Source: an uncultured Flavobacteriales bacterium
GTDB taxonomy: Bacteria > Bacteroidota > Bacteroidia > Flavobacteriales_G > Salibacteraceae
Assembly (NCBI GenBank): GCA_943788145.1
Contig: CALSPD010000022.1
Location: forward strand, 62,001 to 126,000
Length of the DNA stretch: 64,000 nt
Direction of reading: 5' to 3'
Positions 1-64,000 of the stretch are shown here, piece after piece (the stretch's first letter is position 1; each line of letters opens with the position of its first letter). A program made the translations under genes and the position numbers. The notes under the pieces were generated by a model. It made no database searches. It saw only the letters and a program-made list of their open reading frames with translations, and was not told the origin of the DNA.

Positions 1-38
1 CGCAAAAAACTTCTATTCTGGGAGTAAGTAAGCTAGCG

Positions 39-68
39 TTTGAATAATTGTTCTAAAACATATTTTTG
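39..68 (+). promoter_or_regulatory. Candidate Bacteroidota promoter
   Basis: A TTTG at 39-42 and TATTTTTG at 61-68 (fits TAnnTTTG), 18 bases apart, resemble the -33/-7 elements of Bacteroidota primary sigma promoters. Transcription would start at or beside the ATG at 74, implying an almost leaderless message. It may be a chance match. Confidence 0.35.
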
Positions 69-73
69 ACGTT

Positions 74-526
74 ATGAAAAATATCGCGCTTGTTCTCTTA
101 ATCGGATCATTTGGCTGGAGTTGCCAGAAGATGCCAAAAGCATGCATAGAATTATCCCCATCAAATGACGTAACTGTTTTTGATGAGGTTCGACTCAATT
201 CCTGCTCGGAGGATGCCTACTGGTATAGTTGGGAAATAGAAGATGAATTGAACGGTACAGCCATCAGCCAACAATATGGCAGTGAATCCGTTGATTTTAT
301 TTGGAAGGATGACGGAACGTTCAATATTACGTTGCGGGTGCAATCTGAAAAAATGAAAAAAGAAGACGAAACAAGCACCTTTATTACCGTCAATGATGTG
401 TGTTACACATGCTCGAATGGAACCAATAGCACTGATATTTGTTATAGTGACTATGATGACAAAGCCACATTCGATGCATCTAAGAATAATTTAGAAGCTG
501 CTGGGTTTCCTTGCGTCAAACAATAA
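74..526 (+). CDS. Small PKD-like lipoprotein
   Basis: A 150-residue protein starting with a hydrophobic signal peptide that ends in a lipobox-like GWSC (Cys17), so it is probably a lipoprotein. Residues about 25-110 look like one PKD/Ig-like beta-sandwich: a 'F.V.LNSC' strand, 'YSWEIED' and 'FNITLRV' resemble the family. The tail has several cysteines and ends 'LEAAGFPC', a motif I associate with the C-termini of small Bacteroidota lipoproteins, so the stop looks genuine. A promoter-like sequence lies just upstream. No specific function can be assigned. Confidence 0.7.
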   Translation: MKNIALVLLIGSFGWSCQKMPKACIELSPSNDVTVFDEVRLNSCSEDAYWYSWEIEDELNGTAISQQYGSESVDFIWKDDGTFNITLRVQSEKMKKEDETSTFITVNDVCYTCSNGTNSTDICYSDYDDKATFDASKNNLEAAGFPCVKQ

Positions 527-698
527 ACCTGCAATCGTTTCAAAAGCCACCATACCAGACTTAGAAATATTTTTTCAGGCGTGTAAATCGAACAATTTAG
601 TAGTTGTCGAACGATGCATTTCAGAGTCGAGTTTCGACATCGAATCACGATCGCCAGAAGGTTGGTCGGGGTTAATTATTGCTTGTTTCAATCAAAAT

Positions 699-974
699 AT
701 GGCCGTGGCATCCTTTCTAATTGAAAAGGGCGCAGATGTGAATGCCACTACTTCCAAGGGCACGACCGTTTTCATGTATGCGAAAACCGCTGTTCAAGAC
801 GATCCAACTCAAACTGAAATACTCGAGCTTCTTCTCCAAAATGGTGCTGATATCAATGCAAAATGTACCGTTCGGGGCTGGACGGTCTTAGATTATGTCA
901 TTCGAAATGAAGCGCACGAGCTACAGTTGTGGTTGACTAAAAAAGGAGCGAAAAAAGGTTCTGAATTGAATTGA
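699..974 (+). CDS. Ankyrin-repeat protein, start missing
   Basis: Residues 'FLIEKGADVNA' and 'LLLQNGADINAK' are typical ankyrin repeat cores, so the product is probably a small protein-binding protein. The same frame stays open upstream to about 495 and reads as further ankyrin-like helices ('PDLEIFFQACKSNNL') from about 555. There is no ATG, GTG or TTG in that upstream part, so the ATG at 699 falls inside a repeat and is unlikely to be the true start. The real start was probably lost through a base error or mutation just after the lipoprotein stop at 526. Presence of ankyrin repeats is clear; the gene boundary is not. Confidence 0.6.
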   Translation: MAVASFLIEKGADVNATTSKGTTVFMYAKTAVQDDPTQTEILELLLQNGADINAKCTVRGWTVLDYVIRNEAHELQLWLTKKGAKKGSELN

Positions 975-1007
975 CTATAAGTTTGAATTAATATTCACCC
1001 ATCATTC

Positions 1008-1466
1008 ATGCCCTTAAACATTGTTCTACTCGAGCCAGAAATACCGAATAACACCGGGAACATTGGTCGTTTAAGTTTAGCTTCTGGTTCAATACTTCAC
1101 CTTATTAAGCCATTTGGTTTTGAATTAAGCGATAGCCGCGTAAAACGCGCAGGACTAGATTATTGGCAACATATAGAGCTTAATATTTATGAAAACTTCG
1201 AAGCTTTCATGGTGCAGCATGGTGCGAAAAAAATCGCGTTCCTATCGAGTCATGGAATAAAGGATTACACATCCATTCCATTTGAAGATGATCTTTTCTT
1301 AGTATTTGGCAAGGAATCCGTTGGATTGCCAAAATCCATCATTGACATAAATAGCGAACACCTTTACAAAATCCCATTATTTAGTCCTCACATTCGTAGC
1401 CTCAACCTAGCAAACGCTGTTGGAATTGTGGTGTATGAAGGCATTCGTCAATTAAACAACGTCTAA
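1008..1466 (+). CDS. trmL: tRNA (cytidine(34)-2'-O)-methyltransferase TrmL
   Basis: A 152-residue SPOUT-class methyltransferase, the usual length for TrmL (YibK). It should methylate the 2'-O of the wobble nucleotide of tRNA-Leu isoacceptors using S-adenosylmethionine. Residues 11-21 (EIPNNTGNIGR) are the family's N-terminal signature. The C-terminal 'FGKESVGLP' and 'RSLNLANAVGIVVYE' are the knotted SAM-binding motifs. It is expected to be a cytoplasmic homodimer. It lies alone between unrelated small genes with no obvious operon partner. Confidence 0.93.
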   Translation: MPLNIVLLEPEIPNNTGNIGRLSLASGSILHLIKPFGFELSDSRVKRAGLDYWQHIELNIYENFEAFMVQHGAKKIAFLSSHGIKDYTSIPFEDDLFLVFGKESVGLPKSIIDINSEHLYKIPLFSPHIRSLNLANAVGIVVYEGIRQLNNV

Positions 1467-1512
1467 TAACGTAAGTGTTATTTTCGTCCTTAACTGTTTA
1501 CCTTCCATCAAC

Positions 1513-1854
1513 ATGGCCATAAAACCATTAAACAAATACCTCCGAATCAACGGTATTTTTTCGTTCTTGAGCGGTTTCACTCTGCTTTTCGCTTCGGAAT
1601 ACTTGGATTCATTTTTTGGCATACTTAATCCCTTTGTCTTACCCATTTTGGGGCTAAATCTTTTAATCTTCGCTATTTATGTCTGGTACGTTGCACAAAA
1701 GCAGCTAACAAATAAACCACTCGTGAATGTGATCCTTGTTTTAGATGGTCTTTGGGTGACTGGAAGTCTACTTTTAATTCAGTTTAATCCCTTTCACCTC
1801 ACAAGTAAAGGAATGGCTGTAATTGGCCTTATAGCCATGTGGATTGCCTTTTAG
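1513..1854 (+). CDS. Small four-helix membrane protein
   Basis: A 113-residue protein with about four hydrophobic segments (near residues 12-32, 38-60, 72-90 and 98-113) and short loops. I do not recognise a named family; small DoxX-like or SdpI-like integral membrane proteins have similar layouts. The last hydrophobic segment runs directly into the stop, so a few C-terminal residues could be missing. It follows trmL by 46 bases, close enough for co-transcription. Confidence 0.6.
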   Translation: MAIKPLNKYLRINGIFSFLSGFTLLFASEYLDSFFGILNPFVLPILGLNLLIFAIYVWYVAQKQLTNKPLVNVILVLDGLWVTGSLLLIQFNPFHLTSKGMAVIGLIAMWIAF

Positions 1855-1962
1855 GGTACATGCAATTCAAACACAATCGAATTGGCTTTTAAGTCCTAGT
1901 TCTAAGTTAATGGCCAATCAAGCATGGCCATTTTAAAACTAACCTGCTCAATTTCAAATGAA

Positions 1963-2664
1963 ATGACCGTAAAAGAAATAATGACTGAACTCGAGGGATA
2001 TGGCGATGTCTCAACAAAAAACACGCTAATGCGTCATGGAGCCAAGGAACCTTTTTTTGGCGTAAAAGTGGCCGATCTTAAAAAGGTTCTCAAAAAGACA
2101 AAAAAGAACCACGAATTATCGCTGGAGCTGTACAGTACTGGGAATTCTGACGCTATGTATCTCGCAGGTCTAATGGCCGATGAGAAGCGCATTTCTGAAG
2201 CTCAGCTTCAATCATGGATAGAAGATGCATATTGGTATTATCTGAGTGAGTTTGCTGTGCCCTGGGTAGCGGCTGAAACTCCATTTGGTTTTGACCTGGG
2301 ATTGAAATGGATAGAGTCGAAAGAAGAAGGCAACGCTTGTGGCGGCTGGGCTACGCTTTCAAATTATGCTTCAGTTAACACGGAACTTGATATTGAAATA
2401 TATGCTCAACTCTTAGACCGAGTGGAGAAACAAGTGCATGCCGAGCGAAATCGCGTTCGACACACCATGAATGCCTTTGTCATTGCTATTGCGGCCTATA
2501 TTCCCGAATTAACAAACAAGGCCAAAATCGTGGCTAAAAATATTGGAGCCGTAAAGGTCGACATGAATGGCACAGCGTGTAAAGTGCCGCTAGCTACAGA
2601 ATATATAGCCAAAATAGAACAACGAGGAAGCATCGGAAAGAAAAGGAAATCTGCACGTTGTTAG
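1963..2664 (+). CDS. DNA alkylation repair protein (AlkD-like HEAT family)
   Basis: About 233 residues matching the DNA_alkylation family of HEAT-like-repeat glycosylases (AlkC/AlkD). Supporting motifs are 'RHGAKEPFFGVKVADLKK' near the N-terminus, 'LAGLMADEKRIS', 'WGWATLSN'-like 'CGGWATLSNY' and the C-terminal 'ACKVPLA.EYI'. These proteins excise cationic alkylated bases or bind alkylated DNA. I prefer the ATG at 1963 because homologous sequence begins there; an in-frame ATG at 1924 adds 13 residues with no recognisable homology. It is monocistronic in appearance. Confidence 0.85.
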   Translation: MTVKEIMTELEGYGDVSTKNTLMRHGAKEPFFGVKVADLKKVLKKTKKNHELSLELYSTGNSDAMYLAGLMADEKRISEAQLQSWIEDAYWYYLSEFAVPWVAAETPFGFDLGLKWIESKEEGNACGGWATLSNYASVNTELDIEIYAQLLDRVEKQVHAERNRVRHTMNAFVIAIAAYIPELTNKAKIVAKNIGAVKVDMNGTACKVPLATEYIAKIEQRGSIGKKRKSARC

Positions 2665-2779
2665 GACGACCTAAGATCAGAATAGGTTTAAAAACATCTT
2701 CGTATTTTCAGCCCCATAAGTGAGTTTCGTTTCGCTCATTCCGGGAGATACCACCTTCACTATTCTAAATCATAAAGTA

Positions 2780-3404
2780 ATGAAATTCAATCTAATAACA
2801 ACCGCTTTCTTATTTTTAACTTCCATTGGATTTGGTCAAGAAGTCAATGTAGGAAGCGAGCCAAAAGCAACCTTTATCTTACAAATTGGCGATCAACAAT
2901 ACTTCTTATCGCAAGGTGAGGAAATGACCTTAGACCCTATTGACAAAGCAGCCAAGGTCTCCATCCGGTTAGGTGATTCGAAGCGTCTCGAAACCGGGGC
3001 AATGGCCTTTGATTACCCCAATGGCTATGGTTTTGAATTTGAAGAATCGGAAGGATACAAGAATTGGACGCTTGACGGTAACAACTTCGTTATCATGCTG
3101 TTTCAGTTCGATGCCAAAACGGAATTAGATGATTTCTTAGATTTAATGATCAGCCAATTTGGAAAGAAGAACACGTCAACATCCGCTACCTCAATGACTT
3201 TAGGCAATCGAAAGTTAGAGGGTAAAAGACTGGATGTGAGTTTAGTTGGACAAAGGATTTCCCTCGATTTTCTTGAAATAGTTCAGCCGGATGGAAAAAA
3301 CTCGATTTTTAGCTTTACAGGACACAAAAAATGAAGATGGTTCGGATTCTGCAGAAAGCCGCGATACAATCAAAATGATTGCCGGGTCCGTGAAGTACGA
3401 TTAG
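2780..3404 (+). CDS. Secreted hypothetical protein (frameshifted near the 3' end)
   Basis: The protein starts with a signal peptide (residues 1-19, cleaved near 'GFGQ') and is otherwise a soluble periplasmic or secreted protein of about 207 residues that I cannot assign. The frame from 2780 stops at 3334, but removing one T from the T-run at 3306-3310 lets it continue as 'LALQDTKNEDGSDSAESR' to a TAG at 3402-3404, a natural-looking acidic C-terminus. The stop then shares bases with the convergent ABC ATPase stop (TTAG, 3401-3404). The inserted T looks like a base-call error. Confidence 0.6.
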
Positions 3405-4137
3405 GGTTGATTTCGGTAGTAATGAACCGCATCTGAAGGAAGTCCGTCAAACACGATACATCCGTGATCCATTATCATTAGTCTTGACACAAAATGCTCG
3501 AGCATAGTTAAATTGTGACTTACAATAAGCACAGCAGCACCTTGTTGAGCAAGCTCCCGAATTTTTGATTTGCATTTCGATTGAAACTTATCATCGCCAA
3601 CAGCCAAAACTTCATCAATAATCAGTAATTCGACCTTTAAGTGCGCGGCAATTGCGAAGGCGAGTCGAACATACATACCTGATGAGTAGCGTTTAACGGG
3701 CACATCAATAAACTCATCTATTTCTGCGAAGGCAACGATGTCATCAAATCGATCTGCAACTTCCTCTCGCTTCAAACCGAGTAGCGAACCATTAAAAAAC
3801 ACGTTTTCTCTGCCTGTCAGCTCAGGGTGGAAACCTGTTCCAATTTCAAGAAGCGATGCGCACCTTCCCCATAATTTCTACTTCACCTGCACTTGGAAAG
3901 GTGATTTTTGAAAGCACCTTTAGCAGGGTAGATTTCCCTGCACCGTTTGCTCCTGTTATTCCAACTATATCGCCCTTGATTTATCGAAAACGTAATATCA
4001 TTCAGTGCCTGTAAATTCTCGATCTTCGTTTTCTTAAGTTTCAAGCGGTTGGAAATCGACTCTCGAAGCGTTGTGGCCGCGGTTTTATCGAGTCGGTATG
4101 ACTTTGATAAATGCCTTATATCAAGAACTTTACTCAT
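3401..4137 (-). CDS. Polysaccharide ABC exporter, ATP-binding subunit (Wzt type; two frameshifts)
   Basis: ATPase of an ABC-2 exporter for O-antigen, teichoic or capsular polysaccharide. After removing two single-base insertions (C-runs at 3973-3975 and 3867-3870 on the plus strand), one frame of about 245 residues contains Walker A GANGAGKST, 'ASLLEIGTGFHPELTGREN' (diagnostic of the Wzt/TagH group), signature YSSGM, Walker B 'LLIIDEVLAVGDD' and the switch 'VSHN'. It lacks the extra C-terminal glycan-binding domain of long Wzt proteins. Its start overlaps the permease stop by 4 bases, so the two are translationally coupled. The breaks resemble sequencing errors. Confidence 0.85.
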
Positions 4138-4971
4138 AATTCATCTGCCAATTTTCTTTCAACACGAAAAAAATAGGCGATGGCACCTACAAGAATTAGG
4201 CTCCCGCTAACAACAGAAATCGAGACTCCAATTATATCGATGTTCGTTCCTAAGGTGGCCCACCTCACTCCTATTATCAGTCCACTGACCGGATTTAAAT
4301 AATATACCATTTGAAGCCATTTAGGCAAATGATCCGTTATGAATGATGTAGGATACATAACCGGAGAAAAGAACATACCTAGTTGCACTAAAAACGGCAC
4401 CAAATGCTGCACATCACGATAGCGTATGCTTACTGCGCTGATTAGTACGCCTAATCCAAGTGCGAACGCAATAGTTAATAAGAGAAAAATGGGTAACCAG
4501 AGCATTTTCGAAGGAAATGGTCACTTGATGATAAATCAATAAACAGGCTACGAACCCTAACACTACAAAAAGATCAATCAAGCCTAGAAATGCCTTGCCA
4601 ATGGGAATAACCAATTTGGGGGAAATACACTTTTCGAATAATTTCTTGCGAACCGATGAGCGAACTCCCCAGCCTTGGGTCACCGCGAAAGAAAAATAGG
4701 TCCAAACCATTAATCCTGTTACTGCAAAAAGACTGTATGGAATATCTTCAAGGGATTTCGTAAAAACCCGATTAAAAATGAAAATGAAGGAAAGCAGATA
4801 TGCCAACGGTTGAATAAAGACCCATAGCAGGCCAAGGGAAGTTTGCGCGTAACGAACTTTTATATCTCTTCGAACAAAAGACGCGATCAAAGCTCGAAAA
4901 TCCCATAGCTCCATAAGGTTAACGGCAAGGGATTTTGGCCTCGAATTAATCAGTTTGCCCTTCATATGCAT
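4134..4971 (-). CDS. Polysaccharide ABC exporter, permease subunit (Wzm type; one frameshift)
   Basis: Inner-membrane ABC-2 permease partnering the downstream ATPase. It has about six membrane spans, an N-terminal cytoplasmic 'RRDIKVRYAQTSLGLLW' typical of the Wzm/TagG family, and 'SIRYRDVQHLVPFLVQLGM' in the second half. Two reading frames cover the protein; they join into about 279 residues if one base is removed from the T-run at 4505-4508 (plus strand), at 'TISFEMLWLP'. Start is either ATG at 4971 or the one at 4965. The likely substrate is a lipid-linked O-polysaccharide; the deoxysugar operon at 21.7-27.3 kb could supply building blocks. Confidence 0.85.
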
Positions 4972-5038
4972 TGACCAAGTTCACAAAACAAATATGTGCA
5001 TTTGGATTTATCGAGCTTATGCTCCGTTTCGCAACTCG

Positions 5039-6930
5039 TCAAGCTCTGAACCAACGCAGCTCCTTCGCCTCTAACTCTTCCACTACCTGACCTATGCGTT
5101 CAGAAGCTTTCTGAAGCGCATCGAAGGAAACGTCTGCCGATTGTAAAATGAGTTCTAGCTTTACTTTTTCACTTTCTAGTGAAGGAATTTGTAGATCCAA
5201 TTGTTCCAATTCATACTTATCCTTAAAACTCAGTTTTTGTTTTGCTTTTTTAGATGCATCCGGGTTGCGAACCATACTATCCGAAGCCGTTGATTTGTCA
5301 GCGTTTCGTTTTTCGTCTTTTTTACCTTCATCCACACTTTCCTTGTACTCAGAATATGGTCCCCAAAAATCCTTCACCTGACCATCGCCCTCGAAAATGA
5401 ACAAGTGATCTACCAACTTATCTAAGAAATATCGATCGTGGGAAACAATGAGTAGGCATCCACCGAAATTTTCTAGAAATTCTTCCAGCTTCTGAAGGGT
5501 AAGCAAATCCAAATCGTTTGTCGGCTCATCCAAAATCAAAAAGTTTGGATTCTTAATTAAGACAGTCAATAAATGAAGCCTCCTGCGCTCTCCTCCACTC
5601 AGCTTGCTGACATAAGTATATTGCATCTCTGGTGGGAACATAAAGTGCAGTAAAAACTGTGAGGCCGTGAGTTTGCTTCCATCCGCAAGTTGGATAACCT
5701 CGGCAATATCCTTCAAAACCTCAATCACACGCTTATCTTCCTTCAACACCAAACCGGCTTGGTTGTAATAGCCATAAACGATAGTTTCGCCTACATTAAT
5801 TTTACCCCGAATCGGCTTCCTCATTGCCGGTTATTATGTTTAAAAGCGGTGCTCTTCCCTGCTCCATTCTTCCCCAAGATACCGATGCGTTCACCCCGTT
5901 TGAAGGTGTAATCAAATCCCTTGAGCAACACTTGATCACCATAACTTTTATAGACTTTTTTAAGCTCTAAAATCTTTCCTCCAATCCGGGTCATTTTTAC
6001 ATCAAGCTTCAATTCGGCCTGCTTTTTACCACTGCTCGCTTTGGCCTTTATATCATAGAACGCATCAATTCTTGACTTCGATTTCGTTGTTCGTGCCTTG
6101 GGCTGGCGCCTCATCCATTCCAGCTCCTTTTTCATCAGCTTGCCGGCCTTATCGATTTCCGTTTGGTAAACTTCCTCGCGTTGCGCTCTTTTTTCCAAAA
6201 AATAGGCGTAGTTACCCGCATGCCGGTAAAGCTTACCGTCATTCATTTCAATAATGCTTGTACAAACTCGATCTAAAAAATAACGATCGTGTGTCACCAT
6301 AAGCAAGGTTACGTTGGCCTGCATGAAGTATTGCTCTAACCATTCAATCATCTCGATATCCAAGTGATTGGTCGGTTCATCTAGAATCAAGAAGTCAGGC
6401 TGGTCCAGAATGGCGATGGCAATGGCCAATCGCTTGCGCTGTCCACCACTCAGCGTGGCAACGGTTTGATTCAAGTCATAAATACCGAAGCGTCCAAGCA
6501 TGACTTTTAACCTTCTATCGAAATCCCACGCTTGTCGAGATTCCATAGCAGCTGATGTCCGTTCCAATTCCGTCATCGGACTCTGGGCTGCCATCTTCAG
6601 ACTTTTTTAAAGCCTCGTTATAAACTCTAATTATCTCTAAAACCTCTGCGCTGGCCTCGTTAACAAAATCTTCAATTGATTGGGCAGGATTATCGGTCAG
6701 TAACAGGTTCTTGCTCAAGGAAAGAAACGCGAACGCCATCTCGAAAACTATATTCTCCAGCATCAGGAACATCCTTACCAGAAAGGATTCTCAGCAAGGT
6801 CGATTTTCCAGTTCCGTTATTGGCTATCAAGGCGACTTTCTCGCCCCGGCTCAGTCCAAAGCTAATATCTTCAAAAAGGGTTCGATCGCCATAGGTGTTT
6901 GGCCAATTTCTCAACGCTCAAGTAATTCAT
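5039..6930 (-). CDS. ABC-F family ATPase, Uup-like (at least five frameshifts)
   Basis: A cytoplasmic tandem-ABC protein without membrane segments, expected to act on the ribosome or, as for Uup, in DNA or ribosome maintenance. Fragments in several frames add up to about 625 residues, the normal Uup length. The first ABC module has NNGTGKST, LSGGQRKR and FLILDEPTNHLD. The second has KNGAGKST, LSGGERRR and FLILDEPTNDLD. A charged C-terminal coiled coil follows (about residues 530-620). Start is the ATG at 6930 ('MNYLSVEKLA'). Single-base insertions are inferred near 6900, 6695, 6586, 5848 and 5806; removing each restores the family sequence. No substituted motif residues are visible, so error is more likely than decay. 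Confidence 0.82.
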
Positions 6931-7026
6931 AGCTGCGAAGGTGAGCATTCAATATCCAATTTTATCTGTGGATGAAAAGAAGATTTATAACCTGAGGAAG
7001 ACAACTTTTAAGAAGGTTGTAAAGTC

Positions 7027-7614
7027 ATGCTAGTCGTGAAGCTTAAATCGATAGCATATTTCTTGTTCTTGAGCATCTTGACCGCTTTTATATCAAGTTG
7101 CAACACGTGCATTGGGGTCGATTGTCCGAATGAAAGCCAATGCGATGGCGGACAATGTGTTTGTTCAGACGGGGTTAACCGACTGACATGTAAGCTAGAT
7201 ACTTGTTTTCCGGGAGTGCCATGTGAACATGGAAATTGCGAATACGGGTTCTGCAATTGTGCGGAAAACTGGTCCGGAGCAGCTTGTGATTCACTTCTCT
7301 ATGAAGATCATGAAGGTGATTATTTCGGACCGTTTATTTGCAACAATTATCAAGAAGTTTCTATGGTTCAGGTCAGAAGGACTTCAGACCAACGCCAATT
7401 TAAAATCTTAGAACCAGCATATGATTATGCCTACCTGGCTGATTTTATTGATGCTAACCGATTCCAAGTCGCAAAACAAGTCAACCAAACCACAATGGGA
7501 CCGCTCTATATTCAAGGCTATGGAAGAATCGAAAAGGGAGTTATGCACTTAAACACTACCTATTCGAATGATTCAATAGCCGTTAATTGTGCATTCGAAG
7601 GCGAGCTGCAGTAG
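7027..7614 (+). CDS. EGF-like cysteine-rich lipoprotein
   Basis: A 195-residue protein with a signal peptide ending in a lipobox-like 'FISSC' (about residue 25). Residues 26-88 hold regularly spaced cysteines ('CVCSDG', 'CEHGNCEYGFCNCAENWSG.AC') with the spacing of EGF-like or tenascin-like modules. The rest is a beta-rich domain without a recognised family. It is probably an envelope lipoprotein. The stop lies 1 base from the stop of the convergent gene at 7616. Confidence 0.65.
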   Translation: MLVVKLKSIAYFLFLSILTAFISSCNTCIGVDCPNESQCDGGQCVCSDGVNRLTCKLDTCFPGVPCEHGNCEYGFCNCAENWSGAACDSLLYEDHEGDYFGPFICNNYQEVSMVQVRRTSDQRQFKILEPAYDYAYLADFIDANRFQVAKQVNQTTMGPLYIQGYGRIEKGVMHLNTTYSNDSIAVNCAFEGELQ

Positions 7615-7615
7615 G

Positions 7616-8080
7616 TCATTTAATCCGCTTAAGCTGATATGAGTGTTCTCCACGAAATGGTTCCCCTTTTGCCAAGAGTGAAACAGTTATGGTTGAATCA
7701 CTTTCCAATTTATAATGAATGGCTGCGGGAAAATCATGATCTTGATTCTCGAAAATCCAATGCGTTTCAGTTTCTTTTCTAGCATTAAATAAGGTTAGGC
7801 CATGTTTTGGTAAATAAGCGATGTAGGCATAAGCACCATCGAAGGATTGGAGATATAGCCGCTCAGAAAAGAGGGTGTCGCCCTGATCAATTTCAAAACC
7901 TCGGCCTTCAAAACGTGTTTTATTCCATGTCCACTGCTCCATCATGAAGACTGAGCCATTTGTCCCCTGCCATTTTCCCGCTATCCATCGAAAGTCGTTT
8001 CTAAATTCAGAAGGTTTTGAATTGCATGCCGTAACAATCGTTGCCAAAGCACAGAAAAAGCCAAAAATCGTTGTACGCAT
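7616..8080 (-). CDS. DUF6265-like lipoprotein
   Basis: A 154-residue predicted lipoprotein: hydrophobic signal peptide with 'TACNS' lipobox (Cys19). The body matches the DUF6265 type: 'FRWIAGKWQG' near the mature N-terminus, 'MEQWTW', 'FEGRGF' and 'FENQDHDFPAAIHY'. The family's function is not known. The IS4-family element begins 32 bases upstream of this start, so the native promoter may be displaced or replaced by one from the element. Confidence 0.7.
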   Translation of the reverse strand: MRTTIFGFFCALATIVTACNSKPSEFRNDFRWIAGKWQGTNGSVFMMEQWTWNKTRFEGRGFEIDQGDTLFSERLYLQSFDGAYAYIAYLPKHGLTLFNARKETETHWIFENQDHDFPAAIHYKLESDSTITVSLLAKGEPFRGEHSYQLKRIK

Positions 8081-8111
8081 CGATCAAATTTAGAATAAGT
8101 GAGCACAAATC

Positions 8112-9443
8112 AATAGCGTCCTAAATAAAAAAGAGAGAGGCTGAAGTTTTTGCCCAAAACGTATATTTTGGGTTTGCACCAAAAACAACCTCTCTCATGG
8201 GTAATATTACAATGTTTTCGCAGATCATCCAAAAGGTTGATCGATCTATTTTCAAAAAATTAGTAACCCAAAAGCAGACGGATAAGGGTTGTAAGGGTTT
8301 TGATAGCTGGACACACCTTGTCTCCATGCTTTTCTGCCATTTTGCGAAGAGCACCTCAGTTCGAGATATTTCTAATGGGCTGCGCTCCGCCACCGGTAAT
8401 CTCAACCATTTGGGCATTATTAAAGCTCCATCGAAGTCGAGTATCAGTTATCAAAATAAGCGAAGGGACGCTGATTTATTCAAAGAACTCTATTATTCTC
8501 TCCTACAGAGTTTAGGACAGCAGGCTGCCTTGAAACGAGTCAAACTGAAGATCAAGGTACCTGTCTACTTGTTGGACGCAACGGTCATTAGTTTGTGCCT
8601 TTCGATGTTTGATTGGGCTACATTTCGTACTAAAAAAGGAGCTGTTAAAATGCACACCCTGTTAGAATATGATGGTAAACTACCTGTTTATGTGAATATT
8701 ACAGAAGGAAGTGTGGCCGACAATAAAGGAGCGTATAATATCCCTTTAGAAAAAGGTTCGGTGGTGGTGGCTGACAGATATTACAACGACTTTCCTATGC
8801 TCAACGTTTGGGACAGCAACGGGGTGTTCTTTGTCATTAGGCATAAGCATAATTTAAAATACACCGTTCTTAATGAACGGGATTTACCTCAGAATACGGC
8901 TCAAAACGTCCTAATCGATCAAGAAATTGAGTTAGTCAACCCGCAAACCAAGGCAAAGTATCAGGGAAGCCTCAGACGAGTGGCTGTATGGGATGAAAAA
9001 AATAAGCAGACCATAGAACTGATCACCAACAATTTGGCCTGGGCCGCAAAAACAATCGGAGACCTTTATAAATCAAGATGGGAAATAGAGATGTTTTTCA
9101 GAGACATCAAACAGTTGCTACACATTAAAACCTTTATAGGGACGTCTAAAAACGCGGTGATGATCCAAATATGGACAGCTTTGATCACTATTTTACTACT
9201 CAAAGTGATGAAAGCAACGGCAAAATATGGTTGGCAGCTATCTAATCTGGTTGCATTTATCAGGCTAAATATTTTCGTCAAAATAGAACTCCAAAAATGG
9301 CTTGACAAGCCCTTTGATGACCATTCAAAAGCACCACCAAATTGTATCCAAGGGGTTCTTTTTTAGTACTGGCTACTATATTAGCCCTAATTCAATCAAA
9401 TAAGGAGGTTAGATCTTCGTTTGAAATTATTTAGGACAGCATT
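8112..9443 (+). mobile_element. Complete IS4-family insertion sequence
   Basis: A 1332-bp element. The ends are 17-bp imperfect inverted repeats, AAT-agc-GTCCTAAATAA on the left and AAT-gct-GTCCTAAATAA as the complement of the right end, with 14 of 17 identical. It is flanked by an identical 11-bp direct repeat, GAGCACAAATC, at 8101-8111 and 9444-9454, matching the long target duplications of IS4-type elements. One intact transposase gene lies inside. It sits between the end of the VIT1-family gene and the start of the DUF6265 gene, disrupting no coding sequence. Identical target duplications suggest recent insertion. Confidence 0.9.
8197..9366 (+). CDS. IS4-family transposase (DUF4372 N-terminal type)
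   Basis: A 389-residue DDE transposase of the IS4 superfamily. The N-terminal about 75 residues ('MFSQIIQKVDRSIFKKLV') are the DUF4372-type DNA-binding region. Catalytic acidic residues are in 'LLDATVISLCL' (first D), 'VVVADRYYNDF' (second D) and the C-terminal 'YKSRWEIEMFFRDIKQ', which carries the full Y-R-E-K signature with the catalytic Glu. The reading frame is intact, so the element may be active. Confidence 0.93.
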   Translation: MGNITMFSQIIQKVDRSIFKKLVTQKQTDKGCKGFDSWTHLVSMLFCHFAKSTSVRDISNGLRSATGNLNHLGIIKAPSKSSISYQNKRRDADLFKELYYSLLQSLGQQAALKRVKLKIKVPVYLLDATVISLCLSMFDWATFRTKKGAVKMHTLLEYDGKLPVYVNITEGSVADNKGAYNIPLEKGSVVVADRYYNDFPMLNVWDSNGVFFVIRHKHNLKYTVLNERDLPQNTAQNVLIDQEIELVNPQTKAKYQGSLRRVAVWDEKNKQTIELITNNLAWAAKTIGDLYKSRWEIEMFFRDIKQLLHIKTFIGTSKNAVMIQIWTALITILLLKVMKATAKYGWQLSNLVAFIRLNIFVKIELQKWLDKPFDDHSKAPPNCIQGVLF

Positions 9444-9460
9444 GAGCACAAATCAATCTT

Positions 9461-10167
9461 TTATCCCATTAACCAATGTTTCAATAAATCACCTGCTGCA
9501 TAAGCCAGTATGGCCGCGATGAGTCCCAGTGCTAGTGTTTCAACGATTCCTCTAATATGACTTGTTTTTGTAACCACACTTTTTAGCCAGCCAATAACAA
9601 TGAATACAAGCGCTGTAAGGCAAGCGGAAATGAGAAACTTTTGATCGATTTCAGCGATTGAATAATCGAGCAAATACACAAGGAGTGGGATGAATCCAAA
9701 AACAAAAAATGAAATGAAAGTTGTTAATCCAATGGCAAAAGAAGATTTCTTTTCTTCTATCATTTCCAATTCATGTTTCATCATTATGTCAACCCATCGA
9801 TCGTCATTCTCCGTGATTTTCTGAACCACTTTATCCAGCATTTCGTCTTTAAATCCGAGTTCGGAAAAAATCGTTTGAACTTCCTCTACTTCACTTTCAC
9901 GCATATGCTCGATTTCCCAATATTCCCGACTTTTTTCTTTTTGAAATCGTTCTTTTTCAGATTTCGAACTCAAAAACGCGCCAACGGACATCGAAAAACC
10001 ATCGGCAATTAGATTGGCAAACCCGAGGATAATCACCACTGTACTGGGCTGGGCAGTCCAGCGCCTTCTGCTCCGGCCACTACGGCAAATGTGGTCACGC
10101 TACCATCTATGCCACCATAAACGAACTCACCAAGGTGATTGTAAAACAACTTCTTAATCGACTTCAC
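9461..10167 (-). CDS. VIT1/CCC1-family iron/manganese transporter (frameshift near the 5' end)
   Basis: An integral membrane protein of the CCC1/VIT1 family, which moves Fe2+ or Mn2+. The intact part (9461-10039) has 'ANLIADGFSMSVGAFLSSKSE' followed by a long cytoplasmic Glu-rich helical stretch typical of the metal-binding domain, then three membrane spans. The missing N-terminus is present upstream in another frame, from a GTG at 10167, as 'EFVYGGIDGSVTTFAVVAGA', the family's first helix. The frames meet around 10040-10065, in a stretch with two CCC runs on the coding strand. Total length would be about 235 residues. Confidence 0.8.
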
Positions 10168-10277
10168 GACTTTTTCTTTTCACAATTGCTTCAAATATGT
10201 GGTTAAATCATTGTTTGCGTATCAAAAGTTGAATTCGCGGGCAGAATATCCTGCCTCATCGCCATCTTTGTCCCGAA

Positions 10278-11222
10278 ATGAAGGATTTGCGAATAATTTT
10301 CTTTGGAACACCCGATTTTGCGGTTGCAAGTTTAAAGGCCATGGTAGAAACTGGCTTCAACATTGTTGCCGTGGTTACCGCCATTGACAAGCCCGCTGGA
10401 CGAGGTCATAAAATGCAATCGCCACCTGTGAAAATTTATGCAGAAAGCGAAAAAATTCCTTGCTTACAACCTTCAAACCTTAAGGATGCTCAATTCATTC
10501 AAGAATTAAAATCGTTTGAAGCCAACATTCAAGTTGTGGTTGCTTTTCGAATGCTTCCAGAAGTCGTTTGGAATATGCCCGAACACGGAACCTATAACGT
10601 TCACGCATCCCTTTTGCCCGCCTATCGAGGTGCGGCTCCGATTAATTGGGCGATTATCAATGGTGAAAAAACCACTGGAGTTACAACCTTCAAGCTGAAA
10701 CATGAGATTGATACCGGAAACATTTTACTCCAAAGGGAAATAAGCATTGACGAAATGGACAATGCAGGCAGTTTACATGACAAGCTTATGTTGGCGGGCG
10801 CCAACATTCTGATCGATTCATTGGCCTTACTTTCTGAGGGAAAGGCAGAGCTACAACCACAAATTCGACCGACTGAGGCTAAAGTGGCTCCGAAAATTTT
10901 CAAATCCGATTGCGCCATTAATTGGAATTTAACCGTCATTGACGCACATAACTTCGTTCGAGGTATGTCGCCCTTCCCAACCGCTTTTGCAGCCATCAAT
11001 CTTCCCGATGGACAAACCGAAAATTGGAAAATATATCAATCGAAGCCCAGCTCGATTAAGAGCCAAAATATCGGTCGTTGGTCGGTAATTGATAATGAAC
11101 TCTTTGTATCGTGCAGTGATTATTTACTGCAAATCACCGAATTGCAATCGCCTGGAAAGCGGAGAATGACAGCCGATGAGTTTATTCGAGGCCTTCGTTT
11201 GGATTTGTCGATGATAAGCTAG
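10278..11222 (+). CDS. fmt: Methionyl-tRNA formyltransferase
   Basis: A 314-residue Fmt that formylates initiator Met-tRNA using 10-formyl-tetrahydrofolate. The N-terminal catalytic domain has 'FFGTPDFAVASL', 'NVHASLLPAYRGAAPINWAI' with the catalytic Asn-His pair, and 'TGVTTFKL..EIDTGNIL' with the Asp. The smaller C-terminal beta-barrel tRNA-binding domain starts about residue 210. Length is normal. Its TAG stop abuts the stop of the convergent PDZ gene with no spacing. Confidence 0.95.
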   Translation: MKDLRIIFFGTPDFAVASLKAMVETGFNIVAVVTAIDKPAGRGHKMQSPPVKIYAESEKIPCLQPSNLKDAQFIQELKSFEANIQVVVAFRMLPEVVWNMPEHGTYNVHASLLPAYRGAAPINWAIINGEKTTGVTTFKLKHEIDTGNILLQREISIDEMDNAGSLHDKLMLAGANILIDSLALLSEGKAELQPQIRPTEAKVAPKIFKSDCAINWNLTVIDAHNFVRGMSPFPTAFAAINLPDGQTENWKIYQSKPSSIKSQNIGRWSVIDNELFVSCSDYLLQITELQSPGKRRMTADEFIRGLRLDLSMIS

Positions 11223-12353
11223 CTATTGCTTGATAATGCGCATTGTTTTTCCTTTTCCGGCCTGCATGACAGAAATAAAATAGACCCCTGAAGCTTGTTC
11301 GCTCAGATCAAATTGCTGATTGTATTTTCCTGAAAATCCGTTTAATTCTTCGTGTACCAAGGTCTGACCTTGAGCGTCAAATATTCGAATTTCAGTATTT
11401 CCTTCTTCAGGTAGATTTAAGGACAAGCCAAAAGTTCCGTTGGTAGGATTTGGTTTGAAAGCGCATTCAATTAGATCAAGAGAATTACTTGGATCCAACA
11501 CACTCCCAGACTTCTCACTTAGCGCAGCAATTTCATCTCGCTTCAAGTCTTCCACCTTAACGTGCATTACTATGGACTTCTCGCGTATCGCCTCGCGTTG
11601 ATTACCATGGCCACCGATCTGGCTTCTGAATTGCGATCTATTGGTCAATACTCCATCGGAGGTCATCTTTTTTCCTTGTCGCTTATATTCTACTTTTTAT
11701 TCATTACCAGCTTCTAGCTGATTGAGGTGATCAACCAATTCACCAATACCTTCGATCTTATGGCCATCCAATTTTGTAATCAAGTCACCAACTTGCAATC
11801 CCATCGATTCGGCCGTAGTTCCCGTGAAAACCTTTGAAATTATAACCCCGTCCTCAGTTGATTTGCCGACAATTCCTAAAAAGGCCCTATGAGATGATTC
11901 TTCCAACTCCGATTCAAATTCGTATTGATAGGAATATGATACGTCATTCAAACGCATAGAATCGCATCCTGCTGCTTCTGGTATCACCGATATAAAACTT
12001 CTGTAATGTGGGCTCTCGTCTTCTTCAGACGTCATCCCGTATGTGTTTTTACGGATAATAATTTCTAAATCCGTTTCATCACCATCATTTACGGCATCGT
12101 CTAATATCATCTCGATTTCCCGAACCATCTTCTGCAATTCTCCTTGAATACTTGCCTCGTCAAAATGCATTTCCTGAATGGAGGTGGTCGTGGTTCCATT
12201 TTCCGTCACCTCTACTTCGACCCGAACCGTTTTCTGTTTCTGGTCGCTATTGTTGTGAGATGTTTGGGCCTGAGTAAAAGCAAATAAACCCAATGTGAGA
12301 ACTAAAAGAAAGGTGAGTTCGTAAGCGGTTTGTCGAAATTTTGGATGCTTCAT
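11223..12353 (-). CDS. PDZ-domain T9SS cargo protein (in-frame TAA)
   Basis: A secreted protein of about 376 residues: signal peptide ending 'FTQAQ', an acidic region, a PDZ domain ('RAFLGIVGKSTEDGVIISKVFTGTTAESMGL', 'GDLITKLDGHKIEGIGELVDHL') and a C-terminal T9SS type-A sorting domain ('FKPNPTNGTFGLSL', 'GVYFISVMQAGKGK.MRIIKQ'). A TAA at 11697-11699 interrupts the last PDZ strand in the same frame ('AGNE*KVEYKRQGKK'). One insertion cannot explain this; a nonsense change or a paired indel in the A-rich stretch could. Without read-through the protein would lose its sorting signal. It lies downstream of two other T9SS cargo genes. Confidence 0.75.
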
Positions 12354-12442
12354 AATAGTGGATTGGTTCAAACCAAATGTATTCGAAGCTTAGGCTAATC
12401 AAAAGTTAAAAGCCGTTGGAAGTTGTTAAGTCCTGTGAAAAG

Positions 12443-14561
12443 CTACTGCAAAATAATCTGTTCACTAAAGGTTCTATTCAAGTTCGTTTCAATCCGAACG
12501 ATGTACATGCCTTTGATGAAACTACCCAATTCCACCAGCTGAATTTCATTTTGAAAAAGAACGAATTTCTTGCTCAGAACGAGTTTACCTGAAACATCGA
12601 AAACTTTGATTGCCTGGATAAACTCATCCGTGCCGGAGAGCCGAATATTGAGCTGATCGCTTGTTGGGTTTGGAAATAAGCTTAAAGACGCTGATTTATC
12701 CGATAATGTGGTCTCATCTGATAGTGGCATTGGCCAACCGACCACCGTTCGTGGCACAGTGTCATTATATTGACTATCGTGCTCCACCACTAATAATGAA
12801 CTAAAGTCTGAAAGCAGTTGGTAATTCGTGCTGATTATTTCATAATCCCTCGATGCTAAGTATTGGGAATGAAAGGTGTTTAGGTTGGTTTCTATCATAG
12901 CCGCTCCGAGGAGACTTCGAAGGCAGGTATCTACTTGAGCCAAATGAAGGTTGGTGAGTTCGACATTCACCAGTTGGCCATTGGAATAATTCACATCAAA
13001 TGAGTTAGGAACAAAGGCCGAAGTAGATTCAGCATATAAATGCAGCTCCATATCGTTAGGTGTCCTAAAATAATACCGGTCGGCATAAGCTGAATCTGCT
13101 TCGATAGACTCAATGGCCAATCGTGATGAGGCCATCTGGCTAACTGCAAGCGACTCATCTTGAGCGGAGAAGAGTCGGTAATAACCGTTTGTTAATTCGC
13201 AGACCTCGTTGAAAAAGGCTTGAGTTAACGAGCGATTTTGACCTGCAATCATCCGGTTTAACGTATTTGGCCCCGAATGAAAATTATAGATGTCGGTCCG
13301 TGTCTTTGCAGTAGTGGCTAAAACATTATTCGCCATCAATCGAAGTGATGCATCCGTTTGATTGTTGGAATCAAAATAGTCATTAGTTAGAATGATAATT
13401 TGTCCCTCTATTCCTTGCATCAGAAAATGAGCATATTCCACAGCAGCAATTGCATCTGTGTTAAAACCTGCGTGTTCAGCTGCAAACTCACGTGCACTTT
13501 CGAATCCTTCTTTTGGCACCCAGGAATTGCTATAGGATTGAAAAAATTCACCATTTACGATAAGATAGAATAGGTCGCCTATCTCCATTTGAGCTTGTAT
13601 ACCATAAAGTGCTCTATCAATAGCTGCAACAAGGACTTCATCTTCTTCTTGATAATGCTTGTTCGCAAAATCAACATCTACCACAAACCATGTATTTACA
13701 TGATGGCCGATTTAAAACCTGATCGAACGGTATGCTCCACATGGTCTGGATTTGACCATCCGACTCCGCATTACATTGGGATTGTTGATGCGCGTATTGA
13801 TTGACCATTTCAAATTGTAGATAAGCCGGCAGGCTGGCTTGCGTAAAATGAGCCGTTTTAGAGCCATCGCTATTTACAATCCAGTTCTGATTGGATATAC
13901 CAGTCATCTGTGTGTTGGTAAAATCAGAAGAGGAGCTCACTGTAATTGACACAGAATCAATTGGCGAAATTGATTCTTGGAACAGCTCTAATGGCAAGCG
14001 CGTTTGCTTCGAGACAGAATTAAAAGAATTCAGGGCTAGTACAGCATCCAACTCTATGTATGCAAAGAAATCTTCGCTATTCCCTACCGGAAAGGCTCTA
14101 AACTCATACGCATTCCCATCCTTCATTAAAAGACCGGGATCAGATGGAATTGGAGTATTGTCTCCACCGAAGACAATGTTATCGTAAATCACCTCAGCTT
14201 TAGATCGCTCAATGATTCTACCATGGCGCATTTCTCCATTCATACGCATGTGTATTCCAGTAAAAATCAACCTTTCGGGCATTGAAAAATTTGAGCGAAG
14301 TTCCAAGCTATCATTATCTCCATTGCTATGCGCAGCGTCTGGTATTGCTTCCAATTCGAAGGCGAATTGGACTTTGGCAATTTGCCCCTCAATGTCTATT
14401 CTGATTTGGAGATTGTGAACGGCTCCACCCCCTACTTCATCGAGCACGATTCCGTTTGTCCACCAATTAAATATCGCATTTTCAGGATCGTATGCGACAA
14501 ATTGCGCAATGGATTGAAAGCCAAGTAAAGTCAAAAAGAAGAGCGACACTACATTTTTCAT
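12443..14561 (-). CDS. VIT/VWA-like T9SS cargo protein (one frameshift)
   Basis: A large secreted protein of about 705 residues. It has a signal peptide ('MKNVVSLFFLTLLGFQSIAQ'), then a VIT-like domain (vault/inter-alpha-trypsin; 'ERSKAEVIYDNIVFGG' and 'DPGLLMKDGNAYEFRAFPV'), then a VWA-like region starting 'NTWFVVDVDFANKHY'. A type-A T9SS sorting domain ends the protein ('FPNPTSDQLNIRL', 'GMYIVRIET..NRTFSEQIILQ'). Two frames meet at the A-run covering 13695-13697; deleting one base joins them. It begins 7 bases after the stop of the propeller-like gene, so the two form an operon. A surface-exposed or adhesive role is inference from the domains. Confidence 0.8.
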
Positions 14562-14567
14562 AACGTT

Positions 14568-16657
14568 TTAGTTTATTACAACAAAGGACTTGGATGTAGT
14601 CACACCGAATCCGATAAGGCTCAGAGTATAGACGCCTGAATTTAAATGAGGTAAGTCCAGGAGGATTTTTTTCTCGAATCTGAGTTGCGGTAAATTGTTT
14701 CTGTGTATACAACCCTTCCGTCCATTCCTTGTATCGAAAGTTCAACTTTCGAATAAGGATCAATACTTAATTCTGCGTAGAGATAATTCCCAGCCGGATT
14801 GGGATATAAAAGGAGAGCTTCTTTGTTTGGTCGAATGGAATAATCGTCCAGTTGATAATAACAAATAACCTGTTCGTATCCAAGGCAAATTTGTTTTTCG
14901 GCTGTGACCAATCCATTTTTATAACCTTTCGCATCGAAAGGCATATCTGCGTATGATAAGGTCCGCAGGCTATCCAATGCATAGATGCCCATTTTATCAC
15001 GATTTTCCCCAACCGCGAATACACGACCGTCCACTTATGAAAATGTGCTTCCCCTGGATTCAAATACCCTTCATCTAAGTAGGTTTTTTATGAATTCCTT
15101 AAGGGCCGTCATATAGGAAGTAATCCCAGGATTGATAAATCGGATAATCTTGCATAAAGAAATAGTCTTGAAATGTCGTGATCGTAAAAAGAGATCAACG
15201 TATCCATAAAAAAGACCTTCTTCCCTTAAATCACCTTTCGACCAGCGATAAATGTTTCGATCGTGTTTGAAATAAACGTTGCCGCGAATATCATTCTTAA
15301 CCGTTCCGATTTGCATGCCTTGCACAAACGGGACTTGAAAGAATACGTTCAAAAACGCCCGCTATCATTAAGCACATATAAACCTTGACCTTGCATCAAG
15401 AATGCCGGTTTCGTCCCATTCTGGATTAAAAAATGGCTTTATTGAACCTATATTTTTCAGCTGGAATCGGGCTTGCATACAAGGCTTTTTCACACGTTTT
15501 CAAGATCAATGCAACCACTTGGGGTGAATGCGTAAGCTTTGTCTGAGCCATTCGTAATGACTTGTCTTGTTCCTTCCAGCCTACTATCGAGAGCCGATAG
15601 TTTAAGTCGGTTTAAGAAGTCATCGAAATGGAATAATTGATTTGAATTGACCAGACCCCAAAACCTCACCCTTCCATTCAAATATTTGATCGGTCCTCCA
15701 GTTTGTGCTTGTTTGATTGTAGTTGAATAATTGAGTTCCATGCACGATATCTAGACCATCGGCATGATAACCGATGAACAGTTTATCCTCAAAAATGAGT
15801 GCATCCGACACCCTTATCCCCTGTTGACCAGCGTCCACAAACCTTTGCCAACCTATACTTTGCGATTGATACAAGCCTTTATTGGTAGCTATCATCGCAT
15901 CTCCGTTTTTAAAGCAAAATTTGGAAACCACGGCTGATCCGATAAAGTCGTTAGTCAAAACTCGGTTTACTCCATTGGATTCAAAACACATGAATGCCAT
16001 ATTCGGTCGCTACGTAAAGCGCACCTAGTCGGCTTGCCATTCGATAGGGTTGAATCCCGTTCAATCCATTAAGGCTGTCGCGCTTACTTCCGTCAGAAAG
16101 ATACACTGCGCCAAGTGTGGCTGCCGCTATTAAATCCCCATGCCATGTGACGGCTTTGACCGAATTATTTCCTAAGAAAACTCGTACCCGCGTTGAAATA
16201 TGACCAAATACCCGATTGATATTTATGCACACCAGAAAACGCTGTGGCCATTATGAGCCCATATTCTGAAATATCGAAAATCATTCACAATTATACCCGA
16301 AGGCGACAGCTGTATGACACTGCCAACATCACCGCCCTCATTCAATTGGATTTCCAAAAGTTGCTTAGCTTTTGTCAACACGTAAAGGCTGGACGCATAA
16401 TATTCCATCTTCATGGCCAGCATGAGTGACAGCGGCTCGGGGCGCTCGAAATTACCCGATGCAGCATCCCAGAATACTATTCCGGGTTCGCCTCCAATCC
16501 ACACACCTCTTTCACTCTGGGCTAATGTTCGCGTATGATTTGTTGCCAGCTCTGAAAGCTCGCTTATACCATGTGTTTGCCAATTTATTTGTCCAAAAAC
16601 AGAAAGGCTTAACGCAACCAAACCAAATAAAATGGAAGTTTTAAAGATGCTAATCAC
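14568..16657 (-). CDS. Propeller-like T9SS cargo protein (six or more frameshifts)
   Basis: Fragments in several frames make up about 690 residues. It starts with a signal peptide ('ISIFKTSILFGLVALSLSVFGQ') from a GTG at 16657. The body has repeated short blade-like segments ('RGVWIGGEPGIVFWD', 'LGALYVATEYGIHVF', 'FKNGDAMIATNKGLYQS', 'DGRVFAVGENRDKMGIY') that suggest a beta-propeller of the two-component-regulator type. A type-A T9SS domain ('YPNPAGNYLYAELSI', 'LNSGVYTLSLIGFG') ends at TAA 14568-14570. Frame changes occur near 16225, 15990, 15660, 15400, 15060 and 14690. It is the first gene of the T9SS cargo operon and diverges from the gene at 16741. Confidence 0.7.
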
Positions 16658-16740
16658 AGCTTTTGTTAGGTAAGGGAGAAAGATAAATATATAGACGCAA
16701 ACTGTTGTTTGAAGGTCTATTTTAGCGGCAAATTCCAACT

Positions 16741-17625
16741 ATGAAACCGCTACTCTTAGCCTTGTTTTTTTCCTTCACCGGTACTTCATTATTCGCGCAA
16801 TCCTTTGAACTTCAGATTCTCGGCATTACTCAAGATGCAGGTTACCCTCAAGCTGGATGTGATATGGAATGTTGCGGAAGCGTTAAACCTGAATACGTTA
16901 GCTCTGTAGCAATTCATGAGGGCAATAAGTTTTGGCTTATAGACGCCACGCCTGACTTTACGGCCCAGATAGCGATGGCTCAATCTTCTTTTCCAGAAAG
17001 CGAATTAGCTGGCATCTTTCTAACGCATGCGCATATTGGACACTACACGGGATTGATATACCTGGGTCTAGAAGCTATGAATACTAAAGATTTACCCGTT
17101 TATTGCTTGCCACGAATGGCCGATTTCCTTCGGACAAATGGTCCGTGGAAGCAGTTGGTTGAATTGGAAAACATAAAAATTATCGAGCTTCAGGCAAACA
17201 CTGGAACCAGCCTTGGAAGCTATGTTTCTATTACAGCAATTGAAGTTCCACATCGGGATGAATATTCAGAAACTGCGGCCTTTCTTGTTGCAAGTAAAAA
17301 GAAGAAAGCTTTGTATCTACCCGACATCGATAAATGGGAAAAGTGGAATATGACGCTTGAAGGTTATTTATCGATTGTGGACATTGCGTTGGTGGATGGC
17401 ACCTTTTTTAATGCTGATGAATTGCCAAATAGGAATATAAAGGAAGTGCCGCATCCCCTTGTTTCAGAAACAATGGTTCGTTTGAAGGATGAAAAGCCAG
17501 CGAATAAATCGAAAATTTATTTTACGCATTTCAATCACACCAACCCATTATTGAAGGAATCTACAGAAAAGGCTTTGGTCGAAAAAGAAGGTTTTAAAAT
17601 AGCAAAAACCGGAATGCTACTCTGA
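16741..17625 (+). CDS. Exported PqqB-like metallo-beta-lactamase-fold hydrolase
   Basis: A 294-residue protein with a signal peptide ('LFFSFTGTSLFAQ') and a metallo-beta-lactamase fold of the PqqB-like kind. The metal-binding motif is 'LTHAHIGHYTGL' (about residues 95-106), where the usual HxHxDH Asp is replaced by Gly, as in PqqB relatives. A 'QAGCDMECC' cysteine cluster lies near the mature N-terminus, with later histidines in 'EVPHRDEYSE' and 'FTHFNHTNPLL'. No other pqq genes are near, so a role in PQQ synthesis is doubtful. The stop overlaps the stop of the convergent helicase by 9 bases. Confidence 0.8.
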   Translation: MKPLLLALFFSFTGTSLFAQSFELQILGITQDAGYPQAGCDMECCGSVKPEYVSSVAIHEGNKFWLIDATPDFTAQIAMAQSSFPESELAGIFLTHAHIGHYTGLIYLGLEAMNTKDLPVYCLPRMADFLRTNGPWKQLVELENIKIIELQANTGTSLGSYVSITAIEVPHRDEYSETAAFLVASKKKKALYLPDIDKWEKWNMTLEGYLSIVDIALVDGTFFNADELPNRNIKEVPHPLVSETMVRLKDEKPANKSKIYFTHFNHTNPLLKESTEKALVEKEGFKIAKTGMLL

Positions 17626-19446
17626 TGCTCCGTCCTTACTAACTGTGAGTTTACGGCCGTTAAATCGAAGACCATCAAAGGCATCTTTTAATCCTTTAGA
17701 ACGATCAGAGCTTACATCAAAAAGTGTGTGCGTATCAAACATCTGAATCTTACCAATGTGACGACTTCTTACTCCAGAAGCATCGCAAATAATTTTCAAC
17801 ATATCTGACTTTTGCAGCTCATCTGCCTTTCCAATGCTGATCGAGTAACGCTCCATGTTTTCCTCGTGACTACCAGAAGCGCCTTGTGGTTTTCTGGGTC
17901 CACGATCATTTCGCTCGAATCGATCGTTTTTAGATCTCCTATCATCCCTTCCTCGGTCTCTATCGCCTCTATCACTTCTTTTACGATCGTCTCGACCGCC
18001 TCGTTCGCTTCTAAAACTATCTCTACGATCACCTCTTCCACCTCTATCTTCTCTTCCACCTCTATCCGATGAACTGGCGTTTAAATCGCCCGCATAACCA
18101 TCCCTTTGAAGTCCAGACAGCGATTGCGTGAAAAACTTGGCTATGATATCTTCCTTAGAAAGCTCCTCCATTTGATCAGCAAAAGAATGCGCGTGAATTC
18201 TAGCGTCCTCAGTAGGTTCCGTTTGAAGTAAATCTTCCAATCTTGATTGAAGCGAGCTGAAAATCACTTCTTCAGCGCTTGGAATAGTCGCTTTAGTAAA
18301 CTTTATTCCTAACTGACGCTCAAGTTCAAATATTTTACGCTGCTCTGACGGGGTAATCAATGAAACTGCAATTCCCTTATTTCCTGCTCTACCAGTTCGA
18401 CCACTTCTATGGGTATAAAATGCAAGGTCATCCGGCAGGTCAAAGTGAATAACATGCGTCAAATTATCAACGTCAATACCACGAGCGGCCACATCCGTTG
18501 CAGCGAGGATTCGCACACTACCTGCCTTGAATTTCCGCATTACCGTATTTCGCTGCTGTTGTGACAAATCACCATGAATGGCTTCAACGGGGTGTCCTTC
18601 ATCTGCCATAGCGCTTGCCAACGCTTGAGTCGCTAGCTTCGTTCTGCAAAAGATAAGGCAATACATATCGCCTTCAGCATTGATAATTCGCGCTAGAGCA
18701 GCACGCTTATCGCGCCCTTTAACCATGGCGTATCTATGCTCAATGTTTTGATTAACCTTCTCTTCGCTGCTTATGGATACTTCAACAGGATTGTGCATAT
18801 ATCTGCTCACTATCCCTTTGATCTCTTTTGGCATAGTTGCCGAAAACAACCATGTATTCTTGTCTTCTTGAGTGAACGAAAGAATTACATCTATATCTTC
18901 CTTAAAGCCCATGTTCAACATCTCGTCCGCCTCATCCAAGACAACGTATCTTACATTACTTAGATTCAGAACCTTGCGGTTCATTAAGTCAATTAATCGT
19001 CCAGGGGTAGCGACCAATATTTTAGGCTGCGATCGCTTCAGATCTTTAATTTGATTTGTAATGGATGTTCCTCCATAAACTACATCAACTGAGACCGAAG
19101 GAATATATCTTGAAAACTCCGTTAAAGCCTTGGCGATTTGTTGAGCCAATTCTCGGGTTGGAGATAAAATTACCGCTTGAATCGATTTTTGATCTGGATC
19201 AATTTGGTCAATTAATGGAAGACCAAAGGCCGCAGTCTTACCCGTTCCTGTTTGAGCTAAACCTAGAAAATCGGTTGCTTTTTCCAACAAAGCAGGAATT
19301 GCTTTTTGTTGAATGGCGGTAGGAATTGTAATGCCTTGTTCGGTGAGTGCTTTTACGATGGGCTCGCTTAAGCCGAGTGATTGAAAATCTTGCAATGCTA
19401 TTGAATTTGCGTAACGCTTAGAAGCCGCGAAGGTAAGGGTATTCAT
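17617..19446 (-). CDS. DEAD-box RNA helicase with RGG linker and DbpA-type RNA-binding tail
   Basis: A 609-residue ATP-dependent RNA helicase of the DeaD/CsdA type. Helicase motifs in order are 'TAIQQKAIPALL' (Q motif), AQTGTGKT (I), PTRELA (Ia), TPGRL, DEAD (II), SATMP (III), 'LIFCRTK', 'ATDVAARGID' and 'HRSGRTGRAG' (VI). A long Arg/Gly/Asp-rich linker (about residues 455-525) precedes a C-terminal DbpA-like RRM ('MERYSISIGKADELQ' to 'FNGRKLTVSK'). I place the start at 19446 ('MNTLTFAASKRY'); an upstream frame extension has no homology. Likely roles are ribosome assembly or cold-shock RNA remodelling. Confidence 0.93.
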   Translation of the reverse strand: MNTLTFAASKRYANSIALQDFQSLGLSEPIVKALTEQGITIPTAIQQKAIPALLEKATDFLGLAQTGTGKTAAFGLPLIDQIDPDQKSIQAVILSPTRELAQQIAKALTEFSRYIPSVSVDVVYGGTSITNQIKDLKRSQPKILVATPGRLIDLMNRKVLNLSNVRYVVLDEADEMLNMGFKEDIDVILSFTQEDKNTWLFSATMPKEIKGIVSRYMHNPVEVSISSEEKVNQNIEHRYAMVKGRDKRAALARIINAEGDMYCLIFCRTKLATQALASAMADEGHPVEAIHGDLSQQQRNTVMRKFKAGSVRILAATDVAARGIDVDNLTHVIHFDLPDDLAFYTHRSGRTGRAGNKGIAVSLITPSEQRKIFELERQLGIKFTKATIPSAEEVIFSSLQSRLEDLLQTEPTEDARIHAHSFADQMEELSKEDIIAKFFTQSLSGLQRDGYAGDLNASSSDRGGREDRGGRGDRRDSFRSERGGRDDRKRSDRGDRDRGRDDRRSKNDRFERNDRGPRKPQGASGSHEENMERYSISIGKADELQKSDMLKIICDASGVRSRHIGKIQMFDTHTLFDVSSDRSKGLKDAFDGLRFNGRKLTVSKDGASE

Positions 19447-19525
19447 CCACCAACCGTCATATATTAATAAGTTTCGACCGCCTTGGGTCAACTTCCTTCC
19501 AAACCAGCCTTTCTTTATGCCAGAA

Positions 19526-20008
19526 ATGATTACAACGCAACAAATAGTCGATACGCCCCTTGGTTGGCTGGTGCTTCAAGGTGACCGAGAGCACTTGTTT
19601 AGGTCCAATTGGGTTGATGAACAAGATTTAACGGTGGGTCATGGAACCCAGCCAGCCCACTGGAAAATACTGGCAGCTCAACAAATAGGTGAATATTTTA
19701 ACGGTAAGCGTTCGTCCTTCTCCCTGCCGATAAAGCCAATCGGAACCAATTTTCAGCAATTGATTTGGGACAAAATTTTACACATTCCATTTGGAAACAC
19801 ATTAGATGTTAAAGAGCTTGCAGGAATTGACCAGGTCACCGCAAGTATGATTGCCGTAGCCGCTAACCCCATGGCTTTAATCATTCCTTGTCATCGAATT
19901 GCTCTTGACGCATCCGATGGGCAATCAATCGCTTCAAGTAACAAAATCAAGGATAAACTGCTTTTACACGAAGGCGCCAATCATGCGCAGCAGCTGCGAC
20001 TTTTCTAA
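19526..20008 (+). CDS. ogt: Methylated-DNA--protein-cysteine methyltransferase
   Basis: A 160-residue DNA repair suicide alkyltransferase. The active-site motif is 'IIPCHRIAL' near residue 125, with the acceptor cysteine in PCHR. The preceding 'FQQLIWDKILHIPFGNTLDVKELA' is the winged-helix DNA-binding part. The stretch after PCHR ('DGQSIASSNKIKDKLLLHEGA') departs from the usual Gly-rich loop, so substrate range may differ. I start at the ATG at 19526; the ORF extends three codons further. It overlaps nothing and is 14 bases before the SGNH hydrolase gene, suggesting co-transcription. Confidence 0.88.
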   Translation: MITTQQIVDTPLGWLVLQGDREHLFRSNWVDEQDLTVGHGTQPAHWKILAAQQIGEYFNGKRSSFSLPIKPIGTNFQQLIWDKILHIPFGNTLDVKELAGIDQVTASMIAVAANPMALIIPCHRIALDASDGQSIASSNKIKDKLLLHEGANHAQQLRLF

Positions 20009-20021
20009 AAATGAAGCTATT

Positions 20022-20687
20022 ATGAAACAAGTGTTCTTATTGGTTTTATTTATGCAGGTTCTTGAAATCAATGCACAACAATCAATTAAATACTTAGCTC
20101 TTGGCGATTCCTACACCATTGGTGAATCCGTATCCTCTCACAAGTCATTCCCTCATCAGCTTGCGAAAGAACTGGCTTTGATTTGGGGCGATTCGATTGA
20201 AACGACTGTGGCAGCTAAAACGGGATGGCGGACGGATGAACTCATTCAGGCCATTGAAACATTTCCAGACTTGCAGGCCAAGTACGATTTAGTTTCGCTT
20301 TTAATTGGAGTTAACAATCAATTTCAGGGCAGGCCATTTCAACAGTATGAATTTGAATTTCAAACGCTGCTTAATCAATCTATTGATTTGGCAGGTGGAG
20401 ATAATGCCAAGGTCGTTGTGATCAGTATTCCCGACTATTATTACACCCCTTTTGGTGTTGCCAATCGGACTGAGTCTGTCAGTTCTGAGTTAAATAAATA
20501 CAATTCCTATGCTCAAGAACTTTGCGATTCTCTAGACATTCTATTTGTCAACATCACCGATATTTCACGAAATGGCATAAAATACTCGGCTTATATTGCC
20601 GATGACGGCCTTCATCCTTCTGCTGAACAGTACGCTATCTGGGTGGCGAAAATTCTTTATCTGATTAAGGACGAAAAGCGCAATTAG
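20022..20687 (+). CDS. Secreted SGNH/GDSL hydrolase
   Basis: A 221-residue protein with a signal peptide ('VLFMQVLEINAQ') and the SGNH hydrolase blocks: 'YLALGDSYTIGE' (block I, nucleophile Ser), 'LLIGVNNQFQG' (block III Asn) and 'DDGLHPSAEQYAIW' (block V, Asp and His). It should be a periplasmic or secreted esterase or lipase-like enzyme; the substrate is unknown. The ATG at 20022 is chosen because it gives a signal peptide. The stop shares TTAG with the convergent gene at 20684. Confidence 0.87.
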   Translation: MKQVFLLVLFMQVLEINAQQSIKYLALGDSYTIGESVSSHKSFPHQLAKELALIWGDSIETTVAAKTGWRTDELIQAIETFPDLQAKYDLVSLLIGVNNQFQGRPFQQYEFEFQTLLNQSIDLAGGDNAKVVVISIPDYYYTPFGVANRTESVSSELNKYNSYAQELCDSLDILFVNITDISRNGIKYSAYIADDGLHPSAEQYAIWVAKILYLIKDEKRN

Positions 20688-21448
20688 GAAATTTGATTCA
20701 ACTGTCTTTTATACATATAACCTAGCAATGTAGCCATGCGCAGGCTTCTTGAACTCACGTTCCAAACTTGGTCAATGTGATGTGCATTCATACCCTTATC
20801 AAAATGAATCAAGTACTTATCGTAGATTTTACCTTCTCGATTAAACTCAAGGTTAGATTTTTCGACCTTTTCGAGGTATAAGTATGACAAATACTTTTCT
20901 GGAAAATCCTCAATGTCACTGCGAACAAATCGATAAGGCCTGAACACATATTTCAGTCGTTCATCTAGATTCTTAGAGCTATATTCTATATTTAAACTTA
21001 CCCGAGGAACAGCGATTAATTGAACTTGTATTGGGTCTGGCCTTCTTAAAAACTTGATTTGCGCGCAGCCATCTTGAATATGTCCTGTATTTTGAAACAG
21101 CGTCATAAAGACACGATTCGGCCCTAAAATATGCTCACCTGTTTTCACGTTTTTAATAGCCCTAATAAACAAAGCCGCAGAATAGGCTTCCGTTCCGAAA
21201 GTGATATCAACTCCCCCATCGGAAATATACCAAATCCCCTTTTTATGCTGAAACGGACTTCCGTCAATGAATGGATCAGTATGTTTTCCATTTAAAAATG
21301 AACAGAGGTATTCACTCTCTAAAATTTCAAATTGCTCATCTTCCTTTTCAATGATCCAATTGGAACTAAACTCATTTGCAATTCGACTGAACTGCCCGGT
21401 CATACTCGATTCGTCTTGTAAAGCGGTAATTTCAACAAATCGATCCAT
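20684..21448 (-). CDS. Conserved-looking protein of unknown function
   Basis: A 254-residue soluble protein with no signal peptide or membrane span. I do not recognise it with confidence. The order 'GGVDITFGTEAYSAALFIRAI', 'TGEHILGPNRVFMTLF' faintly recalls methylpurine-DNA glycosylases (a domain with 'AVLIRALEP' then 'GPGRL'), and a DNA repair gene (ogt) is nearby, but catalytic residues could not be matched. The C-terminal half is rich in aromatic and charged residues ('ERLKYVFRPYRFVRSD', 'YLSYLYLEKVEK'). It diverges from the deoxysugar operon. Confidence 0.65.
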   Translation of the reverse strand: MDRFVEITALQDESSMTGQFSRIANEFSSNWIIEKEDEQFEILESEYLCSFLNGKHTDPFIDGSPFQHKKGIWYISDGGVDITFGTEAYSAALFIRAIKNVKTGEHILGPNRVFMTLFQNTGHIQDGCAQIKFLRRPDPIQVQLIAVPRVSLNIEYSSKNLDERLKYVFRPYRFVRSDIEDFPEKYLSYLYLEKVEKSNLEFNREGKIYDKYLIHFDKGMNAHHIDQVWNVSSRSLRMATLLGYMYKRQLNQIS

Positions 21449-21655
21449 ATTGGTGGGTGGGCTTAAAATTTTTAGGTAAGGTGAAGCTTTGACGAATACA
21501 GATTCTGAAGGTTGGTATTCTATTCGACCGCTTGACCACTTTTACCGTTTAAATATTCCCATAAATAGACTAAGGTTATTCTGCGTTCATTAAGAGTCGA
21601 ATAGGTATCGGGTTTTTAATTATGACGAATAACCTTCGCCCTTTTTCTTCACCGT

Positions 21656-21663
21656 TATATTTG
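21656..21663 (+). promoter_or_regulatory. Promoter -7 box of the deoxysugar operon
   Basis: TATATTTG fits the Bacteroidota TAnnTTTG element exactly and lies 23 bases before the rfbF ATG, leaving a leader of about 15-18 bases. No good TTTG is seen at the expected -33 position. Confidence 0.55.
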
Positions 21664-21686
21664 CATTCAACCAGAAAAAGATATTG

Positions 21687-22463
21687 ATGAAAGTTGTTTT
21701 ATTTGCTGGCGGTAAGGGCACTCGCATTAGTGAGGAATCGCACCTGAAGCCGAAACCCATGATTGAAATTGGCGGAAAACCAATTCTTTGGCATATTATG
21801 AAATCCTATGCCGCCTTTGGTCACAATGAATTTATTGTTTGCTGTGGTTACAAAGGCTATGTGATCAAAGAGTACTTCTACCACTATTTCCTCCACAATT
21901 CTGACATGACGATGGATTTGAGTAACAACGAAATGACCATCCATAATTCAGATTCTGAGAACTTTAAAGTGACCCTAGTCGATACTGGTTTGGAAACCAT
22001 GACGGCCGGGAGATTGAAGCGTGTAGAAAAATACATCGGAAATGAGCGTTTTATGCTCACTTATGGGGACGGAGTCTGCGATATTGATATGGCTGCTCAA
22101 TTAAAATATCATGAAGAAAAAGGTAAGGCTTGCACCATGACCATTGTTCAGCCAGGTAGCCGATTTGGGATGATAGCCTTAGATAATCAAAACGTTGTGA
22201 AGGCATTTGCCGAAAAACCAAAAGACGATGGAACTTGGATCAACGCAGGGTTTTTCATTTGCGAACCTTCTGTGTTTAAGTATCTACCTGCATCCAATAT
22301 TGATGAAGTAATGTGGGAAAGGCATCCGCTTGAACAATTAACAGCCGCTTCTGAGCTTGTGGCCTATCCACATCACGGATTCTGGAAGTGTATGGATACG
22401 CTCAGAGACAACACGGAATTAAACGAAATGTGGGAGAATAATCCAAAATGGAAAAACTGGTAG
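21687..22463 (+). CDS. rfbF: Glucose-1-phosphate cytidylyltransferase
   Basis: A 258-residue nucleotidyltransferase that makes CDP-glucose from CTP and glucose-1-phosphate. Motifs: 'AGGKGTRISEESHLKPKPM' at the N-terminus for nucleotide binding, 'TYGDGVCDID' for metal binding, and the C-terminal 'WERHPLEQLT' and 'GFWKCMDTLRD' typical of RfbF. It is the first gene of the operon and commits hexose to the CDP-deoxysugar branch. The ATG at 21687 is preferred over TTG at 21684. Confidence 0.95.
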   Translation: MKVVLFAGGKGTRISEESHLKPKPMIEIGGKPILWHIMKSYAAFGHNEFIVCCGYKGYVIKEYFYHYFLHNSDMTMDLSNNEMTIHNSDSENFKVTLVDTGLETMTAGRLKRVEKYIGNERFMLTYGDGVCDIDMAAQLKYHEEKGKACTMTIVQPGSRFGMIALDNQNVVKAFAEKPKDDGTWINAGFFICEPSVFKYLPASNIDEVMWERHPLEQLTAASELVAYPHHGFWKCMDTLRDNTELNEMWENNPKWKNW

Positions 22464-22485
22464 ACACATTTAAATAGAATTAGCC

Positions 22486-23547
22486 ATGTTGGATCTGAAG
22501 AGATACTATGAAGGAAAACGCGTTTTTTTAACCGGTCACACTGGTTTTAAAGGGGCTTGGCTGACCCTGATTTTATCAAAACTTGGCGCTGATGTCAAGG
22601 GATACGCTCTAGCTCCAACCAGTGAAGCGGATCTTTTTGTGCAGTTAAATGGCGATTCTCTATGCAATTCAGTAATCGCGGACATTAGAGATCGGGATCG
22701 CGTTAAAAAGGAATTGCTCGATTTTCAACCAGATTTTGTCTATCACATGGCGGCTCAAGCACTTGTTCTCGACTCCTACCATTTTCCGGTTGAGACCTAT
22801 GAAACAAATGTCATGGGAACTATTTATGTCTTAGATGCCCTAAGGCAGCTCGAAAAACCATGTGCATCCGTGTTAATTACAACGGATAAGGTTTATGAAA
22901 ATTTGGAAATTGAAGATCCATATCCTGAAACAGCCCGATTTGGCGGCTATGATCCATACAGTAATTCAAAAGCATGCGCTGAGCTAGCTATTAGTTCTTA
23001 TCGAAACTCCTTCTTAAACCCGAAAGATTATAAAAAGCATCATCAATCCATAGCTTCTGCTCGAAGTGGGAATGTTATTGGCGGAGGAGATTGGAGCGGA
23101 AATCGATTAGTTCCGGACATTGCTCGGGCGTTAATTGCATCTGAACCAATTGTGATAAGAAGTCCAAACTCGATTCGACCTTGGCAGCATGTTTTAGACC
23201 CACTTCATGGATACCTTCTTTTGGCGGCTAAAATGGCTGAAGATCCGATTCGACACGCAACGGGTTATAATTTTGGTCCAGAACCAAGCGATGTACGGAC
23301 AGTTTTGGATATGTGCGAACTTGCTATCGAAAACTGGGGTGAAGGTTCGTTTACAACACCAAACCTACAAAACCAACCACACGAGGCTGGCCTGCTCAAA
23401 CTGGCCATAGACAAAGCAAAAACTGAACTGAACTGGAAACCTAGGTTTGACTCTGCAGAGGCGGTTCAATGGACCATAAACTGGTATCGAGATGGCAGAG
23501 ACGATGCACTCAATTACACTTCTCGTCAGATCAAAGCGTTTTTTTGA
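22486..23547 (+). CDS. rfbG: CDP-glucose 4,6-dehydratase
   Basis: A 353-residue extended short-chain dehydrogenase that converts CDP-glucose to CDP-4-keto-6-deoxyglucose with bound NAD. The NAD motif is 'LTGHTGFKGAWL' (residues 16-27). The catalytic Tyr and Lys are in 'GYDPYSNSKAC', preceded by 'ITTDKVYEN'. Length and the C-terminal 'RPWQHVLDPLHGYL' fit RfbG. It lies 22 bases after rfbF and 3 bases before the next gene, within one transcript. Confidence 0.95.
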   Translation: MLDLKRYYEGKRVFLTGHTGFKGAWLTLILSKLGADVKGYALAPTSEADLFVQLNGDSLCNSVIADIRDRDRVKKELLDFQPDFVYHMAAQALVLDSYHFPVETYETNVMGTIYVLDALRQLEKPCASVLITTDKVYENLEIEDPYPETARFGGYDPYSNSKACAELAISSYRNSFLNPKDYKKHHQSIASARSGNVIGGGDWSGNRLVPDIARALIASEPIVIRSPNSIRPWQHVLDPLHGYLLLAAKMAEDPIRHATGYNFGPEPSDVRTVLDMCELAIENWGEGSFTTPNLQNQPHEAGLLKLAIDKAKTELNWKPRFDSAEAVQWTINWYRDGRDDALNYTSRQIKAFF

Positions 23548-23550
23548 TTT

Positions 23551-24096
23551 ATGAAAAACTTCAAGGAACTCAAGATTAAAGGAGTATTCGAAATCGATCT
23601 CTTTCATGCTATGGATGATCGAGGCGTTTTTGTGAAGACCTTACATAAGGCCACATTAGAAAAGTCAGGATTAAAAAGCGATTTTCAAGAAAGCTTTTAC
23701 TCCACCAATAATGCTGGAGTCATTAGGGGAATGCATTTTCAGCACCCACCAATGGATCATGCTAAAATCGTCTATTGCACAAGTGGAAAACTAACAGATG
23801 TTATTCTAGACATTCGACTTGGAAGCCCCACTTATGGAAAAAGTATATGTGTGGAATTAACTGGCTCTAATTATAAAGCAGTGTATATGCCATCTGGTGT
23901 TGCTCACGGGTTCGAAGTCTTAGAGGATAATACAACCATGGTATATTTAACAAGCACCATGCACGATTCGGAGTCCGATGACGGAATACGTTATGACTCA
24001 TTTGGATTTGAATGGACTAATTCATCACCTCTTATGTCAGCGCGCGATTTGGATTTCAAATCCTTGGAAGACTTTGAATCGCCTTTCATCTATTGA
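23551..24096 (+). CDS. dTDP-4-dehydrorhamnose 3,5-epimerase-like cupin
   Basis: A 181-residue RmlC-type cupin. The signature 'QESFYSTNNAGVIRGMHFQHPP' carries the catalytic-site His region, and 'YMPSGVAHGFEVLEDNTTMVYL' is the second conserved block. In this CDP-sugar context it is likely to epimerise the 4-keto sugar made by rfbG at C3 and/or C5 rather than act on dTDP-rhamnose precursors. The start follows the rfbG stop by 3 bases. Confidence 0.88.
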   Translation: MKNFKELKIKGVFEIDLFHAMDDRGVFVKTLHKATLEKSGLKSDFQESFYSTNNAGVIRGMHFQHPPMDHAKIVYCTSGKLTDVILDIRLGSPTYGKSICVELTGSNYKAVYMPSGVAHGFEVLEDNTTMVYLTSTMHDSESDDGIRYDSFGFEWTNSSPLMSARDLDFKSLEDFESPFIY

Positions 24097-24097
24097 T

Positions 24098-25249
24098 ATG
24101 AGATTGTTTATTTTCTACATAGCAACCTTGCTGATTGTGTTCCCCACAATTACCAAAGCCATTCCATCGCCACCACTTACTTCGTCTGCTGAGGTTTCTA
24201 TATTAACCTGCAGCCCTGGTGGTGATTTGTATTCACTTTTTGGTCACAGTGCTATTCGAGTTCAAGATCAAGAATTAGGAATCGATGATGTTTTCAATTA
24301 TGGGACTTTTAGTTACGATGAAGATTTTTATTTCAATTTCACCATGGGTCGATTGAATTATCGACTTGGCGTATCTCGTATTGTTCCCTTCTTGCGGGGA
24401 TATCAAGCCGAAGGTCGCGGAGTGAGTGAACAAATCCTTGATCTTGATTTGAATCAAAAGCAAGCGGTTCTCGATTTTTTAGTCTGGAATAGCCAACCTG
24501 AAAACTGCTATTACCTATACGATTTTTTCTATGACAATTGCTCTTCCATTATTCGAGATGTGCTTGACACAACTATGAATGGCGAGGTTGTATTTACTGA
24601 CCTAACCGAGTCCGATCATTCAACATTTCGAAACATGATTGATCGCTATCTCATCTATGATCCATGGGGTGATTTTGGAATCGATCTTGGATTGGGTTTA
24701 CCATGTGATAAAGTCGCAACTTATCAGGAATATATGTTTTTGCCCGATAAGCTTTCAGAAGCGATTGATCAAGCCAAATTAAATGGTAAGTCTTTAGTAA
24801 AGTCAACGCGCGACATCTTGCCAGCCAAAGGATTGAGTCGTGATTTTTCACTTTTTGACCCTATACCCTTATTTTGGATGCTGTTTGGATTCATCGCTAT
24901 TTTATCTGCAATTGGTTTTAAGCGAGGATCAAGGTTAGCGGTCTTGGATTATGTCCTTTTGTTAGTTTTAGGATTTGTCGGAGCGTTGCTTTTCTTTCTA
25001 TGGTTTATTACAGACCATACGGCTACCGCTAATAATTTTAATTTGCTCTGGGCGCTCCCCACCCATCTTTTGGTTTTGCCGTTCTTGTGGAATGTGAAAA
25101 TTAGGAAGACTTATTTTATGATCGTTGGAGGCTTGATCATCTTAACGCTTGTCCTCTTTCCATTTCTTCCACAAATGCTTCATTTAGCTACAATTCCGCT
25201 GATGCTTACCATCTTGGTAAGGTCATTCGTAAACATCAAATTGACATGA
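24098..25249 (+). CDS. DUF4105 (Lnb N-terminal periplasmic domain) membrane protein
   Basis: A 383-residue protein with a signal peptide ('IATLLIVFPTITKA'), a DUF4105/Lnb periplasmic domain, and about five C-terminal membrane spans. The domain shows 'LTCSPGGDLYSLFGHSAIRVQD', 'FNYGTF' and 'YYLYDFFYDNCSSIIRDVL'; the conserved His and Cys resemble a papain/NlpC-like catalytic arrangement, which is inference. It sits inside the sugar operon, 1 base after the epimerase stop and overlapping the next start (ATGA). This coupling suggests a role in handling the same glycan or lipid-linked product. Confidence 0.82.
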   Translation: MRLFIFYIATLLIVFPTITKAIPSPPLTSSAEVSILTCSPGGDLYSLFGHSAIRVQDQELGIDDVFNYGTFSYDEDFYFNFTMGRLNYRLGVSRIVPFLRGYQAEGRGVSEQILDLDLNQKQAVLDFLVWNSQPENCYYLYDFFYDNCSSIIRDVLDTTMNGEVVFTDLTESDHSTFRNMIDRYLIYDPWGDFGIDLGLGLPCDKVATYQEYMFLPDKLSEAIDQAKLNGKSLVKSTRDILPAKGLSRDFSLFDPIPLFWMLFGFIAILSAIGFKRGSRLAVLDYVLLLVLGFVGALLFFLWFITDHTATANNFNLLWALPTHLLVLPFLWNVKIRKTYFMIVGGLIILTLVLFPFLPQMLHLATIPLMLTILVRSFVNIKLT

Positions 25250-26124
25250 GGGCGTTAATTCTTGGAGCATCTGGTTTAGTTGGAGGTAATTGTCTCCATC
25301 ATTTTAGTCAAATGGGCTGGAATTGCCTTGGGACGCACTTTGGGTTCGAAACATCGAACACTCAATTTTTCAACACCTTGGATTTATTGGATCCAAACAA
25401 TGCAGATGTGGATGGTTTTAAACCCGAATTGATCGTGCACTGCGGGGCGTTGACCTGGGTAGATTACTGCGAAGAAAACGAATCTGAGAGCTATCAAAAA
25501 ACAGTCGTATCAACGATAAATGCGCTTAAACTAGCAAGTAAGCACAATGCCAAATTCGTCTATCTCAGTACGGATTATGTATTCGATGGCAAAAAAGGTT
25601 TTTATAAGGAAGAAGATCGTGTAAACCCACTAGGCGTCTATGCAAAACACAAACTTGAGGCAGAAAACATAATTCGAAAAGAAACAAACGATTATTTGAT
25701 TTGTAGAATAACAAACGTTTACGGGGACGAAATCCGAGGAAAAAACTTCATCGCCCGCCTTTCTGAGAATATGCTAAAAGGGGAAGCCATGGAATTAAAA
25801 ATGCCGCATGACCAATATGCTACACCTGTAAACGCCTCAGATGTAGCTCGGGCCATACATAAACTTGTCTCAAATTCTAAATCCGGAATTTATCATTTAG
25901 CCAGCACAGACTATCTAAATCGCGTCCAGCTAGCAGAACGTGTGGCGCATTATTTTGGCCATGAACAAGTTTCCATTATTCCTGTTTCAACCGAGGAATT
26001 AAATCAACTTGCAAAACGTCCATTAATTGGAGGAATGAGTGCCGTAAAATTCAATCAAGAATTTCCTGACTTTCGCTGGACAAATGTTGACGAATATTTA
26101 ACCGAATTAAAAAATAAAATATGA
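25246..26124 (+). CDS. RmlD-like sugar nucleotide reductase (extended SDR)
   Basis: A 292-residue NAD(P)-dependent reductase of the dTDP-4-dehydrorhamnose reductase (RmlD) family. The nucleotide-binding motif is 'LGASGLVGGNC' (residues 5-15), followed by 'YLSTDYVFDGKKGFY' and the catalytic YxxxK in 'GVYAKHKLEAE'. It probably reduces the 4-keto group of the CDP-deoxysugar to finish the pathway. It overlaps both neighbours by 4 bases (ATGA), so translation is coupled. Confidence 0.87.
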   Translation: MRALILGASGLVGGNCLHHFSQMGWNCLGTHFGFETSNTQFFNTLDLLDPNNADVDGFKPELIVHCGALTWVDYCEENESESYQKTVVSTINALKLASKHNAKFVYLSTDYVFDGKKGFYKEEDRVNPLGVYAKHKLEAENIIRKETNDYLICRITNVYGDEIRGKNFIARLSENMLKGEAMELKMPHDQYATPVNASDVARAIHKLVSNSKSGIYHLASTDYLNRVQLAERVAHYFGHEQVSIIPVSTEELNQLAKRPLIGGMSAVKFNQEFPDFRWTNVDEYLTELKNKI

Positions 26125-27329
26125 GCGAAACCAAAGACATGATTCGTGTGCCTTATGGCATGACAGTTCATGGTGAAGAAGAAATAGCAGCTGTTGTAAA
26201 CGTGCTCCGCACGAGCACACAGATGGGATATCATGTAAGAGAAATGGAGAATCGTGTTGCCGCGTTGTTTGACAAGCCTCACGGAATAATGCTCAATAGT
26301 GGATCGTCCGCGAATTATTTAGGTGTTGAATTAATGAATCTGCCCGAGGGGAGTGAGGTGATTACTCCCGCCCTCACGTTTTCGACCACCGTGGCACCTC
26401 AAGTTAGAAATAAACTGATTCCTGCTTTTGTTGACGTAGAAGAAGGAACATATAACCTTGATGCCGATAAGGTTGAAGAAATGATCACGCCTAAAACAAA
26501 GGCGATGATGATCCCGAACCTTATTGGCAATATGCCAGATTGGGCCAAGCTTCGCGCCATAGCCGACAAGCATAATCTAATCGTATTTGAAGACTCAGCT
26601 GATACGCTTGGCGGCACCATTAATGGAAAAAGCACGGGGTCATTTACCGACATGAGCATTACCAGCTTTTATGGTTCGCACGTTATTAATTGCGCGGGAA
26701 ATGGCGGAATGCTATGTGTTAGAGAAAATGAGCATTTCGAAAGAGGAAAGCTCCTTAGGTCTTGGGGGCGATCATCCTCATTATTCATTGAATCTGAAGC
26801 GATTGAAAACCGTTTCAATGTTGAAGTGGATGGAATACCTTACGATTCAAAATTCATTTTTGCTGAACCTGGTTACAATCTAGAGCCTTCCGAAATGGGA
26901 GCAGCGTTTGGACTTGTTCAGCTGAATAAGCTGGACCATAATATTTCAGAGCGTGAGCGAAATTTTGAAGAAATGAGCACATTTTTCAAGCAATATGAAG
27001 AGTGGTTCGTGCTACCAAAACAACTACCAAATAGTAGAACAGGATGGTTGGCAATGGCCTTGACAATAAAGGAAACCGCTCCATTCAAACGTCCAGAAAT
27101 GCAGATTTTCCTTGAAAAGCGGAACATTCAAACACGAACTGTATTCACAGGAAATATTTTACGACAACCTGGTTTTAAACATGTTACTCGGAAAGAAGCT
27201 GCAAACGGCTATCCTGAATCCGATAAGGTAATGAGGGGTGGAATGTTGTTAGCCTGCCATCATGGGTTAACTCGACCGATGATTGACCATGTAAAGGAAC
27301 AAGTAACGAATTTCCTCAGTCAATACTAA
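26121..27329 (+). CDS. RfbH/ColD-like PLP-dependent 3-dehydratase
   Basis: A 402-residue member of the DegT/DnrJ/EryC1/StrS aminotransferase fold. At the position of the PLP-binding lysine the motif reads 'SFYGSHVINCAGNGGM', with His187 in place of Lys; this is the mark of the 3-dehydratases RfbH (E1, CDP-sugar) and ColD (GDP-sugar), which remove the C3 hydroxyl. Only Cys191, Cys199 and Cys379 are present, so the four-cysteine [2Fe-2S] site of RfbH is absent. The CDP context argues for a CDP-3,6-dideoxyhexose route, but the missing cluster resembles ColD. Last gene of the operon. Confidence 0.87.
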   Translation: MSETKDMIRVPYGMTVHGEEEIAAVVNVLRTSTQMGYHVREMENRVAALFDKPHGIMLNSGSSANYLGVELMNLPEGSEVITPALTFSTTVAPQVRNKLIPAFVDVEEGTYNLDADKVEEMITPKTKAMMIPNLIGNMPDWAKLRAIADKHNLIVFEDSADTLGGTINGKSTGSFTDMSITSFYGSHVINCAGNGGMLCVRENEHFERGKLLRSWGRSSSLFIESEAIENRFNVEVDGIPYDSKFIFAEPGYNLEPSEMGAAFGLVQLNKLDHNISERERNFEEMSTFFKQYEEWFVLPKQLPNSRTGWLAMALTIKETAPFKRPEMQIFLEKRNIQTRTVFTGNILRQPGFKHVTRKEAANGYPESDKVMRGGMLLACHHGLTRPMIDHVKEQVTNFLSQY

Positions 27330-27334
27330 AAATG

Positions 27335-27365
27335 AAAAAGCCGATCTGTTTCGGCTTTTTTTTTT
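27335..27365 (+). terminator. Rho-independent terminator after the deoxysugar operon
   Basis: Stem AAAAAGCCGA / TCGGCTTTTT with a loop of about six bases, running into T10. It starts 6 bases after the last stop codon. Confidence 0.9.
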
Positions 27366-27448
27366 GTAAAACACCTTCTAGAGTTCTCTTTTTAATATTC
27401 CATATATTGCGTAATATTCGCTTACCACTTACCTAAAACAAGCTATAA

Positions 27449-28576
27449 ATGATTTCTACCGCACAGTATAAATAGATTAACGAAACCTGGGAGCACGTCA
27501 CTGGTCAGGCCGATTCGGCCCAAATCTGTCTGCTTTTTGGATCTCGTCCAACGATAGAAAAGTCTTCTGACTTCTTGAAAAAGATTAAAGTCATTGCTCC
27601 CCTGGCCGAAATCGTAACCGTTAGCACAGCAGGAAACATTCAAGGCAATAATTTAATGGATGAGGCCATAATTGCCACATGCATTCATTTCGAAAAAACT
27701 AAAATCGTTCCCCTAACTTAGTCACTGAAAGACATTGAAGGTCATGCGCTTGGCGTGCAGATAGCGAAGGATTTGGATAGGATAGATCTAGCGCATGTAA
27801 TGTTATTCAGTACAACAGGAATTAACGCGGGGCAGCTCTTGAATGGAATAAATGAAGTCATTAAAGGCAGAATTCCGGTTGCCGGAGGAATTGCAGGTGA
27901 TGATACACGGTTCGAAAAAACATTAGTTGGTCTGAATGATTCCATCCAAAGTGATCAGCTGGTAGCAATTGGGTTTTATGGTGAAAGCTTAAACGTTGCT
28001 CACGGCTCTCGGGGCGGTTGGGACACGTTTGGCCCTGAACGAAAGGCAACAAAATGCGATGGCAACATTCTATATGAAATTGATGGCAAACCGGTGCTTG
28101 ATCTTTATAAGAATTATTTAGGAGAAAAAGCCAATAATCTTCCTGCCTCTGCCCTGCACTTTCCATTTGCCATTATAGATAAGCAAACTGGCGAGCATGT
28201 GGTTCGAGGTGTTCAGAACATAAATGAAAAAGATAATTCGCTGATTCTTTTTGGTGATGTGTTCGAAGGAGACACCATGCAATTAATGCGGGCAAACTTC
28301 GATCGTATAATAACTGCAGCTGGCGAATCAGCAAAAGAAGCTTTCAGACCAAATAAAAGTGAGCCCGAATTGGCTATTTTAGTCAGTTGCGTGGCACGCA
28401 GACTAGTTCTAGATCAACTTACCGAAGAAGAACTTGACGAAGCAAAAAACGCCCTTGGTGACAAAACCGCAATTTGTGGTTTTTACTCCTATTCTGAGCT
28501 CTCTCCAATAGTTGGTGACGATGCGTGTCATGTTCACAATCAAACTATGACAATAACGACTATGGTAGAGGTCTAA
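27449..28576 (+). CDS. FIST-domain sensor protein (two in-frame TAG codons)
   Basis: A soluble FIST (N plus C) signal-sensing protein of about 375 residues, of the kind placed beside kinases and regulators and thought to bind small ligands. The frame from the ATG at 27449 is homologous throughout: 'AQICLLFGS', 'VTVSTAGNI', 'HVMLFSTTG', 'VAGGIAGDD' and the C-terminal 'ILVSCVARRLVL' and 'CGFYSYSELSP'. It is interrupted by TAG at 27473-27475 and 27719-27721, both in the same frame, so no frameshift is needed. The first ATG after the second TAG would remove most of FIST-N. Its stop overlaps the kinase start (TAATG). Confidence 0.75.
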
Positions 28577-29478
28577 TGGATGGTTATTTACTACCAGATA
28601 ACGCACATCGATTAACGCGAAGGCAGCTTAAAAAAGCTTTCCCTGATGGAATTTGCACCAAGGATCAGTTGAACGATTTCATTGATTTGGTCAATAATTC
28701 CTATCACTATGTTGACGAAGAACGACATCTAAATCAAAGAGCCGAATCCATTAGTTCACGAGAATTAGAAGATATTAATAGTGAGTTGTTTCAGAAAAAT
28801 GAATTTCTAGATAGCTTTAATCACGGACTTGCACACGATATTAAAAACCATTCTTCCAATCTCGAGGGTCTTGTCCAAATGCTTAAGAAATACTCGGATA
28901 AATCTGAGGATAAAAAAATCAAAACCATAGCTCATAAACTTGGAATTTCAATCAATCAGATGAATAGTATTTTGAATGGATTCATCTACTTATCCAAGGC
29001 CGAAGGCCGAGTTGACAAGTAGTATATCGTTATCGATCCAGATCGATTAAAAAACGACACACTACTAGAAATTAATTATCTAGTTGAAGAAAATGATAGC
29101 GAAATCCAATTTCTGTTCGATATCGATGGCCTTTTTTATTCGCCACATATTTTGAGAATTATTCTTGTTAACCTAATCTCCAATTCAATCAAATTCAAAA
29201 AAGCTGATGAAAAAGCCATTGTTAAAGTCAATCTTAAAACAAAGGCTGACTTATTGACTATTTCAGTAAAAGACAACGGACAAGGAATGGACTTAAACGA
29301 TCCTAACAACCTCGTTTTTAGCTTGTTTAACCGGAGCTCTGAAAATCGCGCCATCAAGGGATATGGGATTGGTTTGTACATGATCAAAAAGGTCATTGAA
29401 CGAAACCAAGGTCAAATCAAATTGGAAAGTCAACTCGGTGTCGGCACGGATATTCAAATTACTTTTCCACTTAAATAA
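28576..29478 (+). CDS. Cytoplasmic histidine kinase (one in-frame TAG)
   Basis: About 300 residues without membrane spans. After a helical N-terminal region comes a HisKA-like segment 'FNHGLAHDIKNHSSNLEGL' with the phospho-accepting His, then an ATPase domain with N box 'NLISNSIKF', G1 'VKDNGQGMD', F-like 'SLFNRSSE' and G2 'GYGIGLYMIKKVIERN'. A TAG at 29020-29022 separates the two halves in the same frame ('GRVDK*YIVIDPDRL'). If real, the product would lack ATP binding. It is coupled to the FIST gene (ATG at 28576 within TAATG), and probably reads the FIST protein's ligand state. Confidence 0.78.
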
Positions 29479-29491
29479 TACTATACTTTAT

Positions 29492-29884
29492 ATGCATTTT
29501 GAACGCATTTTACTGCTAGACGATAACGAGACAACCATTTTCGTAAACACCGATGTGGTGGAGGAATTATTCCCGAACACGCCAATTATTTCATTTACCA
29601 GTTCCGAAAAATTTATTGAGGAAGCATTGAAAACCAGCGAATGGTTTGATACTCCAACTTTGTTGCTATTGGACTTAAATATGCCTGTCAAATTTGGATA
29701 TGAGGTGTTAGAAGAACTTGAGGAGGAGATACCAGATATGGATGAATTCCATGTTATTATTTTGACATCATCCAATCTTATGCGTGATCTTGAAAGATCT
29801 TCCCGTTTTCCCAATGTTATAGGATATGTCGAAAAACCTTTAACTCTAAAAAAACTAAATGATCGACTCAACGGAGAAATCTAA
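29492..29884 (+). CDS. Single-domain response regulator
   Basis: A 130-residue receiver domain without an output domain. 'LLLDDNE' supplies the acidic pair, 'LLLLDLNMP' the phospho-accepting Asp (near residue 66), 'IILTSS' the Thr/Ser and 'YVEKPL' the conserved Lys. It lies 13 bases after the kinase and overlaps the next gene by 26 bases, so it is the likely partner of this kinase. Single-domain regulators act by protein contact or phosphorelay. Confidence 0.9.
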   Translation: MHFERILLLDDNETTIFVNTDVVEELFPNTPIISFTSSEKFIEEALKTSEWFDTPTLLLLDLNMPVKFGYEVLEELEEEIPDMDEFHVIILTSSNLMRDLERSSRFPNVIGYVEKPLTLKKLNDRLNGEI

Positions 29885-30273
29885 AATACCTTCTGTTGAT
29901 TTAGAATTCTGTCAGGTTAAAAAACTGAATGAATTAATCGTACATGTTGTTTATGTGCGGAGCATGTTGATAATGCCTGAACATGTGACAAAGGTGTATA
30001 ATACCTGCGATTCAATCATGCCAGGTAGGTACTTTTTCATGTTAGATCATTTGGAGCACGTTCAAGCTCAATTTCACCCTAAAACCTTAACTATGAGTGC
30101 AGATGTCGAACGGGCTGAGCGTGTTTATGCTGATGCCTTCATCCCCCACTCTGCTTCCTTAAAAATGCTCGCAAATTTTTATCTTAAAAATGAAGAAGCC
30201 AAAAGTTCCGGCTCGAGCTTTCGATAATGTCAATGACGCTATGGATTGGTTTAAAACATTCGAGATAAATTGA
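29859..30273 (+). CDS. STAS/SpoIIAA-like protein, DUF7793 type (one frameshift)
   Basis: A small protein of about 137 residues resembling SpoIIAA-like STAS proteins common in Bacteroidota ('NELIVHVVYVRSMLIMPEHV', 'SASLKMLANFYLKNEEAK', 'AFDNVNDAMDWFKTF'). The frame ends early at 30227, but removing one base from AAAA at 30201-30204 restores the expected C-terminal helix to a TGA at 30271-30273. It overlaps the response regulator by 26 bases in another frame. Anti-anti-sigma-like partner binding is inference from fold resemblance. Confidence 0.55.
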
Positions 30274-30297
30274 ATACTCAATAACCCGTTCAACACA

Positions 30298-31836
30298 TTA
30301 TTCATCCGTAAGAACCGCGTAACGGGGATCTTCGATGATATTGACATCAATTAAGGTGTCGGCATTTTCCAATAGTCTACGACAATCCTGACTTAAGTGC
30401 TTAAGGTGAATCTTTTTACCCGCTTTCAAATAGCGCTCTGTAATGCGGTTTAATGCTTCGATTCCAGACATATCCGCAACTCGACTTTCTTCAAAATCTA
30501 TGATGACTTCGTCTGGATCATTTTGAACATCAAACTTATCGCCAAAGGCTTGAACTGAGCCGAAAAACAACGGGCCAAATATTTCGTAATGCTTTACCCC
30601 TTGCTCATCAACATATTTTCTAGCTCGAATGCGTGTTGCATTCTCCCATGCAAAAACCAACGCTGCGATTACCACACCAATCAAAACAGCCAAGGCAAGG
30701 TTGTGTAAAAAGACCGTGATAAGCGCGACTAGAACCATAACCAAAACGTCCATTTTCGGCATGTTTCCAAACGTTCTCAAACTTGCCCACTCAAAGGTAC
30801 CAATGCTCACCATGATCATTAGTCCAGTAAGAGCTGCCATTGGCACTTGCTCAATAAGTTTAGAGCCAAACATGATAAAAACAAGCAGCATGACAGATGC
30901 CACAATGCCAGAGAGTCGCGCTCTCGCTCCTGATGAAATGTTGATTAAACTCTGACCGATCATGGCGCAACCACCCATGCCAGAAAAGAATCCCGTAATT
31001 GTATTCGCCATACCTTGAGCAACGGCTTCTTTGTTTCCCCACCCCCTAGTTTCCGTGATTTCATCGATTAGGTTAAGCGTTAATAGGCTCTCAATCAATC
31101 CAACTCCAGCAACAATCAAGGCGTAAGGAAAAATAATGGTCAAAGTTTCCCAAGAAATTGGGATTTGAGGAATATGGAATGGAGGAAACCCACCCTCAAT
31201 ACTCGCTATATCGCCAACGGTTTTGGTATCTATATCAAGTCCTAAGACTACGGCAATTACAACCAATATTGAGGTTAGCGATGCGGGAATCTTTTTGGTC
31301 AATTTCGGCAACCCCCATATAATCAACATGGTAAGTAACACTAATCCAACCATCAGATAGAGCTGAGTTCCCGTCATCCAATCTAGGATGCCTTGAGCAT
31401 TTAGACTTTTAAATTGATCTAACTGTGCTAAAAAAATCACAACAGCCAATCCATTTACAAAACCAAACATAACAGGTTGAGGCACCAATCGAATAAACTT
31501 TCCCAGTTTGAAAAATCCGGCCGCCATTTGAATCAGTCCGGCCAAAACTACAGTTGCAAAAATGTATTCAACTCCATGGGAAGCAGCCAAACTGACAATA
31601 ACCACAGCCACAGCTCCAGTTACTCCCGATATCATTCCTGGTCGACCACCAAAAATGGAAGTTATCAATCCCATTGTAAAAGCGGCATAAAGGCCCGTTA
31701 ACGGTGATAATCCAGCTATTAACGCAAATGCGATTGCCTCTGGCACTAATGCAAGCGCTACGGTTAACCCAGAAAGAATTTCGGTCTTGTAATCTACGGC
31801 TTGTCTAAAGTCGAACAGATTGATGTATTTGCGCAT
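30298..31836 (-). CDS. SulP-family anion transporter with STAS domain
   Basis: A 512-residue SLC26/SulP permease with about 10-14 membrane segments and a C-terminal STAS domain (about residues 415-510, 'VIIDFEESRVADMSGIEALNRI'). 'SGLTVALALVPEAIAFALIAGLSPLTGLYAAF' and 'FGGRPGMISGVTGAVAVV' are the family core. Substrates may be bicarbonate, sulfate or other anions with Na+ or H+; the compact form resembles BicA-type bicarbonate importers, which is inference. It stands alone, with 24 bases to the convergent STAS-like gene. Confidence 0.92.
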   Translation of the reverse strand: MRKYINLFDFRQAVDYKTEILSGLTVALALVPEAIAFALIAGLSPLTGLYAAFTMGLITSIFGGRPGMISGVTGAVAVVIVSLAASHGVEYIFATVVLAGLIQMAAGFFKLGKFIRLVPQPVMFGFVNGLAVVIFLAQLDQFKSLNAQGILDWMTGTQLYLMVGLVLLTMLIIWGLPKLTKKIPASLTSILVVIAVVLGLDIDTKTVGDIASIEGGFPPFHIPQIPISWETLTIIFPYALIVAGVGLIESLLTLNLIDEITETRGWGNKEAVAQGMANTITGFFSGMGGCAMIGQSLINISSGARARLSGIVASVMLLVFIMFGSKLIEQVPMAALTGLMIMVSIGTFEWASLRTFGNMPKMDVLVMVLVALITVFLHNLALAVLIGVVIAALVFAWENATRIRARKYVDEQGVKHYEIFGPLFFGSVQAFGDKFDVQNDPDEVIIDFEESRVADMSGIEALNRITERYLKAGKKIHLKHLSQDCRRLLENADTLIDVNIIEDPRYAVLTDE

Positions 31837-32008
31837 AGCTCTCTAAAAAAGGGCGCGAATGTAGCCTTTGTATATCGACTTATTTTTTCCTCATCCAGTT
31901 CTTTGATGTTCGTAAGGTTTGAATGTTCTCCACAAACTATCAACATTGCGAATTGACTCTTTTGAGCTTTATAATTTTAGAGCGTAAACTTCACGCTGAA
32001 AAAACGCT

Positions 32009-35000
32009 ATGTATTTAATCTTCGACACGGAAACTACTGGAAAAATTGAAAATTGGAAAGCTCCTGTTAGCGAGTTCGAATCATTTCCTCGTGTAGTTCA
32101 ATTGGCCTGGCAGCTTCATGATTATAAAGGCGCCCTCATTGAAGTTAAAAATTTCATCATCAAGCCCGATGGTTACACCATTCCTTTTAATGCCGAGAAA
32201 ATTCATGGAATAAGTACGGAACGAGCCATGCGGCAAGGTGTTTCTATGGAGTTTGTGATGGATGAATTCAAGAAAGCCTTGGATGAAACCGACTTTGTAG
32301 TTGGTCATAACATCGAATTTGACAATAAAGTTTTGGGAGCAGAATATGCTCGAGCAAACCGGGACGATGGATTGTTGAAGAAAAAGGAACTCGACACCAT
32401 GCGTGCGAGTACCGACTTCTGTAAATTGCCCGGAGGACGTGGAAAAAGCTTCAAATTCCCTACGCTCAATGAATTAAGCCTAAAGCTCTTCAATCAGGCT
32501 GTTGACAATGCGCATAACGCATCTGCGGATGTCGAAGCAACATCAAGATGCTTTCTTGAACTCATTCGCCTTGGCGTTTTTAATGCAAAGGCTCTAAACA
32601 GCAATGAAGAGTACATCAAGATATTTCGCGAATCGAACCCTAAACCATTCCAATTGATTGGTTTAAACATTCAACCGTATACCGCTGAGCAGGAGACGAC
32701 CAAAGAAGTTGATGAAGTCGAACCCTCATTATCCAAACAAGAACTTAAAGAAAATTCGAAGCTATTAGAGGAACAGCCATTTGTTCATCTGCATAACCAC
32801 ACACAGTTTTCCATTTTACAGTCAACATCAAACATCAAATCGATTGTTCATTATGCGGCATCTCTGAACATGCCCGCAATTGCCATCACCGATCTTGGTA
32901 ATATGATGGGTGTTTTTCACTTTGTGAAGGAATGCGAACTAGCGAATATCAAAGCAATTGTTGGTTGTGAGTTTTACGTGGCCGATGAGTTTCAAAGGCT
33001 ACAATTCACTAAAGATCAACCCGATAGAAGGTTTAAGCAAGTACTGATCGCTAAGAATCGAAAAGGCTACCATAATCTTTCAAAGCTCTGTTCCGTTGGG
33101 TTTATCGAAGGATACTATTCTGGTCTTCCACGTGTTGGAAAGGAAACAATAGAACAATTCAAAGAAAATTTGATTTGCACCACAGGTGGATTAGAAGGCG
33201 AAATTCCTCATTTAATTCTAAACATTGGCGAGGCTCAAGCCGAGGAAGCCTTCCAATATTGGCACAAAAGCTTTGGAGATGATTTCTATGTCCAACTCAT
33301 GCGTCATGGATTGGAAGAAGAAAACCGAGTAAACGAAGTGCTGCTGAGGTTTTGCGCTAAATATGGGGTTAAATATTTTGCTGCAAATGATGTTTATTAC
33401 CAATCTAAGGAAGATGCCAATGCGCACGATATCCTGCTTTGTGTAAAGGATGGTGAGCAGCAAGAAACGCCAATTGGCCGTGGGCGTGGTTTTAGGTTCG
33501 GCATGCCAAATCAGGAGTTTTATTTCAAGTCGGGCGATGAAATGAAGGCCCTCTTTAAGGATTTACCTGAAGCTATTCTCAATGTTAATGAGATAGTCGA
33601 TAAAGTTGAGTCGTATAAACTTGGCCGCGAAATTCTTTTGCCCAAATTCGATATACCCAATGAATTTGCTGGAGAAAATGAGTTCTTGAAGCACCTTGCC
33701 TATGAAGGCGCGAAGAAGAAATATGGTGAAATAACGGATGAAATCAAGGATCGATTAAACTTCGAACTCGATGTGATAAAAAACATGGGATTTCCGGGTT
33801 ACTTCCTCATTGTTCAGGATTTCACCACGGAGGCCCGAAACAGAGGCGTTTGGGTTGGTCCCGGACGTGGATCGGCCGCTGGGTCAGCCGTAGCTTACGC
33901 CATTGGAATCACCAACATAGATCCGATCAAATACAAATTGCTTTTTGAGCGATTCCTCAATCCGGAGCGGGTTACCATGCCCGATATTGACATCGATTTT
34001 GACGATGAAGGTCGAGATAAAATCATCGAATATGTCGTAAACAAATACGGTCAAACCCAAGTCGCTCAGATTATCACTTATGGCAGTATGGCCGCCAAAT
34101 CAAGTATTCGAGACGTAGCTCGTGTTATGGAACTTCCGCTTTCGGATGCAGATCGAATCGCAAAATTGGTTCCTGACTTAAAGAAATTCAAGCACATTTT
34201 TGGAAGGACTCCAGAAGAACTCAAAAAAGAATTTAACGGGGACGATCTCATTAATGTTCAACAATTAATTGAGATAAGTGAACGAGATAACGAAGAGGGC
34301 CGGATCTTAAATCAAGCTCGAAAACTTGAAGGTTCGGTGCGAAATACGGGGATCCACGCATGTGGAGTGATCATAACACCCGAAGACATTCGCGAATTTA
34401 TTCCTGTTGCCACCGCCAAAGATTCCGATTTACTCGTGACTCAATTTGACAACAGTGTTGTCGAAAATGCAGGGCTGTTAAAAATGGACTTTCTTGGTCT
34501 GAAGACCTTGACCATCATGAAAGATGCGATCAAATTGATCAAGGAGAAACACAACGTGGATATCGATGCAGATGCAATCCCACTGGACGATGAAGCTACG
34601 TTCGAACTTTATCAAAAAGGCGAGACGAACGGAACATTTCAGTTTGAGTCTGTTGGCATGCAAAAACATTTGCGCAATCTAAAACCAACGGATATCGAGG
34701 ATTTGATTGCCATGAACGCTCTGTATCGACCCGGACCATTGCAGTTTATCGACCTCTTTATTAGAAGAAAACAAGGCTTAGAAGAAGTCATTTATCCACA
34801 CGAAAAACTAATCCCTATCCTGAAGGATACATACGGCATCATGGTCTATCAAGAACAGATCATGCAAACCGCGCAAATTCTTGCGGGATATAGCCTTGGC
34901 GCGGCTGATATTCTCAGACGTGCAATGGGAAAGAAGAAAATGGACGTGATGCAGCAGCAAAAAGTCATTTTTAGAGAAGGTTGCGAGAAGCACAATGATA

Positions 35001-36307
35001 TCCCTGCAGAAAAGGCCGATGAGATATTCGACATCATGATGAAGTTCGCTGAATATGGTTTCAATCGATCGCATTCAGCCGCTTATTCACTTGTTGCCTT
35101 TCAAACCGCCTATTTAAAAGCCAACTATCCTGCTGAATATATGGCGTCTGTGCTCACGCACAATATGAACGACATTAAAAAGGTGACCTTCTTTATGGAA
35201 GAATGTCGAAGAGCGGGGATTCCTGTTCTAGGTCCATCTGTCAATGAGAGTGCATATAAATTCACTGTCAACGCGAAAGGTGAAATACGATTTGGTATGG
35301 GCGCTATCAAAGGCGTAGGTGAATCAGCTGTGGAATCAATAGTTACAGAACGAAAAGCCAATGGTGATTACAGTACCATTTTCGAATTCGCGTCCAGACT
35401 TGACCTCCGTTCGGTTAACAAGAAGAGTTTTGAAGGATTAGCCCTCGCTGGGGCGTTTGATGCATTTGAAGGAGTTCACCGTGCGCAATATTTTGCCGAA
35501 GATGAGAAGGGTCAAAGTCTAATCGAAAAATCAATTCGATATGGAAACGCTATTCAGGAAGCGGCAAACTCTGCTCAGGTATCGCTCTTCGGAGAATCAT
35601 CAGATGCTGAAATTCCCGAACCTCCTATCCCTCCTTCCCTTGAATGGCGAACACTCGATCAATTGAATCGTGAAAAAGAAGTAGTAGGGATTTACATTTC
35701 TGGTCATCCACTTGACGATTTTAAATTCGAAATAGATGAATTTGCCAATGCGTCAGTGATTGATTTGGAAAATATAGAAGAAATTAAAAAACGAAGGGAA
35801 ACACGAGTTGCAGGAATCATTACTTCCGTTTCTCATCTAACAACTAAAACTGGATCGCCTTTCGGTAAATTTACGCTCGAAGACTACAATGGCTCTTATG
35901 AGTTCGCACTATTCAAGGACGATTACCTCCGCTTCAAAAACTACCTTAATGAGTATTGGTTTATTCTAATTACCACCAAACTAGACACATGGTATAATAA
36001 GCGTGAACAAAAGGAAATTAACCGACTTTCTGTAGCTAAAATTGATTTGTTGTCCGAATTACGGGATAAAATGATCAAGAAAATTGCGTTAGATATTCCC
36101 ATCGATCGGCTCGATGATGAGTTAATCAATCGGATATGCCGACTCTGTAATCAGAATAAAGGAAACATTCCAATTCAGGTAAATATTCATGAAAAAGACA
36201 CCCGAATCGAAATGCCTTCGAGAAGCATAAAGGTCAACTTGTCACGCGAACTGACTTATGAACTGGAACAATTGGACCATATTAAATGGAATGTAGAAAA
36301 GGTGTGA
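32009..36307 (+). CDS. dnaE: DNA polymerase III alpha subunit with fused N-terminal exonuclease
   Basis: A 1432-residue replicative polymerase. Residues about 1-190 are a DnaQ-like 3'-5' exonuclease ('IFDTETTGK', 'HNIEFD', 'HNASADVEAT'). A PHP domain starts with 'FVHLHNHTQFSILQ' near residue 263. The polymerase core has 'GPGRGSAAGSAVAYAIGI' near residue 617 and 'PDIDIDFDDEGRD' with catalytic Asp near 657. The thumb, fingers and an OB-fold ('RVAGIITSVSHLTTK') follow. The fused exonuclease is a known arrangement in Bacteroidota and could supply proofreading in cis. The 4.3-kb frame is intact, in contrast to its downstream neighbours. Confidence 0.96.
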   Translation: MYLIFDTETTGKIENWKAPVSEFESFPRVVQLAWQLHDYKGALIEVKNFIIKPDGYTIPFNAEKIHGISTERAMRQGVSMEFVMDEFKKALDETDFVVGHNIEFDNKVLGAEYARANRDDGLLKKKELDTMRASTDFCKLPGGRGKSFKFPTLNELSLKLFNQAVDNAHNASADVEATSRCFLELIRLGVFNAKALNSNEEYIKIFRESNPKPFQLIGLNIQPYTAEQETTKEVDEVEPSLSKQELKENSKLLEEQPFVHLHNHTQFSILQSTSNIKSIVHYAASLNMPAIAITDLGNMMGVFHFVKECELANIKAIVGCEFYVADEFQRLQFTKDQPDRRFKQVLIAKNRKGYHNLSKLCSVGFIEGYYSGLPRVGKETIEQFKENLICTTGGLEGEIPHLILNIGEAQAEEAFQYWHKSFGDDFYVQLMRHGLEEENRVNEVLLRFCAKYGVKYFAANDVYYQSKEDANAHDILLCVKDGEQQETPIGRGRGFRFGMPNQEFYFKSGDEMKALFKDLPEAILNVNEIVDKVESYKLGREILLPKFDIPNEFAGENEFLKHLAYEGAKKKYGEITDEIKDRLNFELDVIKNMGFPGYFLIVQDFTTEARNRGVWVGPGRGSAAGSAVAYAIGITNIDPIKYKLLFERFLNPERVTMPDIDIDFDDEGRDKIIEYVVNKYGQTQVAQIITYGSMAAKSSIRDVARVMELPLSDADRIAKLVPDLKKFKHIFGRTPEELKKEFNGDDLINVQQLIEISERDNEEGRILNQARKLEGSVRNTGIHACGVIITPEDIREFIPVATAKDSDLLVTQFDNSVVENAGLLKMDFLGLKTLTIMKDAIKLIKEKHNVDIDADAIPLDDEATFELYQKGETNGTFQFESVGMQKHLRNLKPTDIEDLIAMNALYRPGPLQFIDLFIRRKQGLEEVIYPHEKLIPILKDTYGIMVYQEQIMQTAQILAGYSLGAADILRRAMGKKKMDVMQQQKVIFREGCEKHNDIPAEKADEIFDIMMKFAEYGFNRSHSAAYSLVAFQTAYLKANYPAEYMASVLTHNMNDIKKVTFFMEECRRAGIPVLGPSVNESAYKFTVNAKGEIRFGMGAIKGVGESAVESIVTERKANGDYSTIFEFASRLDLRSVNKKSFEGLALAGAFDAFEGVHRAQYFAEDEKGQSLIEKSIRYGNAIQEAANSAQVSLFGESSDAEIPEPPIPPSLEWRTLDQLNREKEVVGIYISGHPLDDFKFEIDEFANASVIDLENIEEIKKRRETRVAGIITSVSHLTTKTGSPFGKFTLEDYNGSYEFALFKDDYLRFKNYLNEYWFILITTKLDTWYNKREQKEINRLSVAKIDLLSELRDKMIKKIALDIPIDRLDDELINRICRLCNQNKGNIPIQVNIHEKDTRIEMPSRSIKVNLSRELTYELEQLDHIKWNVEKV

Positions 36308-36393
36308 CATTGTGTCCATTCTACTTGGAGTGGGACATTCTTTGCTTATCAGCACATATCGAGATCATTAAGAATCACACTAAGGAGTACATT

Positions 36394-36444
36394 TACGTGA
36401 ATAAATGCTCGACACTGGGCTCGACTCAGAATAAATTTCACGTA
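36394..36444. repeat. Inverted repeat in the trxA leader region
   Basis: TACGTGAA at 36394-36401 and its complement TTCACGTA at 36437-36444 form a perfect 8-bp inverted repeat with a 35-base spacer. The spacer holds two copies of GCTCGAC. It could be a transcript hairpin or operator ahead of trxA; function unknown. Confidence 0.4.
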
Positions 36445-36484
36445 GGTTTGCTACAATTATAGTTTTATACAACAATTAAAAACG

Positions 36485-36814
36485 ATGGCATTAGAATTCA
36501 CAGACAGCAATTTTGAAGAGACAGCTTTGAAATCAGACAAGCCTGTATTGGTCGACTTTTGGGCCGAGTGGTGTGGCCCTTGCCGCATGGTGGGTCCAAT
36601 CGTTGAAGAAGTAGCCAATGAATATGGCGATAAGGCCGTTGATCGGAAAGCTCAACGTTGACTTGAACAATCCAGACGTGTAGCCACTGAAATACGGCAT
36701 CCGCAGCATCCCAACCATTCTATGTTCATTAAGAATGGCGAAGTGGTTGATCGTCAAGTGGGTGCAGTGCCAAAAGCTGCGCTCGTAAAAAAGCTGGAAG
36801 CTCAGCTTGCTTGA
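36485..36814 (+). CDS. trxA: Thioredoxin (four small insertions)
   Basis: A cytoplasmic disulfide reductase of about 107 residues. '[15 protein letters not shown]' holds the redox-active CGPC pair. The middle is scrambled by frame changes, yet in the right frames it reads '[14 protein letters not shown]', '[11 protein letters not shown]' and '[20 protein letters not shown]'. The changes fit insertions of 1, 2, 1 and 2 bases near 36641, 36682, 36692 and 36723; their removal gives a normal TrxA. A transcription terminator follows. dnaE-trxA-DUF58 order is common in the group. Confidence 0.88.
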
Positions 36815-36847
36815 GCCCGGCAACTCTAACTAAGCAGGTGCAAAACG

Positions 36848-36875
36848 CCTCGACCCTTTCGGGGTCGAGGTTTTT
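36848..36875 (+). terminator. Rho-independent terminator after trxA
   Basis: Stem CCTCGACCC / GGGTCGAGG with a loop of about 5 bases, followed by TTTTT, 33 bases after the trxA stop. Confidence 0.88.
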
Positions 36876-36940
36876 GCCCATTTGTTAAGGTTCCCCTCCT
36901 AACCTCGCTCCGTATCCCTCCATTTCGTATCATCGCATCC

Positions 36941-37876
36941 ATGTCCATCGATCACTTTCAAGCCCAGCGATTCTGGTCGGCTTGGAATTACTTGCTAAAG
37001 CAAGCAGTGGAAGGCTTTCATTACGGGCCTGCACAAAAGTCCCTTATCATGGCTTTAGCGTTGAGTTTGCGGAACATCGCGCTTACAACTCCGGTCGAAA
37101 GCACCACGACACATTGACTGGAAACTCTATGGAAGGACCGATAAAATGTTCGTCAAGCGGTTTGAAGAAGAAACGAATCTTCGAGGTGCAACGTTATTCT
37201 CATTGACCGAAGCGCTTCTATGTTTTACCCTCAATACGACCTGAAAAGCAGACGAGTCTGAGCAAGATTCAATTCGCTATTCAGAGTCGGCCGCCTCGCT
37301 CATCTATTTGATGCGTTCTCAGCGTGATGCTGTTGGTTTCACGCTTTTTGGAAAAGGAATTGAACTGAGTACGCCAGCCAAAAGGCTCATTGGACTCATC
37401 AGGGATATTTGTTTAACGAACTAGAGAAAATTTACGACCTCGAAAACGGGTCGGAATCGAGTGATATTGTGAATGCGCTTCACATGATGGCCGAAAAAAA
37501 CACATAAGCGCTCGTTGATCGTAGTTATTTCAGATTTCATGGATACCCTTTTTCGAATACAATGAGGATCAGAGTAAACTATTTGAAGCCTTGCAGCATT
37601 TGAGATATAATAAGCAATGAAGTGATTCTTTTTCACCTTTTCGATCATAAAACCGAATTGGACCTTGACTTAGAAAACCGACCTTATACTTTCGTTGATT
37701 TGGAAACTGGCGAAAAAATTAAAGTCCAACCCATCGAAATCAAAGAGCAGTATAAAGCACTTAAGCAAAAACGGATTCAGGAAGTAAAACTCACGTGTCG
37801 GCAATACGGTATTGACTGGAATGAAATCGACATTCAAGAAGGTGTCTCTAAAGTGCTGGATCGAATTTTTAGCTAA
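36941..37876 (+). CDS. DUF58 domain protein (many frameshifts)
   Basis: Reading across frames yields a DUF58 protein of about 305 residues, of the soluble type often encoded beside MoxR ATPases. Recognisable pieces are 'LAKQAVEGFITGLHKSP', 'HGFSVEFAEHRAYNSG', 'DWKLYGRTDKMFVKRFEEE', 'ASMFYP', 'YLMRSQRDAVGFTLFG', 'KRSLIVVISDF' and an intact C-terminal frame from 37622. Frames change at least six times in the first 650 bases. The VWA-like fold suggests a protein-assembly role. Some indels are not in homopolymers, so loss of function cannot be excluded. Confidence 0.75.
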
Positions 37877-37891
37877 AAGGAGCCGACTGGG

Positions 37892-38326
37892 TTAATGCTC
37901 AACTGCTTTAAGTATAGCAAGCACCCCTAGATCATAACTTCCTAACCCAAAGCCACTTATTGATCCGATAGCAGCCCGACCAATGTAGCTCTTGTGCCTG
38001 AATTCTTCCCTTGCAAAAATGTTGCTTATGTGGATTTCAACTACAGGTTTATCAATGCCAGCAACAGCATCTCCCATAGCAACGGATGTGTGTGTATAGC
38101 CTCCAGCATTCAGCAAAATACCTTGCAATTCCAAATCTTCATTCATTGCATGAAGAAAATTTATCAGTTCACCTTCCACATTGCTTTGACAAAATTGAAA
38201 CTCAACACCTGGAAATGACAAGGCGAGTTTTTCCTGATAATCTTTAAAAGATCGGTTTCCGTAAAGATCTACCTCACGTTTACCCAATAGGTTCAAATTT
38301 GGTCCGTTTACAATACCGATTTTCAT
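37892..38326 (-). CDS. aroQ: 3-dehydroquinate dehydratase, type II
   Basis: A 144-residue type II dehydroquinase of the shikimate pathway, active as a dodecamer. 'IVNGPNLNLLGKRE' contains the catalytic Tyr-loop Arg region, 'LLNAGGYTHTSVAMGDAV' the conserved Asn and His, and 'VEIHISNIFAREEFRHKS' the active-site His and Arg. The ATG at 38326 gives the standard N-terminus; upstream in-frame sequence is not homologous. It diverges from xerD across 86 bases. Confidence 0.95.
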   Translation of the reverse strand: MKIGIVNGPNLNLLGKREVDLYGNRSFKDYQEKLALSFPGVEFQFCQSNVEGELINFLHAMNEDLELQGILLNAGGYTHTSVAMGDAVAGIDKPVVEIHISNIFAREEFRHKSYIGRAAIGSISGFGLGSYDLGVLAILKAVEH

Positions 38327-38412
38327 TGTGCTAAAATATGAACCATTCAGATTGTAGAAACAATTGACCAAGAGCTATTTCAGTGCTTGAAATTGAAGAA
38401 ATTCACAGCGTA

Positions 38413-39329
38413 ATGTGGGATTCATACACCAAAGGATTTAAGGGCCTATCTCAGGCTAGAGCGCACGCTAAGCGAAAATAGTGTTGATGCTTACCTTTCT
38501 GATGTTGAGAAGCTTGCCTCTTTTTTTCGAGTTTAAAGGTGAAAAGAAGACGCCTGAACATATTAATTATAAGGAACTTCAGGAGTTTACAAAATGGATT
38601 GTAGAGTTGGGACTAGCACCATACACTCAGGCTAGAATTATAAGCGGAATAAAGGCCTTTTACAATTATTTAGAACTGGGAGGAAATGATTTCGGACAAT
38701 CCAACAGCGCTGTTAGAAGCTCCAAAACTCGGCCGAAAACTACCTGAAACGCTAAAAAATCAAGAGATCGAAATAATGCTTAATGGAATCGATCGAAGTA
38801 AGCCGGAAGGTGAACGAAATAGAGCGATTATTGAAACCATGTACGCTTGCGGCCTTCGAGTTTCTGAATTGGTAAACCTGAAAATTTCCAATTTGTATTT
38901 GAACGAATCATTCATAAAGGTCGTTGGTAAGGGGAATAAGGAACGATTGATTCCAATTCATGATCAAGCTAATAAGCTGTATTGAACTTTACTTGAAATC
39001 TATTCGAAGTCACCTATCCATTAAGCCAGGGTAACGAAGATGTGGTCTTTTTGAACAGACGAGGCGCAAAGTTGAGTCGAGTCATGATCTTTTACATTAT
39101 TAAAGAATTGGCCGCTTCAGTAGGGATTCGGAAATCAATTAGCCCACACACACTGCGGCATAGTTTCGCCACGGAATTGGTAGAAAACGGTGCTGATTTA
39201 CGAGCCGTTCAAGAAATGTTAGGCCATGCATCGATAACCACAACTGAGATTTACACACACCTTGACCGGAAATTTCTGAAAGAAACCATCATGAAATTTC
39301 ATCCGCTTTACAACGGAAAATTTGAATAA
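38413..39329 (+). CDS. Tyrosine recombinase XerC/XerD (about five frameshifts)
   Basis: A site-specific recombinase of about 300 residues for chromosome dimer resolution. Pieces in three frames form one protein: N-terminal SAM-like domain ('[28 protein letters not shown]'), then catalytic residues Arg in 'CGLRVSEL', Lys in 'GKGNKER', His and Arg in 'HTLRHSFA', His in 'LGHASI' and Tyr in 'TEIYTHLD'. Insertions are inferred near 38442, 38520, 38690, 38973 and 39030. All catalytic residues survive, which favours sequencing error over decay. XerD is slightly favoured over XerC from its Bacteroidota synteny. Confidence 0.87.
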
Positions 39330-39344
39330 TGTGGGTAAAAACAA

Positions 39345-39372
39345 CGGTCATCTGAAAAGATGGCATTTTTTG
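39345..39372 (+). terminator. Terminator after xerD
   Basis: Stem CATCT / AGATG (extended by weaker pairs) around GAAA, followed by GCATTTTTT, about 15 bases after the xerD stop. Confidence 0.6.
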
Positions 39373-39374
39373 CT

Positions 39375-39507
39375 CTTGCGTGTTGCGAGGGATTTGGCTG
39401 CATTAGACCTTCGATGATTTGGAAAGAAGAGGATAATTAGATAATTAGACAATTAGCTAATGAGATGATGAGTCAATTGGATAATGCCATAATGAGTCAA
39501 TGATTTT
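39375..39507. repeat. AT-rich tandem-like tract
   Basis: From about 39430 to 39500 the sequence repeats short units of the form ATAATTAGA, ACAATTAGC, AATGAG and GAGTCAAT, an imperfect microsatellite-like tract. No gene is seen. It lies between the xerD terminator and a T9SS-tail remnant. Confidence 0.5.
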
Positions 39508-39509
39508 CC

Positions 39510-39590
39510 CTACCGCACCACCGTCACCGTCCCGTCAAACACATTGTGCTGGGCAAAGTCTCCGCCTCGTGTTGAAAACGCGCGCGAATG
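39510..39590 (-). pseudogene. Remnant of a secreted protein C-terminus
   Basis: On the minus strand the frame ending at TAG 39510-39512 reads 'FSTRGGDFAQHNVFDGTVTVVR', which looks like the last strand and terminus of a Bacteroidota secreted (T9SS-like) protein. No matching upstream coding part is present, so it is a gene fragment. Short length limits certainty. Confidence 0.35.
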
Positions 39591-39597
39591 GGAGTTT

Positions 39598-39725
39598 TTT
39601 CATTTTTTGAGCAGGGACAAAAGGAAAATAAGAATCCAGAAAAAGGTATCGTTGTCACATCGTTCTCGATACATTCCGAATCTTGAAAAGGATTCGGAAC
39701 ACTCGAACTGACAGAGCGGTTGAAG
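39598..39725 (+). repeat. Structured direct repeat, copy A
   Basis: About 115-128 bases closely matching copy B at 39986-40103. Shared landmarks are GACAAAAGGAAAATAAG, ATCGTTCTCGATACATTCCG and AACACTCGAACTGACA. It contains a perfect 9-bp hairpin stem, TTCCGAATC / GATTCGGAA. Differences between copies lie mostly in the loop. Non-coding as far as can be seen. Confidence 0.8.
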
Positions 39726-39777
39726 TATTATAGTTCATAAGAACACACCCCGTCATGCCTCATGCCTCAGCATGCCA

Positions 39778-39808
39778 CCCCTCTCCCGATAGCTATCGGG
39801 AAGAGGGG
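39778..39808. repeat. Long palindromic hairpin
   Basis: A 31-base near-perfect palindrome: outer arms CCCCTCT and AGAGGGG around the perfect 16-base palindrome CCCGATAGCTATCGGG, with one unpaired A. There is no T-tract, so it does not look like a classical terminator. It lies between the two direct repeats. Confidence 0.8.
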
Positions 39809-39985
39809 ATGAAACCTCGGCCAAATGGAAGTCCAGGAGGCCTTGAAGAAAATTCATTGCCTAGATGGAAGTAGCGACTTAGTGAAACTGGGAAAGCGCT
39901 GAGGGACGAAGCGATCACCCAGCTGAACTTAGTTGCTACAACTGATTGCAAGGAATTTACTTTACAGCCTTGCCCTTTTGTTCCT

Positions 39986-40103
39986 TTTGTGGCAAGACAA
40001 AAGGAAAATAAGAATCCAGAAAAAGTATCGTTGTCATATCGTTCTCGATACATTCCGAACCTTCAAAGAAGGATTCGGAACACTCGAACTGACAAAGTGG
40101 TGC
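39986..40103 (+). repeat. Structured direct repeat, copy B
   Basis: Second copy of the repeat at 39598-39725. Its hairpin is longer (TTCCGAA-CCTTC / GAAGG-ATTCGGAA with one mismatch), so the fold is kept while sequence changes. Immediately before it, TTCCTTTTGT (39970-39979) and ACAAAAGGAA (39986-40015 region) form a further 10-bp inverted repeat. A shorter motif, AGTCCA.GAGGCCTTGAAGAA-like, occurs at about 39829 and again at about 40117. Confidence 0.8.
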
Positions 40104-40205
40104 GGTTCATTCGAAGTCCAAAAGGCCTTGAAGAAAAATCGAAGCTGAATTTGAAGCTGAGCCATAAGCGGATTCGGAGGGGTCCGTCAAACCATGAATT
40201 CAAAT

Positions 40206-41210
40206 CTGATTCCCCCGCAAATTACCACAACGTAAATAGATTACATTCTGATATGGTTGATTCGTGCTTCTAAATAAACGAAAGCCCGATGAACATCTTA
40301 GAATTCACCAAACAATTTCCCACAGAAACAAGCTGTAAAGAACATTTTCGTGCTCAGCGCGAAACCGAAGGTGTTAAGTGTAAACACTGCTCGAGTGAGC
40401 GCCATTATTGGCTTCGGGCCAAATGGCAATGGCAGTGCATTGAATGTGGCTTCCGCACCACATTGAAAAGTGGTAGTATTATGGAAGGCTCGAAAGTCAG
40501 CGTGCGCACCTGGTATCTAGCCATGGCCTTTATGACCTTCAGTAAAAAGAGTATCTCAGCATCGGAATTACAACGTCAGTTAGATCATCCAAAATACGAT
40601 ACAGTATGGCGTCTGATGCATAAAATTCGCCATGCGATGGGAAAGCGCGATGCCCTCTACCAGTTGGATGGTGCAGTGGAATTTGATGAAGGTTACTTTG
40701 AAAAGGCCACTTCAAAACATGTGAAGATCAAGCGAGGAAGGGGAAGTCAACGACAGGCTCAGGTGGCCGTAATGGCAGAGTCTACCCCGTTGGAAGACAT
40801 AGAAACTGGTGTACGTTCGAGACAGTGCCGGTACTTCAAAATGAAGGTTATTGAAGACCACAACTCAGATACTCTCACTGAGTTGGTGAAAGAGAACTTT
40901 AATCAGAAAAACATCGTCTTCTCAGATAAAAGCACCAGTTATGTAGACATTGCAAAGCACGTGGAGATGCACATTACACAGAAATCGGATGCAAACACTA
41001 CCAAAACAACATTGCAATGGGTACATATTGCTATAAGCAACGCTAAACGCACTTTACTGGGTATATTCCACAAGATAAAAGGGAAGTACTTGCAAAACTA
41101 TCTAAATGAGTTTTGTTACAAACTCAACCGTAGACGTTTCGGTGAAAGGATTTTCGATAGACTTACTCTGGCGGTTGCTAAATCTTACTGGTAAGTTCTG
41201 GGGGAATCAG
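40206..41210 (+). mobile_element. Complete IS1595-family insertion sequence
   Basis: A 1005-bp element. The left end CTGATTCCCCCGCAAATTAC and the complement of the right end CTGATTCCCCCAGAACTTAC agree at 16-17 of 20 positions. It is flanked by an identical 8-bp duplication, ATTCAAAT, at 40198-40205 and 41211-41218, the size expected of IS1595 elements. One intact transposase gene lies inside. It landed in the repeat block after xerD and damaged no gene. Confidence 0.9.
40289..41194 (+). CDS. IS1595-family transposase
   Basis: A 301-residue DDE-type (ISXO2-like) transposase. The N-terminal zinc-ribbon has CKHC (about residues 31-34) and CIEC (about 50-53), preceding 'FRTTLKSGSIMEGSK'. The catalytic core begins 'VEFDEGYFEKA' and continues with 'VFSDKSTSYVDIAKHV'; the third acidic residue is probably in 'FCYKLNRRRFGERIFDRL' where the usual form is 'FxYRFNRR'. 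The frame is intact, so it may be active. Confidence 0.92.
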   Translation: MNILEFTKQFPTETSCKEHFRAQRETEGVKCKHCSSERHYWLRAKWQWQCIECGFRTTLKSGSIMEGSKVSVRTWYLAMAFMTFSKKSISASELQRQLDHPKYDTVWRLMHKIRHAMGKRDALYQLDGAVEFDEGYFEKATSKHVKIKRGRGSQRQAQVAVMAESTPLEDIETGVRSRQCRYFKMKVIEDHNSDTLTELVKENFNQKNIVFSDKSTSYVDIAKHVEMHITQKSDANTTKTTLQWVHIAISNAKRTLLGIFHKIKGKYLQNYLNEFCYKLNRRRFGERIFDRLTLAVAKSYW

Positions 41211-41226
41211 ATTCAAATAATAAGGA

Positions 41227-41263
41227 TAAAAAAAAGCGCATTGAACTTGATCAATGCGCTTTC
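41227..41263 (-). terminator. Terminator for the minus-strand lipoprotein gene
   Basis: Stem AAAGCGCATTGA / TCAATGCGCTTT with a short loop. Read on the minus strand it ends in T8, 17 bases after the stop at 41280. It lies just outside the IS1595 element. Confidence 0.88.
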
Positions 41264-41279
41264 GAAGGATACGATTGGT

Positions 41280-41894
41280 CTATTTAGCCTCGTAAAAATT
41301 CCCTGATGTAACTTCTGTACCGTTGTCGGTAGTAACAGTAACAGTTCCGGTTAGTCCTACTCCAGTTGGATCCCAAGTAGTCACTTCAAGCGTTCCAGAA
41401 GCTCCTTCCTCTACTCCATTTGTTGCATGGTAATACTCAAAATCAGCAGTACCGTTCGCACCAGAATTACTGATGGTGTAAGTCCCAACAGCCGATCCAT
41501 AAATATCCAACTCTACTTGCTCATAATCATTCCCCGTTCCTGTTGTCCAGTAAACTCGGTATCTTCCTGTTAAATCGGTGACTTCCGCCCCACCTGATTT
41601 TGTAGTGCCTCCAAAGGACATGCAAAATTCGACTCCCGCTCCGCAAGGATTGGATGCTACAGGATAAGTGCAACTGCCGTCATCAATGGTCGCCAGCGCA
41701 TTATAATTGGTAGCCGTACTGTCAGTGCAGCCTTCGATTTCTTCTGGATATTCGCAGGATCCATCGTCCTCCTCTGCGTCTGCATCGTAATTTAGAGCTG
41801 TTGAATCCGTGCATCCTTCTTTTTTACAGGATGACATGCCGAAGGCGAAAAAAGTTGATAATAGAACGAGTGAAATTGTCTTTGATATATTCAT
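41280..41894 (-). CDS. Lipoprotein with two GCTDSTA repeats
   Basis: A 204-residue predicted lipoprotein (lipobox 'GMSSC' at about Cys19). Two tandem units, 'GCTDSTALNYDADAEEDDGSC' and 'GCTDSTATNYNALATIDDGSC', are a cysteine-bracketed, acidic motif frequent in Flavobacteriales surface proteins and possibly Ca2+-binding. The rest is a beta-sandwich-like domain. The ATG at 41894 gives a clean signal peptide. Function unknown; likely envelope-exposed. Confidence 0.75.
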   Translation of the reverse strand: MNISKTISLVLLSTFFAFGMSSCKKEGCTDSTALNYDADAEEDDGSCEYPEEIEGCTDSTATNYNALATIDDGSCTYPVASNPCGAGVEFCMSFGGTTKSGGAEVTDLTGRYRVYWTTGTGNDYEQVELDIYGSAVGTYTISNSGANGTADFEYYHATNGVEEGASGTLEVTTWDPTGVGLTGTVTVTTDNGTEVTSGNFYEAK

Positions 41895-42000
41895 AATAAA
41901 GGTTTGAAACAAAGTCAGCATTTAATTTCGAATCTTTCAGTACGTACATTGCCGTATTTTGACCATTGAAGCTTATAATCCTAAAATGCCTTCAAATTCG

Positions 42001-43947
42001 ATGAAGAAACAATCCATATCATTTTATAGCGGTCCTTTCGCTCGCTATCTTCCTGCAATAATTGCTGCCCTACTCTATTTCACGGCTGTTAATCATGGTT
42101 TTGTATTGGATGATAATTTGGTAATTACAACCAACGATCATGTTCAGGAAGGAATCGCTGGTATTCCTGATTTGTTTAAGTACAATTACGGGCACGGACA
42201 TCAGGGGTTTAACGATGGGCTTTATCGACCTTTATCCTTGGCGACATTTGCTTTGGAAAAAAGCATGTTCGACCTAAGTGCGCCACTCTCCCATCTGCTT
42301 CAAGCACTTCTTTATGGTTTGTGTGTTTTGATGTTATCGCTTTGGCTTGGCAAGTTGTTTCAATCAAAGCTGGAATGGGTCTTTTGGATCGCGCTTCTAT
42401 TTGCCGTCCATCCTATTCATACGGAAGTCGCAGCCAACCTCAAAAGCCGCGATGAAATTTTAGCCTTGTTGTTCTTTCTCGCTTCTGCCTTCTACTATGT
42501 AAAATGGATGCAAAAATCTTCGAATGGTGACTTGACTATCAGCGCAATGCTTTTTATCGGAGCCTTATTTAGTAAAGAAAGCGCAGTAACCTTTATTGTA
42601 TTATTTCCTTTAATGGCGTGGTTTAGTGAAATGAATTGGCGTAATATCATCAGCTCTACGCTTGTTATGTCCATTCCAGTTGGATGCTTCCTTTTAGTCC
42701 GATTCTTGGTCTTAAACTCAATTGGCCCAGTGGATACGGGTGTGAGCAGTCTTTTGCAAAACACCTTAATTGAAAATGACGGCCTGAGCGCCCGAATTGC
42801 AACAGCATCAGCCATTCAAGGTTTGTATTTAACGAAACTTTTCATCCCAATTAACCTCTCTCACGATTATTCCTTCAACGCCATTCCATTGACTCACTTG
42901 ATCGATTTAGCTGGAATTGCTTGGCTCACAATTAACTTGGGCCTCATAGGAATTGGTTTTTACGGCCTGTCAAAAAGAAAATGGTGGTCGTTTGGAGTCT
43001 TGTTCTATTATTTAACCATCGCTGTGGTTGCTAACTTGTTGATTCTAATTGGAGCGATGGCAGCCGAACGATTTCTATTTACGCCTTCCCTAGGCTGGTG
43101 TATAACAGCAGTCGTATTGATTTTTACGTTTATAAAATCGAACCGAATAGCCAATGTAACCATGGGCTCAATCGTTGTAATTTTCGCACTCCTAACGTTG
43201 AACCGGATTCCTGATTGGAAGAGCAATTTCACGCTTTTTACTGCGGATGTTGAGGTTGTTCCAAATAGTGCACGCGCTCATTACAATGCCGGTTCGGTGC
43301 TGATCGATGAAGCCAAGATTAATCCTAGGATGTCAAGTCAGTATATCAACGATGCACGGGCCCATCTCCAGGAATCCATCAACATTTGGCCAGATTATCA
43401 AGATGCGTATAACAACTTGGGAATATCATATATGAATTCTAATGAATTTGAAAAGGCATATGCGCTGTTCGATAAGTTCATAAAGAAGTTTCCCGATTAT
43501 GATAAAGCGCGATATAACATGGGGGTTACTTGTAAAAAACTGCAGCGTGCATCTGAAGCAGAAACTCATTTTGAAAAATTTTTGATAGCGAATCCGAAGA
43601 ATGCTAGCGCGTTATTTGAGCTTGCCGATGTTGAGGGAATCCAGAATAAATTTCCCGAGGCAATGGAGCATTTGAATATGTACAACGAACTTGAGCCGCG
43701 GAAAGAAGGTGGTCGCCTCAAGTTGGCCATGGCATACGCTATCACGGGAAATGAAACTAAAGCGGAATCGGAATTAATTCAAGCCCGCGAGATTAATCCA
43801 AAAAATGTTGACGTACATACAAACCTTGGACTCATCTACTTAAATACAAACCGATTGGCTGAAGCAAAAATCAGCTTTGAAAAGGCGCTTGAAATTGATC
43901 CAAACTCAGAAAGAGCGCGAAATCTTTTGAACCAAATCAATCCATAA
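42001..43947 (+). CDS. TMTC-like GT-C glycosyltransferase with TPR tail
   Basis: About 648 residues. The N-terminal 400 residues have roughly 9-11 membrane spans with GT-C hallmarks: 'HGFVLDDNLVITTN' (the DD loop), 'YRPLSLATFALE', 'FAVHPIHTEVAANLKSRDEI' and 'FSKESAVTF'. The C-terminal 230 residues are TPR repeats ('AYNNLGISYMNSNEFEKAYALF', 'VHTNLGLIYLNTNRLAEAKISF'). This matches TMTC-type proteins, which in animals are O-mannosyltransferases; bacterial relatives probably glycosylate exported proteins from a lipid-linked sugar. Start could also be 41986 or 41959. Confidence 0.85.
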   Translation: MKKQSISFYSGPFARYLPAIIAALLYFTAVNHGFVLDDNLVITTNDHVQEGIAGIPDLFKYNYGHGHQGFNDGLYRPLSLATFALEKSMFDLSAPLSHLLQALLYGLCVLMLSLWLGKLFQSKLEWVFWIALLFAVHPIHTEVAANLKSRDEILALLFFLASAFYYVKWMQKSSNGDLTISAMLFIGALFSKESAVTFIVLFPLMAWFSEMNWRNIISSTLVMSIPVGCFLLVRFLVLNSIGPVDTGVSSLLQNTLIENDGLSARIATASAIQGLYLTKLFIPINLSHDYSFNAIPLTHLIDLAGIAWLTINLGLIGIGFYGLSKRKWWSFGVLFYYLTIAVVANLLILIGAMAAERFLFTPSLGWCITAVVLIFTFIKSNRIANVTMGSIVVIFALLTLNRIPDWKSNFTLFTADVEVVPNSARAHYNAGSVLIDEAKINPRMSSQYINDARAHLQESINIWPDYQDAYNNLGISYMNSNEFEKAYALFDKFIKKFPDYDKARYNMGVTCKKLQRASEAETHFEKFLIANPKNASALFELADVEGIQNKFPEAMEHLNMYNELEPRKEGGRLKLAMAYAITGNETKAESELIQAREINPKNVDVHTNLGLIYLNTNRLAEAKISFEKALEIDPNSERARNLLNQINP

Positions 43948-44008
43948 TTATTTATTCATTGGCTTCTACTGTGTCAAAAAACAATCAACATTTGCTTAAT
44001 TATTTGAC

Positions 44009-45475
44009 ATGCACAAACTGATCGTTACAAATCAACCAGAAATGATCCCGGAGAACATTCCAGGGGTTGAAATCATAAGTCCCCGCAAGTATTTCAGCAA
44101 CGAAATTTTTGCCACTCAGCGAAACACGCGGGTTTTTAACTTGTGCAGTGACTATCGATATCAATCGAAAGGATATTACGTCTCGTTATTGGCAGAAGCC
44201 CGCGGCCATAAGCCTATTCCAAACGTTAAGAATATTCAGGATTTAAAAACGACATCAATTATCCGCAGTATGACGGATGATTTGGATGAAATGCTTCAAA
44301 AAACCCTGAAACAAATCAAGTCCAGAGAATTTGTTCTTTCGGTCTATTTCGGGCAAAACATATCGAAGCAATACGACAAAATTTGTTTTGAACTGCACAA
44401 GCTTTTCCCCGTCCCGCTCTTTCGAGTCAAGTTTGTTTTCACGGATAAATGGGTCATCCAGGGAGTTCGAACCATAGGATTAAATGAAGTGCCTGCCCAT
44501 CATGTCGATTTTGTAAAAAGCGCAGCGGCACAATTCTTTGATAAAAAGCGCTATTCGGCAGCGAAGGAAGAGACATCTAAATATGATTTAGCCATACTTA
44601 TTCAACCCGAAGAGGTGGAAGCTCCATCGAATAAAAAGGCACTTCAAAAATTTAAAGAGGCTGCGGAGCGCGCTGGTTTTTTCGTAGAATTCATCACCAA
44701 GGATGACGCACCGCGAATTACGGAGTTTGACGCACTATTTATACGAACTACCACAAGTGTCAATCATTATACCTATCGAATGGCTAGAAAAGCCGAAAGT
44801 GAGGGCTTAGCAGTGATTGACGATCCATCATCCATTTTAAAATGTGCGAATAAGGTTTACCTGGCAGAGCTGTTGCGATTGGCTAAGATAAGCACGCCAA
44901 AAACGATGATTATACACAGTGATAACAGGAAAGAAGTTGCACAAAATTTAGGCTTGCCTTGTATTCTAAAACTACCCGATTCGAGTTTTTCTCAAGGTGT
45001 AATCAAGGTTTCCGATGAAGAAGAACTCAAAACAGAATTGAAAAAGATGTTGGATTTGAGCGATTTGGTTATTGGTCAAGCCTACACACCTACCGATTTT
45101 GATTGGCGAATTGGTGTTTTAGATGGTGAAGTCATTTTTGCCTGTAAATATTTTATGGCGAAGGGCCATTGGCAGATCTATAATTGGAAAAGCGATGATA
45201 AGGAAGAAATTGAAGGCAACTTCGAATCGGTTATGATCGATGAAGTCCCGAATTACATCATCGATGCTGCAGAAAAATCAACTCGATTAATTGGTAACGG
45301 ACTTTATGGTGTTGACGTTAAGGAATACAATGGAACAGCTATGGTTATTGAAATAAACGACAATCCGAATATTGATGCAGGTATTGAAGATTGTGTTTTA
45401 GGTGATGCGTTGTATTCAAAAGTGATTGACGCTTTGACTAAGAAAATTCACGTAAGATTGGGAATTGCCCATTAA
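44009..45475 (+). CDS. RimK-like ATP-grasp ligase with RLAN domain
   Basis: A 488-residue protein with an N-terminal RLAN (RimK-like ATP-grasp N-terminal) domain, about residues 1-190 ('RVFNLCSDYRYQSKGYYVSLLAEARGHKPIP'), and a C-terminal ATP-grasp domain ('DDPSSILKCANKVYLAELLRLAKISTPKT', 'DWRIGVLDGEVIFACKYFMAKGHW', 'VDVKEYNGTAMVIEINDNPNID'). It should form amide or peptide bonds using ATP, activating a carboxylate as an acyl phosphate. It is the first gene of a three-gene operon; the next start is 10 bases past its stop. Confidence 0.9.
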   Translation: MHKLIVTNQPEMIPENIPGVEIISPRKYFSNEIFATQRNTRVFNLCSDYRYQSKGYYVSLLAEARGHKPIPNVKNIQDLKTTSIIRSMTDDLDEMLQKTLKQIKSREFVLSVYFGQNISKQYDKICFELHKLFPVPLFRVKFVFTDKWVIQGVRTIGLNEVPAHHVDFVKSAAAQFFDKKRYSAAKEETSKYDLAILIQPEEVEAPSNKKALQKFKEAAERAGFFVEFITKDDAPRITEFDALFIRTTTSVNHYTYRMARKAESEGLAVIDDPSSILKCANKVYLAELLRLAKISTPKTMIIHSDNRKEVAQNLGLPCILKLPDSSFSQGVIKVSDEEELKTELKKMLDLSDLVIGQAYTPTDFDWRIGVLDGEVIFACKYFMAKGHWQIYNWKSDDKEEIEGNFESVMIDEVPNYIIDAAEKSTRLIGNGLYGVDVKEYNGTAMVIEINDNPNIDAGIEDCVLGDALYSKVIDALTKKIHVRLGIAH

Positions 45476-45485
45476 TCAAATAGCT

Positions 45486-46709
45486 ATGCGAACATTTCAT
45501 TTGTTTGAAGTATTTGGGGTTGAACTTGAATACATGGTGGTCGATAAGGACACGCTAAAGGTCAGGCCGATTGTTGACCTCATTATTAAGGAAATGACAG
45601 GCGAATTCACGAGTGATGTTGAACGAGGAGACATCGCTTGGAGCAATGAACTGGTCGCACATGTACTAGAATTAAAAACGAATGGACCTTCACCTTCGCT
45701 CAAAGGATTAGAAAGTCGCTTTCATGAGGAAGTTGTTTTTCTTAATCGGCTTTTGGAAAAACACAATTGTATGTTATTGCCAACGGGTGCTCACCCTTTC
45801 TTTCATCCGAATCAATCCGTGATATGGCCGCATGAGTATAATGAGGTTTACGCTCTTTATGATCGCATTTTTGGTTGCAAGGGTCATGGCTGGAGTAATT
45901 TGCAAAGCACACACCTAAACCTACCTTTTGCCAATGACGCAGAATTCGCACTTCTCCACGCTGCAATTCGGGTCATTTTACCAATTATCCCAGCTTTAGC
46001 TGCTTCTACTCCTATTATTGAGTCCAAAATCACCGGTACAATCGACACTCGATTGGCATATTACAGTAAAAACCAGCACAAGATTCCAGAAATTGCGGGA
46101 GCCATAATTCCAGAAGCGGCCTTTTCGAAGGCTGAGTATGAACGTCTAATTTTCAATCCAATTGCCAACGCTATTGCCCCCTACGACACCGAAAAAGTAT
46201 TGGACAAGCATTTTCTAAATTCACGTGGAGCCATCGCTCGATTTGACCGAGGAGCAATTGAAATTCGATTGATCGATATTCAAGAATGTCCTAAGGCGGA
46301 TTTAGGCATTGTAGAGTTAGTCGTTTTAGCAGTGAAGTGGTTAATAAGCAAGCATGAACATAATTTTTCAGCATTGGCCGAGTCGTGCTCAACTTTAGAG
46401 CTTGCCGGAATGTTGCATGAAATAATCCAAAATGGTTCTCGACAACCCGTTTCAAACGCGGCTTATTTAAGTCTGTTTGACCTAAAAACTCCGCAAACAG
46501 CCATAAATATTTGGGGAAGTATTTTCAAAAGCATTGAAACTGAATTGTCAGACTCGGCTAAGAAAGTTTGTGTCGACATTCTTAAACATGGAAATTTAAG
46601 CGAGCGACTGCTGAAGCGAATACACAATGACAGCGCAGAAGCTGATATTAAGGATGTTTATATTGAGCTCGCTGCCTGTCTAGCTGAGAATAGAATGTTC
46701 CAAGCGTGA
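45486..46709 (+). CDS. GCS2-family carboxylate-amine ligase
   Basis: A 407-residue member of the glutamate-cysteine ligase family 2 (YbdK-like). 'FGVELEYMVVD' carries the metal-binding Glu residues; 'HVLELKTNGPSPSL', 'LLPTGAHPFF', 'STHLNLPF' and 'GAIEIRLIDIQECP' are core blocks. It ligates an amine to a gamma-carboxylate with ATP. With the RimK-like and FGase genes it probably makes a glutamyl or amide-linked small molecule; glutathione itself is unlikely since no GshB partner is seen. ATG 45486 preferred. Its stop overlaps the next start (GTGA). Confidence 0.88.
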   Translation: MRTFHLFEVFGVELEYMVVDKDTLKVRPIVDLIIKEMTGEFTSDVERGDIAWSNELVAHVLELKTNGPSPSLKGLESRFHEEVVFLNRLLEKHNCMLLPTGAHPFFHPNQSVIWPHEYNEVYALYDRIFGCKGHGWSNLQSTHLNLPFANDAEFALLHAAIRVILPIIPALAASTPIIESKITGTIDTRLAYYSKNQHKIPEIAGAIIPEAAFSKAEYERLIFNPIANAIAPYDTEKVLDKHFLNSRGAIARFDRGAIEIRLIDIQECPKADLGIVELVVLAVKWLISKHEHNFSALAESCSTLELAGMLHEIIQNGSRQPVSNAAYLSLFDLKTPQTAINIWGSIFKSIETELSDSAKKVCVDILKHGNLSERLLKRIHNDSAEADIKDVYIELAACLAENRMFQA

Positions 46710-47371
46710 ATTGGCTTTTGACATGCGAACATTACGCTAATACTGTTCCGCTGCAATACCAGTCGTTGTTCAATAATGCGAAAGATGTATTGGATAGTCA
46801 TCGAGGATATGATAAGTACATAGCCCCACTTTACGAATCACTCAAAGATCGGTTTGATGCGAGTTTTCACTATCCATATACACGGTTATTAATCGAACCA
46901 AATCGATCGTTGCATCATCGCCATTTATTCTCTCCTTTTTCAATCCAACTTTCAAAGAATGAAAGAATGGATTTGATTACCGATTATTATCAACCCTATC
47001 GTAATCAAGTGATTGAGCAAATAAAACAATTCAATCAAGATCAAACTATTCACATAAGCGTTCATAGCTTTACAGCTAGCCTTGGCAATCAGAATCGCAC
47101 GGCCCCCATTGGATTGTTGTTCGATTCAAGGAAAAAACCCGAACGGGCCATAGCGGATATTTGGAAGCAATTAATTCGCAAAGAGTCGGATGCTCAGGTG
47201 AGATTTAATTATCCATATCGGGGTGCTGCCGATGGATTCACCACCTTTTTACGCAAGGAATTCAAAGAGCATTATCTCGGATTTGAATTGGAGGTCAGGA
47301 ATGATTGTGTCGCAACGCTTTCTGAACAAATCATTTCCAGCATCACTGAACTACGCCTGACTTTAAGCTAG
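46706..47371 (+). CDS. N-formylglutamate amidohydrolase-family protein
   Basis: A 221-residue FGase-fold zinc-dependent amidohydrolase. 'LLTCEHYAN' gives the metal-binding Glu and His; 'LDSHRGYD', 'EPNRSLHHRHLF', 'IHISVHSFTASL' and 'LGFELEVRND' are further family motifs. Starts with GTG inside the GCS2 stop, so translation is coupled. Histidine-degradation genes are absent, so its substrate is likelier the product or intermediate of the two ligases upstream. Its TAG overlaps the opposite-strand TAG at 47368 (CTAG). Confidence 0.88.
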   Translation: MNWLLTCEHYANTVPLQYQSLFNNAKDVLDSHRGYDKYIAPLYESLKDRFDASFHYPYTRLLIEPNRSLHHRHLFSPFSIQLSKNERMDLITDYYQPYRNQVIEQIKQFNQDQTIHISVHSFTASLGNQNRTAPIGLLFDSRKKPERAIADIWKQLIRKESDAQVRFNYPYRGAADGFTTFLRKEFKEHYLGFELEVRNDCVATLSEQIISSITELRLTLS

Positions 47372-47730
47372 AATCGCTCCGCTTTTTCTTTATCATTTCT
47401 CAAGCCACTCAAGAGCGATTTGACGATGGTCAAGACGAAGCTAAACAATAGCGCAAACCAAAATCCATCCAGCCTAAAGCCATCTATCAACCAATCGGCC
47501 AGAAGAATGATGAGCGCATTGATAACCAACAAAAACAACCCTAGGGTGAAAATCGTTGCTGGAATTGTCAAGAGTATAAGAATAGGCTTAACGAATGAAT
47601 TCAAAAATGCCAAGGCAAGAGCTACCAATATTGCGGTTCCGACTCCATCTACTTCCACACCCGGTAAAACATAGGCACAGATTAAAACAGAAAGTGTTAC
47701 AATTAGGGTGTTGACGATAAAATTTTGCAT
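47368..47730 (-). CDS. Phage-holin-IV-like small membrane protein (DUF/YvlD type)
   Basis: A 120-residue protein with about four hydrophobic helices and very short loops, matching the '4 TMS phage holin superfamily IV' / YvlD family ('LPGVEVDGVGTAILVALALAFLNSFVKPIL', 'INALIILLADWLIDGF'). Despite the name these are ordinary chromosomal proteins of unknown role; no phage genes are near. The start is 3 bases from the previous gene's stop, so they form an operon. Confidence 0.85.
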   Translation of the reverse strand: MQNFIVNTLIVTLSVLICAYVLPGVEVDGVGTAILVALALAFLNSFVKPILILLTIPATIFTLGLFLLVINALIILLADWLIDGFRLDGFWFALLFSFVLTIVKSLLSGLRNDKEKAERF

Positions 47731-47732
47731 AA

Positions 47733-48416
47733 TTATATAGGAAATATTTGTAGTGCCGAGAATAAAGCAATGGTCATTAATACCGAAACGAATAGCGTTA
47801 AAGCACTAATTATAATCGATGCTATTCCCAAAATTCGGGAGGTTTTTGAATCAATTTCTGTTGCTTTTAACGCAATGACAACGGCCATAATACCAAATAA
47901 GACGCCCAAAACAGGAATCCACATAAAGAGCGCGAGGTTTAGAAGCGCAATGCCTAAAGCGATGATTGAAACTACCCCACGAGAAACTGTGGGACTATTC
48001 GGCTCTGGTTCTTCTTGCTTCAAAATCGTATCATTTTGGATGTTAGTACGCTCCGAAATCTGATGCGACTCCCAAGTAATATTCGAGGGCAATGTAGATC
48101 GAGTGAATTGGCCTTTTTCAATAAGAGTGGGTTGAGCGAATGAAAAATTTGAGCGCTGCTTTACGATTGACTTCCCAATGGAATGATGAAATGTATTTCT
48201 TGTCGATTTGATAATATCGGGGCTTGCGTTGTTCATACTTACCAACCTAGCATTATTCAATTGGGACATCGTAGCAGTATTATCGCCTTGCTTGAATTTA
48301 ATATCCACATGAACCCCACGTCTATAAATGCGTTTCTCAAATCCGCTGCTTAATTGACGCTCTGAAGAGCATGCAGAAGAAATTAAGATCAAAAGAAATA
48401 TGACCGCGAACCTCAC
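47733..48416 (-). CDS. Lipoprotein with DUF4190-like membrane tail
   Basis: A 227-residue protein starting with GTG at 48416. A signal peptide with lipobox 'SSACSS' (about Cys16) is followed by a Ser/Thr/Asn-rich periplasmic region, then two or three membrane spans ('GVVSIIALGIALLNLALFMWIPVLGVLFGIMAVVIALKA', 'IASIIISALTLFVSVL') resembling DUF4190-type tails. A lipobox and later membrane spans together are unusual. It precedes the holin-like gene. Confidence 0.65.
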   Translation of the reverse strand: MRFAVIFLLILISSACSSERQLSSGFEKRIYRRGVHVDIKFKQGDNTATMSQLNNARLVSMNNASPDIIKSTRNTFHHSIGKSIVKQRSNFSFAQPTLIEKGQFTRSTLPSNITWESHQISERTNIQNDTILKQEEPEPNSPTVSRGVVSIIALGIALLNLALFMWIPVLGVLFGIMAVVIALKATEIDSKTSRILGIASIIISALTLFVSVLMTIALFSALQIFPI

Positions 48417-48498
48417 TTATTTCATTTATTAAAATGCAAAGAAAGGAGTTATCTCCGCTTAAATCCATCCCTTTTAGAAACGAGATTACATGCTACAT

Positions 48499-48506
48499 TA
48501 TATTTG
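48499..48506 (+). promoter_or_regulatory. Promoter -7 box ahead of the TM2-like gene pair
   Basis: TATATTTG fits TAnnTTTG and lies 23 bases before the ATG at 48529. A weak -33-like TTTTAG is at 48472-48477. The geometry matches the rfbF promoter. Confidence 0.5.
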
Positions 48507-48528
48507 ACGTTAGTTTAAACCTTTACTC

Positions 48529-49041
48529 ATGAATCGAATTTTACCTGTAATCGTTTTGTTTCTGATCATAGCATTGACCGGAACGGCCAAACAGTCTGCC
48601 TACCATTTAAACCAGACTAAAATCGATTATGTATTTGACCAATCCATTGATTTAGGATCGTCCCTCATGGATCTAAGTACAAATACATCTGCCGATGAAA
48701 CCGAGGGAATGAATAACACAACGGCCGCCATTATTGCCTTTGGCACAGTGGTAGTTCCTTATTTTATTTATGGAGGATGGTGGATTTTCACCGCCATTAC
48801 GGGAGGTATTGGTATAATTTTTCTACCGATCGCCATTGTATTTGCCGGAGCTGCAAGCTTACCCTGGCATCGGTACTTCTTGGGCACGAATAATGAAACA
48901 GCCAAAATTATGGCACTCTATTGCGTGACCTTCAATTGGTTTGGCTGGCTACCCATAGCAGATGGGGTCTTCTTGTTATTGGATGAAGAAGACAGTTATA
49001 AGAATAATCCAAATTACATTATGTGGATTGATCAAATCTGA
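48529..49041 (+). CDS. TM2-like small membrane protein, paralogue 1
   Basis: A 170-residue protein with a signal peptide ('LPVIVLFLIIALTGTAK'), then a periplasmic stretch 'YHLNQTKIDYVFDQSIDLG', a hydrophobic hairpin and a TM2-like C-terminus ('PWHRYFLGTNNETAKIMALYCVTFNWFGWLPIADGVFLLLDEED'). Two paralogues sit at 49152 and 53677 with the same layout. An N-terminal signal peptide plus a TM2-like tail suggests an envelope protein. Function unknown. Confidence 0.75.
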   Translation: MNRILPVIVLFLIIALTGTAKQSAYHLNQTKIDYVFDQSIDLGSSLMDLSTNTSADETEGMNNTTAAIIAFGTVVVPYFIYGGWWIFTAITGGIGIIFLPIAIVFAGAASLPWHRYFLGTNNETAKIMALYCVTFNWFGWLPIADGVFLLLDEEDSYKNNPNYIMWIDQI

Positions 49042-49151
49042 TTGTTTTTATGGTGTATTCTGAATTACAAAAGATTTTTTCCATTAAAGATTATATTCGA
49101 ATCATTCAGTATTATTGGGTCATCAAAAATCAATTTAAAACAACGCTACTT

Positions 49152-49586
49152 ATGAAAAAATTCACCCTAGTTTTCGCCATTATTCTTGGCTTCGCTGTAG
49201 GTGCTAATGCATCTTCGTTCAAATTAAATCAAGATAAATTTGAAGCCGCTTTTGAGCAAAGCGAAGATTTGACCAATCAACTTTTCGTTTCTTCAGGAAG
49301 TGCTCTCGCAGAAACATTTGCTAGCTCAGCATCTGAAGACAGTATGGATAAGCAAACTTTGGCTGCAATTATTTGTGTAGTTGAGTACTTTACTGGTGTT
49401 GGAATTTTAATTCCAATTCATAGAATTATCCTAGGTTGCGATGGTCAAACAGTAAAAGTCGTAGCACTTTATTGCATCACCCTTGGAGGTCTAGGTTGGT
49501 TACCATTGATTGATGCTATCTTTCTATTCATGGACGACACAAAGAGCAAGTATATTGAGAACGGTAAGTTCCTTATGTTTCTTTAG
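49152..49586 (+). CDS. TM2-like small membrane protein, paralogue 2
   Basis: About 144 residues from the ATG at 49152. It has a signal peptide ('FAIILGFAVGANA'), the shared motif 'FKLNQDKFEAAFEQSEDLT', a linker, and a TM2-like tail ('IPIHRIILGCDGQTVKVVALYCITLGGLGWLPLIDAIFLFMDD'). It is 110 bases after paralogue 1 and ends in a strong terminator. Tandem duplication is likely. A longer frame from 49050 lacks homology. Confidence 0.78.
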   Translation: MKKFTLVFAIILGFAVGANASSFKLNQDKFEAAFEQSEDLTNQLFVSSGSALAETFASSASEDSMDKQTLAAIICVVEYFTGVGILIPIHRIILGCDGQTVKVVALYCITLGGLGWLPLIDAIFLFMDDTKSKYIENGKFLMFL

Positions 49587-49604
49587 AACATGAAATTCAT
49601 AATT

Positions 49605-49638
49605 AAAAAAGCCCTTCTCTTGAAGGGCTTTTTTTTTT
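49605..49638 (+). terminator. Terminator after the TM2-like pair
   Basis: Stem AAAAAAGCCCTTC / GAAGGGCTTTTTT with a 4-5-base loop and T10. It also reads as a terminator for the convergent gene at 49641. Confidence 0.9.
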
Positions 49639-49640
49639 GC

Positions 49641-50549
49641 CTATTCTTCGTCAAGCAGCGAAATAAAGTGTTGCTTTTGCTCCGTTGAAAGTTGTGGGGA
49701 ACCATGTGTCATTTGGATGTACTTCAACCGTTCTGCGGCATATAACTCACTTTGCCCCAATTCCTCAATAATTTTCAGGTAATAAATTCGATAAATGAGG
49801 TTATCAGGGCTATACTTTAATAAATAGCGCGCATGCATTTCAGCTCGCTTATAATCCTTTTCAAGGTCATAGTAGATGCGCATTAAGAAGTAATTCGATT
49901 CATTCTTAAGAAATACGTCCGAACTGGTCGTGAGCTTATACAAATACGACAAGCCTTTTTTGGAGTCTCCCTTTGGGTAAAGAAGCAAATATGGACGAAG
50001 CCATTTGTAATCATCATAAGCTTTTGCTATGAAGTAGTAATACAACCCTGATGTGAGATACAATGGCTCATATTCTTCCTCTTTTCCAAAAGAATCAGAT
50101 ATCTGACCAATGCATGTATTCAAATCCGAAGCGGCATTTAAATAATTGTTATTCAATAACTCATGTCGGGTTTTAAATGCATGAATAATGATGAAGTAAA
50201 ACAGTTCTTCATCTGATAAATCCTCCTTTTTATCCAAGAGCTTTTTCGATTCTTTTAATCCCGTTCTAAACTGTTCATTCCATTGATCGTTTTCAAGGTG
50301 ACCGGCTAGAATTTCCGACCAGGCAACATTTGCAGATAATAATGGCCATACAGCATCATTTAGATTCTTCTCCGCTTTTACTAGGCTATCAGCGGTAAGC
50401 ATTCTATAGGAATATATGTTTTTAAAAACCGCGTTTTCCTTTTCCGTAAAATAGGTCTGACCCTGTACTTGCGTTGGCTTAAGCATGGTCAACATCCATA
50501 GGATGAATAGTCCTTTAACCGATGTATTCAAAATCTTTGGAAACGGCAT
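49641..50549 (-). CDS. Secreted TPR-like protein
   Basis: A 302-residue helical protein with a signal peptide ('LFILWMLTMLKPTQVQGQ'). Helix pairs such as 'EPLYLTSGLYYYFIAKAYDDYKWL' and 'YFLMRIYYDLEKDYKRAEMHARYLLKYSPDN' look like degenerate TPR units. No catalytic motif is visible. It diverges from the LolA-like gene (47 bases apart), so they may share a control region. Role in envelope assembly is inferred from context only. Confidence 0.65.
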   Translation of the reverse strand: MPFPKILNTSVKGLFILWMLTMLKPTQVQGQTYFTEKENAVFKNIYSYRMLTADSLVKAEKNLNDAVWPLLSANVAWSEILAGHLENDQWNEQFRTGLKESKKLLDKKEDLSDEELFYFIIIHAFKTRHELLNNNYLNAASDLNTCIGQISDSFGKEEEYEPLYLTSGLYYYFIAKAYDDYKWLRPYLLLYPKGDSKKGLSYLYKLTTSSDVFLKNESNYFLMRIYYDLEKDYKRAEMHARYLLKYSPDNLIYRIYYLKIIEELGQSELYAAERLKYIQMTHGSPQLSTEQKQHFISLLDEE

Positions 50550-50596
50550 TACTATTGCCTCTAGCTGGAAAAAATAACTGTAAATTCGCACGCTTT

Positions 50597-51358
50597 ATGG
50601 AAAGAACGAAACTAATTAAATTAACCACTTTCATTGGTGTTTTGGTGACTATAAGTGTTGTACTTGGCGCTTTCACCTTTCCTCAATCGAACGTGCAAAA
50701 ACTGAGCATGCAACTCACAGCACGAACCCTTTTTCAAGGGAAATCTATCACGGGAAAAGGAGCTGTTTATTATAAAACACAGAATGGCCTAATGGTGACC
50801 AAAATGGATTCACCACTAGATCAAGTTGTTATAACAACCTCTACGGGTGAATACAAAAGCTACGACAGACAGTTAAACACAATTACGCAAACGCAGGGTA
50901 CAGAATTCAGCTCAAAAAATAGTTTTATCTATAGCTTTCTAAGCGGCAAAACGAATGATATGGGTCTTAGCGCCATGGGATATAAATTGACAGACGTTCG
51001 CAATGAAAATGGTGTTGTTGTCAATACTTGGATGGCTCCGATAGACAAACAACTTGAGGCGCAAAAAATAGAAGTGGCTTATGAAAATTACCTACCGATA
51101 TTCCTAGGTTTTTCAAATGGTTCAGGCAAAGTCTTCCAAAAAACATATTACTCGAACTATCAAGCCATTTCCTATCTTCAAATGCCAATGACAATCACGG
51201 AGATTAGCTTTTTTAATGACAGTGACTCATCCATCACTCAGCGTAGTTACAGCGATTTAAAGGTAAATGCACAAGTCGATAATACTTGGCTCGATTTTCA
51301 AGTTCCGAAGGACGCTAAGGTGATCGATCAAGCGAGTTATAATTCCCCGATAAAATGA
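50597..51358 (+). CDS. LolA-like outer-membrane lipoprotein carrier
   Basis: A 253-residue protein with a signal-anchor or signal peptide ('FIGVLVTISVVLGAF') and a LolA/LolB-like half-barrel: 'GKSITGKGAVYYKTQNGLMVTKMDSPLDQVVITTSTGEYKSYDRQLNTI' is close to the LolA pattern of a lipoprotein carrier. It probably shuttles a lipid or lipoprotein across the periplasm. It overlaps the YidD-like gene (ATGA) and heads a four-gene run. Confidence 0.78.
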   Translation: MERTKLIKLTTFIGVLVTISVVLGAFTFPQSNVQKLSMQLTARTLFQGKSITGKGAVYYKTQNGLMVTKMDSPLDQVVITTSTGEYKSYDRQLNTITQTQGTEFSSKNSFIYSFLSGKTNDMGLSAMGYKLTDVRNENGVVVNTWMAPIDKQLEAQKIEVAYENYLPIFLGFSNGSGKVFQKTYYSNYQAISYLQMPMTITEISFFNDSDSSITQRSYSDLKVNAQVDNTWLDFQVPKDAKVIDQASYNSPIK

Positions 51359-51819
51359 GGTTTACGCTTTTGTTAATCCCATTTTTATTCATCCCTTTTA
51401 TCGGGCTGACGCAATTGACCCAGACAGAAATCCAAGAAATTCGAGCGGTAAACTTTCACGATGCCAAATTCGACCCAAGACGGCCCAAATTTCTTAAAGT
51501 CGGGAACAACGCCTTGGTTAATTACAATCCCATTTCATTGATTTTTGGAGGCGCACTTTATGTTTATCAAAAAGCCATTTCCCCACAGCTTCAATCGCAT
51601 TGTCCCTATGAAATAAGTTGCTCTGCATTCAGTATGGCTACGATTCAAGAATTTGGATTGGTTAAAGGAGTTGCCCTTTCTGCGGATCGCCTCACACGCT
51701 GTACTCAATTCTCTACCTTAGACTTAATGCCGAGTCAAATCAATCAAAAAACAGGATCAATAATCGATGATCCCTCGAAGTATAGGGTGAAAGACAAAAG
51801 CCACCTTCACCTGCATTGA
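51355..51819 (+). CDS. YidD-like protein with signal peptide
   Basis: A 154-residue protein. After a signal peptide ('LLIPFLFIPFIGLTQ') and a short linker comes a YidD-type segment: 'ALYVYQKAISPQLQSHCPYEISCSAFSMATIQEFG' and 'LSADRLTRCTQF', equivalent to the membrane-insertion-efficiency factor's CxxxPxCS...G...RC pattern. Canonical YidD is 70-90 residues beside yidC and rnpA; this one is longer and apparently exported, so its role probably differs. Overlaps genes on both sides (ATGA and TGATG). Confidence 0.8.
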   Translation: MRFTLLLIPFLFIPFIGLTQLTQTEIQEIRAVNFHDAKFDPRRPKFLKVGNNALVNYNPISLIFGGALYVYQKAISPQLQSHCPYEISCSAFSMATIQEFGLVKGVALSADRLTRCTQFSTLDLMPSQINQKTGSIIDDPSKYRVKDKSHLHLH

Positions 51820-52805
51820 TGCATAGATTCAAACAGTTTTCAACGCTTTTCCTTGCTTGCGTCTTTTGTGCGATAACCGTAGCTCAAACAGACTCTACTG
51901 CAGTAAGTTTCTCGAATCCCATTGATTCTACCACAGACTCTGTTGAACAAATCGTTGCTATCCAAATTCCAGACTCAAAGGAGTCAACACGAATCAAAAT
52001 ATCGGAGGAATTGAATTTTGCCTTGTATCTGATAACTAACGAGCAATACGATAACGCTTCCTACTTACTGAACGATTTGAGCCAATTGAAGGATGACGTT
52101 TCACAAATACAGGCTGATAGCATCCACTATTTAAGTGGTTGGTTAAAGTATTTCAGTCAAGATTTTTATGGTGCCATCGATGATTTCTCAAAAATCGAAT
52201 CAAACGAAAAAATTGGAACACCTGCAAAATTCTACGAATCCATTTGCTATGTCCATTCCAATGAATACGATGCAGCAAAAACTATTTTACAAGCATTGAA
52301 ATGTGACACTGCAAGTCTCGAAGAGGAGTTCAGAAATTTCCAACTAGCTTCAATCGCCTTGCTAGAGCGTGATTACAATGGATATGATTCCATTATCGCA
52401 AATTATTCGTACAAATTCTTTCAATTCTCTTCTGAACAAAAAGGAATGGAGCTTTATTACAATGACCTTGTTTCTTATAAAAGGAAGTCCCCATTAATAG
52501 CCGGGTTCTTATCTGCCCTTTTCCCCGGATTAGGCAAATTATATGCAGGCTATCGAGGGATGCCTTTCGGAACGATGTATTTGACCTTACCATTGGCGGC
52601 AGTGGCCATTGAAGTTGCGTTGATCGCGGGAATTCTAAGCCCTCCATTCTTAGTATTTGGCTCCTTATTTGGCATTTTTTATATCGGAAACATTTGGGGC
52701 AGCGCGGTGAGCGTATATGCCATTGAAAAAGAACTTTATGCAGAAATCGATCACAATATTTTGTTTGATATGCATATTCCCCTTCGCAGGATTTTCTGGC
52801 AATAA
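51819..52805 (+). CDS. Secreted TPR-like protein with TM2-like C-terminal hairpin
   Basis: A 328-residue protein. It has a signal peptide ('LFLACVFCAITVAQ'), a helical TPR-like middle ('ALYLITNEQYDNASYLLNDLSQLK', 'YVHSNEYDAAKTILQALK') and a C-terminal membrane part starting 'AGFLSALFPGLGKLYAGYRGMPFG'. This 'PGLGxLYaGy' motif is shared with the next gene. Starts inside the YidD-like stop (TGATG). Together with its neighbours it probably acts in the envelope. Confidence 0.7.
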   Translation: MHRFKQFSTLFLACVFCAITVAQTDSTAVSFSNPIDSTTDSVEQIVAIQIPDSKESTRIKISEELNFALYLITNEQYDNASYLLNDLSQLKDDVSQIQADSIHYLSGWLKYFSQDFYGAIDDFSKIESNEKIGTPAKFYESICYVHSNEYDAAKTILQALKCDTASLEEEFRNFQLASIALLERDYNGYDSIIANYSYKFFQFSSEQKGMELYYNDLVSYKRKSPLIAGFLSALFPGLGKLYAGYRGMPFGTMYLTLPLAAVAIEVALIAGILSPPFLVFGSLFGIFYIGNIWGSAVSVYAIEKELYAEIDHNILFDMHIPLRRIFWQ

Positions 52806-53616
52806 AAGCCCGGAATTCTTTAAGGCCGACAGTCTTCAGTCGGCCGGCCAATTGGAATTAGCATCGCTTGAATACGAGCGAATATGTTATGGAACGTTCG
52901 ATAATTACGTTCGTACCCAAGCACTGAACGAAAAAGCAAAATGCCTTTTATTGTCAAACAAAGCTGATGCTGCCGAGGCAAATATGCTTCGCGTAAACTA
53001 TTTCGGTCTAAGCGACTCTCTTGTTTTTGAATCTAGGTATCGCACTGCATATTGTTCCTACTTAGCGAAGGATTTTGAACAAGCGGTTTCCCAATGTTTC
53101 ATGATTGATCAATTCTTACCGATTGACTATCAAATGCAATCGGCCGTATTACATGCCTTGGCATTAAACGAAACCAGGGAATGGGATAAGGCAAAACTGA
53201 AGTTGTCAGCATGGGCAGAATACTCAATTCATAACGAGTTGAAACGAGATAGTGTTCTGTCTGAGATTGACGCTATGTATGATCCCAAACAGTACCCAAA
53301 ATTTAAAGATCCCAATCGAGCTAATTCACTTTCAACCTTCGTTCCTGGCCTTGGTCAATTGTATTCAGGATACATATTCGATGCCGCTTTTACCACAATT
53401 TTGATGGCAACTGGTCTAGGGGTTGCAGCAGTAGGAATATTTGTTGTTAAATACTATGTCACGGGAATCGTTTTGGGATACGGTATCTATCAGCGTTTCT
53501 ATATGGCTGGCATTAAGCGTTCGGAGTATTTAGCCAACAAGCGAACTTATCTTTCATTAAGGAAATTCAACGACCCTCTAATTGAAACACTTACTAGACT
53601 TTCATCAATCGAATAA
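52738..53616 (+). CDS. Secreted TPR-like protein with TM2-like C-terminal hairpin, second copy
   Basis: A 292-residue paralogue-like partner of the previous gene. From the ATG at 52738 the first 20 residues form a signal peptide ('IFCLICIFPFAGFSG'), encoded within the last 68 bases of the previous gene in another frame. A TPR-like region follows ('AGQLELASLEYERICYG', 'AYCSYLAKDFEQAVSQC'), then 'STFVPGLGQLYSGYIFDAAFTT' and two membrane spans. A terminator follows. The overlap makes co-translation very likely. Confidence 0.72.
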   Translation: MQKSITIFCLICIFPFAGFSGNKSPEFFKADSLQSAGQLELASLEYERICYGTFDNYVRTQALNEKAKCLLLSNKADAAEANMLRVNYFGLSDSLVFESRYRTAYCSYLAKDFEQAVSQCFMIDQFLPIDYQMQSAVLHALALNETREWDKAKLKLSAWAEYSIHNELKRDSVLSEIDAMYDPKQYPKFKDPNRANSLSTFVPGLGQLYSGYIFDAAFTTILMATGLGVAAVGIFVVKYYVTGIVLGYGIYQRFYMAGIKRSEYLANKRTYLSLRKFNDPLIETLTRLSSIE

Positions 53617-53628
53617 AAAATTTAAACA

Positions 53629-53662
53629 TAAAAAAAGCCATCCGTTTGCATGGCTTTTTTTA
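53629..53662. terminator. Bidirectional terminator
   Basis: Stem AAAAAAAGCCAT / ATGGCTTTTTTT with a loop of about 9 bases serves both the operon ending at 53616 and the convergent gene ending at 53677. Confidence 0.88.
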
Positions 53663-53676
53663 TAGATTTTAAAATC

Positions 53677-54072
53677 TTAGTTGTTCCAAGCAAAGAACTT
53701 TGGATTGTCCTTGTACTTCATCCAGAACTCATCACCTTTAATGATTGTTCCCCAGAAATCAACCATAATGGCAACATAATTTGCAACCGGAATACATAGA
53801 TAGTAGATCAATAAGCTCTTACCACCAGTTCCCATGTAGCTTCTGTGAAGTGCAATAGCACCACAGAAAATAGCACGAATTAAGAATTGAGTTTTGCTTA
53901 GTTCAGCATCAGCCAAATTAGCGAAAGTAGCTTGCTCAGAAGCGATGTAAGTTACGTCTTCAGAAGCGTCAAAAGCAGACTCGATAGCTGCATCATTTAA
54001 TTTGTAGCCATCTGCAAAAGATGCTCCAGCCACTCCCAATACTAGGGCACATGCTAAGAATAGTTTTTTCAT
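53677..54072 (-). CDS. TM2-like small membrane protein, paralogue 3
   Basis: A 131-residue protein with a signal peptide ('LACALVLGVAGASFA'), the shared motif 'YKLNDAAIESAFDASEDVT' and a C-terminal TM2-like part ('IALHRSYMGTGGKSLLIYYLCIPVANYVAIMVDFWGTI'). It shares its layout with paralogues at 48529 and 49152 but sits on the opposite strand after the LolA/YidD run. A TAGATTTG box lies 29-36 bases upstream of the start. Confidence 0.8.
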   Translation of the reverse strand: MKKLFLACALVLGVAGASFADGYKLNDAAIESAFDASEDVTYIASEQATFANLADAELSKTQFLIRAIFCGAIALHRSYMGTGGKSLLIYYLCIPVANYVAIMVDFWGTIIKGDEFWMKYKDNPKFFAWNN

Positions 54073-54100
54073 AATAGATTGTTTTTGTTTTTGATTGAAG

Positions 54101-54108
54101 CAAATCTA
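54101..54108 (-). promoter_or_regulatory. Promoter -7 box of TM2-like paralogue 3
   Basis: Read on the minus strand this is TAGATTTG, an exact TAnnTTTG match, 28 bases before the start codon. No clear TTTG is found at -33. Confidence 0.5.
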
Positions 54109-54250
54109 CTCGGTTTTTTCTATTGACGGTTCTTATGAGATAAAAAAACATGAACAATTAATGGCTGAAACATTAATCTACTCCAGTCCAGCCATCGAAT
54201 AATTAAATCAAAGAGGGTACAGCCTTGAGAAAATCAATACAATAAGTTTC

Positions 54251-56494
54251 TCAATCCGAATACTTTGCAAGTAATACTGGAAGTAGAATAAGATCGGCTA
54301 TAACGGCTGAGGCTAACGTTAAACTAATTAGTGCGCCAACATAAAATGTACTGGTAAAGTCGGATGTAGATAACGCTATAAATCCCATACAGAGGATAAG
54401 CGTTGTTAAAATAATAGCCTTTCCCGTTGAAATGGATGTTCGCTTTAAGGCATATAACTTGGACTTGCCTTTCTTTCGTTCTTGTCGGTATTTTACCAGA
54501 TAATGGATGGAATCATCCACAGCAATTCCAAAGGCAATACCAAAAATCACGGATGTAGATATTTTCAAATCTATCCCAAAGAATCCCATAATGCCACCTA
54601 TAACAAGTAGAGGAATGATGTTAGGAATTAGCGACAAGAGTGCCAATCGGAGTGATTTAAACAAGAAGCCCATAATAATAGCTACCACTAATAGCGCGAA
54701 TAATAAACCCGACATCATATTGGCCGAAAGGGTTTCATTGTTACGGTCTATGAGCAAAGACATTCCTGTTAGGCTAATCTTAGAATAGCTCAAGGTCCTA
54801 TCTTCAGAAAAGTGCTGAATTAATTCCGCATTCATCTCTTTTGTCACTTTCCCTCCAAGATCATGAATCTTTCCTGTGAATCGAGCATTTTTCAAATCTG
54901 ACGTCATTAAAGCTGCAAACTCAGGTCGCTTTGAAAGCCTGCTTATAAGACTAATGGCACTTGCTAACTCCTTGTCCGAACCAGGAATGGCATAGGCTGT
55001 GTCGTGCCCGCCATGAAGGGCTTGGTTGGCCGATCGAATAATATTTAATGGTGACCCAACAAACCCAACTCCATAAATTTCCTTTATGTAGCTCTCAACT
55101 TCAACCATTTCTGCGATTACCGCTTTGTCGAGCAAGACTTTATCCTCGTCTATCACCGTTAATTGAAGCTCAAACGGTCGGACACCTGCAAAGTTTTCTT
55201 CAAAAAACATGAAACTTACTCGAATCGGATCATCTTCTCCGACATCTTCTAGCAAGTAATTATCTATTTCGATGCGTGAAATTCCAATGACAGAAAAAAC
55301 ACAAATTATTACGGTGCCCCAAAGAATCTTTTTACTGTTCGAGAGCGAAAAGCCAAATAATCGAGTAACCAAAATATTCCATCCAACAGTTGATGGTTCC
55401 TTATAAGCAAGTTTGGGAACCTTGCTTAACGATAAGATGGCTGGCAACAGAGAGAAGGCGAGAAAAAATGCAATAAAAACACCAATGCCGGCAAATACTC
55501 CTAATTCGCGTACCGGTTTTACGCCAGACGTTAAGAGTGTCAAGAAACCCAATGCTGTTGTTAGAGATGTTAAAAATGTAGCAGCCCCTACTCGCTTGTA
55601 TGCGATCTTTATGGCGTCTAATTTTTCGTTACCCGCCCTTATTTCTTCGAAATACCTTGATAACAAATGAATCACATCACTTATTCCAACTACAAAAATC
55701 ACCAATGGCAGCAAAGTGGTCATGATGTCGATGCTCTTGCCAAGCAAACTCATCATTCCCAACAACCAAACCACTGAAAGTAGCACTACAAGAAGCGGAA
55801 CAAAAACACCCCAAACTGATCTGTAAATGAGAAATAAGACCAACGTAATTAGCCCTATAGCTATCAATATAAACAGAGTAAATTCATATTGAATTTGAGT
55901 GATATAGTAAGCCTGCCCAATAGCCTTACCCGCAGCATGAAACTCATCAAATTGGTATTTATTAAATACTTCAACTAAGTCTTGATAGACCGTATCCGTT
56001 TCAACTTTCGAAAGCGTATCGTCCAAAACCAAGAACATAGAAATGCTTTTTGCATCCTCTGAAAACAATCCGCCTATCTGCTTTTGATATTTATAAATCC
56101 GAGCGCTGTCCGCATTATATCGTCCAGGTTCATTTACGTGTAAGTATGGAATAGGTATTGGTCCAAAAGGTCCGATAGCGTAATCAGAAGCATCAAATGG
56201 GGAAAGAATGCGCTTAACATGAGGAATTTGGCTCATTTCGGACTTCATCTCTGAAGCCTTAACCAAAAAGCCTTCATCAAATATTCCAGCTTCATTTTTA
56301 ATACCCAATAAAACGAAATCAATATCTGTATCGAACTTCTCTTTGAAGTCTTGATAAAATTCTAATTCTGGATCATCGGTGGGAAAAAAATGTTCGAATT
56401 CGTAGTCGAAGGTGAGTTTTGTAATCTCGAAACCAGCCCCAATTGTTAGGAGCACAACGATAAAAATGGTAAACCTTGCGAAGCGTTTTGACAT
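54251..56494 (-). CDS. RND/MMPL-family exporter
   Basis: A 747-residue inner-membrane transporter of the RND superfamily with two repeats, each having one span, a large periplasmic loop and five spans (12 in all). 'FTLFILIAIGLITLVLFLIYRS', 'TTLLPLVIFVVGISDVIHLLSRYFEEI' and 'IFGIAFGIAVDDSIHYLVKYRQERKKG' are the sterol-sensing-like cores with the proton-relay Asp. It probably exports lipids or hydrophobic compounds. I start at 56494 because the frame further upstream crosses the dnaK terminator. Confidence 0.88.
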   Translation of the reverse strand: MSKRFARFTIFIVVLLTIGAGFEITKLTFDYEFEHFFPTDDPELEFYQDFKEKFDTDIDFVLLGIKNEAGIFDEGFLVKASEMKSEMSQIPHVKRILSPFDASDYAIGPFGPIPIPYLHVNEPGRYNADSARIYKYQKQIGGLFSEDAKSISMFLVLDDTLSKVETDTVYQDLVEVFNKYQFDEFHAAGKAIGQAYYITQIQYEFTLFILIAIGLITLVLFLIYRSVWGVFVPLLVVLLSVVWLLGMMSLLGKSIDIMTTLLPLVIFVVGISDVIHLLSRYFEEIRAGNEKLDAIKIAYKRVGAATFLTSLTTALGFLTLLTSGVKPVRELGVFAGIGVFIAFFLAFSLLPAILSLSKVPKLAYKEPSTVGWNILVTRLFGFSLSNSKKILWGTVIICVFSVIGISRIEIDNYLLEDVGEDDPIRVSFMFFEENFAGVRPFELQLTVIDEDKVLLDKAVIAEMVEVESYIKEIYGVGFVGSPLNIIRSANQALHGGHDTAYAIPGSDKELASAISLISRLSKRPEFAALMTSDLKNARFTGKIHDLGGKVTKEMNAELIQHFSEDRTLSYSKISLTGMSLLIDRNNETLSANMMSGLLFALLVVAIIMGFLFKSLRLALLSLIPNIIPLLVIGGIMGFFGIDLKISTSVIFGIAFGIAVDDSIHYLVKYRQERKKGKSKLYALKRTSISTGKAIILTTLILCMGFIALSTSDFTSTFYVGALISLTLASAVIADLILLPVLLAKYSD

Positions 56495-56548
56495 GAATTG
56501 GCCGCAAAGAAAGCGGCTGTGTTTGACATATTTCCATGATTTTGGAAA

Positions 56549-56580
56549 TAAAAAAAGGGCAACCATTTGATTGCCCTTCA
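56549..56580 (-). terminator. Terminator after dnaK
   Basis: Read on the minus strand: stem AAGGGCAA / TTGCCCTT around a loop of about 8 bases followed by TTTTTTT, 20 bases after the dnaK stop. Confidence 0.88.
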
Positions 56581-56600
56581 TCTGTTTCAGGAGAATCTAC

Positions 56601-58499
56601 TTACTTCTCTTCCTTCACCTCTTCAAAGTCAACATCAGTCACCTCTGAATCTTCTGTAGATCCCTCGCTACTTTCTCCTGCCTCAGTACCTTGAGCTTGA
56701 GATGCATTATACATCTCTTGTGATGCTGCTTGGAAAACTGTATTAAGCTTTTCCATTGACGCATCAATTGCTGCAAAATCCTTTGCTTCATGCGCAACCT
56801 TCAATTCGGCTAATGCCGCCTCGATTGGCTCTTTCTTGTCTGCTGGAAGCTTGTCTCCAAATTCAGTCAATTGCTTTTCAGTTTGAAAAATCAAATTGTC
56901 AGCCGCATTTAGTTTATCAACTTCTTCCTTGGCCTTTTTATCGGCATCAGCATTAGCTTCAGCCTCTTTCTTCATTCGATCGATTTCTTCAGAACTTAAT
57001 CCAGAAGAAGCTTCGATTCGAATGCTTTGTTCTTTATTAGTCGCCTTATCCTTGGCTGACACATTCATGATTCCGTTTGCATCAACATCAAAGGACACTT
57101 CAACTTGAGGAACTCCTCTAGGTGCAGGTGGCAATCCATCCAAATGGAATTTACCAATGGTCCTATTGTCTTTCGCCATTGATCTTTCTCCTTGAAGAAC
57201 ATGTATTTCAACAGAAGGTTGATTGTCGCTAGCAGTAGAAAAGGTTTCCGTCTTTTTAGTTGGAATGGTTGTGTTGCCTTCAATTAACTTCGTGAATACA
57301 CCACCATAGGTTTCAATACCTAGGGACAAAGGCGTTACATCTAAAAGTAAGACGTCTTTCACATCCCCGCTCAATACACCACCTTGAATCGCAGCTCCGA
57401 TGGCTACAACTTCATCTGGATTCACTCCTTTGCTCGGCTCTTTTCCAAAGAATTTCTTAACTGCATCTTGAACCGCAGGAATTCGAGTTGAACCACCTAC
57501 AAGAATTACTTCATCAATATCACTCGCCTTCATGTTGGCACCTTTCAGAGCGGCCTTACATGGTTCGATTGTACGCTGAATCAATGAATCAGCAAGTTGC
57601 TCAAACTTAGCTCGACTTAAGGTTCTAACTAAGTGCTTTGGCACACCGTCAACTGGCATGATGTATGGCAAATTGATTTCTGTGCTTGTTGAGCTTGAAA
57701 GCTCAATTTTCGCTTTTTCTGCCGCTTCTTTCAATCGTTGCAGTGCCATTGGATCTTTGCTCAAATCTGGACCTTCATCCGATTTGAACTCATCTACCAA
57801 CCATTCAATGATGACTTGATCGAAATCATCGCCTCCTAAATGCGTATCACCGTCTGTCGATTTAACTTCAAAAACGCCATCACCTAACTCAAGGATTGAA
57901 ACGTCATGCGTTCCGCCACCGCAGTCAAAAACTACGATCTTCATGTCTTGCGACTTCTTGTCTAATCCATAAGCTAAAGAAGCTGCCGTAGGTTCGTTGA
58001 TAATTCTTCGAACTTTTAAACCTGCAATTTCTCCCGCTTCTTTAGTTGCTTGACGTTGCGAGTCATTAAAATAAGCAGGTACCGTAATAACCGCTTCTGT
58101 TACTTCCTGACCTAGGTAATCTTCAGCCGTTTTCTTCATTTTCTGAAGAATCATAGCACTAATTTCCTGAGGAGTATATTGACGATCGTCAATTTTTACT
58201 CGAGGAGTGCTATTGTCGCCCTTTACAATTTCGTAAGGCACGCGTGTCGATTCTTTCGCTGCTTCCTCATAGCTCATTCCAATAAAACGCTTAATACTGT
58301 AAACCGTTTTTGTTGGATTCGTGATCGCTTGACGTTTTGCAGGATCCCCAATTTTACGCTCACCACCACTGGTAAAACCTACTACGGATGGAGTCGTTCT
58401 TTTTCCTTCGCTATTTGGAATTACCACTGGCTCGTTTCCTTCCATTACCGCTACACAGCTGTTGGTTGTTCCGAGGTCTATTCCGATAATTTTTCCCAT
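56601..58499 (-). CDS. dnaK: Molecular chaperone DnaK (Hsp70)
   Basis: A 632-residue Hsp70. The ATPase domain opens '[18 protein letters not shown]' and has '[16 protein letters not shown]', '[14 protein letters not shown]' and '[18 protein letters not shown]'. The linker '[16 protein letters not shown]' (about residue 390) leads to the substrate-binding domain, and an acidic tail ends the protein ('[14 protein letters not shown]'). Length and motifs are standard. grpE and dnaJ are not adjacent. Its own terminator follows. Confidence 0.98.
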
Positions 58500-58646
58500 T
58501 CTATATAAATTTCAGTTATTCTTAATTTTCATCGGTTTAGTCAATAGCTATGCCATTGGCCCGATCTAAAAAGTTGAGGCAGGAATGTCATAAAAATCAG
58601 AAAAGCTAGCGTGGAATTGTCACCAAATGTGACATCATGTCACAAT

Positions 58647-59867
58647 CTATTGACATCTAGGTCCTGTTGCTGGATCTACCAAACAACGACCTGGAATAGT
58701 AAATGACTTAGAAGCCGTATACATTGGATCTACGTTACCACTTATGGGATCTGGAATGCGCGGTAAATTCGAATATAAAAGCTCTTCACAGCTTCGATTA
58801 TCTAGAATTCTACCCGTTTCGTAAATACTATTGGAACGAGTACTTACAACCAAACGACTGGCGAAAATTCCGATGCCATTTTCCACGTTTGTGTATTCTG
58901 GTCGTTCTTGTACGACTCCAGTTGTGGGTTGATTGACTTCGATGTATGTTGTTAATTCTTTATTTCCAATTTCTAAAAAGAACTGAAGTGTGTCTGAAAC
59001 GACTCGTTTGATGTTTCGGACAACAGCTGTATCAAGATCCTCAACTCGCCTACCAAGCGAAGAATAATAGTCTTTTGTATTTACCCCCGGGAAGGTCACT
59101 TGACCTTGCTTACCTTCAAAATTCTTTGAGCCAACGCTTAAGGTTACACTGTCCAAACTCACCGTATTTGTGTTTAAGTCATAGTCCCGATAATAGAGTC
59201 TGAAGTAGCTTGTATATAAAGCCCCACCATCTGTAGCTGTCCATGCCACCTCAAATCCAGGGGCAAAATCTGTGTTGTTCACGAATGCTACTTCATCGTT
59301 GGTTCGATCAGAACCTCCATTTGTTGAGCTATTACCTGACAATCGTGGTTTATTCAATCTAATTTGTTCGATGCCGCCATCGGCCGATTTATTTCCCAAT
59401 AAATTGGTCACTGCTGTAACGGTTTTTGGCTCTTCACCTTCTATATTCACTAAACACTCAATCTTATAGGTTTTATCTACATCGAGATTTGCATCGAAAT
59501 AATAGACCTTATTGCTGTCGTTATTGAAGTCCCCTTCTTCTTTTGAATAAATCTTGGTCGCGATTAACGGCCACGTTTTGCCTGTTGGAGTCAGTTCATC
59601 AGCCTCAAGTTCGATGATTTGCGCTGCCATTTCAGAATCACTGTATTCATTAATTCCATTTTGCATTGCCATTTCAGCTGCCGCTTCTTCCCCTACAAAT
59701 GCTTTATTTATCCTTATGTAATGTCTGAATTGGTTTGCCTCAAGTAAACCATAGATAATCGTCACATCGCGCTTAGGCGCAATTACAGCAATGTCAGTTT
59801 CACAGCTACCTAAACAAAATGAAGTAATAACTAGACCAATAAGGATGCGCGATCGAAGTGATGACAT
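58647..59867 (-). CDS. DUF4249 lipoprotein
   Basis: A 406-residue predicted outer-membrane lipoprotein (lipobox 'CLGSC', Cys22). The DUF4249 hallmark 'VTIIYGLLEANQFRHYIRINKAFVGEE' follows the mature N-terminus, with a beta-rich body. In Bacteroidota these proteins usually accompany TonB-dependent receptors, but none is present in this window. A Cys near the C-terminus ('NRSCEELLYSNLPRIPDP') is also typical. Function not established. Confidence 0.85.
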   Translation of the reverse strand: MSSLRSRILIGLVITSFCLGSCETDIAVIAPKRDVTIIYGLLEANQFRHYIRINKAFVGEEAAAEMAMQNGINEYSDSEMAAQIIELEADELTPTGKTWPLIATKIYSKEEGDFNNDSNKVYYFDANLDVDKTYKIECLVNIEGEEPKTVTAVTNLLGNKSADGGIEQIRLNKPRLSGNSSTNGGSDRTNDEVAFVNNTDFAPGFEVAWTATDGGALYTSYFRLYYRDYDLNTNTVSLDSVTLSVGSKNFEGKQGQVTFPGVNTKDYYSSLGRRVEDLDTAVVRNIKRVVSDTLQFFLEIGNKELTTYIEVNQPTTGVVQERPEYTNVENGIGIFASRLVVSTRSNSIYETGRILDNRSCEELLYSNLPRIPDPISGNVDPMYTASKSFTIPGRCLVDPATGPRCQ

Positions 59868-59976
59868 AAATTCTTTTACGTTTGCGTTAAGGACACCAAA
59901 AATACATTCCTTGGCTGGTCAAGAACTTAAAAATTGTTTTAAGGTCAATTATTAAAGGTCAACGGTAGAATAACCT

Positions 59977-60816
59977 ATGAAAGAGATGGATTCCCAGCTT
60001 TCTCCTGTCGGATCGACAGTGAAAAAGATTACTACAAAGGTGCTGGAGCAAATGAAAGCTCATGGCGAAAAAATCAGTATGATTACTGCTTATGACTACA
60101 GTTTAGCAAGGCTCGTTGATATTGCCGGAGTAGACGTCATATTAGTTGGTGATTCGGCTTCAAACGTAATGGCAGGTCATGAGACAACGCTTCCAATTAC
60201 TTTAGATCAAATGATCTACCATGCGGCTTCAGTGATTCGCGCTGTGAACCATGCTTTGGTGGTAGTTGACTTACCTTTTGGAAGTTATCAAGGCAATTCT
60301 AAAGAAGCGCTTACTTCCTCCATTCGAATCATGAAAGAAGCTGGGGCACACGCAGTAAAACTTGAAGGAGGCCGGGAAGTAAAAGAATCCATTGACCGAA
60401 TTCTTACGGCTGGTATTCCGGTAATGGGACATCTAGGCCTGACTCCGCAATCGATTTACAAGTTCGGTACTTATGCCGTGCGAGCGCGAGAAATTGAAGA
60501 ATCAAATCGGCTTATCGAGGATGCGAAAATTCTTGAAGAAACTGGGGTTTTTGGAATTGTATTGGAAAAAATTCCAGCAAAGCTTGCGGGCGAAGTCGCT
60601 CGATCCGTTTCCATTCCCGTTATCGGAATAGGTGCCGGACATGAAGTTGATGGTCAGGTTTTAGTGCTGCACGATATGCTTGGCATCAACAACGAGTTCT
60701 CCCCAAGGTTTTTAAGGCGATACGCGGATTTACACACAGTAATTACAGGCGCTGTCGGGCAATATATTCAAGATGTAAAAGCTAAGGACTTTCCGAATGA
60801 GCAAGAGCAGTACTAG
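59977..60816 (+). CDS. panB: 3-methyl-2-oxobutanoate hydroxymethyltransferase
   Basis: A 279-residue (beta-alpha)8 enzyme of pantothenate/coenzyme A synthesis that transfers a hydroxymethyl group from methylene-tetrahydrofolate to ketoisovalerate. '[14 protein letters not shown]', '[24 protein letters not shown]', 'AVKLEGG' and '[10 protein letters not shown]' are family motifs with Mg2+-binding Asp. The last codons overlap the next gene by 20 bases, so the two are co-translated. Confidence 0.96.
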
Positions 60817-61513
60817 CCTTCAGTCAAGAATATTATTTGAAGATAATCACCTGATTATCATAAATAAACTTGCTGGCGAACTGGTTCAGGGCGATCGAAC
60901 AAACGATGAAACCTTAGCAGATAAAGTAAAAGCATACATCAAGCTAAATGAAAATAAACCCGGTGCCGTATATCTTGGAATTCCGCATCGATTAGACCGG
61001 CCCGTAAGTGGCGTTGTTATTTATACTAAAACTAGCAAAGCGTTAAGTCGGATGAGCGAACTTTTCCGACTTAGGAACATCCAAAAAATCTATTGGGCAA
61101 TTTCTGATAGTGAGCCTAAGACTAAACAAGGACAGCTCACTCATTTTATGGGTAAAAATGACAAGCAAAACAAAAGCTATACGTCAGACATTGAAAAACC
61201 AGGTTACAAGGAAGCCGTTTTGAATTATCGAGTTCTTTCGAGCAGTGATCGGTATCATTTGCTTGAAGTTGAATTAGAAACGGGCCGGCATCATCAAATT
61301 CGGGCGCAACTTGCGAGCATAAATTGCATTATTAAGGGTGATTTGAAGTATGGAGCAAAACGAAGTAATTCGGATGCCAGCATTCATCTACATAGCAGGA
61401 AAACGAGTTTTACCCACCCGATTAAAAAGACCGAAATTGCGGTGACTGCTCCTTGTCCTGAGGATTCACTTTGGAATTATTTCGAATCTGAGCTTGAGGG
61501 TTCGATTATTTAA
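60797..61513 (+). CDS. RluA-family pseudouridine synthase
   Basis: A 238-residue RNA pseudouridine synthase. The catalytic Asp lies in '[17 protein letters not shown]' near residue 65, and '[19 protein letters not shown]' is the conserved C-terminal motif. There is no N-terminal S4 domain, so it is the short form within the RluA group. Target RNA (23S or tRNA) cannot be told from sequence. It overlaps panB by 20 bases and ends 6 bases from the convergent arfB. Confidence 0.92.
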
Positions 61514-61519
61514 TCGCGC

Positions 61520-61927
61520 TCATATTGAACGCCAAGTGCGGTTCTTTTTTAGTTCAGATCTCTGCTGTTTCATTTCTCTTCTTCGCTTTTTCGATCCCTT
61601 CGTTGGTTTGGTCGCTAAACGTGGTCGATGAACTTTCAATGCATCTTGAATTAGGGAATGAATCCGATTTATGGCCAATTGCTTATTAGCCAATTGCGAA
61701 CGATGATCCGAGGCCACTACGACCAATTCATCGGCCTGATTGATGCGGTTGGCTAGTTTGATTCGAATTTTATCCTTCTGCTCTGTCGAAAAAAAGTTTG
61801 AACGATCGATATTCCAAATGGCCTCTACTCGAGTTTCTGTCTTGTTTACGCCCTGTCCACCAGGCCCACTGCTCCTACTCGTTCGGAATTCCAGCTCCTT
61901 GATTAAGTTTTCCTTAGAAATCATCAT
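61520..61927 (-). CDS. arfB: Alternative ribosome-rescue factor ArfB
   Basis: A 135-residue peptidyl-tRNA hydrolase that frees stalled non-stop ribosomes. The GGQ catalytic motif is in 'RSSGPGGQGVNKTETRVEA' (residues 23-25). The C-terminal basic tail ('KGSKKRRREMKQQRSELKK') should occupy the empty mRNA channel. Its start overlaps the priA stop (ATGATGA), so the two genes are coupled. Length is usual for ArfB. Confidence 0.94.
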   Translation of the reverse strand: MMISKENLIKELEFRTSRSSGPGGQGVNKTETRVEAIWNIDRSNFFSTEQKDKIRIKLANRINQADELVVVASDHRSQLANKQLAINRIHSLIQDALKVHRPRLATKPTKGSKKRRREMKQQRSELKKNRTWRSI

Positions 61928-64000
61928 ATCGGATCCACGTCTATATGAAGTCTAACTTTTCTGAAGTCTATATGCCCTTCCAAATCATCCACACAACTCC
62001 AAATCGCATCTCGCGACTTTTGTGACGAAAGCGATATCTCGAGCTTTATAAACATTTGACGTAAATACCGATTTCTGATTCGTGCAATAGGAGGCTCTTC
62101 GGGGCCTAATAACCGCTCGCCAAAAAAGCTTCTTAATTTATTGCCTAGAAATATGGACGCCTCTTTGGTCAATTTGGCATCTGGATGGCCAAGTTGAACT
62201 CGAATCATCCGTGAAAAAGGAGGGTAATCAAATTCCCTTCTTTCCATAATTTGTGTTTCGAACATGGCTTTGTAATCATTGCGCATGACAAAATCTAAAA
62301 CAGTGTGTTCAAGGTTATATGCCTGAATCAACACTTTCCCTTGTGCTGTTTTCCGGCCAGCTCTTCCAGCAACTTGAGTCAATAGTTGAAACGCCCTTTC
62401 AAACGCTCTAAAATCTGGACGGCTCCATAGCGCATCGGCTGTCATAACCACTACCATAGCGACATTTTCAAAATCCAAACCTTTGGTAACCATTTGAGTT
62501 CCCACCAAAATATCGTGGGAACCTTCTTGAAATGCAGTGATGATATTTTCCAGTGCCATCTTTTTTCGAGTGGTATCTAAGTCCATTCGGGCGATGCGCG
62601 CATCAGGAAACAATATTTCTAAATCGTCTTCAATCTTTTCTGTCCCATACCCCTTTACCACCAATTTTGCAGATCCGCATTGCGGGCAATGTTTCGGCTG
62701 TTTCAGGCTGTATCCGCAATAATGACACAAAAGCTTTTCGAAGAATTTGTGATATGTTAAATTGACATCACAATTATTACATTCTGCACTCCATCCGCAG
62801 GACTGACAGATTTGATATGGGGCATAACCTCTTCTGTTTTGAAAAACAATTACTTGCTTCTTGTTGTTAAGTGTTTGTTGAATTTGCGCCATGGTCTCTG
62901 GCGTAAAATCTCCCTTCATCTTCTTGTCGGCCAAGGCCTTACGCAAATCCGATAACTCAATTTTAGGCATCTTCAACTGACCGAAACGTTCATTTAATTC
63001 TACCAAGCCAAATTTGCCCTGTTTTGCTAGATAATAAGACTGAACAGTCGGAGTAGCCGATCCAAGTAGAACTTTTGCGCCAAAATGATGGGCGAGCCAG
63101 ATGGCTGAATCTTTCGCATTGTAGAATGGGGCAGACTCAGCTTGCTTATACGATACTTCATGCTCTTCATCAACTATAACCAAGTCCAATTTCTGAAAAG
63201 GAAGAAAAACCGAAGATCGTGCACCAATAATAATCCGAGGTGGTGTTGAAGACCTCAATTGCATCCACATGGTAAGTCGCTCCTTGTTCGAAAACCGAGA
63301 ATGATAAACGAGCACTTCCTCATTTAACATTCGTTTAAGCCGTTCTACAAGTTGGGTTGTAAGTGCAATTTCAGGAACCAAGAACAACACCTGACCAGTT
63401 GTAGATCGAACCCGCTTCATGATGTCAGCGTAAACCAAGGTTTTTCCCGAACCAGTTACCCCATGAAGCAAAACGGTAGAATTCGTATTCCAGGCCTTTA
63501 AAATCGAATCGGCACATTCCTTTTGTTTACCACTCAATTGATATCCTTCATCCATTCCTGTTAAGCTGGGATCATAGGCTAGCTCCTCATGCAAATAGAA
63601 GACTTCCTTCTTTAAAAGGGCGTTAAGAATTGATGCGTTCGAATTGGAAAGATTCAACAATTTATTCCGCTCAACCGGCTGTAAGTTAGCTCTAAAAAAG
63701 CCACTGATTTCCAAATAACGCATTACAACTTCCAGTTGCTTTGGAGCTTTGACTAGCATATCAAGGAGTTCAGATAGCTTGACCTCATCCTTGAGGGTAT
63801 CTTCTAAAACCACAAATGTTTGAGTTTTAGGCTTTATTTGCTCAACAACAGATTCTTCGACCTCTACCAGCCCCAATCTCAACAAATGGTCCAACGATCG
63901 CTGGATAGAAGCCTTATTGCCGATTTTTTCGAGGTTAACAACGGGTGTTCCACCCTTTGTAGAAAGGTTGGCTAAAATGGATTTATCTAAAGAAGTAAGC
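61924..64000 (-). CDS. priA: Primosomal protein N' (PriA helicase), 5' end outside window
   Basis: The C-terminal about 690 residues of PriA, the replication-restart helicase. The frame is open to the right edge, so the N-terminal about 130 residues are missing. Motifs: Walker A 'GVTGSGKTLVYADIMKR', 'VDEEHEVSYKQ' (DEEH box), the zinc-binding block with 'CQSCGWSAECNNCD', 'LCHYCGYS' and 'CPQCG', and motif VI 'QVAGRAGRK'. It overlaps arfB by 4 bases. Any start codon inside the window (such as TTG at 63894) is not the true one. Confidence 0.96.
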   Translation of the reverse strand, partial: LTSLDKSILANLSTKGGTPVVNLEKIGNKASIQRSLDHLLRLGLVEVEESVVEQIKPKTQTFVVLEDTLKDEVKLSELLDMLVKAPKQLEVVMRYLEISGFFRANLQPVERNKLLNLSNSNASILNALLKKEVFYLHEELAYDPSLTGMDEGYQLSGKQKECADSILKAWNTNSTVLLHGVTGSGKTLVYADIMKRVRSTTGQVLFLVPEIALTTQLVERLKRMLNEEVLVYHSRFSNKERLTMWMQLRSSTPPRIIIGARSSVFLPFQKLDLVIVDEEHEVSYKQAESAPFYNAKDSAIWLAHHFGAKVLLGSATPTVQSYYLAKQGKFGLVELNERFGQLKMPKIELSDLRKALADKKMKGDFTPETMAQIQQTLNNKKQVIVFQNRRGYAPYQICQSCGWSAECNNCDVNLTYHKFFEKLLCHYCGYSLKQPKHCPQCGSAKLVVKGYGTEKIEDDLEILFPDARIARMDLDTTRKKMALENIITAFQEGSHDILVGTQMVTKGLDFENVAMVVVMTADALWSRPDFRAFERAFQLLTQVAGRAGRKTAQGKVLIQAYNLEHTVLDFVMRNDYKAMFETQIMERREFDYPPFSRMIRVQLGHPDAKLTKEASIFLGNKLRSFFGERLLGPEEPPIARIRNRYLRQMFIKLEISLSSQKSRDAIWSCVDDLEGHIDFRKVRLHIDVDPI

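Follow-up and report, generated by a model that had tools for sequence, protein, structure and literature searches.

A conserved two-ligase operon with a GCS2-or-GNAT choice of partner, a candidate pathway for a capped amide compound

An RLAN-RimK ligase and a GCS2-fold carboxylate-amine ligase form the firm core of a real and conserved operon in an uncultured Flavobacteriales bacterium, one that is biochemically orphan and of a kind that has reportedly been predicted before. Beside nearly all ligases of this RLAN-RimK family stands either a GCS2 ligase or a RimI-like GNAT, and the GCS2 form is accompanied by a hydrolase gene at nearly every locus. We tentatively propose, as a reading that we hold to be somewhat short of probable, that the operon serves to make and recycle a small capped amide, either an amino-acid derivative or a short peptide.

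The operon lies in a stretch of 64,000 nucleotides, hereafter the window, whose genome (G000) is 86.6% complete. A 10-base gap separates the RLAN-RimK and GCS2 genes, and the GCS2 stop overlaps the start of the FGase gene in the sequence GTGA. Both the coordinates (Table 1) and the Pfam matches confirm the trio described in the first-pass annotation. In the ligase, an RLAN domain (PF14401, 161 bits against a cut-off of 25) lies N-terminal to a RimK ATP-grasp domain (PF08443, 33.7 against 21), both above cut-off. By Pfam score (PF04107, 69.6 against 21) and by fold the second protein belongs to GCS2, and the third matches FGase (PF05013, 69.2 against 28.9), with the motifs CEH, H[ST]FT and DG...LR conserved and present also in 2odf. 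A longer GCS2 reading frame beginning at TTG 45465 was set aside, as the N-termini of homologues speak against it, and the ATG start was kept.

Table 1 Genes of the operon in the window.
Feature	Position	Strand	Start and length
RLAN-RimK: RLAN domain and RimK-like ATP-grasp ligase	44009..45475	+	ATG start, 488 aa
GCS2-fold carboxylate-amine ligase	45486..46709	+	ATG 45486 to TGA, 407 aa
FGase-family (N-formylglutamate amidohydrolase-like) hydrolase	46706..47371	+	GTG start, 221 aa

The window ligase differs from the ATP-grasp ligases RimK, LysX and ArgX in its extra RLAN domain, and it scores below the RimK family cut-off (69.8 bits against 143.4). Residues E448, N450, D451, N452, P453 and H387-I390 are each present in at least 97% of 178 aligned proteins, the window's included, and are putatively catalytic, as in ATP-grasp enzymes. 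The structure comparison of the ligase covered residues 189-488. At one locus, L149, the RLAN domain and the ATP-grasp half are encoded on two overlapping reading frames (5186-6082 and 6066-6689), which suggests that RLAN may be a separable module.

The gene order is widely kept. We scanned GTDB genomes and obtained 167 relatives of the ligase; among the best 80 of these 167, GCS2 lies downstream in 79 and FGase in 75. Of the five without FGase, three (L007, L026 and L053) are truncated where the contig stops; L070 has no FGase, and L086 neither FGase nor GCS2. GCS2 is encoded on the strand of the ligase in 106/106 loci and within 25 nt of it in 101, a count that took GCS2 genes within 200 nt and left out L127 at 255 nt; FGase follows within 25 nt of GCS2 in 91 of 96 loci. 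The best 80 of the 167 come from Bacteroidota, Ignavibacteriota, Fibrobacterota, Omnitrophota and one gammaproteobacterial MAG, and 66 of them carry names that, from a count of titles, we take to be flavobacterial. The two-ligase cassette itself is found in these four groups and in a Legionella record; Formosa algae and Zunongwangia mangrovi are examples of culturable carriers of the GCS2 form. The orthologues stand together rather than always apart, and Pfam and the gene order of relatives bear out the earlier view of two ATP-dependent amide-forming folds joined with an amidohydrolase in a conserved operon. That three unrelated housekeeping enzymes, such as an FGase of histidine degradation, are neighbours by chance is extremely improbable: FGase does turn up apart from RLAN and GCS2 in two of 18 strongly matching Bacteroidota genomes, but the adjacency is kept across several phyla, the conserved order contradicts chance, and no NCBIfam model matched the FGase protein. 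The arrangement is a conserved operon, not a chance adjacency.

Closer to the window, the RLAN family was matched in 6 of 42 genomes of the same order and in 5 of 13 of the same genus, one of the five being a remnant in genome G028; the operon is thus patchily distributed and can fall into decay. The remnant (L155, G028:C7:72000-85000, at about 6038-6612) retains fragments of RLAN and of FGase, gives no match to GCS2 and, like the window's operon, has a TMTC-like gene upstream. It is a decayed copy of the operon and entered no count.

The trio is nevertheless not the right unit, and the proposal of three coupled genes stands only in part. The genes are indeed conserved together, but the firm core is RLAN-RimK plus GCS2. 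The Bacteroidota survey gave 24 GCS2-type loci, of which 16 have FGase and eight lack it; FGase also stands alone in the two genomes mentioned above. A papain-like C39 gene (PF13529) directly precedes the operon in 21 of these 24 loci; the window's genome, at 86.6% completeness, has no match. C39 was found in 3 of the 12 genomes of one search, none of them among its eight flavobacterial ones, and in 4 of the 10 genomes of a separate search that covered the window's genome. Taken together, C39, FGase or both occur near 103 of 106 distinct GCS2-type ligases, and the other three loci end at contig ends. A reading as a defence system was rejected, since PADLOC gave no match for RLAN-RimK, GCS2, FGase or C39. 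Two Bacteroidota genomes (L265 and L266) carry this FGase subfamily close to an aminotransferase-like gene, and the stretch examined gave no match to RLAN, GCS2 or C39.

The TMTC-like gene just upstream of the operon, on which the first-pass annotation had remarked, is not a conserved partner: its TMTC/TPR cluster covers only 3 of 86 loci (G000, G024 and the decayed G028 locus). Two neighbours recognised by eye, an M14-carboxypeptidase-like lipoprotein in 34 of 86 loci and a pyrE-like gene in 29, are confined to L019-L081, where flavobacterial names prevail, and are taken for family-level synteny. A GNAT-nitrilase fusion gene is present at 13 loci and lies just upstream of the operon in L021, L022, L026, L032, L043, L045, L056, L062, L071 and L080. 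Elsewhere in the window, a XerD-like recombinase (named by eye) spans two open reading frames in different frames at 38686-39329, close to an IS1595-type transposase at 40289-41194, and positions 48529-49586 and 53677-54072 encode three small proteins, two of which are in tandem, that resemble one another by eye in a signal-like start and a similar tail.

The partner of the ligase was followed in draws of 296 Bacteroidota genomes, including the window's, and 299 Pseudomonadota genomes, in which RLAN was found in 35 and 56 genomes, respectively. Alignment A1 holds 18 sequences, including the window's and those of at least two surveyed genomes (L023 = L120 and L070 = L136), and the matches of its member genomes hold by construction because it was built from their sequences. 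The Pseudomonadota places number 59, namely 58 stretches and L086 itself as the 59th. Partners were counted within 2200 bases of the ligase (GCS2 within 200), and L116, with broken reading frames, and L127, with its 255-base gap, were assigned to GCS2 by hand. The 181 loci represent 179 distinct ligases, owing to two same-genome duplicates; 106 of these have GCS2 beside them, 69 have a RimI-like GNAT, four have neither and none has both. The GNAT form is common in Pseudomonadota, and the GNAT may be a separate protein, fused to RLAN-RimK (11 loci) or fused to DUF3335. DUF3335 is homologous to the C39 proteins of GCS2-type loci (hhalign probability 97.5, E 5.6e-12), and the residues Q, C, H and D are conserved. 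Separate GNATs lie on the strand of the ligase in 37 of 58 cases, so the GNAT link is looser than the GCS2 link. Among the four ligases with neither partner, L228 is cut by a contig end, L156 and L199 have neither in the stretch examined, and L086, whose GNAT from the same family lies 2.3 kb upstream (E 1.7e-51), was still counted here. This last locus, from a gammaproteobacterial MAG (3220-3657 and 6001-7458), combines a ligase of the GCS2-type clade with a sister-type GNAT and has no GCS2 nearby.

How many independent events underlie this choice was considered on a tree of 79 ligases, with one row per group of more than 80% identity (177 proteins reduced to 78) plus the window, whose row came from L150; L116, L136 (a duplicate) and L149 (the split ligase) were left out. 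All GCS2 rows fall within one starred clade of 41, which also has seven GNAT-fused rows and L086, and two changes suffice when rows with neither partner are omitted. A reading in which the partner switched at least twice gains no support from AU tests: GCS2 rows as a single clade are not rejected against all other rows (p-AU 0.0935) or against GNAT rows only (p-AU 0.393). Locus by locus the alternation is strict, yet it may go back to one evolutionary switch, in which case the 179 loci amount to far fewer independent observations. At the thresholds used, no residue separates GCS2-type from GNAT-type ligases except the start Met, which differs because of trimming.

The GCS2 protein belongs to a subfamily of its own. 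It stays below the curated cut-off of the YbdK family (TIGR02050, 45.4 bits against 176.4) and far under the cut-offs of the glutamate-cysteine ligase models that it matches; its structure model is nearer to YbdK and plant glutamate-cysteine ligase than to PafA. Unlike YbdK and the plant enzyme, the subfamily gives strong matches only beside RLAN-RimK. Matches to the GCS2 alignment with E below 1e-80 occur in 24 of the 296 Bacteroidota genomes, exactly the GCS2-type genomes and with the window's own among them, and matches in the remaining Bacteroidota genomes are weak (1.1e-6 or worse). No strong match was found in the 299 Pseudomonadota genomes, where the best is 4.7e-8, and three GNAT-type genomes (G365, G384 and G412) have a weak GCS2 match elsewhere in the genome, away from the ligase. 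Strong members of the subfamily were thus not seen without RLAN-RimK in the 595 genomes searched.

The fold of the GCS2 protein raises the question of a glutathione-like thiol pathway, in which GCS2 would make gamma-glutamylcysteine and the ATP-grasp enzyme would add the third residue. The two folds would suit such a pathway, since glutamate-cysteine ligases share the fold of the GCS2 model and GshB belongs to the ATP-grasp enzymes. We regard such a pathway as very unlikely. The GCS2 protein lies well short of the glutamate-cysteine ligase cut-offs, as noted above, the same ligase is found elsewhere with GNAT and no adjacent GCS2, and BshC of bacillithiol synthesis is present in the genome. 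Genome searches also agree with the earlier remark that no glutathione genes lie nearby: there is one GCS2 and no match to GSH-S_ATP (PF02955) in a genome that is 86.6% complete. Glutathione, a known substrate that might have explained the enzymes, is therefore disfavoured as the product.

In the pathway that we tentatively prefer, leading to a small capped amide compound, RLAN-RimK would spend ATP to join a carboxylate to an amino acid through a single amide bond, as do RimK, LysX and ArgX. GCS2 would acylate a free amine, also driven by ATP and most likely with a gamma-glutamyl group or a similar carboxylate; this step would be the counterpart of the acetyl-CoA step carried out by the RimI-like GNAT in the sister systems. 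GNAT acetylation and RimK-like ligation are described in PMC4490483 as known alternatives for protecting the amine of glutamate. FGase, joined in most Bacteroidota relatives by the papain-like C39 protein, would hydrolyse an amide, either removing the cap or trimming the product. That FGase is not essential to the set counts against this reading, as do the possibly single partner switch, the weak GCS2 matches elsewhere in three GNAT-type genomes, the looser GNAT link and the ligases that have neither partner beside them.

A bolder version, which we consider doubtful, is that GCS2 replaced the RimI-like acetyltransferase as partner of RLAN-RimK. The products would then form a single unrecognised family, of capped peptides or of peptide modifications, in two chemically different versions, one acylated by the ligase and one acetylated by GNAT. 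FGase would take off the corresponding cap.

Acetylation and ligation are combined in the pathway to the compatible solute NAGGN, as described in PMC8070244, and a capped dipeptide of this type, made under salt stress, could be the product. The NAGGN operon encodes an asparagine synthase and an acetyltransferase-ligase together with an aminopeptidase that is predicted (PMC8070244). It thereby groups acetylation and ligation with a peptidase, much as the GNAT-type sister systems do, and in 11 loci GNAT is fused to RLAN-RimK. In contrast to NAGGN with its added asparagine-synthase gene, no asparagine-synthase-like gene was recognised by eye among 40 neighbour families, and the N-acetylglutaminylglutamine synthetase model TIGR03103 is not among the 17 models matching the window ligase. 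Many named relatives belong to marine genera, but this bias may stem from the query's own kin. An osmolyte of the NAGGN type is, in our estimate, quite unlikely.

Modification of the end of a peptide or protein is a rather unlikely alternative. RLAN-RimK would extend a C-terminus, as RimK does on S6, and the target so extended would also have an amine modified by GCS2 or GNAT; reversal or trimming would fall to C39 or FGase. The model of the RimI-like GNAT is named for acetylation of a ribosomal protein, so a protein target fits as well. The RimABK and Rlo systems of Pseudomonas unite a RimK-like or ATP-grasp protein with a protease partner, but that protease is retropepsin-like where relatives of the operon have C39 or FGase, and the terms glutamate-cysteine and formylglutamate are absent from the main text of PMC12239564. 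Against a protein target, the GCS2 model lies closer to YbdK and plant glutamate-cysteine ligase than to PafA, the largest family of small open reading frames in 600-base flanks spans only 19 of 107 GCS2-type loci, and the eight such families listed resemble, by eye, pieces of flavobacterial neighbour genes. That no family in these flanks goes beyond 19 loci also makes a local precursor of a graspetide-like RiPP less likely, but a precursor gene could lie farther away.

Neighbourhoods of RLAN-RimK, GCS2 and FGase were reportedly noted in Iyer et al. 2009, with an amino-acid-derived product predicted; the domains and the predicted kind of product are reportedly the same as here, and the C39 link and the GCS2-or-GNAT alternation may already be in that work. 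The literature searched, in which most subscription journals were missing, yielded nothing on the operon or its product, and the view of an orphan amide-forming pathway holds. With reference to Iyer et al. 2009, the authors of PMC4431377 discuss linked ATP-grasp, COOH-NH2 and GNAT ligases and capping by GNAT.

The alternative partners GCS2 and GNAT, together with the C39 link, make the operon more testable than the trio alone. If our reading is true, the products of the GCS2 and GNAT forms would differ by one acyl cap, a difference visible to mass spectrometry. The occurrence of GCS2 or GNAT beside the same ligase thus turns an open prediction into a comparison.
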